Positions 1 to 64,000 of a stretch of DNA of 64,000 bases are shown here, in pieces. The notes below the pieces were generated by a model. That model saw only the letters and a program-made list of their open reading frames with translations. It was not told where the DNA came from and made no database searches. This DNA comes from Lachnospiraceae bacterium. Its GTDB lineage: Bacteria > Bacillota > Clostridia > Lachnospirales > Lachnospiraceae. A program made the translations under genes and the position numbers. Location of the stretch: the NCBI GenBank assembly GCA_022774705.1, contig JALFLM010000005.1, positions 26,783 through 90,782 on the forward strand, read 5' to 3'. Numbering within the stretch: the first letter of the stretch is position 1; each line of letters begins with the position of its first letter.

Positions 1-449
1 GTCAGAGCCGCATCGTTAGCCTTGTGGTAATCCAGCATGATCTCGTAATCCATCTTGTAAATATGATCACCTGAAAGAATCAGAACATAATCAGGATTGA
101 AAGTATCGATAAACTGAATGTTCTGATAAATGGCATTTGCAGTACCTGTGTACCACTCTGTGTTGGCGCTCTTTTCATAGGGGGGAAGAATCGATACGCC
201 GCCTTCATTGCGATCCAGATCCCAGGGCATACCAATGCCGATATGGGAGTTCAAACGTAACGGCTGGTACTGGGTTAATACACCAACTGTATCGATACCG
301 GAATTGATACAGTTGCTCAGGGGGAAATCAATAATGCGGTATTTGCCGCCAAATGCAACAGCAGGCTTTGCACCATTCTGTGTCAGAACGCCGAGACGGC
401 TGCCCTGACCACCTGCAAGAAGCATAGCGACCATTTCTTTTTTAATCAC
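1..449 (-). CDS. glgC: Glucose-1-phosphate adenylyltransferase, N-terminal part (cut by window edge)
   Basis: Reverse complement from a GTG at 449 reads (M)[40 protein letters not shown]..., the nucleotidyltransferase signature of GlgC; AGAGGTGAT-type RBS upstream. Confidence 0.9.
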
Positions 450-947
450 GTTATCACCTCTTGATGTTAATTTTTATTCGTGCGTATATTATAACACACA
501 TTTCTTATATTGTGAACAAAATTTTCAAATTTACAAAAGTCTTTTTATGAAAAATACCATTATATTTTCCGCCTGAGACAACACTTTCCGCCATATATTC
601 GTCGTATTTTCCATTTTTTTACATTGTTTTTCTATGCTTATACACGTTTCGACAGACAGATTTTGACATTTTTTTATTATTATTTCTTTTTTCTGACACA
701 CAAAAAGATGATAAATTACCAGTTTTACCAGTTCTTTTCCCATTTATCTGCTGCAGATTTCATGATGTTTCACACGAAATCACGTTTCAAACAGCTTGAA
801 GATATATGATTTATAGTATATACTGATACAAAACGTTCAATGTAATCTGTCTTTCTCTGGCGGACTTTTTTCAGCATAATTTCCGACCCCGTACCCTGTC
901 TTCAGAGAGTATGACGATACAGAATCAATATAATGGAGGGTTTACTC

Positions 948-2336
<1,389 letters not shown>

Positions 2337-2339
<3 letters not shown>

Positions 2340-2480
2340 CTGTTCAGAGCCAAGCAGATTCAGGCAATAGCAGGCTCATGAATACTTGTATTCATGAGCA
2401 GGTTATTGCCTGAATCTGCTTGGCGGATACGCCACACCGAGGAAACACGCAGTGTTTTCGAGGTGGGCTCTGAACAGTTA
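2337..2480. repeat. Nested long inverted repeat / cruciform-forming element
   Basis: Perfect 15-bp terminal inverted repeat TAACTGTTCAGAGCC (2337-2351) / GGCTCTGAACAGTTA (2466-2480). It encloses a stem 2350-2423 (20 bp + 5-nt internal loop + 11 bp) and a smaller GAAACAC/GTGTTTTC hairpin. Confidence 0.85.
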
Positions 2481-2499
2481 CTGTGAGCTATATGGCTCC

Positions 2500-2524
2500 A
2501 TTACAGACAGGTCCTGTCTGTAAT
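2500..2524. repeat. Perfect palindrome ATTACAGACAGG-T-CCTGTCTGTAAT
   Basis: 12-bp arms with 1-nt centre, read directly. Confidence 0.85.
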
Positions 2525-2634
2525 TCCGCCGCCACAGGCTGTTACAGCGCAATAAAAAGCAAACTGCACATGAGGAAGGGGGGCGCATATTTCCAGTCAC
2601 TGCGTAGTGGAAACACTTATGCGTACCTCCCCCA

Positions 2635-2876
2635 TGCTGTCCGGTACTTTATTTCCGGGAGCTGAGGAGAAAAAACATAGCGGCCAAACGACCGTGGTAT
2701 CCTGTAAAGGGGACCGTTGACAAACGCCGGTGCTTGGCGAGCGGGCCGTTCGGAAGGACGGTTCGCGAGGTTAGCATCCGCTGCGTTTGTCACAGAGCGA
2801 GAGCGCGTCCCCGTACAGGATATCACGGTCGTTTGGCCTCACCCCCTTCTCCTCCGCCCCAAAAGACCGGACAGCA
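2635..2876. repeat. Concentric long inverted repeat; candidate structured RNA or MITE-like element
   Basis: Nested arms: TGCTGTCCGGT (2635-2645)/ACCGGACAGCA (2866-2876); GAGGAGAA (2664-2671)/TTCTCCTC (2847-2854); GGCCAAACGACCGTGGTATCCTGTAAAGGGGAC (2682-2714)/GTCCCCGTACAGGATATCACGGTCGTTTGGCC (2807-2838); GACAAACGC (2719-2727)/GCGTTTGTC (2783-2791). Confidence 0.8.
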
Positions 2877-2886
2877 CAAAAACCCC

Positions 2887-2938
2887 TTGACATATCTTAA
2901 TCCCGGATGGTAAAATAAAACAGTAATTATTATCGTTT
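2887..2938 (+). promoter_or_regulatory. Promoter (TTGACA-18-TAAAAT) with downstream operator AAACAGTAATTATTATCGTTT
   Basis: -35 at 2887-2892, -10 at 2911-2916, operator-like palindrome at 2918-2938; closely similar sequence in front of rubrerythrin. Confidence 0.65.
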
Positions 2939-2956
2939 TATCACAAACTGGAGGAT

Positions 2957-3391
2957 TTGATTTCCATGCTGAAAAACAGTCGTCAGAGAAATTCCATCAA
3001 GATGTTTCTCATGCATCGGTCCGATCATCCCACAGCCAATGTTATTTATCAGGAGCTCCGGAAAGAGTACCCGAATATCAGTCTGGGAACGGTATACCGG
3101 AATCTGAGTCTTATGTGCTCGCTGGGGGAGATCCGTAAGATCAGCTGCAGTGGGGAATCTGATCGTTTTGACGGGATTGTCGTTCCGCATTATCATCATA
3201 TTTGCACAAAATGCGGCGCCGTTCACGATATTCCCATGCAGGTTATTGACAGTATCAACCAGCTTGCCCAGAACTTTACAGATCATAAAATCACAGGACA
3301 TCAGACCTATTTTTACGGAATCTGTAAAAACTGCAGGGAGGAACACCGTACGAACTGTGAAGAAGATACCCCCCATTCTGTCACCCATTAA
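2957..3391 (+). CDS. Fur family transcriptional regulator, PerR-like
   Basis: 144-aa ORF: HPTANVIYQELRKEYPNISLGTVYRNLSLM winged helix, HYHHICTKCGAVHDI metal site, C-terminal CxxC. Linked to rubrerythrin. Confidence 0.88.
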   Translation: MISMLKNSRQRNSIKMFLMHRSDHPTANVIYQELRKEYPNISLGTVYRNLSLMCSLGEIRKISCSGESDRFDGIVVPHYHHICTKCGAVHDIPMQVIDSINQLAQNFTDHKITGHQTYFYGICKNCREEHRTNCEEDTPHSVTH

Positions 3392-3430
3392 CCACGTTGC
3401 AAAAAGTTTTCAATTATTTTTATTTAACAC

Positions 3431-3488
3431 TTGACATGGCACACATTCTATGATAAAGTTAACCCATAAACAGTAACAATTACTGTTT
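3431..3488 (+). promoter_or_regulatory. Promoter (TTGACA-17-TAAAGT) with operator AAACAGTAACAATTACTGTTT
   Basis: -35 3431-3436, -10 3454-3459, 21-bp palindrome 3468-3488 at the expected transcription start; matches the 2918-2938 site. Confidence 0.65.
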
Positions 3489-3553
3489 TTAGAAAAGTAT
3501 GATGCAACATTTTAATTTTTTAATTAACTATATTTAATAAGGAGATCTTAAAC

Positions 3554-4099
3554 ATGAAGAAATTTGTATGTATGGTATGTGGTTATGTAGCAGAAGGCGA
3601 AACAGCTCCTGAAAAATGTCCCGTTTGCAACGCTCCCGCTTCCAAGTTCGTAGAGCAGGCTGAAGAGATGACATGGGCATCCGAACATGTTGTTGGTGTA
3701 GCTCAGGGCAGCAGCGAAGACATCATGGATGATTTAAGAGCCAACTTCAACGGTGAATGTACAGAAGTAGGTATGTACCTGGCTATGGCAAGAGTTGCTC
3801 ACAGAGAAGGTTATCCCGAAATCGGTCTGTACTATGAAAAAGCTGCATGGGAAGAAGCTGAACATGCTGCTAAGTTTGCTGAACTGTTAGGCGAAGTTAT
3901 CACAGACAGCACAAAGAAGAACCTTGAATTAAGAATCGAAGCTGAAAACGGCGCTACAGCCGGTAAGACAGATCTGGCTAAGCGTGCCAAAGCAGCTAAC
4001 CTGGACGCTATTCATGACACCGTTCACGAAATGGCAAGAGACGAAGCTCGTCACGGCAAAGCATTCAAAGGCCTGCATGACAGATACTTCGGCAAATAA
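3554..4099 (+). CDS. Rubrerythrin, reverse domain order (N-terminal rubredoxin)
   Basis: N-terminal [28 protein letters not shown] rubredoxin motif followed by a ferritin-like ExxH diiron domain. Confidence 0.93.
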
Positions 4100-4157
4100 T
4101 TTGACCGGATATATCCTGACAGAAGATAACCAATAAATCAATATTAGAGGCATTAAG

Positions 4158-4487
4158 ATGAAAATCCGCATTAATAAAGATATTGTAGAATTTACACCCG
4201 AGCATGCTGCAGAGGCAGCCGAGCTGGAAGCTCTGTGGGTGAAAATGGGCAACTGTGCAGGCGGATCCAAGCAGTTATCACCAATCGGCGTTTATACTCC
4301 TTCCGAGAATAAGACCGCGACTTTCCATATCGAGGGACTTACCGCGGAAGAGGTAAAGGAAGTTCCCGTCATCCGGGCTCCTTATGATACTGATGTTTAC
4401 TGCGTTACCTGCAACAAAACACAGCATGTAAAAGCCGGAGAGCCCATTCCTTTCTGCTGCGGCAGACTGATGGAGATTCTCGACTAA
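4158..4487 (+). CDS. Small protein with C-terminal desulforedoxin-like CxxC...CCGxxM motif
   Basis: 109-aa ORF 58 nt downstream of rubrerythrin; C-terminus VYCVTCNKTQHVKAGEPIPFCCGRLMEILD; no superoxide-reductase His centre recognised. Confidence 0.7.
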   Translation: MKIRINKDIVEFTPEHAAEAAELEALWVKMGNCAGGSKQLSPIGVYTPSENKTATFHIEGLTAEEVKEVPVIRAPYDTDVYCVTCNKTQHVKAGEPIPFCCGRLMEILD

Positions 4488-4491
4488 CGAA

Positions 4492-4540
4492 AACACCCCT
4501 TGGTTTCAAGGTCAGGACCTGAAACCAGGGGGTGTTTTTT
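4492..4540 (+). terminator. Rho-independent terminator
   Basis: AACACCCCTTGGTTTCA...TGAAACCAGGGGGTGTTTTTTTA hairpin plus U-run. Confidence 0.9.
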
Positions 4541-4711
4541 TATTGCACACATTCTTCTGCACATGCAGACCCCCGGCAGATTTCTCCGCCGGGGGCCCTG
4601 TAGGTTAATAAGATGATTGGTTCTCTGTATTCAGATCAATTAACAAATTCCATTAACTGATATTATCCCAGCCATGAATTCTTTATTAATGATACCTTCG
4701 CTGAATGAATT

Positions 4712-6454
4712 CTAGTTGACGGTTCTCTTTACATAAGAGGTATGTAAGATTTCATGAGCTTTGTGGCTGCCGGGTTCGCCGTAGAATTCAGCGTAAACCT
4801 TCTTGATGCTTTCATTCTCATGAGACTTTCTTACCGGGTTGCCTTCATCCAGAGAGTACAGTGCTTTTGCACGTTCTGCACGGATATCTGTTACGTTACG
4901 GATCTTGGAAGGAACCTGAGGCTGACCACCACCGTTTACACAGCCGCCAGGGCAGGCCATGATTTCGATGAACTGATAATCAGCTTCACCGGCTTTCACT
5001 TTATTAAGCAGTTCTCTTGCATTAGCAAGTCCAGATGCAACTGCAATCTTAACATCCATACCGGCTACATTATAAGTAGCTTCCTTGATGCCTGTTACGC
5101 CTCTGACTTCTTTAAACTCAACATCCTGAAGAGTTTCACCTGTCAGTGTTTCAACTGCTGTTCTTAAAGCTGCTTCCATAACACCGCCGGTTGCACCGAA
5201 GATAACAGCTGCGCCGGTACCTTCGCCCAGCGGATCGTCAAATGTTTCTTCAGGCAGTTTTTTGAAATCAAGACCGGATTTCTTGATCATACGTGCAAGT
5301 TCTCTTGTAGTAATAGCAATATCTACATCGGGAACGCCTGCTGCACTCTGGTCGTCACGGCCGATTTCGAACTTCTTGGCTGTACAGGGCATTACGCTGA
5401 CACTGACAATGTTCCTGGGATCCAGGCCCATCTTCTGTGCATAGTAAGTCTTCAGAGTTGCACCGAACATCTGCTGAGGAGACTTGCAGGATGACAGGTG
5501 ATCCAGCATATCGGGGAAATAGTGCTCACAGAATTTAATCCATCCGGGTGAACAGGAGGTGATCATAGGCAGTACGCCGCCATTCTGTACACGATCCAGG
5601 AATTCATGAGCTTCTTCCATGATTGTAAGGTCGGCACCGAAGTTGGTATCAAATACCTTGTCAAAGCCCAGACGGCGCAGAGCTGCTGCCATCTGTCCCT
5701 GAACAGGAGTACCCATTTCGTAACCGAATTCTTCACCTAAAGCTGCACGTACTGCAGGAGCAACCTGAACAGCTACAAATTTATCAGGATCATTGATCGC
5801 ATCAAAGATTTCCTGAGTACTGTCTTTTTCATAGATAGCGCCTACAGGACAGACAGCGATACACTGACCGCAGGATACACAGCTGGTTTCGCCCAGTCCC
5901 ATCTCAAATGCGGAACCGATAAAGGTCCTGAAACCACGTTCGTTGGCGCCGATTACAGAGACGCTCTGGCATTTCTCACAGGCAGCAACGCATCTGCGGC
6001 AAAGGATACATTTATTATTGTCACGAACCATATGAGCTGCACTGGTGTCCAGTTCATAGTGAGGTTTGTAACCATCGTAATAAGCTTCATCGTCAACGCC
6101 CAGCTCTTTACACAGAGTCTGCAGTTCACAGTTGCCGCTGCGTACGCAGGACAGACACTTTCTGTCATGGTTGGACAGCATCAGCTGCAGAGTTTTCTTT
6201 CTGGACTGCTGTACAGCAGGGCTGTTGGTCAGTACCTCCATACCGGGATTGATGGGATATACGCAGGCAGCAACAAGGCTTCTTGCACCCTTAACTTCAA
6301 CAACACACATACGGCATGCGCCGATTTCATTGATATCTTTTAAATAGCAAAGTGTAGGAATTTCGATACCGGCATATCTTGCTGCCTCAAGGATTGTAGA
6401 ACCAGCAGGAGCAGATACTTCTACACCATTAATTTTGATTGTAACGTTTTCCAT
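4712..6454 (-). CDS. hydA: NADH-dependent [FeFe] hydrogenase, group A, catalytic subunit HydA
   Basis: 580-aa ORF: 2Fe-2S N-terminus, 4Fe-4S clusters, H-cluster motifs TSCSPGWIKFCEHYFPD, MPCTAKKFE, EIMACPGGCVNGGGQP. Confidence 0.95.
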   Translation of the reverse strand: MENVTIKINGVEVSAPAGSTILEAARYAGIEIPTLCYLKDINEIGACRMCVVEVKGARSLVAACVYPINPGMEVLTNSPAVQQSRKKTLQLMLSNHDRKCLSCVRSGNCELQTLCKELGVDDEAYYDGYKPHYELDTSAAHMVRDNNKCILCRRCVAACEKCQSVSVIGANERGFRTFIGSAFEMGLGETSCVSCGQCIAVCPVGAIYEKDSTQEIFDAINDPDKFVAVQVAPAVRAALGEEFGYEMGTPVQGQMAAALRRLGFDKVFDTNFGADLTIMEEAHEFLDRVQNGGVLPMITSCSPGWIKFCEHYFPDMLDHLSSCKSPQQMFGATLKTYYAQKMGLDPRNIVSVSVMPCTAKKFEIGRDDQSAAGVPDVDIAITTRELARMIKKSGLDFKKLPEETFDDPLGEGTGAAVIFGATGGVMEAALRTAVETLTGETLQDVEFKEVRGVTGIKEATYNVAGMDVKIAVASGLANARELLNKVKAGEADYQFIEIMACPGGCVNGGGQPQVPSKIRNVTDIRAERAKALYSLDEGNPVRKSHENESIKKVYAEFYGEPGSHKAHEILHTSYVKRTVN

Positions 6455-6471
6455 AATCAGTCTACCCCTCC

Positions 6472-8358
6472 TTATTTCTTTACGATCGCGCTCTTCTTAC
6501 ACTTGGAAGCACATACACCACACTTGATACACTTGGAAGTATCGATGGTATGAGGTTTCTTCTTCTCACCGGTAATCGCACCAACAGGGCAGTTCTTAGC
6601 ACACAGGGTACATCCGATACATTTCTCTTCGTCGATTTCGTAATGGAGCAGGCTCTTGCATACGCCGGCAGGACATTTCTTATCAACTACGTGAGCAATA
6701 TATTCGTCTTCGAAGAACTTCATGGTAGACAGTACCGGGTTGGAAGCTGTCTGGCCCAGAGCACACAGAGAACTGGATTTCATGTGATAGCACAGTTCTT
6801 TGATCTTATCGAGATCTGCCAGTTCTGCTTTGCCTTCTGTAATCTTTGTAAGCATCTCAAGCAGTCTTCTTGTACCGATACGGCAGGGTGTACACTTACC
6901 ACAGGATTCATCAACGGTGAATTCCAGGAAGAATTTGGCGATATCAACCATACAGTCATCTTCATCCAGAACGATCAGACCGCCGGAACCCATCATGGAA
7001 CCGATTGCGATCAGGTTATCATAGTCGATCTGAACATCGAAATTGGAAGCAGGGATACATCCGCCGGAAGGACCACCGGTCTGTGCTGCCTTGAATTTCT
7101 TGCCGTTGGGGATGCCGCCGCCGATTTCTTCAACGATCTCACGCAGGGTAGTTCCCATGGGGATTTCTACCAGACCTACGTTGTTAACCTTACCGCCAAG
7201 TGCGAATACCTTGGTACCCGGTGATTTCTCGGTACCCATAGCTGAGAACCAGTCAGCACCGCGGAGGATGATCTGAGGAATATTGGCATATGTTTCAACG
7301 TTGTTCAGGATCGTAGGTGCTGCAAACAGACCCTTGACTGCAGGGAAAGGAGGACGAGGACGAGGCTCGCCGCGATTACCTTCGATGGAGGTCATCAGAG
7401 CAGTTTCCTCACCACATACGAATGCACCTGCACCAAGTCTCAGACCGATACGGAATGAGAAACCGGTTCCGAAAATGTTGTCGCCCAGCATGCCGTACTC
7501 TTCAGCCTGCCTGATAGCGATCTCCAGACGCTGTACAGCGATGGGGTATTCAGCACGTACATAAATATAACCCTGATCAGCGCCGATAACATAACCTGCG
7601 ATAGCCATAGCTTCCAGTACTACATGAGGATCGCCTTCCAGTACGGAACGGTCCATGAATGCACCCGGGTCGCCTTCGTCGGCGTTACAGCATACATATT
7701 TCTGTGTGCCGGGTTCGCCGCCCATAGCAAACAGCCATTTCTTACCTGTAGGGAATCCGCCGCCCCCGCGTCCGCGAAGTCCGGATGCCATAACGCAGTC
7801 CACAACCTCCTTCTGGGTCATGGTTGTCAGAACCTTGTTCAGTGCCTGATAACCGTCTCTTGCGATATATTCTTCGATATTTTCAGGGTTGATCACACCA
7901 CAGTTTCTCAGAGCAACACGATACTGTTTCTTGTAGAAAGGTGTTTCATGCATGGAGATGATACCTTCATCAGTAACAGTTTCTTTGTAGAGATACTTGG
8001 TAACAACATTGCCTTTAACCAGATGTTCGGCAACGATTTCCGGAACATGCTCCAGTTCCATCTTGGAATAGAAAGCAGCTTCGGGATAAATAATCATAAC
8101 CGGGCCCAGTGCACACAGACCGTGGCATCCGGTTTTAATAACGCAAACCTTATCTTTCAGACCGGCTTTTTCGATTTCTTCTTCAAGCGCTGCAGCGATC
8201 TTTACACTTCCTGAGGAAGTACATCCGGTACCTGCACAAACCAGTACCTGACGTTCATACTGACAGGCTTTTCTTTCTACGCCCTTTTCTTCAGATCTGA
8301 ATCCAACGAGGTCAGCCATTTTGTCTCTTATGGCATTTAATTCTTCAAGAGATTTCAT
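6472..8358 (-). CDS. hydB: NuoF-like flavoprotein subunit of electron-bifurcating hydrogenase (HydB)
   Basis: 628-aa ORF: N-terminal thioredoxin-like 2Fe-2S, SGLRGRGGGGFPTGKKW, CGEETALMTSIEGNRGEPRPRPPFP, C-terminal two 4Fe-4S ferredoxin domain. Confidence 0.94.
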   Translation of the reverse strand: MKSLEELNAIRDKMADLVGFRSEEKGVERKACQYERQVLVCAGTGCTSSGSVKIAAALEEEIEKAGLKDKVCVIKTGCHGLCALGPVMIIYPEAAFYSKMELEHVPEIVAEHLVKGNVVTKYLYKETVTDEGIISMHETPFYKKQYRVALRNCGVINPENIEEYIARDGYQALNKVLTTMTQKEVVDCVMASGLRGRGGGGFPTGKKWLFAMGGEPGTQKYVCCNADEGDPGAFMDRSVLEGDPHVVLEAMAIAGYVIGADQGYIYVRAEYPIAVQRLEIAIRQAEEYGMLGDNIFGTGFSFRIGLRLGAGAFVCGEETALMTSIEGNRGEPRPRPPFPAVKGLFAAPTILNNVETYANIPQIILRGADWFSAMGTEKSPGTKVFALGGKVNNVGLVEIPMGTTLREIVEEIGGGIPNGKKFKAAQTGGPSGGCIPASNFDVQIDYDNLIAIGSMMGSGGLIVLDEDDCMVDIAKFFLEFTVDESCGKCTPCRIGTRRLLEMLTKITEGKAELADLDKIKELCYHMKSSSLCALGQTASNPVLSTMKFFEDEYIAHVVDKKCPAGVCKSLLHYEIDEEKCIGCTLCAKNCPVGAITGEKKKPHTIDTSKCIKCGVCASKCKKSAIVKK

Positions 8359-8371
8359 TACGGTCCTCCTC

Positions 8372-8863
8372 CTAATTATACTGTGCTAAAATCTTTTCAA
8401 CATCATCCGGTACCAGACGTCCATGAACATCGTCATTGATCATCATAACCGGTGCAAGACCACATGCGCCTACACAGCGGCAGGATTCCAGAGAAAACTT
8501 GCCGTCCGGTGTGCATTCGCCTTCTTTCAGGTTCAGAACTTCCTGAAGTTTCTCGTAAATCTTTCCGGAGCCTTTTACGTAGCATGCTGTACCAAGACAG
8601 ACGGAAATTCTGAATTTACCCTTCGGCTGCAGTGCAAACTGTGCATAGAATGTTGCTACACCATAAATTTTTTCCAGAGGGATACCGGTATTATCAGAAA
8701 TAATCTTCTGAACTTCGATAGGAAGATATCCGTAAATATCCTGTGCTTTCTGCATGATCGGCATTAAAGCACCCTTTGTGTCTTTAAGTTCAGCAATTAC
8801 TTTTAACAGTTCCCCTTCCTGTTCTTTTGTTCCTGTGAAAGGAACAGTTGCTTTTTGAGCCAT
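8372..8863 (-). CDS. hydC: NuoE-like 2Fe-2S subunit (HydC)
   Basis: 163-aa ORF with GVATFYAQF, CLGTACYVKGS and CRCVGACGLAPVMMIN motifs; forms an operon with hydB and hydA. Confidence 0.94.
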   Translation of the reverse strand: MAQKATVPFTGTKEQEGELLKVIAELKDTKGALMPIMQKAQDIYGYLPIEVQKIISDNTGIPLEKIYGVATFYAQFALQPKGKFRISVCLGTACYVKGSGKIYEKLQEVLNLKEGECTPDGKFSLESCRCVGACGLAPVMMINDDVHGRLVPDDVEKILAQYN

Positions 8864-9321
8864 TACTTTACCTCCTTACTGAAATATAAACCACCAGACC
8901 TGTCATTAACTTCCACCTTTGCCAACACCCCTCATAAACTAATGTCGCTCAGGTTGGGAGGATGAACCCCCGTTAACTTTTTGTCATTTTGCTTAATTAT
9001 ATCACTGTTTTTATGTTTTTACCAGTACTTTTTATCATGCTTTTTTATAATGATATTTTATTCCTTATTATAAGCACAACTATTTTTTTACTTTTTTTAT
9101 ATTTCTGAACATTTTGACCATATATCATTCATCGGCAGCATTTTTCTTTCAGTGGATTTTTTACCGGTTCTTGTTTTTTTATTTTTATATTATTTTTTCT
9201 TAATTATTTCTTAAACTTTTTGCAATTGGAAATTACCGTTATGATAATTTTTTATTATGTTGACGCAGCCTTTACGGGGTTTTATAATAATTATAAAAAT
9301 CGCAGCAAAGGAGTATCTCCC

Positions 9322-11061
9322 ATGAAAGTAATTGAAACAAGAGGGCCTGTCTGTGTAAGCTGTACCAGATGCCTTCGTAAATGCGAGGTAAAGTCAATCC
9401 AGCTTACGAACAATACTGCCATAATTGATGACGATCTGTGTATTCTCTGCGGCCACTGCATCGAAGCATGCCCGCAGCATGCCAAATTTTACATGAGTGA
9501 CGCATCGAAAGTGCGCAACTGGCTGGAAGGAAAAAGAAAGATGGTTCTGTCTCTGGATCCCGCCTATCTCGGCGCATTCCCGGGCATCGAGGGCGGACAG
9601 ATCATTTCCGCTTTCCGCCAGGCAGGCTTTATGGCAGTTCATGAGACAGCACAGGCAGCTGCCGTCCTGACCTCCGAATACGCCAGAATCGCGGAAAACA
9701 GCCACAAACCGGATCACGAGAACAATATTATCACCTCAGCCTGCCCTGCAGTGAATTCCCTGATCGAAATTTATTACCCGGATCTTCTCCCCAGCCTGGC
9801 TCCGGTTGCTTCACCCATGATTGCTCATGGACGCTATCTGAAAAAATATTACGGCGCAGATACACTGGTCGTTTATGCCGGTCCCTGCTTTGCCAGAAAA
9901 GGAGAAGCTTACGCCCCTGAAAATGAGGGGGCTGTAGATGCTGTGCTTACCTTCTCGGAGCTGGTGCGTTTCATGGAACGGCTGGGTATTGACATGAAGC
10001 AGATGGAAGAAAGCCGGCCGGACAATCCCGATCCGGCTGTCAACAAGCTTTACCCCACTGCCGGCGGGATCATCACTGCGCTGCGCTGCAATGAAAAGTT
10101 TCCCGATTCGCGGTACATGAGCTTCCACATCAGTTCCATTTCCAACTGCCGCAATGTACTTCAGGAGCTGCGGGAGGGAATTTACAGCAATTGCGTCATC
10201 GAGATGAGTGCGTGTCCCGGCGGCTGCGTCAACGGACCTGCCCGGCCTGCCGACACCTCCGGATACCGCTGCAATCTCCGTCTGAAAAAGCAGACAGACC
10301 GGGTATCGGTTCCCGGACAGCAGGTGGAAGATTTCCTTAATACCACGGCCGTTGTCAGCTGCTATTCCGACAAATCCCCTCATTACCCGGTTCCTTCTGA
10401 AGAAGAGATCTCAGCCATGCTGCTGACCATGGGAAAAAAGAGTAAACGGGATGAGATGGACTGCGGTGCCTGCGGCTATCAGACCTGCCGTGAAAACGCT
10501 ATAGCTGCCTGTCAGGGGCGTTCTTCCTATGACCGCTGTACCCACTACCTGCACCAGAAAGCTACTTCCCTGGCCAATCTGGTTATGGAAGCAACCCCCA
10601 ATATGGTCATGATCATCGGCGGAGATCTGACCATTCAGGAATTTTCCGCTTCCTGTGAGAAAAAATTCCATCTTACCCGCACGGAAGCCATCGGAAAAGA
10701 TCTGCTGGAAATCATCGACGACACCGATTATGCATGGGCCCTGGAAAACAAACAGAATCTGCGGGGCAAGGTTGTGGAACTGACCGGATACGATACCTTT
10801 GTCCAGCAGAATATTACATATCTGAAGGATGAACATGCCCTGCTGGTGATTTTGATTGATGTAACGGCTCAGAAACGCAGGGAAGATGAAGAATACATGC
10901 AGAAGCTGGAAATCGTGGAACTGGCACAGAAGATTATTGACAAACAGATGATGACTGCACAGATGATCGCCGGGCTGCTGGGCGAAACAACCGCAGAAAC
11001 CAAAGTGACCCTGAACAAACTGTGCCGTTCTCTGCTGGGTGAAGAAGGTGGTGAAGGCTGA
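9322..11061 (+). CDS. Sensory [FeFe]-hydrogenase-like protein: 2x4Fe-4S, H-cluster domain, 4Fe-4S (CGACGYQTC) domain and PAS domain
   Basis: Ferredoxin motifs CVSCTRCLRKC/CILCGHCIEACP, hydrogenase-like TSACPAVNSLIEIYYPDLLP, GPCFARKGEA, EMSACPGGCVNGPARP; then CGACGYQTCRENAIAACQG and PAS. Start moved to ATG 9322, which has an AAAGGAG RBS. Confidence 0.9.
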   Translation: MKVIETRGPVCVSCTRCLRKCEVKSIQLTNNTAIIDDDLCILCGHCIEACPQHAKFYMSDASKVRNWLEGKRKMVLSLDPAYLGAFPGIEGGQIISAFRQAGFMAVHETAQAAAVLTSEYARIAENSHKPDHENNIITSACPAVNSLIEIYYPDLLPSLAPVASPMIAHGRYLKKYYGADTLVVYAGPCFARKGEAYAPENEGAVDAVLTFSELVRFMERLGIDMKQMEESRPDNPDPAVNKLYPTAGGIITALRCNEKFPDSRYMSFHISSISNCRNVLQELREGIYSNCVIEMSACPGGCVNGPARPADTSGYRCNLRLKKQTDRVSVPGQQVEDFLNTTAVVSCYSDKSPHYPVPSEEEISAMLLTMGKKSKRDEMDCGACGYQTCRENAIAACQGRSSYDRCTHYLHQKATSLANLVMEATPNMVMIIGGDLTIQEFSASCEKKFHLTRTEAIGKDLLEIIDDTDYAWALENKQNLRGKVVELTGYDTFVQQNITYLKDEHALLVILIDVTAQKRREDEEYMQKLEIVELAQKIIDKQMMTAQMIAGLLGETTAETKVTLNKLCRSLLGEEGGEG

Positions 11062-12245
11062 TGTATATTGATATGGATTACCGCAGCCTCAATCATGCAG
11101 GCGAAGAGCTCTGCGGCGATAAGGTTGAAATGGTGCTGACAGAACATTCTCATATTCTGATTCTGGCCGACGGCATGGGAAGCGGCGTAAAAGCCAACAT
11201 TCTCGCCAGCCTGACTTCCCGGATCCTTGCTACCATGTTCCGAGAGGGCGCCGCCATTGATGAATGTCTGTCCACTATTCTGGCCACATTGCCCATCTGT
11301 CAGGAGAGGCATGTAGCATACTGTACCTTTACAGTACTGCAGGTCAATGATGATAATTCCGCCTATCTGGTTGAATATGATAACCCCGATACGATTCTGA
11401 TCCGCAAGGGGGAAATTACAGAACTGGAGCGTACGAAACGTACGATTGAAGGAAAGGAGATTCAGGAGGCCCGCTTTACGGTGCAGGATGGAGATGTGTA
11501 TGTAATCATGAGCGACGGCTGCCTGTACGCCAGCAGCGGTCTGAAACTGAATATGAACTGGGACCGGAACCGTCTGGCAAAAATTGCCAAAACCTCATCC
11601 CGCATATCTCCTTATTCCAAACGTATCGCATTTGACATCGTACAGGCCTGCGATGATCAGTACTGGGGACAGCCCGGGGATGATACCACCGCAGCCGTCA
11701 TGCGCATTTCCGCGCCTCATACGCTGAAGCTGTTTACCGGCCCGCCGGTACATAAGGAAGATGATGAAGCTGTTGTCCGGTATCTGATGCAGGACGATGA
11801 AAACGGTGAGGACTGCACCCGCATCGTCTGCGGCGGAACCAGTGCAAAGATTGTTTCCCGCATCCTGAACAAACCCATTGAACCGGTGAAACAGGACCCG
11901 CATCCGGAAATCCCGCCCTATGATTCCATCGCGGGCATCGATCTGGTTACGGAAGGTGTACTTACCCTGAACAAGGTAATCGACCTGCTGAAACCCTGTG
12001 TCCTGGGAAAGTCTCTTGATGAACTGTTTTTCGATGAACTGGATCAGGACAACGGTGCAGCGCTGATTGCCACCGCCCTGTTTGAGGACTGCTCCCATCT
12101 GGAGCTCCTCATCGGCCAGGCCATCAATGAAGCCTATGAAAATCCGGAGATTTCCACTGATCTGGCAACCCGCATCCACCTGACACAGGAGCTGATCGAT
12201 ACTGCAAAAGCGCTGGGAAAAACCGTCAGTGTGAAATACTATTGA
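11061..12245 (+). CDS. SpoIIE family (PP2C-type) serine phosphatase
   Basis: ILILADGMGSGVKANILASLTSRI and VIMSDGCLYAS...DDTTAAVMRI motifs; ATG overlaps the upstream stop (TGATG). Confidence 0.9.
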   Translation: MYIDMDYRSLNHAGEELCGDKVEMVLTEHSHILILADGMGSGVKANILASLTSRILATMFREGAAIDECLSTILATLPICQERHVAYCTFTVLQVNDDNSAYLVEYDNPDTILIRKGEITELERTKRTIEGKEIQEARFTVQDGDVYVIMSDGCLYASSGLKLNMNWDRNRLAKIAKTSSRISPYSKRIAFDIVQACDDQYWGQPGDDTTAAVMRISAPHTLKLFTGPPVHKEDDEAVVRYLMQDDENGEDCTRIVCGGTSAKIVSRILNKPIEPVKQDPHPEIPPYDSIAGIDLVTEGVLTLNKVIDLLKPCVLGKSLDELFFDELDQDNGAALIATALFEDCSHLELLIGQAINEAYENPEISTDLATRIHLTQELIDTAKALGKTVSVKYY

Positions 12246-12477
12246 TCAGTTCTTCCTTCTGTTTTCTTGACATCTTTTTAATAGCCGCCTCCCGGCGCAG
12301 TGCTTCTCCCCTGTCGGAGTATTCCTCCCAGTAGAGAAGCTTCACCGGACGGCGGCTTCTTGTATACTTTGCTCCCTTTCCCTGATTATGCGTATTCACC
12401 CGCTCTTCCAGATGAGTCGTCCATCCGGTATAAAAGGTACCGTCCGCACAGGAAAGGATATAAACATAATTTTTCAC
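12226..12477 (-). CDS. GIY-YIG nuclease family protein
   Basis: 83-aa ORF MKNYVYILSCADGTFYTGWTTHLEERVNTHNQGKGAKYTRSRRPVKLLYWEEY; convergent 20-bp overlap with the phosphatase gene. Confidence 0.9.
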   Translation of the reverse strand: MKNYVYILSCADGTFYTGWTTHLEERVNTHNQGKGAKYTRSRRPVKLLYWEEYSDRGEALRREAAIKKMSRKQKEELINSISH

Positions 12478-12489
12478 TTTTCTACCTTT

Positions 12490-13260
12490 TTACTTTTTCA
12501 ATTTACAAGCACACAGTGCTGCTCCGATTGCTCCCGCATACCGGCCGTCGGGATCCGTCTTCACCGGACAGTGCAGTTTTTCCGACAGTACCTCCTGCAT
12601 GTAACCGCAGTCACAGAGGCCGCCTGTCAGATACACTGTTTCATTCCCGATGTGCAGCCGGCTTCCCTGGGAAACCACCTTTGTACCAATGGAATCAACC
12701 ACCGCATGGGCAATATTTTCCCGGGATTCTCCCTGACCGATCAGGCTGATTACTTCAGACTCGGCAAATACGGTGCACATGGAACTGATAGTTACGCCTT
12801 TCCCGCTGCGCGCCAGTTCGCAGATTTCATCCGGCCTCAGTCCCATGGTATTTGCCATCACTTCCAGAAAACGGCCGGTACCGGCGGAGCATTTGTCATT
12901 CATGACAAAATCCTTTACCATGCCGTTTTCAACACGGATTGCCTTCGTGTCCTGACCTCCGATATCGATTACCACACCATCCTGTATTCCGTATATCCAG
13001 ACCGAGCCTCTGGCATGACAGGTGATCTCCGTCACCGTCCTGTCCGCATAGGGAACCGCAACCCGCCCGTAGCCGGTGGCCACGCAGGGACTGTCCTCCA
13101 GACTGATCCCATGTTCCTCCAGCTTATCCCGGATTGCCTGCGCCGTATCCACGCTGCTCCAGCCTGTAGGCTGTACAAACTTTAAAACCAGCTCCCTGTC
13201 TCCGTTTAAAACAGCCAGTTTTGCACAGGTGGAGCCGATATCAATACCAATATAATTCAT
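12490..13260 (-). CDS. Acyl-CoA dehydratase activase (ASKHA/BadF-HgdC family ATPase)
   Basis: 256-aa ORF: GIDIGSTCAKLAVL, VIDIGGQDTKAI, NDKCSAGTGRFLEVMA. Confidence 0.93.
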   Translation of the reverse strand: MNYIGIDIGSTCAKLAVLNGDRELVLKFVQPTGWSSVDTAQAIRDKLEEHGISLEDSPCVATGYGRVAVPYADRTVTEITCHARGSVWIYGIQDGVVIDIGGQDTKAIRVENGMVKDFVMNDKCSAGTGRFLEVMANTMGLRPDEICELARSGKGVTISSMCTVFAESEVISLIGQGESRENIAHAVVDSIGTKVVSQGSRLHIGNETVYLTGGLCDCGYMQEVLSEKLHCPVKTDPDGRYAGAIGAALCACKLKK

Positions 13261-13302
13261 ATTATCTTTCTCTATCCTTTATCTGCTCTTTTTATTCTGA
13301 TT

Positions 13303-13620
13303 TCAGCAGAATCTGTTCCGCTTCGGATTGATCTGGCAGGGAAGCGGCACAATACTGTGATATTCTGCATGATTTTTCTCAATGCACGCCCTTGCCGCAT
13401 CAATATCCTCTTCCCTGATCAGCAGGGACATGCCGCACCCCAGTTCCTTCTGAATGGACCGGGGTGCGGGAGCAATGCGCGAGAAGATCTTCTCCCCGCG
13501 CAGAAACTCCTGCAGCTGCAGTCCCTGTGTATAATCCTCAAAGGTAATATAATAATTTATTTTTGTTTCTTTGTCCATATCACATCTGAATTCCGAGCCG
13601 GTTTCAGAGCCGGAAACCAT
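13303..13620 (-). CDS. DUF3343 domain-containing protein (putative Se/S-carrier-like)
   Basis: 105-aa ORF ...YYITFEDYTQGLQLQEFLRGEKIFSRIAPAPRSIQKELGCGMSLLI; TAATG junction with the upstream gene. Confidence 0.78.
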   Translation of the reverse strand: MVSGSETGSEFRCDMDKETKINYYITFEDYTQGLQLQEFLRGEKIFSRIAPAPRSIQKELGCGMSLLIREEDIDAARACIEKNHAEYHSIVPLPCQINPKRNRFC

Positions 13621-14891
13621 TAATTCAGCATTTCAATAAACGCTTCAATTCTGGTCTTCAGCTGCTGCGCATCCGCATCAGTATAGTCCGTTTCAATGCC
13701 GAGGACAGGAATACCTGCTTCTTTTAAAGCCTTTTCGACAGTATAGCCTTCCGTATCATACAGACAGCAGAATTTCAGATTCACATCGATGACACCGTCC
13801 ACCTTATACTCTTTTGCCAGACGCAGAATATCATCCACGCGGCCGTGATTCGGTGTAAAGCAGGCACAGTTGATGCCCATATATCTTTCCGCGATGGCTC
13901 TGTACTGATCGTCCAGATTATCCTTCGTTTCATCCACAGTATTTTCGAAATACCGGGTTCCTGTACAGGTTTCTTCACAGACAACCGCGCCGCCGCTGGT
14001 CTCGATGATATGATGCAGCTTCCAGTTGGGAATCGCCATGGGAGTGCCCGTTACAAGGATACGTTTTGTGCCTTCCGGGAATACGGAAACGCCGTCTTTG
14101 ATCCGCTGTTCCAGTTCATCTGCCAGTTTGTCGGCCATCTGCGCGCAGCGAACCGGATCATCAAAGAATGCAATCTGCATAACAAGCAGCGCATCCTTAC
14201 CGCTGATGGGAAGCTTATCCGCTTTTCTTGCCTCATATACGCGGGCCAGTGCTTTTCGCTTTTCATTAATGGTATGAATTGCTTTCTGAAGCTTTTCAGG
14301 TGTAATCGTATTGCCCGTAAATTTCTCCACAACACCGGCGAATTCCCGTATTTCCTCCGTCCATTTTTCCACATCCTTCGGACGCTTCATCTGAGGCATA
14401 TCCATGATATGCATGGGTACATCCTGCCCCAGAATCTCCCACGCCTTCTTCTTTCCGTCACAGGTGGTTTCTCCCACGTACATATCCGCAATGCGGAAGA
14501 AAGGGCATGTCTTTCCAAGACGTGCTCCAACCGATGCCTTGATCAGCGGACAGGTGCTTTTAGGCAGTACAGCTTCTCCGTCCGGCACCCAGAACTGGGA
14601 GCCGCCGCAGAGACCGGTCACGATACCGTCCGCAGCAATAACCACTTCATCAGGCACATAAACACAGAAGGTACCAAACACCTTCTGCCCCTTCTTCTGA
14701 GCCTCAATCAGTTCGGAAGGACGGATGCCGTGAATTTCGGATACCACAAAATCCCAGAATCCCATACCCTCGGGTCGATTATCCTGGGAAAGATAGATAT
14801 CCCCGAAAGCCTCCGGCAGAACAGCACATAAATTATCGTGCTTGTCCAGATCCATCCCCAGATTTTTCCACATTTCAACATAATCAGCCAT
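13620..14891 (-). CDS. 2-hydroxyacyl-CoA dehydratase D-component family protein, likely double-cubane cluster type
   Basis: 423-aa ORF; VTGTPMAIPNWKLHHIIETSGGAVVCEETCTGTRYF and DVNLKFCCLYDTEG; a single HgdB-like subunit next to its activase. Confidence 0.88.
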   Translation of the reverse strand: MADYVEMWKNLGMDLDKHDNLCAVLPEAFGDIYLSQDNRPEGMGFWDFVVSEIHGIRPSELIEAQKKGQKVFGTFCVYVPDEVVIAADGIVTGLCGGSQFWVPDGEAVLPKSTCPLIKASVGARLGKTCPFFRIADMYVGETTCDGKKKAWEILGQDVPMHIMDMPQMKRPKDVEKWTEEIREFAGVVEKFTGNTITPEKLQKAIHTINEKRKALARVYEARKADKLPISGKDALLVMQIAFFDDPVRCAQMADKLADELEQRIKDGVSVFPEGTKRILVTGTPMAIPNWKLHHIIETSGGAVVCEETCTGTRYFENTVDETKDNLDDQYRAIAERYMGINCACFTPNHGRVDDILRLAKEYKVDGVIDVNLKFCCLYDTEGYTVEKALKEAGIPVLGIETDYTDADAQQLKTRIEAFIEMLN

Positions 14892-14910
14892 AATATCTTT
14901 CTCCTTTGTT

Positions 14911-16056
14911 TTATTCTTCCTCTTCTTCCGTCAGTTCTCTCATGGCAGCAATGGCCGCATCCACTTCCGCTTCCGTATTGAAATGAGAGAAACTGAACCG
15001 AACAGCTCCCTGTTTTTCCGTACCCAGGGCATAATGCATCAACGGTGCGCAGTGAGCACCGGGTCTGGTGCAGATTCCGTAAGTCACAAACAGTTCATCG
15101 CTGACCTGTGATGAATCGTAATCTCCAAGATTCAAAGCTACAATGGGACATCTGTCCCCGGTAGTAAAATCTCCGTAAATCCTGATATTGTGAATATCTT
15201 TCACGCCCTCATAGAACTGCCGCATCAGAGCCTGCTCTTTCCGGCGGATCTCATCGATTCCCGTCTCATTCAGATAATCAACTGCCGCCCTCAGTCCGGC
15301 AATGCCATGACCGTTCAGCGTACCCGCCTCCAGCGCCGTGGGCATCTCCAGCGGATGATGCTTCAGATAGGTCTGCACCCCGCTTCCACCCGATTTCAGA
15401 GGGCGGACCGTCAGACCGTCTTTCACATAAATACCGCCTGTCCCCTGAGGACCCAGCATGCTTTTATGCCCGGTAAAACACAGAATATCAATGTGCATCT
15501 TCTGTACATCTATAGGAAATACACCTGCGGTCTGGGAAGCATCCACGATAAAAAGAAGCCCGTGATTGCGGGCAATGTCCCCCACCCTCTGTATATCCAC
15601 CAGATTTCCCGTCAGGTTTGAGCCGTGAGTGCACACGATTGCCTTCGTATGGGGGCGGATATTTTTCTCAAAATCATCGTAATTCAGTGTGCCCGTCCGG
15701 CTGCTTTTTACAAAAGTAACCTCCGTACCCTGCGCCTGCAGCTCATACAGAGGGCGCAGCACCGAATTGTGCTCCAGCTCCGTGGAAATCACATGATCAC
15801 CGGGGCCCAGCGTTCCTTTCAGCGCAATATTGAGGCTCTCGGTGGAATTGCAGGTAAATGCAATCTGTTTCGGGTTCTCCGCTCCGAAAAATTCCGCCAG
15901 TTTACATCTTGTATCAAAAATCAGCCGGGAAGCATCCAGTGAAGCATCATGAACACCTCTTCCTGAATTCCCCATGGTATTCATGGCCTGAACCACCGCA
16001 TCGATCACCTGTTTCGGCTTCACCCGGGTGGTAGCCGCATTGTCAAAATAAATCAT
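14911..16056 (-). CDS. Class V aminotransferase / cysteine desulfurase-like
   Basis: 381-aa ORF: YFDNAATTRVKP, CTHGSNLTGN, VDASQTAGVFPIDVQK, FTGHKSMLGPQGTGGIYV, RPGAHCAPLMH. Confidence 0.92.
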   Translation of the reverse strand: MIYFDNAATTRVKPKQVIDAVVQAMNTMGNSGRGVHDASLDASRLIFDTRCKLAEFFGAENPKQIAFTCNSTESLNIALKGTLGPGDHVISTELEHNSVLRPLYELQAQGTEVTFVKSSRTGTLNYDDFEKNIRPHTKAIVCTHGSNLTGNLVDIQRVGDIARNHGLLFIVDASQTAGVFPIDVQKMHIDILCFTGHKSMLGPQGTGGIYVKDGLTVRPLKSGGSGVQTYLKHHPLEMPTALEAGTLNGHGIAGLRAAVDYLNETGIDEIRRKEQALMRQFYEGVKDIHNIRIYGDFTTGDRCPIVALNLGDYDSSQVSDELFVTYGICTRPGAHCAPLMHYALGTEKQGAVRFSFSHFNTEAEVDAAIAAMRELTEEEEE

Positions 16057-16388
16057 ATGTTTTTCTTCCGTTATCTTTCTGCTTTCATCCGCAAATTCTC
16101 ATAAAAAATATACAGTTTTCATTTTATGTTCTTATACATATTCTATAAAATCGTCATACCCCTGTCCAATTTTAAATATCTATAAATAACACCGATTTAT
16201 TGAAAAACACAATAAACCGCTTTATCCTGTGATGAACAGATAAAGCAAACGGGCACGGAATCTTTTCATGGTTCCATACCCGTTTATTTTCTGAAAAAAC
16301 TGCATATACTATGATTACGAAGCTGTTTATCCGGTTACAGCCAGAGGATAAACGTTACGGTCAGCCGGCGGACCGTGCTTCATATACA

Positions 16389-16427
16389 GGGGTATACCGT
16401 GCGAACCTGTTTCGCGCAGCATACCCC
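16389..16427. terminator. Hairpin downstream of the LysM gene (possible terminator or regulatory stem)
   Basis: GGGGTATACCGTGCGAA-cctg-TTTCGCGCAGCATACCCC; no clear U-run on the minus strand. Confidence 0.4.
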
Positions 16428-16454
16428 ATTCTTTTATATTTCTTTTCCCCGTTT

Positions 16455-18086
16455 CTATTTCACAATCAGCAGCCTCTGACCCGGCTTCAGTTCATCGCTG
16501 GTCAGCGAATTCACCTCCCTTATGGATGATAACGGTACGTAAAATTTCCTTGCCACGCTCCAGAGTGTATCCTGAGGTTTCACCATATATCCCGTAATTC
16601 CGGGCATATTTTCGATTTTCTCCGGTGTAACCGGTTTCATCCCCATATCGGTAATTACCCGCATTTTCTCCTCCCTGCAGAATACAATGCGAAAACCCGC
16701 TGTCACACGGATTTCTGCTTCATCAGGTCCTGAAAGGACCGCATTGATCTGCTCCACGGAACCGGTGATCTGAAGCTGAGGGCCGTTTTCCGGATTTCCT
16801 GCAGGCATCTGGACCGTACAGGTAAAAGGATAATCCTCATGTGCAGCCCCAAAGGGATTTCCGGGATCCGCCTGCTGATACAGCAGATCAAGAGAAATAA
16901 CTCCTTCCAGCACCAGACCGTCATCCCCCGGATGATAATCCTCCACCTTCACCAGCGCCCCCGTATACACCACCTGCATCAGCGGTTTTCCCGCGTGAAG
17001 CTGCATATTCAGATTCATTTTCATGCGGCTTTCACTGCAGCCGGACAGCGTCGTCATGGTAATTTCCGGTTTTGTGATATCAAACTCCATTTCCGGCACA
17101 TAAACATCCTCCAGAAGTTCCAGACGCTGCTCCTCGAAAAGCAGAAGATCACACTGCAGCACCGCCTCCACCGCAATCCGGCGCATCTCCCCGTCCTCGT
17201 CCTCCGCAGCCGACACCTCTGTGTGAGCCAGCTGAATGCAGGAAGCAGACAGCATCAGATCTGTGGTGTGAGCCGATTCCACCTCGCCGCTTATGGGAAT
17301 CTGCTTCTCAAACCACTGCATGGGAACATGCTCATCCGCCGACCGGTACAGCACAAAAAGAAACAGATCGCCGTTTACCGCAAGACGGCCGTTTTCCGGT
17401 CTGCTTTTCACATTACGCAGCTGCACATCCTGGAAAATGATCCGGTCCACATCGGGTTTTCCGCCGGGCAGCGGAAACATTTCCTTTACACGCAGCGTAT
17501 CCTTCCCACATATCTTCAGGCCCGCAAACTGTTCTGTCCTGCCAAGGGTCTCCGGGGACACCCCGGATGAAACCACTGTACCTGAAGATGCTGTTCCCGG
17601 AGATACCGGGCCGGAATTTGCATCATTCTGCACGCCGCAGGCCGCCTGAATTTCCACCAGAGAAAAAGGATACAGAGAAAACGTCACCACAGCCTTCACA
17701 TTCATTTTCCGGGAATTGATCACCTGAGCGCGCAGATCCTCCATGTCCCAGAGCACGGTAACCTGTTCTCCATCCCGCCCCTCATCATGATTAACCATTT
17801 CCTCAAAGGCAAAATCCCCGTGGATGCCGGAAAGCATCCCTCCGTCCTCGCTGGAATACAACACAGAAAATTCAAGATGCCCCGCCAGCCGGATCTTTCC
17901 GCCCAGCACACGCATTTCATCAAGGCGTACATGTCCCGTCTGCATGATAATACTGCGGATATCCGCATTATTGTCCGATACATTGATATCATCGTCAAAT
18001 GTAAGCTGCGTCAGCAGACGCCTGCCGCCGATTCCATAAGTCAGCTCTTTCCTGATCAGTTCCAAAACGCTCCTCCTGTTATTCAA
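16455..18086 (-). CDS. DUF3794 (SPOCS) and LysM domain protein, likely spore-associated
   Basis: 543-aa ORF; repeated SPOCS-like segments and C-terminal LysM GYMVKPQDTLWSVARKFYVPLSSIREVNSLTSDELKPGQRLLIV. Confidence 0.88.
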   Translation of the reverse strand: MNNRRSVLELIRKELTYGIGGRRLLTQLTFDDDINVSDNNADIRSIIMQTGHVRLDEMRVLGGKIRLAGHLEFSVLYSSEDGGMLSGIHGDFAFEEMVNHDEGRDGEQVTVLWDMEDLRAQVINSRKMNVKAVVTFSLYPFSLVEIQAACGVQNDANSGPVSPGTASSGTVVSSGVSPETLGRTEQFAGLKICGKDTLRVKEMFPLPGGKPDVDRIIFQDVQLRNVKSRPENGRLAVNGDLFLFVLYRSADEHVPMQWFEKQIPISGEVESAHTTDLMLSASCIQLAHTEVSAAEDEDGEMRRIAVEAVLQCDLLLFEEQRLELLEDVYVPEMEFDITKPEITMTTLSGCSESRMKMNLNMQLHAGKPLMQVVYTGALVKVEDYHPGDDGLVLEGVISLDLLYQQADPGNPFGAAHEDYPFTCTVQMPAGNPENGPQLQITGSVEQINAVLSGPDEAEIRVTAGFRIVFCREEKMRVITDMGMKPVTPEKIENMPGITGYMVKPQDTLWSVARKFYVPLSSIREVNSLTSDELKPGQRLLIVK

Positions 18087-18513
18087 AATAAATCGTCTTA
18101 TCCATCTGCTGCATTTTCACCGCAAGCCAGGGAGCCGCCGTACTGTCCTTTGTATCGGCGGTTTCCTCGGGAAGCGGTCCCAGAAGCTCCGTGTCCAGAT
18201 AAATTACATCTCCCGCCAGATACAGATCCTTTATCTGTATACTGTATCCTCCCGTCTCCTGCCTGCCGTAGCCCACCACCAGATAGAGGTTCTCTCCCTC
18301 CGAAAAGCTGAGGCGGAACTCCGTCTCCCTGCGCTCATCAATCAGTTTCAGCAACTCTTCAGGCACCTCGTTTTCCGGTACAACCGTATAGGATATATCC
18401 CCCGTCTTCTCCGGTCTGCTGTCGGAACTGCAGGCCCAGAACACAAAACCGCACGCGATTACAATCACCAGAAGAATCAGCGCCTTTGCCGCATACACCG
18501 TATATTTCCGCAT
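18079..18513 (-). CDS. Protease complex subunit PrcB-family lipoprotein/membrane protein
   Basis: ORF with hydrophobic N-terminus ending CGFVFWACSS and LYLVVGYGRQETGGYSIQIKDLYL PrcB-like motif. Start placed at MRKYTVYAAKA after a GAGGAGGGTGT RBS. Confidence 0.75.
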   Translation of the reverse strand: MRKYTVYAAKALILLVIVIACGFVFWACSSDSRPEKTGDISYTVVPENEVPEELLKLIDERRETEFRLSFSEGENLYLVVGYGRQETGGYSIQIKDLYLAGDVIYLDTELLGPLPEETADTKDSTAAPWLAVKMQQMDKTIYFE

Positions 18514-18663
18514 ACACCCTCCTCGTCCTTTTTTCCGCATTGCCATAAGCACCGCTTCACTACATTCTATTGTTTTCAGGCGATAATTATGTTAAAATTA
18601 CGATAACTATTCAGCAGAGCGTGTGATTTTGGCGCCCGGCCGAATGAATAAGGAGGTTCGTTT

Positions 18664-19713
18664 ATGGAAAAGCATTCTGCGCTGATCCAGGAGATGATAA
18701 AATATTTTTCAGGTGACCCGAAGAGGATTCAGCATTTTATAAAAGTATACAGTTTTGCTTCTTTGATTGCAGACTGTGAAGACCTGGATGAAAAGGCCCG
18801 TTTTGTTTTAGAGACAGCAGCCATAGTTCATGATATCGGCATTAAAGTCAGTGAGGAGAAGTACGGTAACTGCAGCGGAAAGCATCAGGAGGAGGAAGGA
18901 CCGGATGCTGCCCGTCCTCTGCTGGCCAAGCTCAGCTATGACCCGCCCGTGGTGGACCGGGTCTGCTGGCTGATTGCCCACCATCATACGTATGACAACA
19001 TCGAAAGCATGGATCATCAGATTCTGGTGGAAGCTGATTTTCTGGTTAATATGTATGAGGATAATCTGTCACCCCAGGCGATTCAGTCAGCCTGCAGCAA
19101 AGTATTCCGCACACCCGCGGGCATTCAGCTGTGCCGGACCATGTTTAATCCTTCTGCAGAGACAGAATTTCATCCGGATGTTGACAGGATCGTCAGCATG
19201 GGAGCCGATGCCGGCTTTACCTGCACAGCGGTGATCCGCACGGATCAGATTACCTTCAATCCGGAGTTCCGCATCTGCTGCGAGGACAATTCCTGCGGCA
19301 AATACGGTGTCAACTACACCTGTCCCCCTGACTGCGGAACCACAGACGAGATGCGGGACAAAATTCTCGCCCATAAATACGCCATCGTCTTCCAGACCAT
19401 GTGGGAAATCCCCGATACAGAAGACAAGGCCATGATCAAAAAATGCAAGGGCAAACACAATTCCATGGTCCGCAGATTCATTGCAGATCTGGATTCTTCC
19501 TACAGCGGCGGTTTCATGATCGCTGCCAGCGGCTGCAGCCTGTGCGAGGAATGTGCCATCGTCCGCAATGAACCCTGCCTCTTCCCCGACAAGGCAGCAT
19601 CCTGTGCATCAGCCTACTGCATCTATGTAGAAGATCTGGCGAAAAAATGCGGCATGGAATATGACTGCGGACGGGGTCTGACAGCATTTTTCGGAATGTA
19701 TGTATTTGGATAA
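18664..19713 (+). CDS. Fusion protein: HD-domain phosphohydrolase + DUF2284 cysteine-rich metal-binding domain
   Basis: 349-aa uninterrupted ORF; N-terminal ...AAIVHDIGIK...HH; C-terminal CCEDNSCGKYGVNYTCPPDCG...SGCSLCEECA...PCLFPDKAASCASAYCIYVEDLAKKCG. Confidence 0.85.
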   Translation: MEKHSALIQEMIKYFSGDPKRIQHFIKVYSFASLIADCEDLDEKARFVLETAAIVHDIGIKVSEEKYGNCSGKHQEEEGPDAARPLLAKLSYDPPVVDRVCWLIAHHHTYDNIESMDHQILVEADFLVNMYEDNLSPQAIQSACSKVFRTPAGIQLCRTMFNPSAETEFHPDVDRIVSMGADAGFTCTAVIRTDQITFNPEFRICCEDNSCGKYGVNYTCPPDCGTTDEMRDKILAHKYAIVFQTMWEIPDTEDKAMIKKCKGKHNSMVRRFIADLDSSYSGGFMIAASGCSLCEECAIVRNEPCLFPDKAASCASAYCIYVEDLAKKCGMEYDCGRGLTAFFGMYVFG

Positions 19714-19752
19714 ACGGGACCGCCCTTCCGTCTCTGTATAAAGAAAGCATTA

Positions 19753-19799
19753 ACAAAAAACAGTGAAAATTTAACATTAAATTTTCACTGTTTTTTGTT
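19753..19799. terminator. Bidirectional terminator
   Basis: ACAAAAAACAGTGAAAATTTAA-cat-TAAATTTTCACTGTTTTTTGT between convergent genes. Confidence 0.9.
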
Positions 19800-19871
19800 G
19801 TCATTTATATCTTTTAAAGAACACGGCATTGCCAACGGAGACAAACAGATATAAAATGTTGTTTCGCATAT

Positions 19872-21011
19872 TCATCTGCTTTTCTTCGTCGTGACAGTAT
19901 TGATGATTCCCATACAGGCTGCAAACAGCACACCGGCCACCGGCCAGATGATCCATGATCTGTCCCAGTTGCCGAAATACAGGCTGATTCCCAGATATGC
20001 GGCAGTGACAAAGCACCAGTATATCCCCGGGAAAAAGCCGTTTTTCCGGTTCTGCTCCTTTTTCTCCACGGTGTACTCTCCCTGCTGAAGCAGCTTGTCA
20101 TAATTCCCGTGGATGCTGCCGGACCAGATCAGCAGATATACAGCCGCAGCAACCATGATCAGCAGGGCTGCCGTACAGAAAATATAAATCAGATCAGACC
20201 TGTTATCTTCTGCACCATCCATGATAAATGCTGCCATTACCAGCGGCACAACGGAAAACATGCACAAAGCAATGCCTGTCAGCGTACAGTTCCGGTAAGT
20301 ACCTTCAAAAGACTCCTTTTCTTCCTTAAGCTTTTCTGCAACACCATAATCCAGAATCAGTCTTTCCTCTTCCAGCCCGGAAAGTCCGTATGAGGATCTC
20401 TGCATGCCTATCCGAATCAGCATCATCACTCCTGCAGGTACCAGAAACATGAAGATACCGAAACCGGACACACCTGCCACAGCCTCCGATATCTCCAGAA
20501 CTGTACCGTCACCATATTCCGACAGTCCGCTCATCACAATGAGACTCACCGGAGAAAGAATCAGCAGTGCAACAGCCAATGCTGTCCTCCAGGCAAATTT
20601 TCTTTCCAGGGTTACAATATATTCCGCCTCTGCCCGGGAAATCCTGCGCGTCTTAAGCGTCTCCCGGTAATCCGCTGCCGCGCTGCCTTCCATATAAGTA
20701 GGCTCCGCACCGGCATGTTCTGTGTAAGCATGTTCCGTACCGGCATGTTCCGCATAAATATGTTCTGCATAAGCCGAATCGGAAATAACGCCGTTTCCTG
20801 AAATATTTTTCTCCGGTTCATCTTTCAGCAGGTAATCCGTAGTTACACCGAAAATATTACTCATCCTGATGATTTTATCCAGATCCGGTACGGAAGCACC
20901 GCTTTCCCATTTTGATACGGCCTGACGGGAAATGTCAAGTCTGGCGGCCAGTTCCTCCTGGGACCAGCCGTTTTGTTTTCTGAGTTTCGCAATCTTATCC
21001 GCTAAATCCAT
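19872..21011 (-). CDS. XRE-family transcriptional regulator with C-terminal transmembrane segments
   Basis: MDLADKIAKLRKQNGWSQEELAARLDISRQAVSKWESGASVPDLDKI HTH followed by repeat linker and several hydrophobic segments. Confidence 0.88.
   Translation of the reverse strand: MDLADKIAKLRKQNGWSQEELAARLDISRQAVSKWESGASVPDLDKIIRMSNIFGVTTDYLLKDEPEKNISGNGVISDSAYAEHIYAEHAGTEHAYTEHAGAEPTYMEGSAAADYRETLKTRRISRAEAEYIVTLERKFAWRTALAVALLILSPVSLIVMSGLSEYGDGTVLEISEAVAGVSGFGIFMFLVPAGVMMLIRIGMQRSSYGLSGLEEERLILDYGVAEKLKEEKESFEGTYRNCTLTGIALCMFSVVPLVMAAFIMDGAEDNRSDLIYIFCTAALLIMVAAAVYLLIWSGSIHGNYDKLLQQGEYTVEKKEQNRKNGFFPGIYWCFVTAAYLGISLYFGNWDRSWIIWPVAGVLFAACMGIINTVTTKKSR
20702..20776. repeat. In-frame ~15-bp tandem repeat in the XRE regulator linker
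   Basis: Units GCATGTTCtGtgtaa/GCATGTTCCGtaccg/GCATGTTCCGcataa encode the AEHxxAEHAGTEHAYTEHAGAEP linker. Confidence 0.8.
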
Positions 21012-21109
21012 AGCACACCCTCTCTTTCACCAGTCAATTTCCTGTACAAAGCTGTGGCCGGAAAATCCGGCATACTCAGCTCCAGGCTGCAGCCATAGTA
21101 CCACAAATC

Positions 21110-21152
21110 CCGGTTGACAACCAGCAGGTGCGCCTTGAAATCTGTCAACCGG
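21110..21152. promoter_or_regulatory. 10-bp inverted repeat CCGGTTGACA...TGTCAACCGG upstream of the XRE regulator
   Basis: Perfect arms 21110-21119 and 21143-21152, ~100 bp upstream of the XRE start. Confidence 0.4.
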
Positions 21153-21366
21153 CAGTTGCTTTACATTATAAAGCATACTCTTTTTATCCCATCTGCACAA
21201 GAAAATAAAATTCATTCTTGTTCAGATACATAAAAACAGTTATTTTTCTATCAGAAAATTCTCCATACAATACGAAATTGACAATTGTTTTCAAATAGCT
21301 TATATTATATTCAGGTGAAAGATCAAAATTCCCCCCAAAAATTTATAGTAAGGATAGGTGAACATT

Positions 21367-23049
21367 ATGTACATGGATGATTACAAACGCTGGCTGGAAT
21401 CCAGTCTGGATGATGCGGATTTAAAAGCAGAACTGGAATCGATTGCCGGCAACGATGAAGAAATCAAAGACCGTTTTGCTGTTGCCCTGAAGTTCGGTAC
21501 CGCCGGTCTGCGCGGTGTTCTGGGCGCAGGTTCCAACCGTATGAACATTTACGTGGTTCGTCAGGCTACTCAGGGGCTGGCCAACTGGGTAAAGGAACAG
21601 GGCGGCAATCAGCTGGTTGCAATCAGCTACGACAGCCGTATCAAAAGCGACGTTTTCGCTAAAACCGCTGCATGCGTTCTCGCTGCCAACGGAATCAAAG
21701 TTCGTATCTATGACGCACTGATGCCCGTACCCGCATTAAGCTTTGCTACCCGCTATTATGAAGCCAATGCCGGTATCATGGTTACCGCTTCCCACAACCC
21801 TGCAAAATACAACGGCTACAAGGCTTACGGTCCCGATGGATGCCAGATGACAGATGAAGCTGCCGATATCGTATACGCTGAGATTCAGAAGACAGATATT
21901 CTGACAGGCGCAAAGATAATGAGCTTTGAAGAAGGCATGGAAAAAGGCCTGATCGAATATGTAGGCGATGACTGTAAGGAAGCGCTGTATCAGGCAATCG
22001 AAGCACGCAGTGTACGTCCCGGTCTGTGCAAAACTGCAGGCCTGAAGCTGGTTTATTCACCCTTAAACGGCTCCGGTCTGGTACCTGTTACCCGTATTCT
22101 GAAAGATATCGGTATCGACGATATTACCATCGTTCCTGAACAGCAGTACCCCGATGGCAATTTCCCTACCTGTCCTTATCCGAACCCCGAAATTTTCGAA
22201 GCTCTGCGCCTTGGTCTGGAACTGGCTGAAAAATCCGGTGCTGACCTGATGCTGGCTACCGACCCCGATGCTGACCGTGTCGGTATCGCAATCAAATGCC
22301 CCGATGGTACATACGAACTGGTTTCCGGTAATGAAGTAGGCGTTTTACTGCTGGATTACATCTGCGCAGGCCGTATTGAAAACGGCACCATGCCTGCCAA
22401 CCCTGTAGCTGTTAAATCCATCGTTTCCACTCCTCTGGCTGATGCAGTTGCTGCAAATTACGGTGTTGAACTGCGCAGCGTTCTGACAGGCTTCAAGTGG
22501 ATCGGCGATCAGATCGCAGGTCTGGAAGCAGCAGGGGAAGTAGACCGCTTCATTTTCGGTTTTGAGGAAAGCTACGGTTATCTGGCTGGTCCTTATGTTC
22601 GTGATAAAGACGCCATCATCGGTTCCATGCTGATCTGCGAAATGGCAGCTTACTACCGCAGCATCGGTTCTTCCATTAAACAGCGTCTGGAAGAAATCTA
22701 CGCAAAATACGGCCGTTACCTGAACAAGGTTGACAGCTTCGAATTCCCCGGTCTGTCCGGCATGGACAAGATGACCGGTATCATGGACAGCCTCCGTCAG
22801 AATCCTCCGAAAGAAATCGGCGGTTACGCTGTAACAAAGGTTACCGACTACAAGAAACCCGAAGAAACCGGCCTGCCTGCAGCAAACGTACTGATCTACG
22901 CACTGGAAGGCGGCGCAACCGTAGTTGTACGTCCCTCCGGTACAGAACCCAAGATCAAAACCTATTTCACAACACTGGGTAAGGATCTTGCAGAAGCTCA
23001 GGCACAGAAGGATACTCTTGCAGCTGCAATAAAGCCGATCTTCTCATAA
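21367..23049 (+). CDS. Phospho-sugar mutase (phosphoglucomutase/phosphomannomutase family)
   Basis: 563-aa ORF: KFGTAGLRGVLGAGSNRMN, GIMVTASHNPAKYNGYK, ATDPDADRVGIA, VRPSGTEPKIKTYF. Confidence 0.95.
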   Translation: MYMDDYKRWLESSLDDADLKAELESIAGNDEEIKDRFAVALKFGTAGLRGVLGAGSNRMNIYVVRQATQGLANWVKEQGGNQLVAISYDSRIKSDVFAKTAACVLAANGIKVRIYDALMPVPALSFATRYYEANAGIMVTASHNPAKYNGYKAYGPDGCQMTDEAADIVYAEIQKTDILTGAKIMSFEEGMEKGLIEYVGDDCKEALYQAIEARSVRPGLCKTAGLKLVYSPLNGSGLVPVTRILKDIGIDDITIVPEQQYPDGNFPTCPYPNPEIFEALRLGLELAEKSGADLMLATDPDADRVGIAIKCPDGTYELVSGNEVGVLLLDYICAGRIENGTMPANPVAVKSIVSTPLADAVAANYGVELRSVLTGFKWIGDQIAGLEAAGEVDRFIFGFEESYGYLAGPYVRDKDAIIGSMLICEMAAYYRSIGSSIKQRLEEIYAKYGRYLNKVDSFEFPGLSGMDKMTGIMDSLRQNPPKEIGGYAVTKVTDYKKPEETGLPAANVLIYALEGGATVVVRPSGTEPKIKTYFTTLGKDLAEAQAQKDTLAAAIKPIFS

Positions 23050-23089
23050 ATACAAACCGTTTATTTACAACATAAATGAAGCCCTGAAA

Positions 23090-23135
23090 AGCAGGAATAT
23101 CGTAATCAGATTACGATATTCCTGCTGATTTTTAC
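23090..23135. terminator. Rho-independent terminator after phospho-sugar mutase
   Basis: AGCAGGAATATCGTAAT-cag-ATTACGATATTCCTGCT followed by GATTTTT. Confidence 0.88.
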
Positions 23136-24241
23136 GAATCAAATGCCATCCTGTACAGGCTTTCCAGAAATTCTTTGCGTTTTTGTTCCTGACCAACCAG
23201 ACTTTTTAATTTGACCACATTTTTTTCCGGCATCCAGGCTTTATTGGACTGAACATAAAAATTCAGCTGTTTCCAATATTTTTCAGGAAACAAAAAAAGG
23301 CAGTACAAAAGCTGCATATTCTCCCGGGACACGGGGCAGCACCGCCGGTACTGATTCAGCAGATCTCCTGCCAGCTGACGGTTCCAGCCCTGCTTTTCCA
23401 TACATTTCCGAAGAAACAGATAAAAATCAGAGATCTGGTTTCCCAGATGAAAACGGCTGGTCTGGCAGATCCAGTTTTCCTGCCTGCCGTATATCAGATT
23501 ATGATAATGAAAATCCCCGTGGCAGATCTGCAGTTCTTCCGTTTTCCCGATTCCGGCCAGCAATTCCAGCGCTTCCTGGGCCTGCGCCGCATAATAAGGG
23601 GTCTCTTTCATGATCATCTGTTCAAATGTATTTTTATTGCGTCTTCTGCGGACGAATCCCTGCACCCTTGAGATCTCCTTTTTTCTCCGGTTCCACAGTT
23701 CTTCATATGGTTCCCGGACGGCAAGGACTGACCTGTCCGGTGCAGATTTCATTTCCATTCCCTGCTTTTCTTCCGGCGGTTCCGGTTTTGGCAGCGGGTT
23801 CGGATTTTCCAGTTTTTTTACCTTTTCAAGCTCCGGTTTTACCGCCCGCAGAATCTGATGAAGGCAGGCCGCAGCTCTTGCCCCGTTGAAAAGATCTTCT
23901 GTATTCCGGACTTCGCACTCACGCCCTTCGGTCCACTGTTTCAGCACAAATTTCCGGCCATACCCGTCTTCTGTCAGCAGCATCCCCTCCTGATTGCGCA
24001 CAAAACGGTCCATCCGCAGATTATCGCTGCCTCCCGCGCAGTTCCAGATATGAGACAGGCCCATTTCTTCTGTTTTTCTGCAGATTTTATCTTCAAGATT
24101 AATACGCTCCTCCTTTGAGCTGCTCTCTTTCCATAGAAACAGACCTTCCTGCGCGATGCAGAGCCATCCACCCCGGACTTTTCTTATATTCTTCACTGTC
24201 AGATCATATTTTTCCAGCATGGCAGTATCCCGGTCATACAT
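23132..24241 (-). CDS. CotS-family spore coat protein (kinase-like)
   Basis: ORF with ICHGDFHYHNLIYG phosphotransferase-like loop and CotS architecture; start chosen at MYDRDTAML after a GGAGGAGGG RBS. Confidence 0.75.
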   Translation of the reverse strand: MYDRDTAMLEKYDLTVKNIRKVRGGWLCIAQEGLFLWKESSSKEERINLEDKICRKTEEMGLSHIWNCAGGSDNLRMDRFVRNQEGMLLTEDGYGRKFVLKQWTEGRECEVRNTEDLFNGARAAACLHQILRAVKPELEKVKKLENPNPLPKPEPPEEKQGMEMKSAPDRSVLAVREPYEELWNRRKKEISRVQGFVRRRRNKNTFEQMIMKETPYYAAQAQEALELLAGIGKTEELQICHGDFHYHNLIYGRQENWICQTSRFHLGNQISDFYLFLRKCMEKQGWNRQLAGDLLNQYRRCCPVSRENMQLLYCLFLFPEKYWKQLNFYVQSNKAWMPEKNVVKLKSLVGQEQKRKEFLESLYRMAFDS

Positions 24242-24695
24242 AACAATCCCTCCTCCAATCATATGCGGCTATGTACAAAAATACGGATCCGTTGAATCCG
24301 TGCAGACCATACCCTGTACATCATATGAAAAAGAAAAGGGATTCATGATGAAAAGTAAGACTTGACTTTACGTCTCATTTGTATTAGACTATATTCAGCG
24401 GACGAATTCCATGTGAAGAATCTCTGCCTTGATATCATTCTCTCTATTTTTCTCTATCTTCAACCTTTTTTGCCAATGTACTTTTTGTACTTTCTCAATC
24501 GGTCTTTCCCGATTTCCGGGATTTTCAGAAACTGTTTTTTGGACTCAGATACAGAAGCATTTTCCCGTTGTCCGCAGCTTCTAATCTGATTAAAAACTGC
24601 AGATTGATTCTTCGCATGGATACTGAAATGACTTTTCTACCGTCTCAGCATAACCCACATGGCCGGGCGTACACCGATTTCATGATCGACAATAT

Positions 24696-26075
24696 TCAAT
24701 CCTTTTTCCACAATTTCAGCAGAATCTCCCTGTCATTATCTTCCGGATGATCCAGTACATGTTCCAGAAGCCGGTTCAGGACCTGCCCCAGTTCTCTGCC
24801 CGGTTTCATACCGGCTTCAATCAGGTCTTTCCCGGTTACAGCCAGCATTTTTAACGATGTGCATTCTTTTCGCTCAGTAATTCCCCGGTAAACCGTCTCG
24901 ATTTTCCCAATCTGCTCCACCGCCTGTCTGCAGACCTGCTCCGGTTTTGCTGCTGCATCCGCCCGCTGCAGGATGAGCAGATCATCAAACAGATCAGCAC
25001 CGATTCTGTTAACTGCCCGGCGTACAGATTTTTCCTCCGCTTTTATCTTATAATCATGGTAAAGCACCAGACGGCAGGTCCGGTCAATAGTATGATTATC
25101 GTACTTCAGGCGGCGCAGAATTTTTCCGGCCATCTTCTCACTTTTTTCAGGGTGACCGTAAAAATGATCCCGTCCGTTTTCATCCGTAGTTTTAGCCTCT
25201 GCTTTTCCCAGATCATGAAGAACTGCCGCCAGCCGAAGAGGCAGATCAACCGGTGTATGCTCAATTACATGGTACGTGTGTTCCCCCACCGAATAACAAT
25301 GATAAGGACTGTTCTGAGCGCAGTTCACAGCTGCATCGAATTCCGGCAGTATCACAGCAGTAATCCCCGTTTCATACAGGCTGCGAAAACACTCGGGGTG
25401 AGGGGAAAGAAGCAGCTTGGAAAGTTCCGCCTGTATGCGCTCCGCACTGATCTTTTTCAGATTTGGAGCCAGTTTTTTTATGGCACAGTATGTTTCCTCT
25501 TCAATAACAAAGCCCAGCTGGGCCGCAAAACGCACCGCCCTCATGATTCGCAGAGCATCCTCATTGAAACGGTCTTCCGCACTTCCCACACAGCGGACGA
25601 TACCATTTTCCAGATCCTCCTGACCGCCGAACAGATCCACGATTCCCAGTTCAGGGCTGTAAGCCATGGCATTGATGGTAAAATCCCGACGGCGCAGATC
25701 TTCCCGCAGATCAGGAGTAAACTGCACCTCTTTCGGATGTCTCCCATCTTCATACTCTCCATCGATCCGATATGTGGTTACCTCGAAACCGATGTGATCT
25801 TCCATAACTGTCACCGTTCCATGCTGAATCCCGGTATCAATTGTACGCTTGAAAACATCCTTCACCTGCTCCGGTCTGGCAGATGTTGTGATATCCCAGT
25901 CATTGGGTTTCCTTCCCAGCAGCGCATCGCGCACGCATCCCCCCACCGCATACGCTTCATATCCATGCTGCTGCAGGCGGCTTATAATAAACTCCACCTG
26001 CTTCGGAATCTCTATCAGAACATCTTCTGTCTGACTGTTCTTTATCAATCTGTTCTCTGCCTGTCTGACATCCAT
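24696..26075 (-). CDS. cca: CCA tRNA nucleotidyltransferase with HD domain
   Basis: YAVGGCVRDALLGRKPNDWDITTSARPEQV, RRDFTINAMAYSPELGIVDLFGGQEDL, HDLGKAE. Start placed at MDVRQAENR. Confidence 0.93.
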   Translation of the reverse strand: MDVRQAENRLIKNSQTEDVLIEIPKQVEFIISRLQQHGYEAYAVGGCVRDALLGRKPNDWDITTSARPEQVKDVFKRTIDTGIQHGTVTVMEDHIGFEVTTYRIDGEYEDGRHPKEVQFTPDLREDLRRRDFTINAMAYSPELGIVDLFGGQEDLENGIVRCVGSAEDRFNEDALRIMRAVRFAAQLGFVIEEETYCAIKKLAPNLKKISAERIQAELSKLLLSPHPECFRSLYETGITAVILPEFDAAVNCAQNSPYHCYSVGEHTYHVIEHTPVDLPLRLAAVLHDLGKAEAKTTDENGRDHFYGHPEKSEKMAGKILRRLKYDNHTIDRTCRLVLYHDYKIKAEEKSVRRAVNRIGADLFDDLLILQRADAAAKPEQVCRQAVEQIGKIETVYRGITERKECTSLKMLAVTGKDLIEAGMKPGRELGQVLNRLLEHVLDHPEDNDREILLKLWKKD

Positions 26076-26204
26076 ATTACCGGCCTCTCTTTCTTGTTTG
26101 CACATCCTGTTGCCTCTGCTTCCTTTTTTCTGTCTCCGATTATACCCAACACCTCTCTTTTGCGCAACCGTTTTCACTGCAGACAGATATGGATCATATC
26201 ATAA

Positions 26205-26464
26205 ACGTTACCGTTCAGAGCCATTCCTGAAAACACTGTATGTAAAATTTATCCCGCTCCGTTTGCAGTCTTTCTCAATCAGGATGATTTTACTTATGTA
26301 GAGCCGGATATTTCTGTAATATGCGACCACGATAAACTGAACGACAAAGGATGCCAGGGAGCCCCTGACTGGGTTATTGAAATTGTTTCTCCTTCCAGAA
26401 TACAATTTCATCTTTTGTGATTCCGGGACTGGATATCGACTTTTCTCATCTGTCGCTGAAATAA
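26205..26464 (+). pseudogene. Remnant of a Uma2-family (DUF820) endonuclease gene
   Basis: Frame at 26205-26420 reads ...RAIPENTVCKIYPAPFAVFLNQDDFTYVEPDISVICDHDKLNDKGCQGAPDWVIEIVSPS...; then a frame change to VIPGLDIDFSHLSLK*. N-terminus and middle are missing. Confidence 0.75.
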
Positions 26465-26469
26465 ATGAA

Positions 26470-26540
26470 AAAAAAGCTGCCCCGGAGCAGATGCAGGAAG
26501 TTTTTCTCCTGCGTCTGTCCCCGGGGCATATTTTTGATTC
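26470..26540. terminator. Terminator-like hairpin downstream of proS
   Basis: GCCCCGG...CAGATGCAGGA-agtttttc-TCCTGCGTCTG...CCGGGGC with flanking A/T runs. Confidence 0.7.
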
Positions 26541-26615
26541 TCCTGCTATATGGGTTTCACTATATTTTCACTCTGAACTGCTGCCGATTTTCTCAGTTTG
26601 AGTTCGAATCATATT

Positions 26616-28055
26616 TTAGTATGCTTTACCCCAGAATACCATTTTCTTTGCAGGTTTACCGCAGACAGGGCACACGTCTGTGATCTGTTCCTGTTCAAAA
26701 GGAATACATCTGGAGGTTGCTGTGGTATCTTCCTTGATCTTCATCTCACATGCCAGTTCTCCGCACCACATCATCTTGACAAATCCGGGCTTGTTTTCCA
26801 CAATATTCTTGAATTCATCGTAGGTTTTTGCTTCGTAAATGTGAGAAGCCAGGTGTGCTTTCGCACGTTCCAGCATATCATTCTGCATGATTTCCAGTGT
26901 TTCTCCAATCTTATCAGCCAGTTCATCCAGAGATACCACCAGTTTTTCTCTCGTATCACGGCGAACGATAATTGCCTGACCGGCTTCAATATCCTTGGGA
27001 CCGATTTCCACACGCAGAGGAATACCACGGATCTCCTGTTCATTGAATTTCCAGCCGGGACTCTTATCAGAATCATCCACCTTCACCTGATAACCGGCTT
27101 TGATCAGCGTACTCTTCAGTTCCGCTGCTTTTTCCAGCACACCGGGCTTACGCTGAGCGATCGGCACGATCATGACCTGAACCGGTGCAATCCTGGGAGG
27201 CAGCACCAGACCGCTGTCATCACCGTGAACCATGATCAGTGCACCGATAATACGGGTGGACATACCCCAGGAAGTCTGATGTACGTACTGTAATTTGTTT
27301 TCCTTATCAGAATACTGAATGCCGAATGCTCTTGCAAATCCATCGCCGAAATTGTGGCTGGTACCGGACTGCAGTGCCTTTCCGTCATGCATCAGTGCTT
27401 CGATAGTATAAGTTGATTTTGCACCTGCAAATTTCTCCTTATCGGTCTTCTGACCTTTAATTACAGGAATTGCCAGGTATTTTTCGCAGAATTCCGCGTA
27501 AATATTCAGCATCTGAATGGTTCTTTCTTCTGCTTCTTCCTCGGTAGCGTGAGCCGTATGCCCTTCCTGCCACAGGAATTCGGCAGAACGCAGGAACGGT
27601 CTCGTTGTCTTTTCCCATCTTACAACGGAGCACCACTGATTATACAGCTTGGGCAGATCCCTGTGAGATTCGATAATTCTGGAATAAAAATCACAGAACA
27701 GTGTCTCGGAAGTAGGGCGAACACAGAGTCTCTCCTCCAGCGTATTCATACCGCCCTGTGTAACCCAGGCAACTTCAGGTGCAAAGCCTTCTACATGATC
27801 TTTTTCCTTCTGAAGCAGACTTTCGGGAATAAACATGGGCATATAGACATTCTCAACACCCGTTTCCTTAAACATTGCATCCAGATTCTTCTGGATATTT
27901 TCCCAGATTGCATAACCATTGGGACGTAAAATCATGCAGCCGCGTACATTGGAATACTCAATCAGCTCTGCCTTCTTTACAACATCCGTATACCACTGTG
28001 CAAAATCCTCGGACATAGGGGTAACGGCTTCCACAAACTTCTTTTCTTTTGCCAT
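26616..28055 (-). CDS. proS: Prolyl-tRNA synthetase (short archaeal/eukaryotic-like type)
   Basis: 479-aa [94 protein letters not shown]. Confidence 0.96.
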
Positions 28056-28124
28056 TGCAGCTTTCCTCCTCTAAAAAATGCTGATAACGGTTCAATCCGA
28101 CTGCACAAACATAAAAAGCCGGAA

Positions 28125-28345
28125 ACAACCGCACAAAAAACGCCGGTTGAATCAATCCCATAGGGACCGAATCAATCGGCGGTACCACCCTGATTAAAAA
28201 TCTGCTCTCATCAGCAGACCTTTCTCTCAATCTCCGTTAACGCCGGATTACGCTGCGGTTTGCCGCAGAACTCAGAGGGCAGGTTCGGCAGATATTCACG
28301 GACACCTCGCAGCGCCGTAAAAACAGAATGTCTTCACAGGGTGTC
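28125..28345 (-). ncRNA. T-box leader upstream of proS (tRNA-sensing riboswitch)
   Basis: Minus strand contains the T-box sequence CAGGGTGGTACCGCCG followed by a terminator hairpin (CCGATTGATTCGGTCCC-tat-GGGATTGATTCAACCGG) and a U-run. Specifier codon not assigned with confidence. Confidence 0.9.
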
Positions 28346-28512
28346 TTCTCTGGACATGAAGGAATCTGTCTACTATTCCTCGTCATTGCTGTTTACCATA
28401 TCGGTTCACTTTATTGTATGAAAAAAGCATGTATTTGTCAAGCTATTCTGTCCGTCTCCAAACAGCGACATCTTTATTCTTCAGCTGAAGTCCGGATAAT
28501 AACCCATTTACG

Positions 28513-29544
28513 TTACTTTTGCTCTGAACAGGAACCTCCCCGCCACAATATGACCAGCACCCCCAGCGGCCCCAGAATAAAACCGGCCGCTCCGAACAGC
28601 TTCAGCCCCACATATACGGATGCCAGAAATTCAAATGCCGTAATTCCCATGCATTTTCCCATCAGTACATTTTCTAAAAATTCTCTCACAAGGTAACAGA
28701 TCAGATAAATAATGAGCAGAGAAAAACCGCGTCCCGGATTTCCATTCAAAAATTCCCAGAGCAGCCAGGGCAGATAAATAGTACCTGTTCCGAATATAGG
28801 CAGTACATCCACCAGCCCGATCAGAATTCCCAGCAGCAGTGCATAAGAAAAACCGGTAATCCATAAACCGATTCCGCTGATACACATGGTAATCAGCATG
28901 ATCACGGCCTGTACCCGCAGCCACTTTCCACAGACTCCGCATAAAAACACACCGAAATCCACCAGCTCTTTGTAAAATCCACTCATGGTCAGTCTCTGAT
29001 GGAGCTTTTCCATTTCCTCAACTGCCAGCACACTGGCAATAAAAAATACAAATACCGCTGTAAAAAAGCCGGTGCACCAGCGCACTACGCCGGCGGAATG
29101 CGACATGCAATAGCTGATGCATCGATCCCATGTAAAATAACCGCTCAGCTTTTCCGGAATATTTTCCAGAACAGTACTGCAATCTCTTCCCCTGATTATC
29201 AGCCGCCCCGACCATTTTTCCGTAAACCATTCAAAAAAATTCTGTTCCTGCAGTTCTTCAAGAAGTCCCTGCAGTTCCCTGATCAGAATTCCACCACCAT
29301 AATAGATCAGAAGAAAAAGCAGCCCGCCGGCCGTAAACAGTACCAGAACCGCCCCGATGCTCTCCTTGATATGCAGATATTTTCTCATCAGACGCACCAG
29401 CGGCCGGATCAGTACAGCCACCAGAAATGCCAGAACAAACGGCAGTACCAGCGGTAAAACGTAACGAAACACAAAAAGCACCGCCAAAGCCGTCAACAAA
29501 ATCGATAAAATCTTCTTCCACTCCTCAAAATTATCCCTATCCAT
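28513..29544 (-). CDS. AI-2E family transporter (PerM-like membrane protein)
   Basis: 343-aa ORF; multiple TM segments, GILIGLVDVLPIFGTGTIYLPW and PLGVLVIL motifs. Confidence 0.9.
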   Translation of the reverse strand: MDRDNFEEWKKILSILLTALAVLFVFRYVLPLVLPFVLAFLVAVLIRPLVRLMRKYLHIKESIGAVLVLFTAGGLLFLLIYYGGGILIRELQGLLEELQEQNFFEWFTEKWSGRLIIRGRDCSTVLENIPEKLSGYFTWDRCISYCMSHSAGVVRWCTGFFTAVFVFFIASVLAVEEMEKLHQRLTMSGFYKELVDFGVFLCGVCGKWLRVQAVIMLITMCISGIGLWITGFSYALLLGILIGLVDVLPIFGTGTIYLPWLLWEFLNGNPGRGFSLLIIYLICYLVREFLENVLMGKCMGITAFEFLASVYVGLKLFGAAGFILGPLGVLVILWRGGSCSEQK

Positions 29545-29833
29545 ACACCATCTCCCCGCACATCACCCCGACCGCTCATCAAAACTGCACCCTCGTATCC
29601 GAAGCTCTGATAAGCAATCACGCCCATATAGCCCGAAAATCAGTTACTATAAACAATCACCACCAGTATGCCCCAAAAACCGGTTTTTATAAAAAGCAGT
29701 TGCAAAAGCAGTTGTATGTAATTTATTTTAGATTTTATGTAACTTATATTTGACATATTATCTTTTATATGTTACTATAACTTCAGCAACAGACAAACAC
29801 AGCACCGGATCAACATAAAGGAGTGAACATTTT

Positions 29834-30070
29834 ATGCCGCGTAATCTGTCAATTAAAGCAGCCCGCGCGCAGCTGGACATGACCCAGAAGGAACTGGCAG
29901 AGAGAACAGGTGTTTCCCGCCAGACCATCAATGCCATTGAGCAGGGAACATACAATCCAACTATACGGCTGTGCCGGTCCATATGCAGAGTGCTTGGTAA
30001 AACACTGGATGAATTATTCTGGGAAGAGGAGGAAGAGGATAATGAAAAAAATGACGAAACCAACAAATAA
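29834..30070 (+). CDS. Small XRE/HTH transcriptional regulator
   Basis: 78-aa ORF ARAQLDMTQKELAERTGVSRQTINAIEQGTYNPTIRLCRSICRVLGKTLDELFW. Confidence 0.92.
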   Translation: MPRNLSIKAARAQLDMTQKELAERTGVSRQTINAIEQGTYNPTIRLCRSICRVLGKTLDELFWEEEEEDNEKNDETNK

Positions 30071-30512
30071 TAATCTGGATGAGATGCAGGAACTTCAGCT
30101 TCTGCATATAGAACGCAATGGATGCTGGATGACCTTCTGGGGGCTGCTGGCCGTAATTATCATTCAGACAATCACAACTCCCGGCAATTTCAGGATTCTG
30201 GCCGGTGAATGGATTGTATTCATGTGTCAGGCACTGTATTTATCCACCAGCTGTATGCGCCGCGGTATCTGGGACAGACATTTCCGCCCCAACCTGCGCA
30301 CCAATATGCTGGCCAGCGGCCTGGCAGGACTTGCCTGCGGAATCATATTCGGTCTGGTTTCCTACATGAGATACGGTAAACTGATCGGATCTCTGGCAAC
30401 CGCCGTACTCATATTTATCTTTGTCTTTTTATGTACCATCATCGCACTGAGTTTTTCAGCAGCCTTATATAAAAAAAGACGCAGACGGATGGAAGAGGAA
30501 GGAGAAGATTAG
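30042..30512 (+). CDS. DUF6773-like membrane protein
   Basis: ORF-track frame 29910-30512; start at MKKMTKPTNNNLDEMQELQLL (30042), overlapping the HTH gene; 4 hydrophobic segments. Confidence 0.75.
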   Translation: MKKMTKPTNNNLDEMQELQLLHIERNGCWMTFWGLLAVIIIQTITTPGNFRILAGEWIVFMCQALYLSTSCMRRGIWDRHFRPNLRTNMLASGLAGLACGIIFGLVSYMRYGKLIGSLATAVLIFIFVFLCTIIALSFSAALYKKRRRRMEEEGED

Positions 30513-30529
30513 AACCGGCATGATTCAAA

Positions 30530-30575
30530 AAAAGAGGACTTTTGCTTCTCAGTGAGCAAAGTCCTCTTTTTGACA
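30530..30575. terminator. Rho-independent terminator
   Basis: AAAAAGAGGACTTTTGCTtctcagtgAGCAAAGTCCTCTTTTTG. Confidence 0.9.
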
Positions 30576-30616
30576 TAAAATAATCAGCAATTCAGCAGAG
30601 GCTGAATTGCCCTGCC

Positions 30617-31306
30617 TCAGATCTTGAACCGGTATCCAACCCCCCATATCGTCTCAATATACTGGGGTTTTGCCGTATTGAACTCTATCTTTTCACGAAT
30701 CTTTTTAATATGTACGGTAACTGTTGCAATATCCCCTACCGATTCCATATCCCAGATCTTCTTAAACAGTTCTTCCTTGGAGAATACATGGTTTGGATTC
30801 TGCGCAAGAAATGAAAGCAGATCGAATTCCTTGGTAGTAAACTGCTTCTCCACACCGTTTACATAAACCCGGCGGGCAGTTTTGTCAATCTTCAGCCCCC
30901 GGATCTCAATCATTTCATTCTGTGGTGTTGAACTCCCGATCAGTCTCTCATATCTGGCAAGGTGTGCCTTAACTCTGGCTACCAGCTCACTGGGGCTGAA
31001 AGGCTTCGTAATATAGTCATCTGCTCCCAGCCCAAGACCTCGGATCTTATCAATATCATCCTTTTTGGCCGATACCATCAATATGGGTGTATTCTTCTGC
31101 TTGCGGATACGCTTACAGATCTCAAATCCATCGATCTCCGGCAGCATCAGATCCTGAATGAACAGATCAAACTCCTCATGCAGAGCGCGATCCATACCGC
31201 TCTGCCCGTTGTTTTCAATCTCCACATCAAAGCCGCTTAATTCCAGATAATCCTTCTCCAGTTCGGCAATTGCTTCTTCATCCTCTATAATTAACAATCT
31301 ACTCAT
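30617..31306 (-). CDS. OmpR-family response regulator
   Basis: 229-aa ORF: receiver DLFIQDLMLPEIDGFEICKRIR and winged-helix TVTVHIKKIREKIE...IETIWGVGYRF. Confidence 0.95.
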   Translation of the reverse strand: MSRLLIIEDEEAIAELEKDYLELSGFDVEIENNGQSGMDRALHEEFDLFIQDLMLPEIDGFEICKRIRKQKNTPILMVSAKKDDIDKIRGLGLGADDYITKPFSPSELVARVKAHLARYERLIGSSTPQNEMIEIRGLKIDKTARRVYVNGVEKQFTTKEFDLLSFLAQNPNHVFSKEELFKKIWDMESVGDIATVTVHIKKIREKIEFNTAKPQYIETIWGVGYRFKI

Positions 31307-32792
31307 TGCGTACCTCCTGATATTTTCTCAATGCAAAATGCATGACCGTTCCTGTCCCTTCTCTGCTGCTGGCCCAGATCTGTCCGTCATGATCCTCAAT
31401 AATCTTTCGTACAATGGACAGACCGATACCACTTCCACCTTTCCGGGAACTTCGTGCCTTATCTGTACGGTAGAACCGGTCGAAAATATAGGGCAGATCC
31501 TTTGCTGCAATTCCCTTGCCGTTATCTTCGATCTCCACCTGGACAAAATCGCCCCGATCCTTGATCCGCATATTGATAATACCTTTTTTCTTATCCATAT
31601 ATTTAATGGAATTATTGATGATATTATTGATTACCCGTTTCATCTGCTCCGCATCCGCTATAATCTGTACATCCGCATCACAGAAGTTCATGTACTGCAT
31701 CTCAATACCCTGACCCTCCAGATCCAGCATCAGTTCTTCACTGCAGTCTCCAAAATAAGCAGACACATTGATCGGTGCAAAATTATACGGAATCTTATCC
31801 GTGTCAATCTTGGAATAAAAAGTAAGTTCATCGATCAGCCGGTCCATATCATTGGCCTTATTATAAATCGTACGGATATATTTGTCCAGTTTATCAGGCG
31901 AGGAAGCCACACCATCCATAATTCCTTCCACATAGCCTTTAATCGCTGTAATAGGCGTCTTTAGATCATGGGAAATATTGCTGATCAGTTCCTTATTGTC
32001 TTCGTCATAATGTACTTTGTCTTCCGAATTCTGTTTCAGACGCTGCCGCATCTCTTCAAAATCCATACATAACTGGCTGATCTCATCGTCTCCCTTTATA
32101 TTCAGTTCATAATCAAGATTACCGTCCCGAATCTCCTGAGTAGCCTTTTTCAGCTTACTGATCGGACTGACAATCGAACCATAGATCCACATAAGAAGAA
32201 GCAGTGCCGTAAACAGCATGATAATCACAACACTGACTCCCAGCTCCACATACATGCTTTTCAGCTGCGGCAGAGTGGTAATCGGCGTAACGACAAAAAC
32301 CGTGCCCTGAGCCCCGTCAGCAAACAGAAAATCATGCTGATTCAGCAGACAGTTTGTAACTTTGCCCGTATAAATCCGTAAATCGTAATCGGACACAGCA
32401 GCACCATACCCGGGCAGCTGACTCAGCAGTTCGGAAAGTCCGTTTCCCTCAACGCCGCAGTACAGGAACTCGTCATCACTTCTGACAATCAGCGAGGAAT
32501 ACCACTCTTTCAGTTTTCTGTTGAGATCCTCCTGGTACTCTGAATTACGGAACTTCTCTTTATTCTTCCCCAGTTCCTCAGTTACTGTCTGGTTTGACTT
32601 CGCAGCCAGCGCGTCAAACAGTTCCACCGTGTTGGCATTGAACAGATTGCCATCCTCGGCCTGCACCCCGTAAGCCTGATGCAGAAGCCTGACCTGATAA
32701 CCGTTCAGCACAAAAAAACAAAGCGAAACCAGACCAACCGGCACAAGCAGAATAATTACAAAAGCAATTGCAAGTCTGTTTCTAAGCTTCAT
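31299..32792 (-). CDS. HAMP-domain sensor histidine kinase
   Basis: 497-aa ORF: two TM, NISHDLKTPITAIKGYVEGI H-box, N/G boxes; overlaps the regulator by 8 bp. Confidence 0.95.
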   Translation of the reverse strand: MKLRNRLAIAFVIILLVPVGLVSLCFFVLNGYQVRLLHQAYGVQAEDGNLFNANTVELFDALAAKSNQTVTEELGKNKEKFRNSEYQEDLNRKLKEWYSSLIVRSDDEFLYCGVEGNGLSELLSQLPGYGAAVSDYDLRIYTGKVTNCLLNQHDFLFADGAQGTVFVVTPITTLPQLKSMYVELGVSVVIIMLFTALLLLMWIYGSIVSPISKLKKATQEIRDGNLDYELNIKGDDEISQLCMDFEEMRQRLKQNSEDKVHYDEDNKELISNISHDLKTPITAIKGYVEGIMDGVASSPDKLDKYIRTIYNKANDMDRLIDELTFYSKIDTDKIPYNFAPINVSAYFGDCSEELMLDLEGQGIEMQYMNFCDADVQIIADAEQMKRVINNIINNSIKYMDKKKGIINMRIKDRGDFVQVEIEDNGKGIAAKDLPYIFDRFYRTDKARSSRKGGSGIGLSIVRKIIEDHDGQIWASSREGTGTVMHFALRKYQEVRNE

Positions 32793-33018
32793 CCGGCATC
32801 TTCCTCCTACTTCCTTTTATCAGCATAATCTGACAGTTTCTTTCAGTATAACACAGCCTGACCGGATTATGTAAAAAGAAAGTCTAAACAATTCTGAAAT
32901 TTCTGTAAAAAAGGAACCGCTCTGAACAGCAATTAAAAAACTGCCCGAAGCCGGCCTGTAAAATACTGCCTGACTCTGAACAGTCATATATCCTTATTAT
33001 GTATCAGCCCGCACCTGT

Positions 33019-33657
33019 TTACTGCAGTTCAGCAAAGTGAAGCAGTGCCTTGCCGATCAAAGTTACCAGAACCGCACATACAATCGCTTCCGGAATTCCG
33101 TTTCCCACAACAATCGCCATAATAGCTGCAATCAGAGAACCTGTAATCTCCTTTGCAGCCATATACTGCTGTCCGAAAAAGATATAGATGCTGCCCATAA
33201 CCAGAATCGTGTTGGTCATGGAACCGAGCACGCCTGCAATAGGAAGTGCAATTGTTTCTTTTATTCTTCTTTTTCCCTTAAAAACCTTCATGATACCGGC
33301 AAATACGAAATATGCCACGATACCGATCAGAATACGGGGAACAAAGCAGACGATCAGACTTTTAAAATTGCCGTGAAAATCGCCTACTGAATAGAACGGT
33401 GAAAAGCAGAATGATGTCAGTGTCGGATTAAATGTAGCACTCAGCAGACTGGTTACTCCGAATATGAATCCAAGAAATGCTCCGGAAGCCGGCCCCATAA
33501 GAACAGCACCGATAATAACCGGAATGTGAAGTGTTGTGGCCTTAATCACTCCAACGGGAATATAACCGAGAAAAGGAACGTTGGCCATGATAATGATTAT
33601 TGCTGCAAATGCGGCAGTCAATACCATCTTCTGTGTTTTGTTTTTAAATTTGTACAT
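33019..33657 (-). CDS. ECF transporter S component
   Basis: Membrane ORF LHIPVIIGAVLMGPASGAFLGFIFG; start at MYKFKNKTQK after an AGGAGGA RBS. Confidence 0.85.
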   Translation of the reverse strand: MYKFKNKTQKMVLTAAFAAIIIIMANVPFLGYIPVGVIKATTLHIPVIIGAVLMGPASGAFLGFIFGVTSLLSATFNPTLTSFCFSPFYSVGDFHGNFKSLIVCFVPRILIGIVAYFVFAGIMKVFKGKRRIKETIALPIAGVLGSMTNTILVMGSIYIFFGQQYMAAKEITGSLIAAIMAIVVGNGIPEAIVCAVLVTLIGKALLHFAELQ

Positions 33658-33911
33658 AATTCCTCCTGCTGCTGTTCCATCCTTCAGGATACAGCGCATA
33701 AATAATAGTCAGGCTACGTATTTGATCTGCCTGCCAGAATCATTATATCAATACTGAAAAGAATGTCAATTGCCAATGTAATGGACTTCTGCATTTTATC
33801 ATATACTTGTAAAATTTCAGTTTATCAAATAAAATGATACAAGGGTCACAATGTCATATATTTAAGCTTACTTACCCTAAAGGGCACGTGTGAAAACTTC
33901 AGGAGGAAAAT

Positions 33912-34994
33912 ATGAATACTTTCAATGGAATATTAAAAGAAATTTCCATTACGGAAATTGAAAATGTAAAAATCGGCAATGCCGAGGACAGGGAGCATGC
34001 CACAGGATGTACGGTAATTCTCTGTGAACAGGGCGCTCCGGCCGGTATCGATGTGCGGGGCGGCGGTCCCGCTTCCCGTGAAACTGAACTGCTGAATCCT
34101 GTGGCAGCCTGCCAGGCCGTCCATGCCGTTCTGTTAAGCGGCGGAAGCGCATTCGGTCTCGATGCTGCCGGCGGTGTTATGGAATATCTGGCTGAAAAAG
34201 GAATCGGCTTTGCCGTAGGCAATGTCCGCGTCCCGCTGGTTGTGGAATCCTGCATTTTCGACCTGCTGTTCGTATCCGACCAGGTAAAACCGGACAAAGC
34301 CATGGCAAGAAAGGCCTGCGAAGCTGCCGAAAAAAACTGTCCCGCAGAGGGCAACGTGGGAGCCGGATGCGGTGCCACCGTAGGAAAAGTCGGCGGTCCC
34401 GAATACTGTATGAACTCCGGTCTCGGCATGTATGCCGTACAGCTTGGTGACCTGAAAGTAGGCGCCATCGTATCCGTCAATGCCTGCGGCGATGTCTATG
34501 ATGAAGAAACCAATCAGATTCTGGCCGGTATGCTGACACCGGATAAAAAAGGATTTGCAGACAGTGAAAAAGTCATGTATCAGATGTATGCTCAGATGAC
34601 TTCTTCCGCCGGAACACAGCCCGGCGCAGATGCCTCTGCAGGCTCTGAAGATTCCCTCAATGAAAATCCGGTCGGTACTTCTGTCGGCGCAGAAGGCGGA
34701 GTAACCAACACCACCATCGGCTGCATCATCACCAATGCACGGTTTGACAAATCACAGCTCAACAAAATCGCAGCATTTGCCCAGAATGGCTACGCCCGCT
34801 CCATCCGCCCTGTTCATACTATGAACGATGGTGATACCATCTACGCCCTGTCCACCGGCAGTCTTCAGTCCGACATCAACATTGCAGGAACTCTGGCTTC
34901 CCATGTCATGGCACAGGCTGTAAAAAATGCAGTTCTCCACACAGAAAGCTTCCACGGGCTTCCCTGTGCCGCCGACATTGCCGCAGCAGAATAA
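33912..34994 (+). CDS. P1 family peptidase (DmpA/aminopeptidase-like)
   Basis: 360-aa ORF: GCTVILCEQGAPAGIDVRGGGPASRETELL, VLLSGGSAFGLDAAGGVMEYL, GGVTNTTIGCIITNA catalytic segment. Confidence 0.92.
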   Translation: MNTFNGILKEISITEIENVKIGNAEDREHATGCTVILCEQGAPAGIDVRGGGPASRETELLNPVAACQAVHAVLLSGGSAFGLDAAGGVMEYLAEKGIGFAVGNVRVPLVVESCIFDLLFVSDQVKPDKAMARKACEAAEKNCPAEGNVGAGCGATVGKVGGPEYCMNSGLGMYAVQLGDLKVGAIVSVNACGDVYDEETNQILAGMLTPDKKGFADSEKVMYQMYAQMTSSAGTQPGADASAGSEDSLNENPVGTSVGAEGGVTNTTIGCIITNARFDKSQLNKIAAFAQNGYARSIRPVHTMNDGDTIYALSTGSLQSDINIAGTLASHVMAQAVKNAVLHTESFHGLPCAADIAAAE

Positions 34995-35118
34995 AAAGAA
35001 CAATAGAACACCTGCCTGCTGCTGAATGTATACCTTAAGAAAAATACTTCAGATATTTTGCCTGAAATACCCTGAAAGGCACACAGGCAGTCCTCTGCAA
35101 AAAATATATCTTATTCGG

Positions 35119-35811
35119 TTATCTCAGCATATAAACCAGATTTTCATACAGCCTCTGCCTGACTTTTTCTTCCGAAAGATCAGAATACAGTTTACCACAT
35201 TTGGCTGTTTTTTTATAACGTGCATAATCCATGACTGTATTGATAAATGCATTTTCCACAAAAAACAGGTTCAGACCGCTCATGACGATTCCTTCTTCTT
35301 CAGCAGGAATCAGAATCGTCTGAAACAGGTTCTCGATTTCCGATATACTGGGAGCGCATTTTATGAATTCTTCACGGAAACGGCCGGGAAAATTTCCGAT
35401 ATCATGGATAAACGGCATCAGTATCTGGAAAATATTCGTATCCGAATCTTCTGCTTCAAATAACGTATCCAGCATGACATCTACTTTTTTCCGAAAACCG
35501 TCTGCCTGGCATACTCTGCTCTTAATGATCCGGAGATGTTTGAAAATCGTATAAAGAACTGCTTTCACAATCAGTTCTTCCCGGGATTTGAAATAATCGT
35601 ATACGGTCCCCTTACCGATGCCGGCCTTTGCCGCAATATCCGAAACTTTCAGCTGAGTCAGGTCAGCCCCCTCTCTGGAGAGGGCTGAAACCGCCTCATA
35701 TAAAGCAACTGCTTTGGGAGATGAAGGATTCAGATATTCCAGCTTCTGATTCTCAGAATTCTCAGTTGTTTCCTGATTTTTAATACTTCTGTTATCAGCT
35801 TTCCTATCCAT
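35119..35811 (-). CDS. TetR/AcrR family regulator
   Basis: 230-aa ORF: LKVSDIAAKAGIGKGTVYDYFKSREELIVKAV. Confidence 0.92.
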   Translation of the reverse strand: MDRKADNRSIKNQETTENSENQKLEYLNPSSPKAVALYEAVSALSREGADLTQLKVSDIAAKAGIGKGTVYDYFKSREELIVKAVLYTIFKHLRIIKSRVCQADGFRKKVDVMLDTLFEAEDSDTNIFQILMPFIHDIGNFPGRFREEFIKCAPSISEIENLFQTILIPAEEEGIVMSGLNLFFVENAFINTVMDYARYKKTAKCGKLYSDLSEEKVRQRLYENLVYMLR

Positions 35812-38800
35812 CAGATTTCATCATCCTCTTCTTCCGCAAGCGGATCCTTCAGTTCTTTTTTCCTGTTAAGCAGATCGTAGATGCAGGGTACGACAAACAG
35901 AGTAAGCAGCGTACCGTACAGCAGACCGCCAACTGTTACGATTGCCATCGGTTTACCCATGGCAGCGCCCATATCGTTGCTGAATACCATGGTAGACATG
36001 GCCAGAATGGTAGTCAGCGCCGTCATCAGAATCGGACGCAGACGGGTCATGCCTGCTTCCGCAATGGCTTCGCGTTTACTCATACCGGCATAGCGCAGCT
36101 GGTTGATATAGTCGATCATAACGATACCATTGTTAACAATAATACCCGACAGCATAACGAAACCGATCAAAGCGATTACGCTGATTTCGCTGCCGGTAAT
36201 CCACAGGCCCAGCAGACCGCCGGTAAACGCCAGAGGAATCGTAAACATGATGATAAAGGGCGACAGCAGAGACTGGAACTGTGCAACCATGATCAGGTAC
36301 ATGAATGCCAGTGCAAGCGCCAGCATCAGACCGATCTGTTCAAATGCATCGTTGATGGTCTGATCTTCACCGGCCATTTCCCATGTACATCCTTTCGGAA
36401 GTTCATAGTCCTTCATGGCATCCTTTACATCATTGGAGACAAGACCAATGTTGTAACCATCTGCAATCTCCGCTGAAACCGTCAGATAGCGGGTCTGATT
36501 GCTTCGTGAAATAGAGTTCAGACCTTCTTCGTCCGAGAACGAAACAATATTTTTAACAGGAACCTCCACTTCTTCTTTATCCTCATTGGTTCCGGTTATC
36601 TTCATCTTTTTGATCTTATCTCTGGTCAGTTCCTCCTGCTCTCCGTCCACAACGTATACGTCGTAATCACAGGAATCAGTAGAAAGCGTCATGGAAGAGG
36701 ACGGCGACGCCAGTTCTGCCGCGATGGCCTGATATACCTGAGCCGTTGTAAGGCCGTATTCCATGGCCTTCTTTTCATCCACTGTCAGGCGCAGTTCAGG
36801 AGTCGTCTCACCGATACCGTTGGAAACATTCTGCGTTCCTTCTACATTTTCCAGAACATCTGCAATTCCTTCCGCAGCAGATTTCAGTTCATCCAGATCA
36901 CGTCCCTCCACACGGATGGAAATACCGCTGGCTGACAGGGATGACATATCCATGGTACTGGTATTGACTTCCAGCGTACAGTCCAGATCGGAAGTTCTGT
37001 TGAGGATCTCCTGTTTCAGCTTTTCTCCGGTCAGTTTCGTATCATCCTTCAGAATCAGATACATGGTAGAGCTGTTGCCCGAACTGTTGCCCGAACTGTT
37101 GCCCGAACTGCCGCCCATCATACTGCTCATGCTCAGACCACTGCTGGAACCGGCCATGGAACCGATATCACCGATGTCCTCGATTTCAAGCAGTCTGTCT
37201 GTTACCTGATCCGTAACTTCTCCCAGTTCTTTCAGGGATTTTTTCTTATCAACACTGATCGTTACCGTAGCCTGTGTACTGTCCATCTGAGGCATCAGAG
37301 CTGTACCGCGTGAAGCTGCCAGAACCGCGCTGACAATCAGAAGTGCAAGCGCCCCCACCAGTACAACCGGTTTAAAACGCAGACACCAGGAAATCATCAT
37401 ACCATAAACACTCTGAATCCCTTCATACAGCGGCTGAGATTTTTCCCTGCCCCGCTTCAGCATACGTGAACCCATCATGGGAACCAGTGTCAGCGCTACA
37501 ACAAGGCTGGCAGCCAGACAGAAAGCAATGGTCAGACCGAGATCCGCAAACAGCTGGCGGGTCAGTCCCTCCGTAAATACAATGGGTGCAAACACGCAGA
37601 TGGTAGTCAGAGTAGATGAAACAATAGCACCGGAAACCTGAACCGCCCCTTCAATGGCAGCCCGTTTCGCAGGCACTCCCTCCCGGCGCATACGGTAAAT
37701 ATTCTCAATAACGACGATGGAGTTATCCACCAGCATACCAACCCCCAGTGCCAAACCGGACAGGGAAATAATATTCAGTGAAATACCCGTAAAATACATC
37801 AGTACGATACAGGTCAGAATACTGATGGGAATTGAAAAAGCAATGATCAGCGTCGGTCTCCAGTCCTTCAGGAACAGAAGCAGGATCAGAATCGCCAGAA
37901 GAGCCCCCCACATCAGATTGCCAAGTACGGAATCCACAATCATATCGATATAAACACCCTGATCCATCAGCGTGATAAAATGAAGGCCGTCATATTCTTC
38001 TTCCAGCTCGTCAAATCTTCCCAGAATATTGTCACAAACATCACCTGTAGAATATCCCGTCTGTTTCTCCATTGTAAAGGCGATACCGGCGTGACCGTTG
38101 ATATTGGCATAAACTTCATCGGAATTATCGGTTATGATTACGTCTGCCACATCGGATAAAGTGATGGGATCCACACCGTCCATATGGAGATCCATCAGAA
38201 TCATATTTTCCAGATTTTCCGTTGAAGATGCCTTATCACCCACACGAATCAGATAATCGATGCCTTCCTCTGTCACATAACCGGCGGGCATGGAAAAACT
38301 CTGAGCGGTCAGCAGCTGTTTGATCAGATCGGTTGAAATGATATCATTCATGTCACTGCTGTCATAAGCACTTTCTTTGCTGTCATCCAGCTTTTTCTGA
38401 GCATCATCCAGTTCCTTCTGCCCGGACTCGATCTGAGTCAGGCCGGCGTTGACCTGAGCTGTACCGACAGCCATATCAATCGTTCCGCTGACACTTTTCG
38501 CATTCAGTTCCGCAAGAGCCTTCTCCAGCGAAGTTTTGCCGGATTTCACCTGTTCCAGCGCGTCGGAAAGCTGTTTTTCCGCCCCCTTAAGCTGTTTTGC
38601 ACCGCTGTCGATTCCGCTGATGCCTTCATCGATCTGAGCAATACCTTCATCCACCTGACTGATACCGGATTTCACCTCTGCAATATTATCGTCTTTGGAA
38701 TCAACCGCTTCCTGCAGTTCTTTCTGTGTTGCTTTCAGATCACTTTTCTGATTGCTCAGTTCGTTGATCTTTTTATCGAAATCCTTCTCCTCAAAAGAAG

Positions 38801-39983
38801 TCATGCCCAGAGCCGAAAGACCTGTTTCCAGCTGGCTGATACCTTCATCCGTCTGTTTCAGAGCAGCCTCCAGTGCGGCAGCAGTTTCCGTCTGTCCCGC
38901 TGTCTGAGCAGCTTCCAGCTGCGCGGTGAGATCGCTCTTTGTCTGCTTCAGTTCCTTCAGACTGTCCTTCGCCGTATAAAGCTGGTCCTCCGCAGACTCC
39001 AGCTGTTCAACCGCATCATTCACACTTTCCAGCTGAGCAGGCAGAGCATTCAGCGTGGTCAGGCTGGACTCCAGTTCTTTCTTTTTGTCCTGCAGTTCCT
39101 TTTTCTGATTCTGCAGCTCTTTTTTCTGATTCTGCAGCTCTGTCAGCTTTTCCTGTGCTTCCTTTAACTGATTCTCCAGATCCACCTGGGTTTTGAGCAA
39201 TTCGGACTGTTTGGAGGAAATCTGTCCCTGAGCATCACCCAGCTGCTTCGACATGGAATCCTTCTGAGAACTCAGTTCCTTCTGGGTATTCTCCAGCTTA
39301 TCCTTGCCTTCATCCAGCTCCTTCTGCGCGTCGTCCAGTTCCTGCTGGGCATCGTCGAATTTACCGTCCAGTGCATTATGAATCTTTTTATTTAAAGCAT
39401 CCACCTTTTCCTGGCGAAGGATAACCTGTACGCTTTCCTCCAGTTCGCCGCTGGCAGAAACAGAAGCAACACCGTCCACGCTCTGCAGTTCAGGCATGAT
39501 CTTATCTTCCACAAATCTTGTCAGATCTGCTGCACTGTCATAATTTTCATCCTCAACACCCGCAATCATGATGGGCATCATATCGGGATTCAGCTTCATG
39601 ATAATGGGACTGGAAATCATGTCATTGTTCCAGCTGGACTCCAGCTGATCAAGACTCTCCCTCATATCCAGAGAAGCCGTATCCATATTGGTATCCTCTT
39701 CGAACTCCAGGATAACAAGAGAAAAATTCTCATTGGAAACCGAAGATACATTCTTCATGTTGCTGATCGTGGCCATGGATTCCTCGATGGGAATGGTCAC
39801 TGCACTTTCAACCTCTTCCGGGCTGGCGCCGGGATATGTAGTAATTACAATCGCGTACGGCAGCTCCATACTGGGAAGAAGGTCAGTTGTCATCCTGGTA
39901 AATGAAACGTAACCCAGGATCAGAACCATAACTACTGCTACCACAACAGTAAACGGTTTTTTGACACTGAACTTTGAAATCAT
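35811..39983 (-). CDS. RND-family efflux transporter permease with large coiled-coil insertion
   Basis: 1390-aa ORF; RND motifs (GVGMLVDNSIVVIENIYRMR, TEGLTRQLFADLG). Residues ~200-560 are a Q/K/E/L-rich coiled coil in the first extracytoplasmic region. Confidence 0.94.
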   Translation of the reverse strand: MISKFSVKKPFTVVVAVVMVLILGYVSFTRMTTDLLPSMELPYAIVITTYPGASPEEVESAVTIPIEESMATISNMKNVSSVSNENFSLVILEFEEDTNMDTASLDMRESLDQLESSWNNDMISSPIIMKLNPDMMPIMIAGVEDENYDSAADLTRFVEDKIMPELQSVDGVASVSASGELEESVQVILRQEKVDALNKKIHNALDGKFDDAQQELDDAQKELDEGKDKLENTQKELSSQKDSMSKQLGDAQGQISSKQSELLKTQVDLENQLKEAQEKLTELQNQKKELQNQKKELQDKKKELESSLTTLNALPAQLESVNDAVEQLESAEDQLYTAKDSLKELKQTKSDLTAQLEAAQTAGQTETAAALEAALKQTDEGISQLETGLSALGMTSFEEKDFDKKINELSNQKSDLKATQKELQEAVDSKDDNIAEVKSGISQVDEGIAQIDEGISGIDSGAKQLKGAEKQLSDALEQVKSGKTSLEKALAELNAKSVSGTIDMAVGTAQVNAGLTQIESGQKELDDAQKKLDDSKESAYDSSDMNDIISTDLIKQLLTAQSFSMPAGYVTEEGIDYLIRVGDKASSTENLENMILMDLHMDGVDPITLSDVADVIITDNSDEVYANINGHAGIAFTMEKQTGYSTGDVCDNILGRFDELEEEYDGLHFITLMDQGVYIDMIVDSVLGNLMWGALLAILILLLFLKDWRPTLIIAFSIPISILTCIVLMYFTGISLNIISLSGLALGVGMLVDNSIVVIENIYRMRREGVPAKRAAIEGAVQVSGAIVSSTLTTICVFAPIVFTEGLTRQLFADLGLTIAFCLAASLVVALTLVPMMGSRMLKRGREKSQPLYEGIQSVYGMMISWCLRFKPVVLVGALALLIVSAVLAASRGTALMPQMDSTQATVTISVDKKKSLKELGEVTDQVTDRLLEIEDIGDIGSMAGSSSGLSMSSMMGGSSGNSSGNSSGNSSTMYLILKDDTKLTGEKLKQEILNRTSDLDCTLEVNTSTMDMSSLSASGISIRVEGRDLDELKSAAEGIADVLENVEGTQNVSNGIGETTPELRLTVDEKKAMEYGLTTAQVYQAIAAELASPSSSMTLSTDSCDYDVYVVDGEQEELTRDKIKKMKITGTNEDKEEVEVPVKNIVSFSDEEGLNSISRSNQTRYLTVSAEIADGYNIGLVSNDVKDAMKDYELPKGCTWEMAGEDQTINDAFEQIGLMLALALAFMYLIMVAQFQSLLSPFIIMFTIPLAFTGGLLGLWITGSEISVIALIGFVMLSGIIVNNGIVMIDYINQLRYAGMSKREAIAEAGMTRLRPILMTALTTILAMSTMVFSNDMGAAMGKPMAIVTVGGLLYGTLLTLFVVPCIYDLLNRKKELKDPLAEEEDDEI
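37072..37117. repeat. 12-bp tandem repeat (CCCGAACTGTTG)n inside the RND gene
   Basis: Encodes SSGNSSGNSSGNSS. Confidence 0.85.
39071..39146. repeat. ~21-bp tandem repeat in the RND coiled-coil coding region
   Basis: Encodes LQNQKKELQNQKKELQDKKKEL. Confidence 0.8.
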
Positions 39984-40007
39984 CGCCTGTTCTCCTCCAT
40001 ATATCTC

Positions 40008-40025
40008 CGACCGACCGGTCGGTCG
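40008..40025. promoter_or_regulatory. Perfect 18-bp palindrome CGACCGACCGGTCGGTCG, probable TetR operator
   Basis: Sits just upstream of the RND-tetR operon. Confidence 0.85.
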
Positions 40026-40218
40026 ATTAATTCGTATCTCAGTCTAATACTGCATCAGCAAAAAGTCAATGCAGCGGCCATTAAAAAAATCTAAACAAAT
40101 CATTAAATATCAGATTTTCAGCAGAGCACGGCTTTAACCTCAAACCGGTTCGCCTTGCAACCTTCTTCAATATGGGGTAAGATATGGGAAAACAGATTTT
40201 CAAAAGGAGACTTTTTAT

Positions 40219-40737
40219 ATGAACAGACTACTCGTTGTTGTTGATATGCAGAACGACTTTGTTGACGGTTCTCTTGGTACTGCCCGGGCCCGGGAGATTG
40301 TGCCGGCTGTTGTACATAAAGTTCAGGAAGAAGCAGCTGCAGGATCTGCCATTGTATTTACGAAGGACACCCACGGAACTGATTACCTGGAGACTCAGGA
40401 GGGCAGGAAACTTCCCGTGGTCCACTGTGTAAAGGGAACTCCCGGCTGGGAACTGGTCCCCGGGCTGCTTCCCCTTGCAGAAGGCAGAAAGATCATCGAA
40501 AAAAACACCTTTGGAAGCACCATGCTGGCTCATCTGGCAGGTAAAATGAAATTTGATGAAATCGAACTGATCGGTCTGTGTACCGATATCTGTGTCATTT
40601 CCAATGCCATGATCCTCAAAGCCGCTTTACCGGAGGCAGTTGTCCGCGTCTGTGCTTCCTGCTGTGCCGGTGTCACCCCCGAAAGCCATCAGAATGCCCT
40701 GGAAGCCATGAAAATGTGCCAGATTGAAGTGATATAA
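40219..40737 (+). CDS. Cysteine hydrolase / isochorismatase family (nicotinamidase-like)
   Basis: 172-aa ORF: VVDMQNDFVDGSLGT, FTKDTHGTDYLETQEG, IELIGLCTDICVISNAMILKAALPE. Confidence 0.9.
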   Translation: MNRLLVVVDMQNDFVDGSLGTARAREIVPAVVHKVQEEAAAGSAIVFTKDTHGTDYLETQEGRKLPVVHCVKGTPGWELVPGLLPLAEGRKIIEKNTFGSTMLAHLAGKMKFDEIELIGLCTDICVISNAMILKAALPEAVVRVCASCCAGVTPESHQNALEAMKMCQIEVI

Positions 40738-40755
40738 AGAATTGAGGTTATAAAG

Positions 40756-42012
40756 ATGGATTACATTACCACATATAAAAAGGTTCATTTTACCCCTCTT
40801 GATCCCAGGCCGGAGGATATTCTCATAGAAGATATTGCCCATTCCCTTTCTCTTATGACCAGGGCGAACGGCCATTTCCCCGCATTTCATTCGGTAGCCC
40901 AGCACTGCATCGAATGCTGCGAGGAAGCTCTGGCCAGAAATTTCGGCACGCGGACAGCTCTGGCCTGTCTGCTTCATGATGCAGGTGAAGCTTATCTGGC
41001 GGACATTACCCGTCCTGTCAAAAAGCACCTTACCGAATACCGTTCCATTGAAGAAGGCCTTCTGAATGCCATTTTCAGTAAATACCTAGGCGGTATTACA
41101 CAAGAGGAAAAAAATCAGGTCAGGCTCATGGATGATACCCTTCTGTACTATGAATTTTATCATTTTATGGGAGAAGAACTGATGGAAAAGCCATTTATCA
41201 CACAGATTCCCGATTTTTCGGAGCTGCCTTTTAAAACGGTGGAAAACCGTTATCTTGAACTGTTTCATGAACTTTACGGTAAGCTGAATTGTGGAATTGA
41301 ACTGATCTGCGCAGGGAATTTTACACCCCACGGGCATAAGATCCGCGGTGTACTGTTTGACATGGACGGACTCATCCTGGATACGGAAAAACTTTATACC
41401 CGCTTCTGGCAGGAAGCCGCTCACTGTCTGGGATATCCCATGACAAAAGAACAGGCTCTGGGCCTGCGCAGCATGAATCATACAGAAGGCGAGGCAAAAA
41501 TAAAATCATACTTCGGGCCGGACACGCCCTATCTGAAAATCCGCAGCAAACGGATCGAACTGATGGATGCCTTTGTGGAAAAGGAAGGGGTTTATCTGAA
41601 GCCGGGCATCCATGAACTTCTCGATTACCTGAAAAAACAGGGAATCAGAACAGCTGTCGCCACCTCATCCCCCATGGAAAGAACCGTGAAATATCTTTCC
41701 TCCGTCCATATGGAAAACAGCTTCGATGCCATAGTTACCGCATATATGGTGGAAAAAGGAAAGCCGGAGCCGGACATCTACATTTATGCCGCCCGGATGC
41801 TGGAGCTGGAGCCGGGTGACTGCCTGGCACTGGAAGACTCTCCCTCCGGACTGACCGCCGCATACAGGGCCGGCTGCCTGCCGGTTATGATACCCGATCA
41901 GGACCAGCCCTCAGAAGAAACGCGGAAACTGTTATTCGCCAAAGCCGACAGTCTCGATCTGATTCCGGAACTGATCGAACAGATCGGCAGGCAGCCATCT
42001 GATACTGACTGA
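40756..42012 (+). CDS. Fusion: YfbR-like HD phosphohydrolase + HAD phosphatase (beta-phosphoglucomutase-like)
   Basis: 418-aa ORF; N-terminal SVAQHCIECCE...LLHDAGEAYLADITRPVK; C-terminal RGVLFDMDGLILDTEKLY...VATSSPMERTVKY...KPEPDIYIYAA...LEDSPSGLTAAYRAGC. Confidence 0.92.
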   Translation: MDYITTYKKVHFTPLDPRPEDILIEDIAHSLSLMTRANGHFPAFHSVAQHCIECCEEALARNFGTRTALACLLHDAGEAYLADITRPVKKHLTEYRSIEEGLLNAIFSKYLGGITQEEKNQVRLMDDTLLYYEFYHFMGEELMEKPFITQIPDFSELPFKTVENRYLELFHELYGKLNCGIELICAGNFTPHGHKIRGVLFDMDGLILDTEKLYTRFWQEAAHCLGYPMTKEQALGLRSMNHTEGEAKIKSYFGPDTPYLKIRSKRIELMDAFVEKEGVYLKPGIHELLDYLKKQGIRTAVATSSPMERTVKYLSSVHMENSFDAIVTAYMVEKGKPEPDIYIYAARMLELEPGDCLALEDSPSGLTAAYRAGCLPVMIPDQDQPSEETRKLLFAKADSLDLIPELIEQIGRQPSDTD

Positions 42013-42070
42013 ACGGACAGCCGGACAGATAAGCAGACAGATCAACGAACAGATCAGTGATTATCTGATA

Positions 42071-42421
42071 CTACTGTTGTCTGTCATTGTAGATCAGTGC
42101 CATCATCTCCAGATCCTCATCATAGGGATTTTCCAGAGAATGCCACTGCCCCACCTCAATAATACATGCATCCCCGGGCCCCACTTCCGTGCGGCTCCTG
42201 TCATTATCCACAAAAATACCTTTCCCGGACAGGATAAAGTAGGGTTCCGTATTTGTTACGTGCTGATGCCAGCCAATGCTGCTGTGGGGCTTTACCACCA
42301 CTTTCGCATACAGGCTTCCATGACCCAGAAGTTCCTTCTCCTGCAGCACATGATAAAATACTACGGAGCCTTCTCCTCCACGGGCATTTTTTACTTCTAC
42401 CGGTTCTGTTTTACGTACCAT
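42071..42421 (-). CDS. Cupin domain protein
   Basis: VVKPHSSIGWHQHVTNTEPYFILSGKGIFVDNDRSRTEVGPGDACIIEVGQWHSLEN; start at MVRKTEPVEVK after a GGAGG RBS. Confidence 0.9.
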   Translation of the reverse strand: MVRKTEPVEVKNARGGEGSVVFYHVLQEKELLGHGSLYAKVVVKPHSSIGWHQHVTNTEPYFILSGKGIFVDNDRSRTEVGPGDACIIEVGQWHSLENPYDEDLEMMALIYNDRQQ

Positions 42422-42473
42422 AGATACCTCCTTCTGCAACTTCAGAATAATCAGATCTTTTAATCCGATGGTT

Positions 42474-44618
42474 TTATTTCAATCCGATTGCGCAGACAAT
42501 TTCCGCAAACGAATCATATTCATTGACTGTCGTTTCCTCATTCCGGGAAACCATGGAACTGTTGGTTACATAAACCTCTGATACATCTTCACACAAAGGT
42601 CTGCAGAAATCACCTTCCATAATATCCTCCAGCATTTCCTTTACCAGTTCAACCCTGTGCGCATCATCATCCGTCTCCCGGATCTGTTCAAAAAGCAGAT
42701 CCGCGTATCCGTTCTGGTGATGGAAACAGTTCTTCTCTCCACCGTATTTCAGATAGTCTTCCATATCATAATCCGTCAGACCGGACAATCTGCCGATCCA
42801 CAGATCAAACGCGGCTGTAGGAATTGTGGCTTCCATCTCGCCTTCCGTATATTCCTTCAGATCCACCTGCGCCCCCAGCTCTTCCATATCGGCCTTCAGC
42901 TTCCATGCAATTGCTTTGATGCAGTCCGGCAGTTCCTCTGAAATCCCCATGTTCAGCTTCAGCTGCTCACCTTCTCTGGTCAGGCCGTTCTCATCTTTCT
43001 GGTATCCTTCGGAAGCAAAAGCGGCTGCGGCTGCTTCTGTACTGTATTCATACAGATCCTCCTCTGTATCCCGGGAAAGCTTCCCGATATCGGGATAACA
43101 GAAGCTGAGACGTGTCACAGGCCAGGTCTGAGGCATCAGTTCAACCAGACCGGAAACAGTTCCCTTGCTGCTGCTTCCTGCATTTTCAAGTATCTGCGAA
43201 ATCTCCTCCCCGGACACACTCAGAAGAGATTTATCGACCAGAGACATGATTCCCGCTCTGACACCGGCCCGATTTACAATATCCGTATTGATGCCCAGAT
43301 AATAGAAACCGCTACCCTGAACAGGAGTAACCTGAAACCGATCCGATGCATCCATCTCATCCCTCATCTCCAGGGAAGCCATTGCAATGGTACCATCCTT
43401 CAGCGCCTGACTCTTTTCTCCCTGCGCTGTATTTCTGATCTTCACATACCCTGCAGAAGCTTTCATACGGCTGTTATCGGATGCCTTCAGTGATGCAGAG
43501 CCTTCTTTATACACATACAGAGCAAAAGGACCGCTTCCTACAGGAGAACCATTCAGCTTCTTCAGTTCTTCAATACCGCCCTTTTCATAACCTGCGCCGT
43601 AATATTTTTCCGAAAGAACGGGAATCACCGTCATTGCGCGAATCGTTCCGGTATCCACAGCTGATTCAAAGGTAACAGTACAGATGTAATCATCCACCCT
43701 TTTTATGCCTTCAATCTCCTCCACTTCAATCCCGCCGGACAGAATATCATCATGTGCTTTTTTCTGATAATAGGTATAGGGATCATAGGAGAAGGAATAA
43801 TGCTCGTATTCACATTTTGCCAGCAGTTCCAGAAGCGCATCGGGATCATCTTCAATACCGGCGGTATCGTAGCCGTTGCTTTGAAGATATCCAACCCATG
43901 TGGTGCCATTACCGTCAAGATTCCCCGGCAGATTACCGTCAAACCAGCCGTTCAGCTTCGTATCGATCAGATAGGCAATAAAATCCTCTTCCGAAATCTT
44001 TTTATCCGAATACGTCCTGCTGAGGTTCTTTTTGTACGCCGCCACATCTTCTGTGTCATAATAATATTCCTGCATTCCCTTCACAGGAACTTCAGACAGA
44101 GAATATCTGCCTGTGTAATAGGGATCCGCCATCAGCTTCCATGTAAAGATTACATCATCAATCGTCATATCCGTTCCATCGGAAAATTTCAGGCCTTTAT
44201 TCAAAATCAGCTGATAACTTACTGTTTTATCAGCATCATCCTCTCCACCGGCCACGCCATTTTCGCCGGCATCTGTTTCTTCCGATGCATCTTCTGCAGA
44301 ATCTGCCGCTTCAAAATGCCCTGCAGCATCTTCCGGTTTCCCCAGTTCATCAACCGTACATATGGTATCAAATATCAGGTCACACACCTTCTGATCCGCT
44401 TCCGACTCTGCAAACAGCGGGTTAAATATTCCGCTGAGTCCTTCCGCTCCGATCAGAATTGCTTCCTGATCATCAATATCCGTCACAGAAGTCATCCCTT
44501 CCGTGATTTTTTCCGTTTCTGCCGGCACTTCCGTCTGACCCGTCCTGCTGCATCCAACTGCCGGCAGCACGGCCATAAGACCTGCCATCATCAAAGCTGC
44601 TGTTCTCTCTCCTTTCAT
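42474..44618 (-). CDS. Extracellular solute-binding protein family 5-like lipoprotein
   Basis: 714-aa ORF; lipobox-like LPAVGCSRTG; LNKGLKFSDGTDMTIDDVIFTWKLMADPYYTG. Confidence 0.88.
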   Translation of the reverse strand: MKGERTAALMMAGLMAVLPAVGCSRTGQTEVPAETEKITEGMTSVTDIDDQEAILIGAEGLSGIFNPLFAESEADQKVCDLIFDTICTVDELGKPEDAAGHFEAADSAEDASEETDAGENGVAGGEDDADKTVSYQLILNKGLKFSDGTDMTIDDVIFTWKLMADPYYTGRYSLSEVPVKGMQEYYYDTEDVAAYKKNLSRTYSDKKISEEDFIAYLIDTKLNGWFDGNLPGNLDGNGTTWVGYLQSNGYDTAGIEDDPDALLELLAKCEYEHYSFSYDPYTYYQKKAHDDILSGGIEVEEIEGIKRVDDYICTVTFESAVDTGTIRAMTVIPVLSEKYYGAGYEKGGIEELKKLNGSPVGSGPFALYVYKEGSASLKASDNSRMKASAGYVKIRNTAQGEKSQALKDGTIAMASLEMRDEMDASDRFQVTPVQGSGFYYLGINTDIVNRAGVRAGIMSLVDKSLLSVSGEEISQILENAGSSSKGTVSGLVELMPQTWPVTRLSFCYPDIGKLSRDTEEDLYEYSTEAAAAAFASEGYQKDENGLTREGEQLKLNMGISEELPDCIKAIAWKLKADMEELGAQVDLKEYTEGEMEATIPTAAFDLWIGRLSGLTDYDMEDYLKYGGEKNCFHHQNGYADLLFEQIRETDDDAHRVELVKEMLEDIMEGDFCRPLCEDVSEVYVTNSSMVSRNEETTVNEYDSFAEIVCAIGLK

Positions 44619-46843
44619 TCTTTGCCTTCCCTTTCATATCTATCCGGGGCACCGTGAACTTCCATCTCCTGATTCATCAGCTCCCGCTCATAGATATACG
44701 GTTCAGTACAGCTCAGAGACTTCTGCCATACTGTAACTTCGTCTCCGGGCTCCAGTTCAATAGCCTCCACTTCCAGCGTCATGGCGCTGCTGTACCAGGT
44801 CGTGCATGCCTTATCATTGACGTAAACCTTACTGTAACGGGTAAAATTCTGTCCGTGTATTTTAATGCCGCCTTCAGGCGTTGCCTCCACGCTGCTGATG
44901 GTGATCGGCTCAATACCCATCTGAAGCTCGGTAGCCTGATAGGGATTCTCACCATTATAGCATAGGCGGTCTCCATAAAGGATATCGTATTCCAGTTCTT
45001 TCAGACCCTCCAGGTACTCCTCCCGGGTAATTCTGCCTTCCTGCACCTGCTTTCTGTAATTCTGATGGTAGGCATTGATCACACCATCCCTGATTCCCAT
45101 GGATTCCAGAACCGTGGAACCGGTCTCGTATGCCTCCAGATCCTGATTTTTGTATTTCAGACCCATGTTGTTCCAGATAAAATACTCTGTCTGGTATACC
45201 GTGCCGGAAGTCAGGCTTTCTTCCGTCAGATTCAGACTGGGAAGATGATCCCCGTACATCACCAGTATCGTATCCTCTCCGCTTTCCTTAAGCATATCGA
45301 CCAGCTGACCCACAAACTGATCCATCTCATACACCTGATTGGCGTAATAGGAAATCTGATTCAGGTACGCTTCATCCTCGATCACCGTACTGGAGACCGT
45401 CACATGTCTTTCATAATCCAGCTCCGGATCGGAAGGATAGCTTCCGTGTCCCTGAACGGATACAGCATAGACAAAATCCGGCTCCTCCGTGGAATCCAGT
45501 GCTTTTTTGATCTCATCTGTCAGTACCACATCCTTTGCCCAGTTCATGGGTGTAAAGTACTGAGGCCACATGTATTCCAGCGAAGTAAATGTATCAAAGC
45601 CCATGTTTCTGTAAACATTGTTCCTGCCGTAAAAAGCGCCTACATGATTATGCACCGCATGAGCGGAATAACCATTCTCCGTCAGATTGTAAGCCAGTGT
45701 CTCACAGGTCGTTTTCTTGAGAATCGTTTTATATGGATATTCACCGGCTCCGAAATCATCGATATTCATGCCGGTCAGCACTTCAAACTCTGTATTTACG
45801 GTACCTGCACCGATAACGGGAACATTGAAAAATCCGGATCCGCAGGTTTCCATCAGTTTTGTAAAATTGGGAATCGGGTTCTGTGAAAATGTCACATTCT
45901 TCAAACGGTTGATATCAAAAAATGATTCCAGCTGCACGATCACCACATTGGGCCTGCTCTGTTCCTTTTCCGGCTTGCCGGCTTCGGTACTTTCCTCAGA
46001 GGAACTCTGACCGGATTCTCCGGGATCCACCAGAGTCTCGATCATCTCCGGAGAATAATCAGCCGGTTTACTCACACCCACATCCACCAGGCTGTTCACA
46101 AAACAGTAAACAAAGCCGTTTTTCCTGTAGGACTGGGACAGCTCATGGAACTGTGTTTCCACGCCGCCCACATACCAGCTGACATTGAAGCAGCCCCAGG
46201 TCAGAGCAGCCGTGCCGCAGATTGCAAGGACGGAGCATATATAATTCACTTTCCTGCACTCCAGGGGAGCTTTTATAAAACAGTAAATAATCAGTACAAC
46301 AGCCAGAATGATAACCAGCACCAGCAGCACCGTCTCGAAAACATTCAGGTATTTGGCAATGATGCCGAACAGGTCCGTTACCAGAGCCAGATCGTTGCCT
46401 GTCAGCGGCGTAACCCGGTTGCACAGGAGAACAAAATTGCCGAATGCACAGAACGTCCATATGAGGCAGAAAGTCAGAATCACTCCCAGCCGCTTCTTAA
46501 ACAGAAGCGCAATGGTAAATGAGGTACTGATGATCATCACATTGCACAGATAGGCCCACGGATGTCTGATCAGAAATTCAAAGCCACCTGTCAGGGATTT
46601 GTATCCCAGACATTCATAGATAAATACCAAAATAACCGGCAGAAGTACATAGAGAGAAAGGTAGCGCTTTACCTTGTATTTTGTCGAATGTTTATCAACA
46701 AAACTGGTCAGACGGCTTTTGTCCGCATTCTGCTGACGCCTGATCCGTTCTTTGCGGTTTTTGCGTTCACTGGATCTGCTTATGTATATACCATGCTTAT
46801 CTGACTTTTTCTTATCAAAAATTCTATCATCTTTTTTCATCAT
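44615..46843 (-). CDS. LTA synthase family sulfatase-fold protein with C-terminal IPT/TIG-like extension
   Basis: 742-aa ORF; 5 TM region, NVVIVQLESFFDINRL, GAGTVNTEFEVLTGM, VMYGDHLPSLNL; C-terminal ITISSVEATPEGGIKIHGQNFTRYSKVYVNDKACTTWYSSAMTLEVEA. Confidence 0.9.
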   Translation of the reverse strand: MMKKDDRIFDKKKSDKHGIYISRSSERKNRKERIRRQQNADKSRLTSFVDKHSTKYKVKRYLSLYVLLPVILVFIYECLGYKSLTGGFEFLIRHPWAYLCNVMIISTSFTIALLFKKRLGVILTFCLIWTFCAFGNFVLLCNRVTPLTGNDLALVTDLFGIIAKYLNVFETVLLVLVIILAVVLIIYCFIKAPLECRKVNYICSVLAICGTAALTWGCFNVSWYVGGVETQFHELSQSYRKNGFVYCFVNSLVDVGVSKPADYSPEMIETLVDPGESGQSSSEESTEAGKPEKEQSRPNVVIVQLESFFDINRLKNVTFSQNPIPNFTKLMETCGSGFFNVPVIGAGTVNTEFEVLTGMNIDDFGAGEYPYKTILKKTTCETLAYNLTENGYSAHAVHNHVGAFYGRNNVYRNMGFDTFTSLEYMWPQYFTPMNWAKDVVLTDEIKKALDSTEEPDFVYAVSVQGHGSYPSDPELDYERHVTVSSTVIEDEAYLNQISYYANQVYEMDQFVGQLVDMLKESGEDTILVMYGDHLPSLNLTEESLTSGTVYQTEYFIWNNMGLKYKNQDLEAYETGSTVLESMGIRDGVINAYHQNYRKQVQEGRITREEYLEGLKELEYDILYGDRLCYNGENPYQATELQMGIEPITISSVEATPEGGIKIHGQNFTRYSKVYVNDKACTTWYSSAMTLEVEAIELEPGDEVTVWQKSLSCTEPYIYERELMNQEMEVHGAPDRYEREGKE

Positions 46844-47864
46844 TACACACCTTATTATTTTCCACGGTTTTCATCTTCTCTTCCGGATCGTTCTTCATCC
46901 TTTTATCCGGATTTTCTTTCAGTCCTTCACGCAGTTCCTCCAGAAAACCGGGCAGCTGCGCATATCTGGCACCCGGATTCCGTCTCAGCATCAGCCTTTT
47001 ATCCCTGCTGAGCTGCCTTTTCAGCCGGTCATTCCAGACCTCAAGAGAAAGCCGGATCCGACCCAGTTCTTCAAAATGTTCCCCGGATATCCGGTCTTTA
47101 TCTCTGGCAGCAAGAGTCTGTTCCTTCAATGCATCCACACGGGCAGACAGATTGGAAATGGTATCCTGAAGCCGTTCCTTTAAGTTGATCTCCACTCCCA
47201 GACGGCTCTCCATCCTGTCTCCCAGACGGCCGATAAGCAGCTCCGATTTCTCCTCCAGCTCAGCTCTGGCAAATGTATCAATAATCTCAATGCGCCGCTT
47301 CATATGTCCCAGTTCAGTACGCATACGCTCCGCCTGTATGATCAGATCCCTGATATCCAGAGCAGTCTTCAGAGAAGCGGTAAAATCAGCTGCTGCCACC
47401 ATGGAAATAATCAGCGCCCCGGCACTTACCAGAATGGACGGCAGTCCCAGAACCAGTTTTTCAAAAGGCTTGTGCATGCCGTAAATAAGTGCCAGACTCA
47501 GAAATCCCCAGGCAATACTGGAACTAAGACAGATATGACCCTGAATATTATATTTCTTATTGCTGTAATCCCAGTAACGCACCTTGAACAGTGCCTCCAT
47601 AACCACACCTGCCAGATATTCCAGTATGGTGGCAGCGATCATGCCTGTAATATATACCATAACCGGCATATCGCGAAACGGCAGAGCCGCAAACAGAACT
47701 GTAATAGCACCGCTTCCGTACAGAGGCAGCAGCGGCCCGTGCATGAAGCCCCGGTTTACCAGCTGGTGTCTGCAGATGGACACATAGGCCGATTCAAAGC
47801 ACCATCCCAGAAAACAGTATATGTAAAAGAAAATAAACCATTGGGATATCGTATATTCATACAT
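46827..47864 (-). CDS. Putative ABC transporter permease (CmpB/type IV-like) membrane protein
   Basis: FFYIYCFLGWCFESAYVSICRHQLVNRGFMHGPLLPLYGSGAI...YWDYSNKKYNIQGHICLSSSIAWGFLSL. Confidence 0.85.
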   Translation of the reverse strand: MYEYTISQWFIFFYIYCFLGWCFESAYVSICRHQLVNRGFMHGPLLPLYGSGAITVLFAALPFRDMPVMVYITGMIAATILEYLAGVVMEALFKVRYWDYSNKKYNIQGHICLSSSIAWGFLSLALIYGMHKPFEKLVLGLPSILVSAGALIISMVAAADFTASLKTALDIRDLIIQAERMRTELGHMKRRIEIIDTFARAELEEKSELLIGRLGDRMESRLGVEINLKERLQDTISNLSARVDALKEQTLAARDKDRISGEHFEELGRIRLSLEVWNDRLKRQLSRDKRLMLRRNPGARYAQLPGFLEELREGLKENPDKRMKNDPEEKMKTVENNKVCNDEKR

Positions 47865-48194
47865 AAAAATTCTGCTCCTCACATTATCCTGTAAAAGATA
47901 TCCTTAATCATAAGTTATTATAATCGTATCTTATACTCATCCATCTCTTATATTTACCCCCCGTTTTCCATTTTGTCAACTGCTCTTCACTTAAAGTTCA
48001 CGTCTTAAACAAATATTTTACATTCTTTTCATTTTTCTTAAGAAAGTTTAATTTTTATCGTAAATCTTTTCCACGGGGAAATCTGTGTAAAATCCGCAGA
48101 TAAATTCATGATATATTTCACTTGACCCGGCTTCATTTCCAGCTTATGATGGGTACAGGATTGTAATACATTTTTTATCAACAGGAGGTTTCCT

Positions 48195-50132
48195 ATGTCA
48201 AAAACAGATTACAGCAACGCCCATAAGCTTGCCGTACGTGATTACCGGTTCCGGGTTGCAAAGGGTGAATACCCCTACCTCCCTGTTCTGGATGACATTC
48301 TTCGTTCTACTTCTATTGCAGGTGAAAGCAATCTGGGACTGGTGGACATTCCACTGGATTTCATCGTGGGAACCAGTACCGCCGGTCGTACCAATTCCTT
48401 CTCCAGCAATTTTCTCCCGCTTCTGGAGGAAACTTCTGAATTTGCCTGCAAATGGAGCAGCCTCAGTACCGCACATCTGGAGGAAGGAATCCGCGATCCC
48501 ATCAAGGTTTACGAATTCATGAACCGTTACTATGTGGTGGAAGGCAACAAGCGCGTCAGCGTTCTTAAATATTTCGGTGCCGACAGCATCCATGCCTATG
48601 TGACCCGTATCCTGCCTCAGCGCAACGATTCCCGCGAGAACAGGCTTTATTACGAATATGTGGATTTTTACCGGGATTCCGGTATCAACTATGTGGAATT
48701 TTCAAAGATCGGCAGTTATAAACTTCTGCTGGATAAGATGGGTAAACAGCCCGGTGATATCTGGAGCACAGAGGATAAAATGGATTTCGCTTCCGCCTAT
48801 CATTATTTTGCCAAGCGCTTCCGGGCAAAGGTCAGCAAAAAACTGCCGCTTACACCAGGTGACGGTTTCCTGACCTGTGTAAAGGTTTACGGATATGAAA
48901 AGATGAAGAATGCCACGGAGGATGAGATCAACAAGGTTCTGGAAAAGCTGAAAGAAGAACTGATTGCTTCCGCCATGGATAAACCCATGGAACTGTCCAT
49001 GCAGCCTGTCAATGAGAAAAAAACCGGCCTGACCAAAAAGCTGATCAGCAATATCCTGCCCACCTCCCAGCCGAAGATGAAGGTTGCTTTCATTTACGAC
49101 AAGCGCCCTGATGTCTCCCCCTGGATCTACAGTCATGAGATGGGGCGGATGCATCTGAATGAAGTTATGGGTGACCGGGTGGAAACCACCGCATTCACCT
49201 ATATCAATACGGAAGAGCTTGCGGATAAGGCTCTGCATGGAATTATCGAACAGGGATATACTACCATTTTCGTAATTGCTCCTCAGCTGATCGATTCCTG
49301 TGTGCGGGCGGCCGTGGATTACCCGGAGGTGCGGATCCTCAACTGTTCCCTGAACACCTCCTACCACAGTATCCGTACCTATTATTCCAGGATTCATGAA
49401 GCCAAGTTTCTGACCGGTGTTGTGGCCGGTGCCATGTGCGAAGACGGACGGATCGGTTACCTGGCTGATTACCCTCTGTACGGTGCAATCGCCGGCATCA
49501 ACGCCTTTGCTCAGGGTGCCCGCATGGTCAATCCCCGGGCGAAGATTTATCTGAATTGGACCTGTCTGAAGGATACCGATCCGCTGGCTCTGTTCCGTCA
49601 GGAAAATATCCGCTTCATCTCGGGTCTGGACAATATCAAGCCCCAGAATGCTTCCAGAGAATTCGGACTGTATATGCTGGATGACGATACCCGAGAGAAT
49701 CTGGTGCTTCCTGTATGGCACTGGGGTATTTTCTATGAGCGCCTGATCCGGGAAATTCTGAACGGTACCTGGAAGGAGGAGGAGCCTGCCGAAACTGAAG
49801 TCAGCCGAAAAGCCATCAATTACTGGTGGGGCATGTCAGCCGGTGTCATCGATGTCATCTGCTCCTCCAAAGTACCTGCTGCCACACAACGTATGGTGGA
49901 GATTTTCAAGCACGGTATTATCACCGGCTTCTGCTCCCCTCTGGGCGGCACTATAACCGATCAGAACGGTGTACAGCACGATGGCGGAGCCGGTTTCAGC
50001 CCGGAGGACCTGATGAAGATGAACTGGCTGGCTGACAATATTATCGGATCCATCCCTGAAAACTGGTCCCTGAAGGACGAAAGTGTACCCTTAGTTAAAG
50101 CATCCGGTATTATGAAAAACGACCTGGAATAA
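48195..50132 (+). CDS. Cytosolic fusion: N-terminal ParB/sulfiredoxin-like domain + C-terminal BMP-type periplasmic-binding domain
   Basis: 645-aa ORF without signal peptide; ParB-like GLVDIPLDFIVGT...EEGIRDPIKVYEFMNRYYVVEGNKRVSVLKYFG; BMP-like KMKVAFIYDKRPDVSPWIYSHEMGR...GVVAGAMCEDGRIGYLADYPLYGAIAGINAFAQGARMVNP. Confidence 0.82.
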   Translation: MSKTDYSNAHKLAVRDYRFRVAKGEYPYLPVLDDILRSTSIAGESNLGLVDIPLDFIVGTSTAGRTNSFSSNFLPLLEETSEFACKWSSLSTAHLEEGIRDPIKVYEFMNRYYVVEGNKRVSVLKYFGADSIHAYVTRILPQRNDSRENRLYYEYVDFYRDSGINYVEFSKIGSYKLLLDKMGKQPGDIWSTEDKMDFASAYHYFAKRFRAKVSKKLPLTPGDGFLTCVKVYGYEKMKNATEDEINKVLEKLKEELIASAMDKPMELSMQPVNEKKTGLTKKLISNILPTSQPKMKVAFIYDKRPDVSPWIYSHEMGRMHLNEVMGDRVETTAFTYINTEELADKALHGIIEQGYTTIFVIAPQLIDSCVRAAVDYPEVRILNCSLNTSYHSIRTYYSRIHEAKFLTGVVAGAMCEDGRIGYLADYPLYGAIAGINAFAQGARMVNPRAKIYLNWTCLKDTDPLALFRQENIRFISGLDNIKPQNASREFGLYMLDDDTRENLVLPVWHWGIFYERLIREILNGTWKEEEPAETEVSRKAINYWWGMSAGVIDVICSSKVPAATQRMVEIFKHGIITGFCSPLGGTITDQNGVQHDGGAGFSPEDLMKMNWLADNIIGSIPENWSLKDESVPLVKASGIMKNDLE

Positions 50133-50194
50133 ACCGGTATCTGTTTCCCCCTGAACAGATGCATAAATCCAAAATAATAAATTTTTATAAAATT

Positions 50195-50875
50195 ATGAAT
50201 ATACTTGCTGTTTCTGATAAAGAATCAAAATTCTACTGGGATTTCTATCAGCCCGGTAAACTGGACAATATAGATCTGATCCTTTCCTGCGGCGATCTGC
50301 GGGCGGAATATCTTGATTTCCTGACCACCTTTGCCAAATGTCCGGTGCTTTACGTGCGCGGCAACCACGATACCAGATATGCACGCAGACCGCCTGAAGG
50401 CTCCATCTGTATTGATGACACTATCTACGTGCACAAAGGGGTCCGCATCCTGGGACTTGGCGGTTCCATGCAGTACAACGGCGAACCGCCTTTTCAATAC
50501 ACTAATGCCCAGATGCGCGCCCGTTTCAGGAAGCTGTGGCTTCAGATCAGGCTGTACCGCGGCTTTGATATTCTGCTGACCCACTCCCCCGCTCTGGGGC
50601 TGGGAGACGGCAATGACATGGTCCACCGGGGATTTGAAGTATTTACCCAGATGCTTATGCGCTACCACCCCCGCTACCACCTGTACGGGCATGTCCATTC
50701 CGAATACGGAAACGATTTCGTGCGAAGACAGACCTTTATGAATACGGAAGTAATCAACTGCTACGAAAGATATCTGTTTAATTATGAAACAGGTGAGGAT
50801 ATTTTTTTCAGGGAATCGGACAGTTTTTCCCTTCTGTCCGATTCCCTGGACATCCTGAACGACCTGACCGATTAA
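50195..50875 (+). CDS. Metallophosphoesterase
   Basis: NILAVSDKESKFYWDFY, LILSCGDLRAEYLDFL, YVRGNHDTRY, LTHSPALGLGDGND, YHLYGHVHSEYG. Confidence 0.93.
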   Translation: MNILAVSDKESKFYWDFYQPGKLDNIDLILSCGDLRAEYLDFLTTFAKCPVLYVRGNHDTRYARRPPEGSICIDDTIYVHKGVRILGLGGSMQYNGEPPFQYTNAQMRARFRKLWLQIRLYRGFDILLTHSPALGLGDGNDMVHRGFEVFTQMLMRYHPRYHLYGHVHSEYGNDFVRRQTFMNTEVINCYERYLFNYETGEDIFFRESDSFSLLSDSLDILNDLTD

Positions 50876-50971
50876 ACAGACAAATCCGTCCGGACTGTTC
50901 ATTCTTCTGCCGGACTGTTATCGGATTTTTATTATATTACTGCCGCCAAAAAAGCGGTACAAGGAGGAATT

Positions 50972-51835
50972 ATGTCAAATAACATTACCGGTCATACCGG
51001 ATTATTATGCCTGCTGGGAAGCCCTGTGGCTCACAGCATTTCCCCTGCCATGCACAACGAAGCATGCAATCTGCTGGGGCTCGACTATACATATCTGGCC
51101 TTCGATGTGGGCGTTGACCAGATGAAAACCGCCGTGGAAGGGCTCCGTACCATGAACTGCCGCGGCTGGAACATCACCATGCCCGGTAAAAATATCATGT
51201 GCGAACTGGCGGATAAGCTGTCTCCTGCTTCCGAGATTTCAGGAGCCTGCAACACGGTTGTCAATGACAACGGTGTCCTTACCGGCCACACCACTGACGG
51301 TATCGGTTTCATGAGAGCTGTGAAAGACTGCGGCGAAGATATCATCGGCAAAAAAATGACCCTTCTGGGCGCAGGCGGCGCTGCAACCGCCATTCTGGTA
51401 CAGGCTGCTCTGGACGGCCTGCGGGAAATCAATGTATTTAATGTACGGGACGGTTTCTTTGAACGGGCTCAGTCCATCGTCGACAAGCTCAATGAACGGA
51501 CCTCCTGTAAAGTAACCCTTCATGATTTTTCCGATCCGGAGCTTTTAAGAGCCTCCATCGCAGACAGCCACATCCTTGTTAACGGAACATCCGTAGGCAT
51601 GGCTCCGAATACCGACCGGACCATTATCACCGATACCACCATGTTCCATAAGGATCTGTTTGTATTTGATGTAATCTACAATCCGCAGGAAACACGTCTG
51701 CTGCGGGAAGCAAAGGAAGCCGGCTGCCGCACAGCCAATGGCCTGTACATGCTGCTGTATCAGGGAGCTGCTTCCTTCGAACTCTGGACCGGTCAGAAGA
51801 TGCCCGTGAAAGAAATCAAAGAAAAGTTTTTTTAA
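50972..51835 (+). CDS. aroE: Shikimate dehydrogenase
   Basis: CLLGSPVAHSISPAMHNEACNLLGLDYTYLAFDV, GWNITMPGKNIMCELADKLS, TLLGAGGAATAILVQAALDGLREINVFN, NGTSVGMAPN. Confidence 0.95.
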   Translation: MSNNITGHTGLLCLLGSPVAHSISPAMHNEACNLLGLDYTYLAFDVGVDQMKTAVEGLRTMNCRGWNITMPGKNIMCELADKLSPASEISGACNTVVNDNGVLTGHTTDGIGFMRAVKDCGEDIIGKKMTLLGAGGAATAILVQAALDGLREINVFNVRDGFFERAQSIVDKLNERTSCKVTLHDFSDPELLRASIADSHILVNGTSVGMAPNTDRTIITDTTMFHKDLFVFDVIYNPQETRLLREAKEAGCRTANGLYMLLYQGAASFELWTGQKMPVKEIKEKFF

Positions 51836-51896
51836 AAACCAACCGGACAGCAGCAGAAGCTTCCTGCGTCCCGGCCTGAACTGAAAAACAGAAAAA

Positions 51897-51945
51897 CCCG
51901 GAATCAGATGAATGGAATCATTCATCCGGCTCCGGGTTTTCGTTT
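51897..51945. terminator. Terminator between aroE and the TPR gene
   Basis: AACCCGGAATCAGATGAATG-gaat-CATTCATCCGGCTCCGGGTTTTC. Confidence 0.85.
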
Positions 51946-51960
51946 ACCATCCTTTAACTT

Positions 51961-53916
51961 TTATTTCTTCCAGAGTTTCTGCCACCAGCTCTTTTTGCCG
52001 CTGATTTCCTGTTCATCATCAGCTGCCGCCGTGCCATTGTCTTTCATCACATCACCTGTTGCTGTACCTTCCGTTCCATTATCTGTACCATCCTCCGCGA
52101 TATCAGAATCATATAGCGGTTCATCTTCCAGATTTTCGTAGATATCCCGGCACTGCTCGCTGTACTCTCTGCATTTTCCGGCGATTTCAAAAGCTTCTCT
52201 CAGATATTCGTTAACATCCTCATCTTTTGTCTCCTGACGGAAACGCCCCAGGTTGTAGCTGGCAACTGCAGCATCGGGGAGACGTGTTTCATCTTCCGCA
52301 GCCAGTTTCCGGTAAATTTCAAGTGCTGCTTTATAACTGTTTTCCGCCTCTTCCAGCTGATTGATATCCCAGTTCAGCAGACCCAGTTCACTGTAGAGAA
52401 GCGCTGCCTCCGACTGGTATTCCCTCTGATCCATGCCGGCGTACAGCTGTGCAGCCTGCTGATAGCTTTTAACAGCATCCTCATAACGGCCATTATCATG
52501 ATGCTCCCGGCCCTGCTTTTTCAGAAGTCCCGCTATCTCAGCCTGCTTTCTGGAAGCCTCCTGCAGCGCCTTATTCATGGAATCATAAATCTGTTTGCAC
52601 ACCTGACTGCTGTCTCTGCGGGCTGAGCAGATATCCCATGTTTTTTCCATGTAGGGAGCTGCTTTTTCCGGCTGATTCATCCCCCGGTAAATGTTGCCCA
52701 GATTGAAGCAGACCATGGCAAGAGGAGGTTCAAACTCATCAGCTTTTTCTGCTGCAAGTCCGGTATACAGCTCACAGGACAGCAAATACATCTTTTCTGC
52801 TTCCTCCCGCCGGCTCTGATTCAGGCAGAGAACCCCCAGCGTATTGCTGACCATGGCCGCTTTTTTTCTCAGTTCCAGATTAAACAGATCACGCTGTATC
52901 TGAACATCGGAACCCTTTTCTTCTGCACCGTTTTTTTGCTTTTCCAGCAGTTTTTCTTCGATTTCCAGCGATTTTCTGAACTTTTCCTCCGCTTCCTCCA
53001 TGCGCTTCATCTTACTGTACAGGCTGCCCATGTTGCCGTAAATATCAGCCAGCTGCATCTGCACATCGTCATTCTCCGGGCTCTGCTCTGCCAGCTTTTC
53101 ACGAATCTCCAGAACCTCCTGATAAATCTTTTCCGCTTCCTCCGGACGATTACTGCGCATATACAATGCACCCATATTCAGTCCGCTGGCCGCCACCAGC
53201 GGCAGATACATGTCGCCTTTTTTCTCAAGGAGCTTCTTTCTGATGCCCAGAGCCTCCCTGTACATAACCTCTGCTTCCTTCAGACGATTGGTACGGTAAT
53301 ACAGAGTTCCCAGATTATGATAGGGCAGAGCCAGATCCGGCAGATATGTTTCTTCATCCACTTTTGAAAGTTTCCGCTGGATCACCAGAGCCTCTTTGTA
53401 AGCTCCCTCTGCATCCTGCAGGCGATTCTGCCGATCATAAACACAGCCCATATTGATAAAATTCTTCGCCATATCGGACAGACGCTTCCGGTCTTCTCTT
53501 GGAACACCCATCTTCTCGTCAATGCGGACGATCCTTTTCATAATATCATTGCGAACCGGCTGCATATCTTCATTAGGCTTAAAATACACCATGATCTCCG
53601 CCTTTTTCAGCTGCGTCAGATTCCGTATGAGAAGATTCATCTCCTCCCCGGAGACCTCCTCTTTCTTACAGAAAAAGATAATACAGCATAACGCAGACTT
53701 TCTCACATGGGGCATAACAGGAGTCTGAACCACTTTCACCGCATACGTTCCGTCCTTTTTAACAGGCAGCGTCATACCATATGCCATAATCTCTACATTC
53801 AGGTTATTGAACTTCCTGTAAAAACGGTTCAGTTCCTCCGTGAACTTCTCCATCCTGCCGTATTCCTCTTCCTCGCCCCCTGCCGGAGAAACCGTATAAA
53901 GTGTAATCGTCTTCAT
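51961..53916 (-). CDS. Tetratricopeptide repeat protein
   Basis: 651-aa ORF with many TPR repeats (LPYHNLGTLYYRTNRLKEAEVMYREALGIRKKL etc.). Confidence 0.92.
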   Translation of the reverse strand: MKTITLYTVSPAGGEEEEYGRMEKFTEELNRFYRKFNNLNVEIMAYGMTLPVKKDGTYAVKVVQTPVMPHVRKSALCCIIFFCKKEEVSGEEMNLLIRNLTQLKKAEIMVYFKPNEDMQPVRNDIMKRIVRIDEKMGVPREDRKRLSDMAKNFINMGCVYDRQNRLQDAEGAYKEALVIQRKLSKVDEETYLPDLALPYHNLGTLYYRTNRLKEAEVMYREALGIRKKLLEKKGDMYLPLVAASGLNMGALYMRSNRPEEAEKIYQEVLEIREKLAEQSPENDDVQMQLADIYGNMGSLYSKMKRMEEAEEKFRKSLEIEEKLLEKQKNGAEEKGSDVQIQRDLFNLELRKKAAMVSNTLGVLCLNQSRREEAEKMYLLSCELYTGLAAEKADEFEPPLAMVCFNLGNIYRGMNQPEKAAPYMEKTWDICSARRDSSQVCKQIYDSMNKALQEASRKQAEIAGLLKKQGREHHDNGRYEDAVKSYQQAAQLYAGMDQREYQSEAALLYSELGLLNWDINQLEEAENSYKAALEIYRKLAAEDETRLPDAAVASYNLGRFRQETKDEDVNEYLREAFEIAGKCREYSEQCRDIYENLEDEPLYDSDIAEDGTDNGTEGTATGDVMKDNGTAAADDEQEISGKKSWWQKLWKK

Positions 53917-54102
53917 CTATATTAACATCCTCCTGTAAAGTACTCAAAAAAACACTTAACTAACTGCTTAACCATCTGTCCGGTGAATTGTCCGGTTAAC
54001 ATTTCCAATGGTTTTTCAGAAATTCCACAGTGATTATAACACCCACAGAGTAAACGGAACAAGCCCTTTTTACAAATGCTCTGATTTCATATATAATATG
54101 AA

Positions 54103-54147
54103 AACCGGGGCAGACCTGAGGTTTTCCTCCCGGTCTGTCCCGGTTGC
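54103..54147 (-). terminator. Terminator downstream of metI (minus strand)
   Basis: AACCGGGACAGACC...GGTCTGCCCCGGTT followed by TTCAT on the minus strand. Confidence 0.75.
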
Positions 54148-54205
54148 TTCTTAACAGTTACTTGAAATTTATTGAGCCGGATTGTATCCTATGATCTGCT
54201 CCGCA

Positions 54206-54910
54206 CTAATGCTTCAGCCGTTTGTCGAATCTGACAGCCAGGCGGGTGCCGATACTCTGGAAGATCTGTACCAGCACGATCAGCAGAACCACCGCAAATA
54301 CCATAACCAGATATTTGTAGCGGTAATACCCGTAGTTGATTGCGATCTTGCCCAGACCCCCGCCGCCGATGATACCGCTCATGGCCGTGTAGCCCAGAAT
54401 CGTGGTGATGGCAATTGTTATGTTGGAGATCAGCGAGGGTACGCTTTCCGGTATCATAACCTTAACAATAATCTGAAAGGGAGAAGCACCCATGCTCTGG
54501 GCCGCTTCAATAATATTGGGATTAACCTCTCTGAGACTGCCTTCCACCAGACGGGCCACAAAAGGAAATGCGGCGATCACCAGCGGTACAATGGACGCAG
54601 TTGTTCCCACCTTGGTTCCCACGATCAGCTTGGTCAGCGGAAATACCAGAATCATCAAAATCAGAAACGGTACAGAACGAAGCAGGTTGATGACCACATT
54701 CAGCACATGCATGAATCCCTTCGGAAGGGGCCGGATGCCGTTCTTCTCGCCTGTCACCAGCAGAACGCCCAGCGGCAGTCCCAGAATCACGGCAAACAGT
54801 GTGGCAATCACCGTAACATATATGGTTTCCCAGGTTGCCAGGAGGAATTCACCTTTCAGAATCTCAACCGCCTCCGCAATGGCATCCGGTGCAAATAATT
54901 TATCAAACAT
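54206..54910 (-). CDS. metI: Methionine ABC transporter permease
   Basis: 234-aa ORF; ETIYVTVIATLFAVILGLPLGVLLVTGE, INLLRSVPFLILMILVFPLTKLIVGT. Confidence 0.93.
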   Translation of the reverse strand: MFDKLFAPDAIAEAVEILKGEFLLATWETIYVTVIATLFAVILGLPLGVLLVTGEKNGIRPLPKGFMHVLNVVINLLRSVPFLILMILVFPLTKLIVGTKVGTTASIVPLVIAAFPFVARLVEGSLREVNPNIIEAAQSMGASPFQIIVKVMIPESVPSLISNITIAITTILGYTAMSGIIGGGGLGKIAINYGYYRYKYLVMVFAVVLLIVLVQIFQSIGTRLAVRFDKRLKH

Positions 54911-55913
54911 CGTCTGAAACCTCCCTTACCAGCACATCGGGCACCTTCTGCAGGTACTCCATGGCACGTCTGAGCTGATCTTCATCTCCGGGAATTCCCA
55001 GCAGCATGCTGCCGTACGCTTTCTCGCCGATTCCCTTGGTTGACGCAAACAAAATATTGGCTTCTATATTCTCTTCTATAGCCATCCTGGCAATCAGAGG
55101 CATGTACGTAGCCGGTGCTCCGTTAAATACCACCCGGATCCGGTGTTCACCGGGTACAGCCGATAAAATCTCCTCAGAATTTTCAGGAAATACCAGCCGC
55201 CTCGCCGCCTTCGATCTGGGGCTGGAGAATACTTCTCCCACTTCCCCCTGTTCCACCACGCAGCCTTCATCAAGAATCGCCACATGACTGCAGATCTCCT
55301 CCACCACATTCATCTGGTGAGTGATTACGATAACCGTAATCCCCATCTTTTTGTTGATATCCCGGATCAGCTCCAGAATGGAGTGGGTGGTTCTGGGATC
55401 CAGCGCACTGGTGGCCTCATCGCACAGAAGAATCTTCGGATTGGTGGCCAGCGCTCTGGCGATGGCGATTCTCTGCTGCTGCCCGCCGGAAAGCTGAGCC
55501 GGATACGCTCCCGCCTTATCAGGCAGACCAACCATGTCCAGCAGCTCCAGCGCACGTTTTCTGGCAGCATCCTTCTTCACGCCCGCCAGTTCCAGAGGAA
55601 AACATATATTCTTCAGACAGGTGCGCTGCATCAGCAGATTGAACCCCTGAAAAATCATGGTTACATTTCTCCTGACATCGCGAAGTTCTGCTTCCGACAG
55701 CTGCCCGATATCCCTTCCGTCGATGCAGACCGTACCCTTCGTAGGCCGCTCCAACATATTAATACAGCGCACCAAAGTACTTTTCCCGGCGCCGCTCATA
55801 CCGATAATACCAAAAATATCTCCATCCTCGATGGTCAGGGACACATCCTTCAGGGCATCCATGGAGCCATCAGCTGTCTGGAAAGACTTGGTCAGATTTT
55901 TAATCTCGATCAT
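54903..55913 (-). CDS. metN: Methionine ABC transporter ATP-binding protein
   Basis: 336-aa ORF; GMSGAGKSTLVRCIN, LSGGQQQRIAIARALATNPKILLCDEATSALDP; C-terminal NIL domain. Confidence 0.94.
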   Translation of the reverse strand: MIEIKNLTKSFQTADGSMDALKDVSLTIEDGDIFGIIGMSGAGKSTLVRCINMLERPTKGTVCIDGRDIGQLSEAELRDVRRNVTMIFQGFNLLMQRTCLKNICFPLELAGVKKDAARKRALELLDMVGLPDKAGAYPAQLSGGQQQRIAIARALATNPKILLCDEATSALDPRTTHSILELIRDINKKMGITVIVITHQMNVVEEICSHVAILDEGCVVEQGEVGEVFSSPRSKAARRLVFPENSEEILSAVPGEHRIRVVFNGAPATYMPLIARMAIEENIEANILFASTKGIGEKAYGSMLLGIPGDEDQLRRAMEYLQKVPDVLVREVSDDV

Positions 55914-55942
55914 AATCCTGCTCTCATCCCGTTTTTTACTGC

Positions 55943-56803
55943 TTATTTCTTAATGGCATCCAGACTTGTCTGCTTGCCGCCGTAAATACCCATGGGTTCC
56001 ACATGAATTGCTGCTACAGAAACAACATGTGTACCGTTTTCCGCATTGAAATCATCCAGATAAGGCTGATGCTGGAAATAGTTGGCATCCACTTCACCCG
56101 AGTCAACCACATTGTTTGGCTGTACGTAATCTGTGTATTCAATGGTCTTCAGAGTGATATCCTTAGCTGCCAGAATTTCTTCTGCAATCTTCAGAATCTC
56201 CGCATGAGGTGCGGGAGAAGCAGCAACTGAAATCTCGGTTCCTGCCAGTGCAGCGTAATCAACTGATGCATCGTATCCGTCGCCGGGGTTATCTACTGTG
56301 CTGACAACAGCGCCATCATATTTTTCAGCAATAAAATCAGCAACCTGTTTGCTTTCCAGAGCTGCTTTCAACGCCAGAATCTTCGGTTCATTCTCATTGC
56401 CTTCCTTAACAGCCAGAATATTGCTGTATGCGGAAGAAGAACCCTCCATACCGAGGGAATCCTTCGTAGGATTCAGGCCTGCCTCAATGGCATAATTGGA
56501 GTTGATAACCGCATAATCCACATCGTCAAGAACATTGGGCAGCTGAGCCGCTTCTACTTCCTTGAACTCAAGATTGTAATCATTCTTCTCAATATCGCGG
56601 ATTGTCGCTGTAATACCCGCATCTGCCTTCAGAGTGATATAGCCCAGCTCCTGCAGAAGCAGAAGGGCACGCGCTTCATTGGTCGTATCATTAGGCACAC
56701 CGATGGTCAGGCTCTCCTTTTTACCACTGCTGCATGCGGTAAGAGATACCAGAACAAGAACTGCCGCCAGAATCATGGAAATCGTTTTCTTTAAATTTTT
56801 CAT
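55943..56803 (-). CDS. metQ: MetQ/NlpA-family substrate-binding lipoprotein
   Basis: 286-aa ORF; lipobox VSLTACSSGK; GVPNDTTNEARALLLLQELGYITLKAD. Confidence 0.94.
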   Translation of the reverse strand: MKNLKKTISMILAAVLVLVSLTACSSGKKESLTIGVPNDTTNEARALLLLQELGYITLKADAGITATIRDIEKNDYNLEFKEVEAAQLPNVLDDVDYAVINSNYAIEAGLNPTKDSLGMEGSSSAYSNILAVKEGNENEPKILALKAALESKQVADFIAEKYDGAVVSTVDNPGDGYDASVDYAALAGTEISVAASPAPHAEILKIAEEILAAKDITLKTIEYTDYVQPNNVVDSGEVDANYFQHQPYLDDFNAENGTHVVSVAAIHVEPMGIYGGKQTSLDAIKK

Positions 56804-56847
56804 ACTCTTTCTCCTTTCGTTTCCATTCTATAAATTGATGTGCCTGT

Positions 56848-56877
56848 ATCATAGCACCATATTCCCTACCTTGTCAA
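56848..56877 (-). promoter_or_regulatory. Promoter of metQNI (TTGACA-18-TATGAT)
   Basis: Consensus-like boxes read on the minus strand upstream of metQ. Confidence 0.65.
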
Positions 56878-56958
56878 TATGATTTATTTGTTTTTGGGGA
56901 ATTCATGTCTTTCTGTCCTGAAAAAAAGCCTATGAACTTTGTATAAAATCTCAGCTGC

Positions 56959-58353
56959 TTATATTGTTACATCTCCTCCCAGTATTTCTCCTGTATACAG
57001 GTCTACATTGATACAGGTTTGATCCGCAAATCCTTCATCATTTGGAAAATCAAAGGTGATTCTCCACGCCAGCCGGGTAACGGATGGCATCCGGAAATCA
57101 TCTGTGCTTTCATAAGAGGTAAACATGTAATTGGGATGGGCAATCACAAGTTCTGTACGGATTTCCGCCTGATCCGGATCTTTTTTTGTCTCACCCATCA
57201 GGGTCTTTTCTGCAATTTCCCTGGCCTGTTTTTCCGTCAGCGGTACATCCCCCTCCTTATGATCGTCCAGAAGCGGTACATAAAATGCATTGCAGAGTAC
57301 AAAATCCCCCGTTTTCGGATTGATCCCGATACGGGCTTCCTCATAAGCGTTGGTCAGATGCAGAATCTCTCCATTCATCTCCACATCCACTTTCCGGCAG
57401 AAAGAGTACATCCAGGTTTCATCATCAAATTTATTCACATACATATATTCATATCCCTGAGGATAGGGAAGTTTTTCATACCAGCCGCGGGCCGCAGCCA
57501 GCGCCTCCTCCTCACTCATCAGATTTCCCGAAATTTTTTCACTCCCGAAACAATCTGCATTGAGAAAATATCCTGTTTCCCGGTCAAATGTCACGGAAAG
57601 CCCTCCTTCTCCATCTTTCTTTGCAAATGACACCATTACTTCTTCCCGATTCCACCACTCATCTTTCTGATAACTTATTTTCATTTGAGAAGTGTCCATA
57701 TTTTCTTTATGAATCAGTTTAATAATTTCCCTGGTTTTTTCCAGAAAATACGTATCTGTCAGCGGTTCTGCCTGCGCAGGAGTTTCTTCTGTTACTTTCG
57801 TCTCTTCCGTTTCTCCTGTATGCCCTGTCTCTTCTGTATCTTCCGTTTTTCCCGTTTCCTGCAGGATATTTCCGTTAGCATCCACGTAGGCCTGCTTTCC
57901 TTCGTCCCATGTATACGAAGCGGTTTCTTTTACCTTTGTTATATCTCCCGTAAAAGTTTCAGGTGTGGGCAGCCGCCAGTTTCCATAAGATGCCGCAGCT
58001 CCTATTCCGCACAGCAGAACAAGAACAGCTGCCATGACCAAATAAACTTTTTTCCGTTTCTTTCTTCCTGTACCTGTATTTCCCTTTCTGATATCTGCGT
58101 TTTTTCTCCTGCTTTCCGCTTTAAACGACCCAGCTGCCGATTTTTCATAAAATCTGCTTCGGATTCCCTCTGTTTCCTGAAAACGCATATCCGGAGCCAG
58201 ATCATTTTCAAGTATCTCCATATGGTGCTCTATAAACTCCAGACTGTCGGTTTCCATATTTACGGTTGTCATATCAACATTTTCCATATCATCGGTTTTC
58301 ATGGTATCAATTTCCAGATTGCTCTGTTCTGCTTCTTCCCGGAAATGCTTCAT
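56959..58353 (-). CDS. Membrane protein with PepSY/YcdB-like extracytoplasmic region; putative anti-sigma factor
   Basis: 464-aa ORF; single TM RKKVYLVMAAVLVLLCGIGAAAS; ATG overlaps the stop of the upstream sigma gene. Confidence 0.75.
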   Translation of the reverse strand: MKHFREEAEQSNLEIDTMKTDDMENVDMTTVNMETDSLEFIEHHMEILENDLAPDMRFQETEGIRSRFYEKSAAGSFKAESRRKNADIRKGNTGTGRKKRKKVYLVMAAVLVLLCGIGAAASYGNWRLPTPETFTGDITKVKETASYTWDEGKQAYVDANGNILQETGKTEDTEETGHTGETEETKVTEETPAQAEPLTDTYFLEKTREIIKLIHKENMDTSQMKISYQKDEWWNREEVMVSFAKKDGEGGLSVTFDRETGYFLNADCFGSEKISGNLMSEEEALAAARGWYEKLPYPQGYEYMYVNKFDDETWMYSFCRKVDVEMNGEILHLTNAYEEARIGINPKTGDFVLCNAFYVPLLDDHKEGDVPLTEKQAREIAEKTLMGETKKDPDQAEIRTELVIAHPNYMFTSYESTDDFRMPSVTRLAWRITFDFPNDEGFADQTCINVDLYTGEILGGDVTI

Positions 58354-58979
58354 CTCATCCCCTCCAATTCTTTTCTGAGTCTTCTTTTTCCTGCTCTGAT
58401 CCGGTCATAAACTTCCTCCGCAGGCAGTTTCAGTTTTGCCGCGATCAGGGACGGTTTTATTTCATAAACCAGACGCAACATGAGTATTTCCCGGTCAGGA
58501 AAATCCTGCCGCCGGATCAGTTCCAGAATACGGGTCATATTCTGCTTTGACATGATTTCCTCCAACACCTCATCTTCACCGGATTCCGCCTCCGGTTCCC
58601 CACATCCTGCTGTTTTTAAAACCATTTTACTTCCTCCCGGGACCACTTTACCGCCTCCGAAAGCGGTCTTCGATGAGGTCATTTCTTCCAGTGAAAGATC
58701 TTTCCTGCAGCTTTTTCTCAGGAAATCAATGGCACAGCTTCTTGTTTTGACGCACAGCCATGTTTTGATGCTGCCCCGCTGCGGATCAAACCGGGCAGGA
58801 TCTTCCCACAGTGCCAGAAACACATCGGACAGGATATCCTCCACATCCTCCCGGTTTCCCGTACCGTTTAAAATCCCGGCTGCAATCACCCAGAGAAGCC
58901 GGCTGTACTGCTCCATCAGGTACTCATACACGGCCGGATCCCGCTTCTGAATTCCTTTATTTACATCATCAGGTTTCAT
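58350..58979 (-). CDS. ECF-type RNA polymerase sigma factor
   Basis: 209-aa ORF; YSRLLWVIAAGILNGTGNREDVEDILSDVFLALWEDPARFDPQRGSIKTWL; region 4 FPDREILMLRLVYEIKPSLIAAKLKLPAEEVYDRIRAGKRRLRKEL. Confidence 0.92.
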   Translation of the reverse strand: MKPDDVNKGIQKRDPAVYEYLMEQYSRLLWVIAAGILNGTGNREDVEDILSDVFLALWEDPARFDPQRGSIKTWLCVKTRSCAIDFLRKSCRKDLSLEEMTSSKTAFGGGKVVPGGSKMVLKTAGCGEPEAESGEDEVLEEIMSKQNMTRILELIRRQDFPDREILMLRLVYEIKPSLIAAKLKLPAEEVYDRIRAGKRRLRKELEGMR

Positions 58980-59190
58980 AATTACCTCTTTTCTTCAGGT
59001 TCAACAGCATGAACCGTACTTATATAACGTCGCGACCTTATATCTACTATACGATACAGAAAATGATTTTGGAATTTTCCATCTGAAATTTTACTGAAAA
59101 TTCCGAAAATCCTCCGTGCTTTATTTCGTACTTGGCATTTTCTCTGTTCCATGTTATAATTTTTGTCACATAAATAATTACAGGTATATT

Positions 59191-59311
59191 CCTGCCGCCG
59201 GGTAGGATGAGAACGTCGGTTTTCGTGTCGATAGGCCCTAGTATGCTTTTAACCAATTCGTGTAAGGCATACCAGAAGATACGAAATACCGGCGTTTTTT
59301 CAGGCCGGCAG
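59191..59311 (+). ncRNA. Structured 5' leader / candidate riboswitch upstream of the MATE gene
   Basis: P1 CGCCGGGTA (59196-59204)/TACCGGCG (59287-59294) directly before TTTTTT; P3 GTATGC/GCATAC (59241-59246/59267-59272); alternative pairing CTGCCG/CGGCAG and CCGGC/GCCGG. Confidence 0.55.
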
Positions 59312-59359
59312 AATGATTATTCGTTCTGAATGCTTTTTGATTCTGAAGAGGAGGTTGTC

Positions 59360-60751
59360 ATGGGAAATTCGAGTTGTTTCAGGGATTTTGCAAAATATTC
59401 TTCATTAAATGTTCTGGGGATGATCGGCCTTTCCTGTTATATCCTGGCAGATACTTTTTTTATCGCCAACGGACTGGGAGCGAACGGGCTGGCTGCCCTG
59501 AATCTGGCGATTCCCATTTACAGTCTTGTATACGGAAGTGGTCTGATGCTGGGAATGGGCGGCGCTACCAGATATGCCGTCTCCGGCGGACGGGACAAAA
59601 GCGGAAAGGATACGAAAAATGCAGAAAACACAAAAAATCCGGTGAAGGTAAATAATCCAGCTCCTGCAAACAATACCAAAAACAGGCTGACCGATGTAAT
59701 TTTTACCAATACGATTTACGCTGCTGCGGTTCTGGCACTGATTTTTATTGTGACGGGCATGTTTCTGTCCGGTCCTATTGCCCGGCTTCTGGGGGCGGAT
59801 GCGGAAATTTTTGAGATGACGAAAACCTATATTCATGTGGTTTTCCTGTTTTCACCGGCTTTTATCATGAACAATATTCTCATCTGCTTTGTGCGCAATG
59901 ACGGTGCTCCGAAGCTGGTCATGCTCGCCATGCTCATGGGAAGCTTTTTCAACATTGTGTTTGATTATATTTTTATCTTCCCTCTGCAGATGGGAATTCT
60001 GGGCGCTGTGCTGGCTACGGGCTTTTCACCGGTTGTGGGCATGCTGATTCTGTCGCTGCACCTGATCCGCAGAAAAAACCGGTTCCATCTTGTCAGAACC
60101 GGTCCACGTTTTTCCATTATTACATCGATTTTCTCTTTGGGTCTGCCCACACTGGTTACTGAACTTTCCTCAGGCATCGTAATCATTGTGTTCAATATCA
60201 TCATTCTGGGGCTGGAGGGCAATACCGGCGTGGCTGCCTACGGTGTGGTGGCCAACATTTCTCTGGTGGCTGCTTCCATCTACACGGGAATGGCGCAGGG
60301 TGTACAGCCGCTGATCAGCCGGGCTTTCGGACGAGGCGATCAGAGTACCATTCGACAGGTGCTGCGGTACGCACTGGTTACGGTACTGGTTCTCTCCTGC
60401 CTGATTTATGCCATGGTATTTATTTTCACCGGGCCGATTGTGCAGGCATTCAACAGCGAAAGCGATCCCCTGCTGCGGGAAATCGCCATAAACGGCATGA
60501 AGCTGTACTTCACAGCCGCTTTCTTTATGGGCTTCAATACGATTATCTCCGTCTTTTTCACATCTGTAGAAAAAGCAGCGCCGGCCCAGCTGATTTCCCT
60601 GCTGCGGGGCCTGTTTGTCATCATTCCCACTGCATTCATCATGTCGGAGCTGTTCGGCATCACTGGAGTATGGCTGGCATTTCCGGTGACGGAAATGATC
60701 GTAGCTGCAGCCGGCGCGGTGATTTACATGGGGATGAAGAAACAGCTGTAA
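59360..60751 (+). CDS. MATE family efflux transporter
   Basis: ORF with 12-TM MATE pattern (MGSFFNIVFDYIFIFPLQMGILGAVLATGFS, GMAQGVQPLISRAFGRGD); start at MGNSSCFRDFAKYSSLNV after a GAGGAGG RBS. Confidence 0.93.
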   Translation: MGNSSCFRDFAKYSSLNVLGMIGLSCYILADTFFIANGLGANGLAALNLAIPIYSLVYGSGLMLGMGGATRYAVSGGRDKSGKDTKNAENTKNPVKVNNPAPANNTKNRLTDVIFTNTIYAAAVLALIFIVTGMFLSGPIARLLGADAEIFEMTKTYIHVVFLFSPAFIMNNILICFVRNDGAPKLVMLAMLMGSFFNIVFDYIFIFPLQMGILGAVLATGFSPVVGMLILSLHLIRRKNRFHLVRTGPRFSIITSIFSLGLPTLVTELSSGIVIIVFNIIILGLEGNTGVAAYGVVANISLVAASIYTGMAQGVQPLISRAFGRGDQSTIRQVLRYALVTVLVLSCLIYAMVFIFTGPIVQAFNSESDPLLREIAINGMKLYFTAAFFMGFNTIISVFFTSVEKAAPAQLISLLRGLFVIIPTAFIMSELFGITGVWLAFPVTEMIVAAAGAVIYMGMKKQL

Positions 60752-60882
60752 ATAACAATATTGCTATTTTGCTTATTTCGCATTCACTTTGCTTATTTGT
60801 TTGTTTATTTTGCATTTAGTTCGTCTATTTGTTTACTCTTTTCACTTTTTCTTAGTTTAAACGCAAAAACAAACAAACTGCT

Positions 60883-61902
60883 TTGCTTGTAATTTGGCTT
60901 ACCGCCTATATTCTGGAACGAAAAAGCCGAAAACCTCAGTTTTCTCTGCTGGATGATAATACAATATATGAAATGCTGAATCTTTCCAGAAACCACATAC
61001 CAACACTGGCTTCCATCATGAATTTCGGCATTTATCCGCAGGGACTGTTCCCGCAGCTTTGTATCACTGCCATCTCCGTTCCCGGTTATGAAATCGGCGA
61101 TATCGGTACTTCGGATGAGCGTTTTACAGACAACAGGAGAATTGAAGGAACGCTTTCCGAAATGCTTGATGCAGCTTTGATTTTCTGCAGAAACAATATG
61201 AAAACAGGTACTTTTATCGACCCTCAGACCGGTAAGCGGACCGACCGGACAGAATATCCTGTTAAAGCTATCAGAGAAGCTGTTTTAAATGCTTTGATTC
61301 ACCGGGATTACAGTGTTCACACGGAAGGAACACCCATACAGATTAATTTTTTCAAAGACCGGCTGGAAATCCACAGTCCCGGTAATCTCTACGGACGCAT
61401 GACTGTAGAACAGCTAGGACATGCACGGCCCGACCTGCGAAATCCTGCTCTGGCTACCATGGCGGAAAATCTTCTTCAAGCAGAAAACCGTTACTCCGGT
61501 ATTCCCACGATCCGGCGTGAAATGAAAGCATCAGGTCTTCCTGAACCGGTATTTGAAAACCGCAGAAATGAATTTGTTGTTACTTTATATAACGGAACGG
61601 AATACAATCCGCCCCAAGACAGTCCTGCCGTAAGTCACAAAGCCGGAAATCAGCCGGAAAATCCCGATTCCGGCCTAGCAGCTCATGCAGATGCATCCGA
61701 CAGAATGAAAGAACTTCTTGAATACTGCCGGACTCCCCGCAGCCGTAAAGAAATTGCAGATTTTCTGAATATCAAAACTACCTTTTACGTAACAGCCAAT
61801 TACATTAATCCGCTGCTGGAGAAAGGATTTCTTCAGATGACAATTCCGGACAGGCCCAAAAGCAGGCTGCAGAAATATTATACTGTAGAAAAATCAATGT
61901 AA
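60883..61902 (+). pseudogene. 5'-truncated COG2865-like ATP-binding/AlbA-domain transcriptional regulator
   Basis: PVKAIREAVLNALIHRDYSVHTEGTPIQINFFKDRLEIHSPGNLYG and winged-helix C-terminus; begins mid-protein, and the expected N-terminal AlbA_2 (Schlafen-like) domain is absent. Confidence 0.7.
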
Positions 61903-61927
61903 AAAACACCATAGGAAAAGCACAAAA

Positions 61928-61967
61928 ACGCCCGCCGCATCGGTCATACCCCATGCGGCGGGCATTC
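61928..61967. terminator. Terminator between converging genes
   Basis: GCCCGCCGCAT-cggtcatacccc-ATGCGGCGGGC. Confidence 0.85.
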
Positions 61968-61998
61968 TTATCCACAGAATTCTATAATTTATTTCGTG

Positions 61999-62928
61999 TT
62001 ATTCACATTTCTTCAGCAGGTCTTCCCATCTTCTGTCAACTTCCTTCTGGAATTCTTCGATGAGGTATTCATTTTCCTTCTTGAAGAGGTGTTTGAAGCG
62101 GCCCTGTTTTACCAGCCAATCTTCGATGGGCAGCTTCTGCTTGGGTGTATAGTTCAGTACCCATTTGCCTTCGATGACTTCAAATAAGGGCCAGTAGCAG
62201 GTTTCCACACCGAGACGGCAGATTTCCATGATGTCGGGTGTGTTGTATCTCCAGCCTCTGGGGCAGGGTGCCATGATGTTCAGGAAGGCTGCGCCGGGGG
62301 TGTAGATGGCTTTTTCTGCTTTGGTGTGCAGGTCCTTGAAGTTTCTGGTAAATGTGGTCTGTGCCACATAGGGGATGTCATGGGCTGCGATAACCTGTGC
62401 CAGATCCTTGCGGTTCTGAGGCTTGCCGTTTGACTGGGAGCCTACAGGTGTTGTGGTGGTATCCGCATACATGGGTGTTGCGGAGGAACGCTGAATACCT
62501 GTGTTCATATATGCGCCGTTGTCGTAGCATACATAAACCATGTCATGATTTCTTTCCATGGCGCCGGACAGGGACTGCAGACCGATATCGTAGGTACCGC
62601 CGTCGCCGCCGAAGGTGATGAATTTGTAGGTTTCATCCAGTTTGCCCTTGCGGCGGAGTGCTTTGTAGGCACCTTCCACACCGCTCATGGTTGCGCCGGC
62701 ATTTTCAAATGCATTGTGAATGTAGCTGTCCTGATATGCCACATAGGGATACATGAAGGTGGATACCTCCAGACAGCCGGTTGCGTTGCCGATTACGGCC
62801 TTGTCGCCTTCATGCAGAGCACGCAGTACGTTTCTTACAGCGATGGTACCGCCGCAGCCTGCACACATTCTATGGCCCGGAGCAAGACGCTCAGGACGAT
62901 TCATTACTTCTTTAAAATTGTAGCTCAT
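61999..62928 (-). CDS. 2-oxoacid:ferredoxin oxidoreductase beta subunit (PorB/VorB-like, TPP-binding)
   Basis: HRMCAGCGGTIAVRNVLRAL, GNATGCLEVSTFMYPY, TFGGDGGTYDIGLQSLSGAMERNHDMVYVCYDNGAYMNTGIQRSSATP. Confidence 0.94.
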   Translation of the reverse strand: MSYNFKEVMNRPERLAPGHRMCAGCGGTIAVRNVLRALHEGDKAVIGNATGCLEVSTFMYPYVAYQDSYIHNAFENAGATMSGVEGAYKALRRKGKLDETYKFITFGGDGGTYDIGLQSLSGAMERNHDMVYVCYDNGAYMNTGIQRSSATPMYADTTTTPVGSQSNGKPQNRKDLAQVIAAHDIPYVAQTTFTRNFKDLHTKAEKAIYTPGAAFLNIMAPCPRGWRYNTPDIMEICRLGVETCYWPLFEVIEGKWVLNYTPKQKLPIEDWLVKQGRFKHLFKKENEYLIEEFQKEVDRRWEDLLKKCE

Positions 62929-62943
62929 TGCATTTCCTCCTGA

Positions 62944-64000
62944 TTACTCTCTTAAGCCCATATAACGGTATGCGCTGTCAGTACCTTCCGCAGCCACTTT
63001 TTCCAGCTCTGCAAATACTTCCTCGATGTGTTCCACACGGACATCACGGCCGCCGAGACCGTATACATAATTAACAGCTTCACAGTTGATCTTTGCACGG
63101 AACAGTGCTGCCATAACTTCAGCGCCGACGGGGCCGCCGTGGTCGTTGTAGCTTTCGGTACGGTCCATAAGAGCAACTGCCTTAACATTCTTAAGAGCCT
63201 GCGCGATTTCCTCAGCAGGGAAAGGACGGAACATACGGATCTTGATCAAGCCCACTTTTTTGCCTTCTGCGCGAAGTCTGTCAACGGCATCCTTTGCGGT
63301 ACCGGCAGCGGATCCGATCAGTACCATGGCGTATTCTGCATCTTCCATCTGATATTCTTCAAACCAGCCGTACTGTCTGCCGGTAATCTGTGCAAATTCA
63401 TCTGCAACTTCTTTGATGACACGTTTTGCGTTGTGCAGTCCTTCTGCCTGTGCACGTTTTGCCTCCATATAGAAATTGCTTACGGAGTAGGGGCCTACGG
63501 CCATTGTTTCCTGAGGATTCAGCATGTAGTGCTCAGGATGATATTCACCCACAAAATTCTTAACCTCTTCATCTTCCATCAGAATAATATTTTCCACTGC
63601 GTGGCTGGTGATGAAGCCGTCCTGACAGATCATGATGGGAAGCCGTACATCTTTATGCTCTGCAATGCGGAAAGCCTGAACCATATTGTCGTAAGCTTCC
63701 TGATTGTTTTCTGCATAAATCTGAATCCATCCTGCATCTCTTGCACCCATGGAATCAGAATGATCACAGTTGATGTTGATGGGGCCTGACAGGGCACGGT
63801 TTACCAGTGCCAGAGCGATAGGCAGACGATTGGAGGCTGCGATGTATAATTCTTCCCACATTAAAGCCATACCACAGGAAGAAGTTGCGGACAGGGTTCT
63901 TGCGCCTGCTGCTTCCGCACCGATTGCGGCACTCATGGCACTGTGTTCGGATTCAACAGGGATAAACTCCGTATCCACCTGACCGTTTGCCACGAATTTT
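62944..64000 (-). CDS. 2-oxoacid:ferredoxin oxidoreductase alpha subunit (PorA/VorA-like), runs off window
   Basis: Open through the edge (KFVANGQVDTEFIPVESEHSAMSAAIGAEAAGARTLSATSSCGMALMWEELYIAA...); GPININCDHSDSMGARDAGWIQIYAENNQEAYD. Confidence 0.94.
   Translation of the reverse strand, partial: KFVANGQVDTEFIPVESEHSAMSAAIGAEAAGARTLSATSSCGMALMWEELYIAASNRLPIALALVNRALSGPININCDHSDSMGARDAGWIQIYAENNQEAYDNMVQAFRIAEHKDVRLPIMICQDGFITSHAVENIILMEDEEVKNFVGEYHPEHYMLNPQETMAVGPYSVSNFYMEAKRAQAEGLHNAKRVIKEVADEFAQITGRQYGWFEEYQMEDAEYAMVLIGSAAGTAKDAVDRLRAEGKKVGLIKIRMFRPFPAEEIAQALKNVKAVALMDRTESYNDHGGPVGAEVMAALFRAKINCEAVNYVYGLGGRDVRVEHIEEVFAELEKVAAEGTDSAYRYMGLRE

Follow-up and report, generated by a model that had tools for sequence, protein, structure and literature searches.

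An apparently cytosolic ParB/sulfiredoxin-fold–BMP fusion protein and its metallophosphoesterase partner in Lachnospiraceae

The locus described here raises the question of what a protein that joins a ParB/sulfiredoxin-like N-terminal part to a BMP-type ligand-binding domain could be doing, and whether the gene that follows it, encoding a metallophosphoesterase (MPE), belongs to the same function. The fusion gene lies in the window, that is, the whole 64,000-nucleotide stretch of Lachnospiraceae DNA that was analysed, and an earlier sequence-only reading had proposed it as a candidate undescribed intracellular ligand sensor. The features of the locus are as follows.

48122–48150, + strand: promoter-like TTGACC-17-TATGAT, a consensus match only, as promoter-like sites in the region do not exceed those in shuffled sequences
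48183–48189, + strand: strong Shine-Dalgarno sequence AGGAGGT, 5 nt ahead of ATG 48195
48195–50132, + strand: fusion gene, a single ORF of 645 aa with full-length homologues
48315–48617, + strand: ParB/sulfiredoxin-fold domain, residues ~41–141 (AF2, Foldseek, profile match to 6ky4)
48387–48389, + strand: Arg65, the Box I-region arginine, invariant (76/76)
48540–48554, + strand: P-motif EGNKR, residues 116–120, with G117 and R120 in 76/76 and position 116 always acidic (E or D)
48618–48980, + strand: helical domain, residues ~142–262, with conserved E154 and F158
49065–50060, + strand: BMP/PnrA-like ligand-binding domain of the AtzT/3s99 type, residues 291–622
50159–50875, + strand: MPE partner, an ORF of 238 aa whose homologues begin at ORF residue 13, so that ATG 50195 is probably the true start

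The presence of a ParB-like/BMP fusion ORF was confirmed. The fusion is not an assembly accident, because it recurs in 113 of 299 Lachnospiraceae genomes (38%, at E ≤ 1e-60), sampled at nearly one per genus, and in other families of the class Clostridia. It was also found in a clostridial MAG, in a Spirochaetota MAG and in a Collinsella record (Actinomycetota), where it is labelled 'BMP family ABC transporter substrate-binding protein'. A weak match without MPE (G821, L097/L150) was left out. The distribution among genera is patchy. A phage origin was considered for one further copy and rejected, since the 'Bacteriophage sp.' record MT836456 (L166) is an UNVERIFIED, unannotated 10-kb faecal scaffold bearing both the fusion and the MPE; this scaffold (MT836456.1) is most simply, and probably, bacterial DNA. 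Around the fusion gene in the window, Pfam identified a CmpB-like membrane protein (upstream, on the other strand), the MPE and aroE, and no known RNA or riboswitch was found by Rfam at the gathering threshold between positions 40000 and 58000.

The protein had been described as carrying neither signal peptide nor lipobox, and this held in all 66 fusions analysed, which are free of lipoboxes and of hydrophobic N-termini. The maximal 17-residue hydropathy within their first 60 residues has a median of 0.96 (range 0.19–1.61); in 23 BMP lipoproteins given the same treatment the median is 2.55. The missing export signal suggests that the fusion protein is probably cytosolic. The BMP fold and the database label would fit an exported lipoprotein that binds nucleosides for an ABC transporter, but this explanation appears extremely improbable given the lack of export signals in the 66 fusions, the ~285 N-terminal residues that form a folded module of NTP-binding type, and the fact that no adjoining nucleoside-importer ABC permease or ATPase was identified in the window.

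The nature of this N-terminal module was approached by profile and structure comparisons. The N-terminal part alone gave zero Pfam or NCBIfam matches, and in scans of the whole window protein Pfam detected the BMP domain only and NCBIfam nothing. The ParB-like family PF02195 remained below its cut-off in the individually checked proteins and matched nine of 76 members at E ≤ 0.1. A profile built from the 76 relatives recovered sulfiredoxin (6ky4) as its top match (E = 3.6e-4) and ParB/Spo0J weakly. An AF2 model of residues 1–285 (pLDDT 91.8) matched Noc, KorB, ParB, PadC, sulfiredoxin, SerK and SbnI in Foldseek, with Noc (E 6e-5), KorB and ParB as the top matches. Superposition of the single domain was better, with a Foldseek target TM of 0.64 for sulfiredoxin 6ky4, and the best local superposition was that on SbnI (rmsd 2.4–2.5 Å over 91 columns, 21–22% identity), whereas the long ParB matches to the whole N-terminus gave low global TM values (0.2–0.3 by Foldseek), probably reflecting differing domain placement; the helical domain is therefore not explained by these matches. 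Taken together, the profile, the AF2 model and the Foldseek matches indicate that the ParB/sulfiredoxin-like assignment made from the sequence was right, and structure prediction, which had been named as the check that might refute it, returned this fold with residues ~41–141 confidently predicted. A 202-aa protein of Bacillus phage G, gp57 (L167:2917-3525), also has a predicted structure similar to that of the N-terminal module (Foldseek E 4e-9); a dUTPase-like gene, not an MPE, comes next to it.

Similarity of fold could suggest a ParB-like nuclease or chromosome-partition protein. We consider this very unlikely and a partition function not supported, as the locus has no ParA gene, Pfam recognised no HTH or C-terminal dimerisation domain, either in the window protein or among the 76 members, and Box I and Box III lack their canonical letters.

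The module does possess the ParB-CTPase fold with its GxxR P-motif, and G117, R120 and R65 are invariant in all 76 N-terminal domains. Position 116 is occupied by E in every fusion and by D in every relative that lacks the BMP domain (see below). Comparison of the window motif (EGNKR) with those of SerK (DGHHR), ParB (AGERR) and sulfiredoxin (SGCHR) places an acidic residue before GxxR in the fusions and SerK, and none in ParB and sulfiredoxin. Sulfiredoxin, which shares the fold and was the first profile match, is a single-domain protein, and its motif cysteine is absent from the fusion because EGNKR replaces SGCHR. The suggested search for ParB CTP-binding motifs had a divided outcome: GxxR and the Box I arginine are kept, but the canonical letters NPxQPR (Box I) and ENxQR (Box III) are not, R65 and E154 alone standing at equivalent places. 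Since the canonical boxes are only partly present, CTP cannot be assumed. Binding of an NTP by the N-terminal module appears likely from its conserved residues, and a 2025 survey of the ParB fold (PMC12704722) used the R→A exchange in GxxR as its negative control when NTP binding was measured. As neither sequence nor AlphaFold3 allowed that survey to predict whether CTP, ATP or GTP is bound, no particular nucleotide is claimed here.

Between residues 59 and 75, the Box I region, the fusions have no conserved acid, and the BMP-less relatives have D at columns 68 and 70. The free serine kinases SerK and SbnI resemble the fusions in their ParB/Srx fold and in the acid-G-x-x-R arrangement (the motif having been compared with SerK), and differ in having no BMP domain and other C-terminal parts. 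For the catalytic glutamate of SerK, Glu30, no clear equivalent is seen in the fusions, which leaves phosphotransfer by them a hypothesis.

The C-terminal half had been said to resemble BMP-family proteins, and this was borne out by Pfam (PF02608, 52.5 bits versus a cut-off of 24.1), by sequence matches in the PDB (3s99, E = 2.4e-30; AtzT, 6pi5, E = 2.3e-27) and by Foldseek (3s99, E = 9.9e-23, target TM 0.78, Foldseek range 0.78–0.80); the model of the full-length fusion has a pLDDT of 91.2. The 3s99 protein and AtzT are the closest solved relatives of this domain and, unlike what is predicted for the fusion, are exported. In AtzT, guanine is contacted by Y45, S97, F98 (backbone), E165, W194, N218 and N220 (PMC6834077). 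The corresponding pocket of the window protein is W310/A362/P363/G430/K459/G477/D479, in which E165 is replaced by G430, W194 by K459 and F98 by P363. BMP lipoproteins of the same phylum have a near-uniform W-S-F-E-W-H-D pocket. Among the fusions, one clade (clade B, for example the L084 locus) mostly has W-S-P-[DE]-W-H-N and mostly keeps the purine contacts, whereas the clade of the window protein mostly has W-[ST]-P-G-K-G-D, the window protein itself having W-A-P-G-K-G-D. The tree of N-terminal domains splits these two pocket clades and places L010 and L096 close to its base; the purine-type clade comprises L078, L079, L083–L087, L090, L093, L094 and L009, and its MPE genes are convergent with the fusion.

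A purine ligand is not supported for the window protein, because the AtzT purine contacts have been rewritten in its clade. The suggestion of a nucleoside- or purine-responsive protein is thus doubtful for the window protein, although the contacts are mostly kept in the sister fusion clade. An ancestral purine-type pocket whose ligand changed in the clade of the window protein is provisionally the likely history, and the lysine at K459 would match a ligand that is acidic or phosphorylated; this view of the pocket is provisional because the alignment around K459 is gapped.

The strongest evidence in the locus is the MPE. Pfam agreed with the earlier identification of the next gene as a metallophosphoesterase, and a search of the same 299 genomes gave 114 MPE-positive genomes, namely the 113 with the fusion and one (G463) in which an MPE fragment without fusion runs off the contig end on the side where the fusion is expected. 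The fusion thus never occurs without an MPE among the 299 genomes (Fisher p = 2e-83, ignoring relatedness). The two genes adjoin in 107 of the 113 genomes, as compared by hand from coordinates; in G428 they are separated by 3.6 kb, and in G411, G442, G490 (at a contig edge), G507 and G634 they lie on different contigs. Gene calling with neighbour clustering placed the MPE cluster beside the fusion in 54 of 59 loci, the next commonest cluster reaching 10 of 59, and tblastn raised adjacency to 58 of 60 loci. In Collinsella the MPE also adjoins the fusion, with a 4-nt overlap. Second copies of the fusion without adjacent MPE were found at L161 (G685) and L162 (G524).

Three arrangements were observed: the fusion followed by the MPE on the same strand (the branch of the window), the two genes running towards each other (convergent; seen chiefly in one other family and also at L009, L010, L121 and L122), and the MPE followed by a BMP-less relative (L139–L149). 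Antisense MPE ORFs from the first gene calling were resolved by tblastn into true convergence in one branch and, at a few loci such as L102, L007 and L124, into antisense ORFs that had masked a same-strand MPE. Both the uneven occurrence across genera and the existence of three arrangements suggest that function keeps the pair together. Conservation of the neighbourhood, which had been proposed as a check for both the MPE and aroE, is found for the MPE; the aroE cluster (c17) is present in only four of 59 loci, the window and its closest loci, and any link with aroE, CmpB-like or TPR neighbours is limited to the closest relatives of the window.

Residues D20, D46, N69, H70, H142, H178 and H180 of the metal-binding motifs are invariant in 58 MPEs, and motif I reads D-x-E in 49 of 58 instead of the usual D-x-H, the motif I histidine being absent. 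Judged from these residues, the MPE is likely an active but modified phosphoesterase. Its closest solved relative by sequence is MPPED2 (E = 2.1e-6), from which it differs in the glutamate found two residues after the motif I aspartate where D-x-H is usual. A PADLOC scan also gave a nearly full-length match of the MPE to the candidate PDC-S10 (E = 2.4e-20); of two control MPEs from the same genome, scanned over the Pfam-matched part only, one gave 7e-7 over 43 residues and the other no match. This match and the patchy occurrence among genera (38%) could point to a module for defence against phage or stress, in which the MPE would be the effector. Such a role is possible but improbable, as PDC-S10 is itself a candidate system, the fusion gave only weak PADLOC matches (E at least 0.0097), no defence neighbourhood was seen around the pair, and the chromosomal settings are stable, after rpoC in one family and beside rplA-rplK-nusG-secE in Collinsella, which speaks for a household function.

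Further information on the unit that is conserved came from 11 phylum-level (Bacillota) relatives that carry module residues ~40–200 without the BMP domain (30–39% identity, E 1e-11 to 1e-14). These relatives (L139–L149, for example L146:5885-6895 and L147:5859-6782) are encoded directly downstream of an MPE. They end in a short Cys-rich tail, identified by Pfam as 4Fe-4S ferredoxin-like in L145, L146 and L147 and degenerate, with cysteines missing, in the L139 group. Their helical region matches PF13224 (DUF4032, model ~79–160), one of them above the Pfam cut-off; the window protein itself has no match to this family, and no paper mentioning DUF4032 was found in the literature searched. The module occurring without BMP yet beside an MPE indicates that the conserved unit consists of the NTP-fold module and the MPE, and that the domain at the C-terminus can be exchanged. 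In the BMP-less loci the pair is followed by a gene for an endonuclease III-like or a Sir2-like protein, depending on the group (L139:4687-5319, L146:6891-7571).

While the architecture and the MPE partnership are well supported, the biochemistry and the ligand are what we infer from them. The explanation that we put forward, to which we give about an even chance, is a two-gene cytosolic switch composed of a ligand-gated ParB/Srx-fold NTP-binding protein and a dedicated MPE. The BMP domain would derive from an AtzT-type purine-binding lipoprotein after loss of the export signal and would bind an intracellular small molecule, and control would run from closure of the BMP domain to the N-terminal ParB/Srx-fold domain. 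The latter would bind a nucleotide via [DE]-G-N-x-R and either transfer phosphate or act as an NTP-dependent switch, and the adjoining MPE, as dedicated partner, would strip the phosphate or be a gated hydrolase. Sulfiredoxin, SerK and SbnI, which have the same fold, transfer phosphate, and by analogy a dedicated MPE would be well placed to catalyse the opposite reaction.

The main rival, on account of the lack of a conserved Box I-region acid in the fusions, is a non-catalytic clamp or switch that gates the MPE; here the ParB-fold domain would bind CTP, ATP or GTP without phosphotransfer, and the MPE would be a nuclease or phosphodiesterase effector triggered by the ligand. ParB-fold proteins are often NTP switches, with a precedent in the archaeal ParB-CBS fusions treated in the survey (PMC12704722), and Noc, KorB and ParB lead the Foldseek matches. 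The lack of a recognised HTH or C-terminal dimerisation domain counts against this alternative, and both the acid that precedes GxxR and the match with the best local superposition favour the SerK/SbnI side; we rate it as possible, on the unlikely side. Tentatively, and with rather low probability, the ligand-gated switch could instead be part of a modular system in which a ParB/Srx-fold kinase writes and the MPE erases a phosphate on a target, with the exchangeable C-terminal sensor as input. Under this equally tentative extension the sensor may be a former transport protein in one branch and an iron-sulfur domain in another.

The ParB-BMP combination had been proposed as a candidate for something undescribed, and no paper reporting it was found in the literature searched. 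The nearest described idea is that of the archaeal ParB-CTPase-CBS fusions, which, according to the survey, are chromosomal and assumed to link nucleotide binding with the metabolic state (PMC12704722). They likewise join a ParB fold to a small-ligand-binding domain, but they carry CBS instead of BMP, are archaeal and have no reported MPE partner. The survey presents the ParB fold as a versatile NTP-binding module and based its search on PF02195; its main text mentions no BMP, phosphoesterase, DUF4032 or ferredoxin.

In conclusion, the pair is present in more than one third of the sampled genomes of Lachnospiraceae, a major gut family, and in the one annotated copy examined the fusion is named as a transporter component. 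The strict co-occurrence of the MPE makes it a testable partner and a route to the substrate. In gut bacteria the pair has the look of a signalling switch that has not been described before. Should it prove to be a ligand-gated NTP switch, the ParB fold would gain a sensor-coupled branch, in a group missed by PF02195, the model with which the survey searched.
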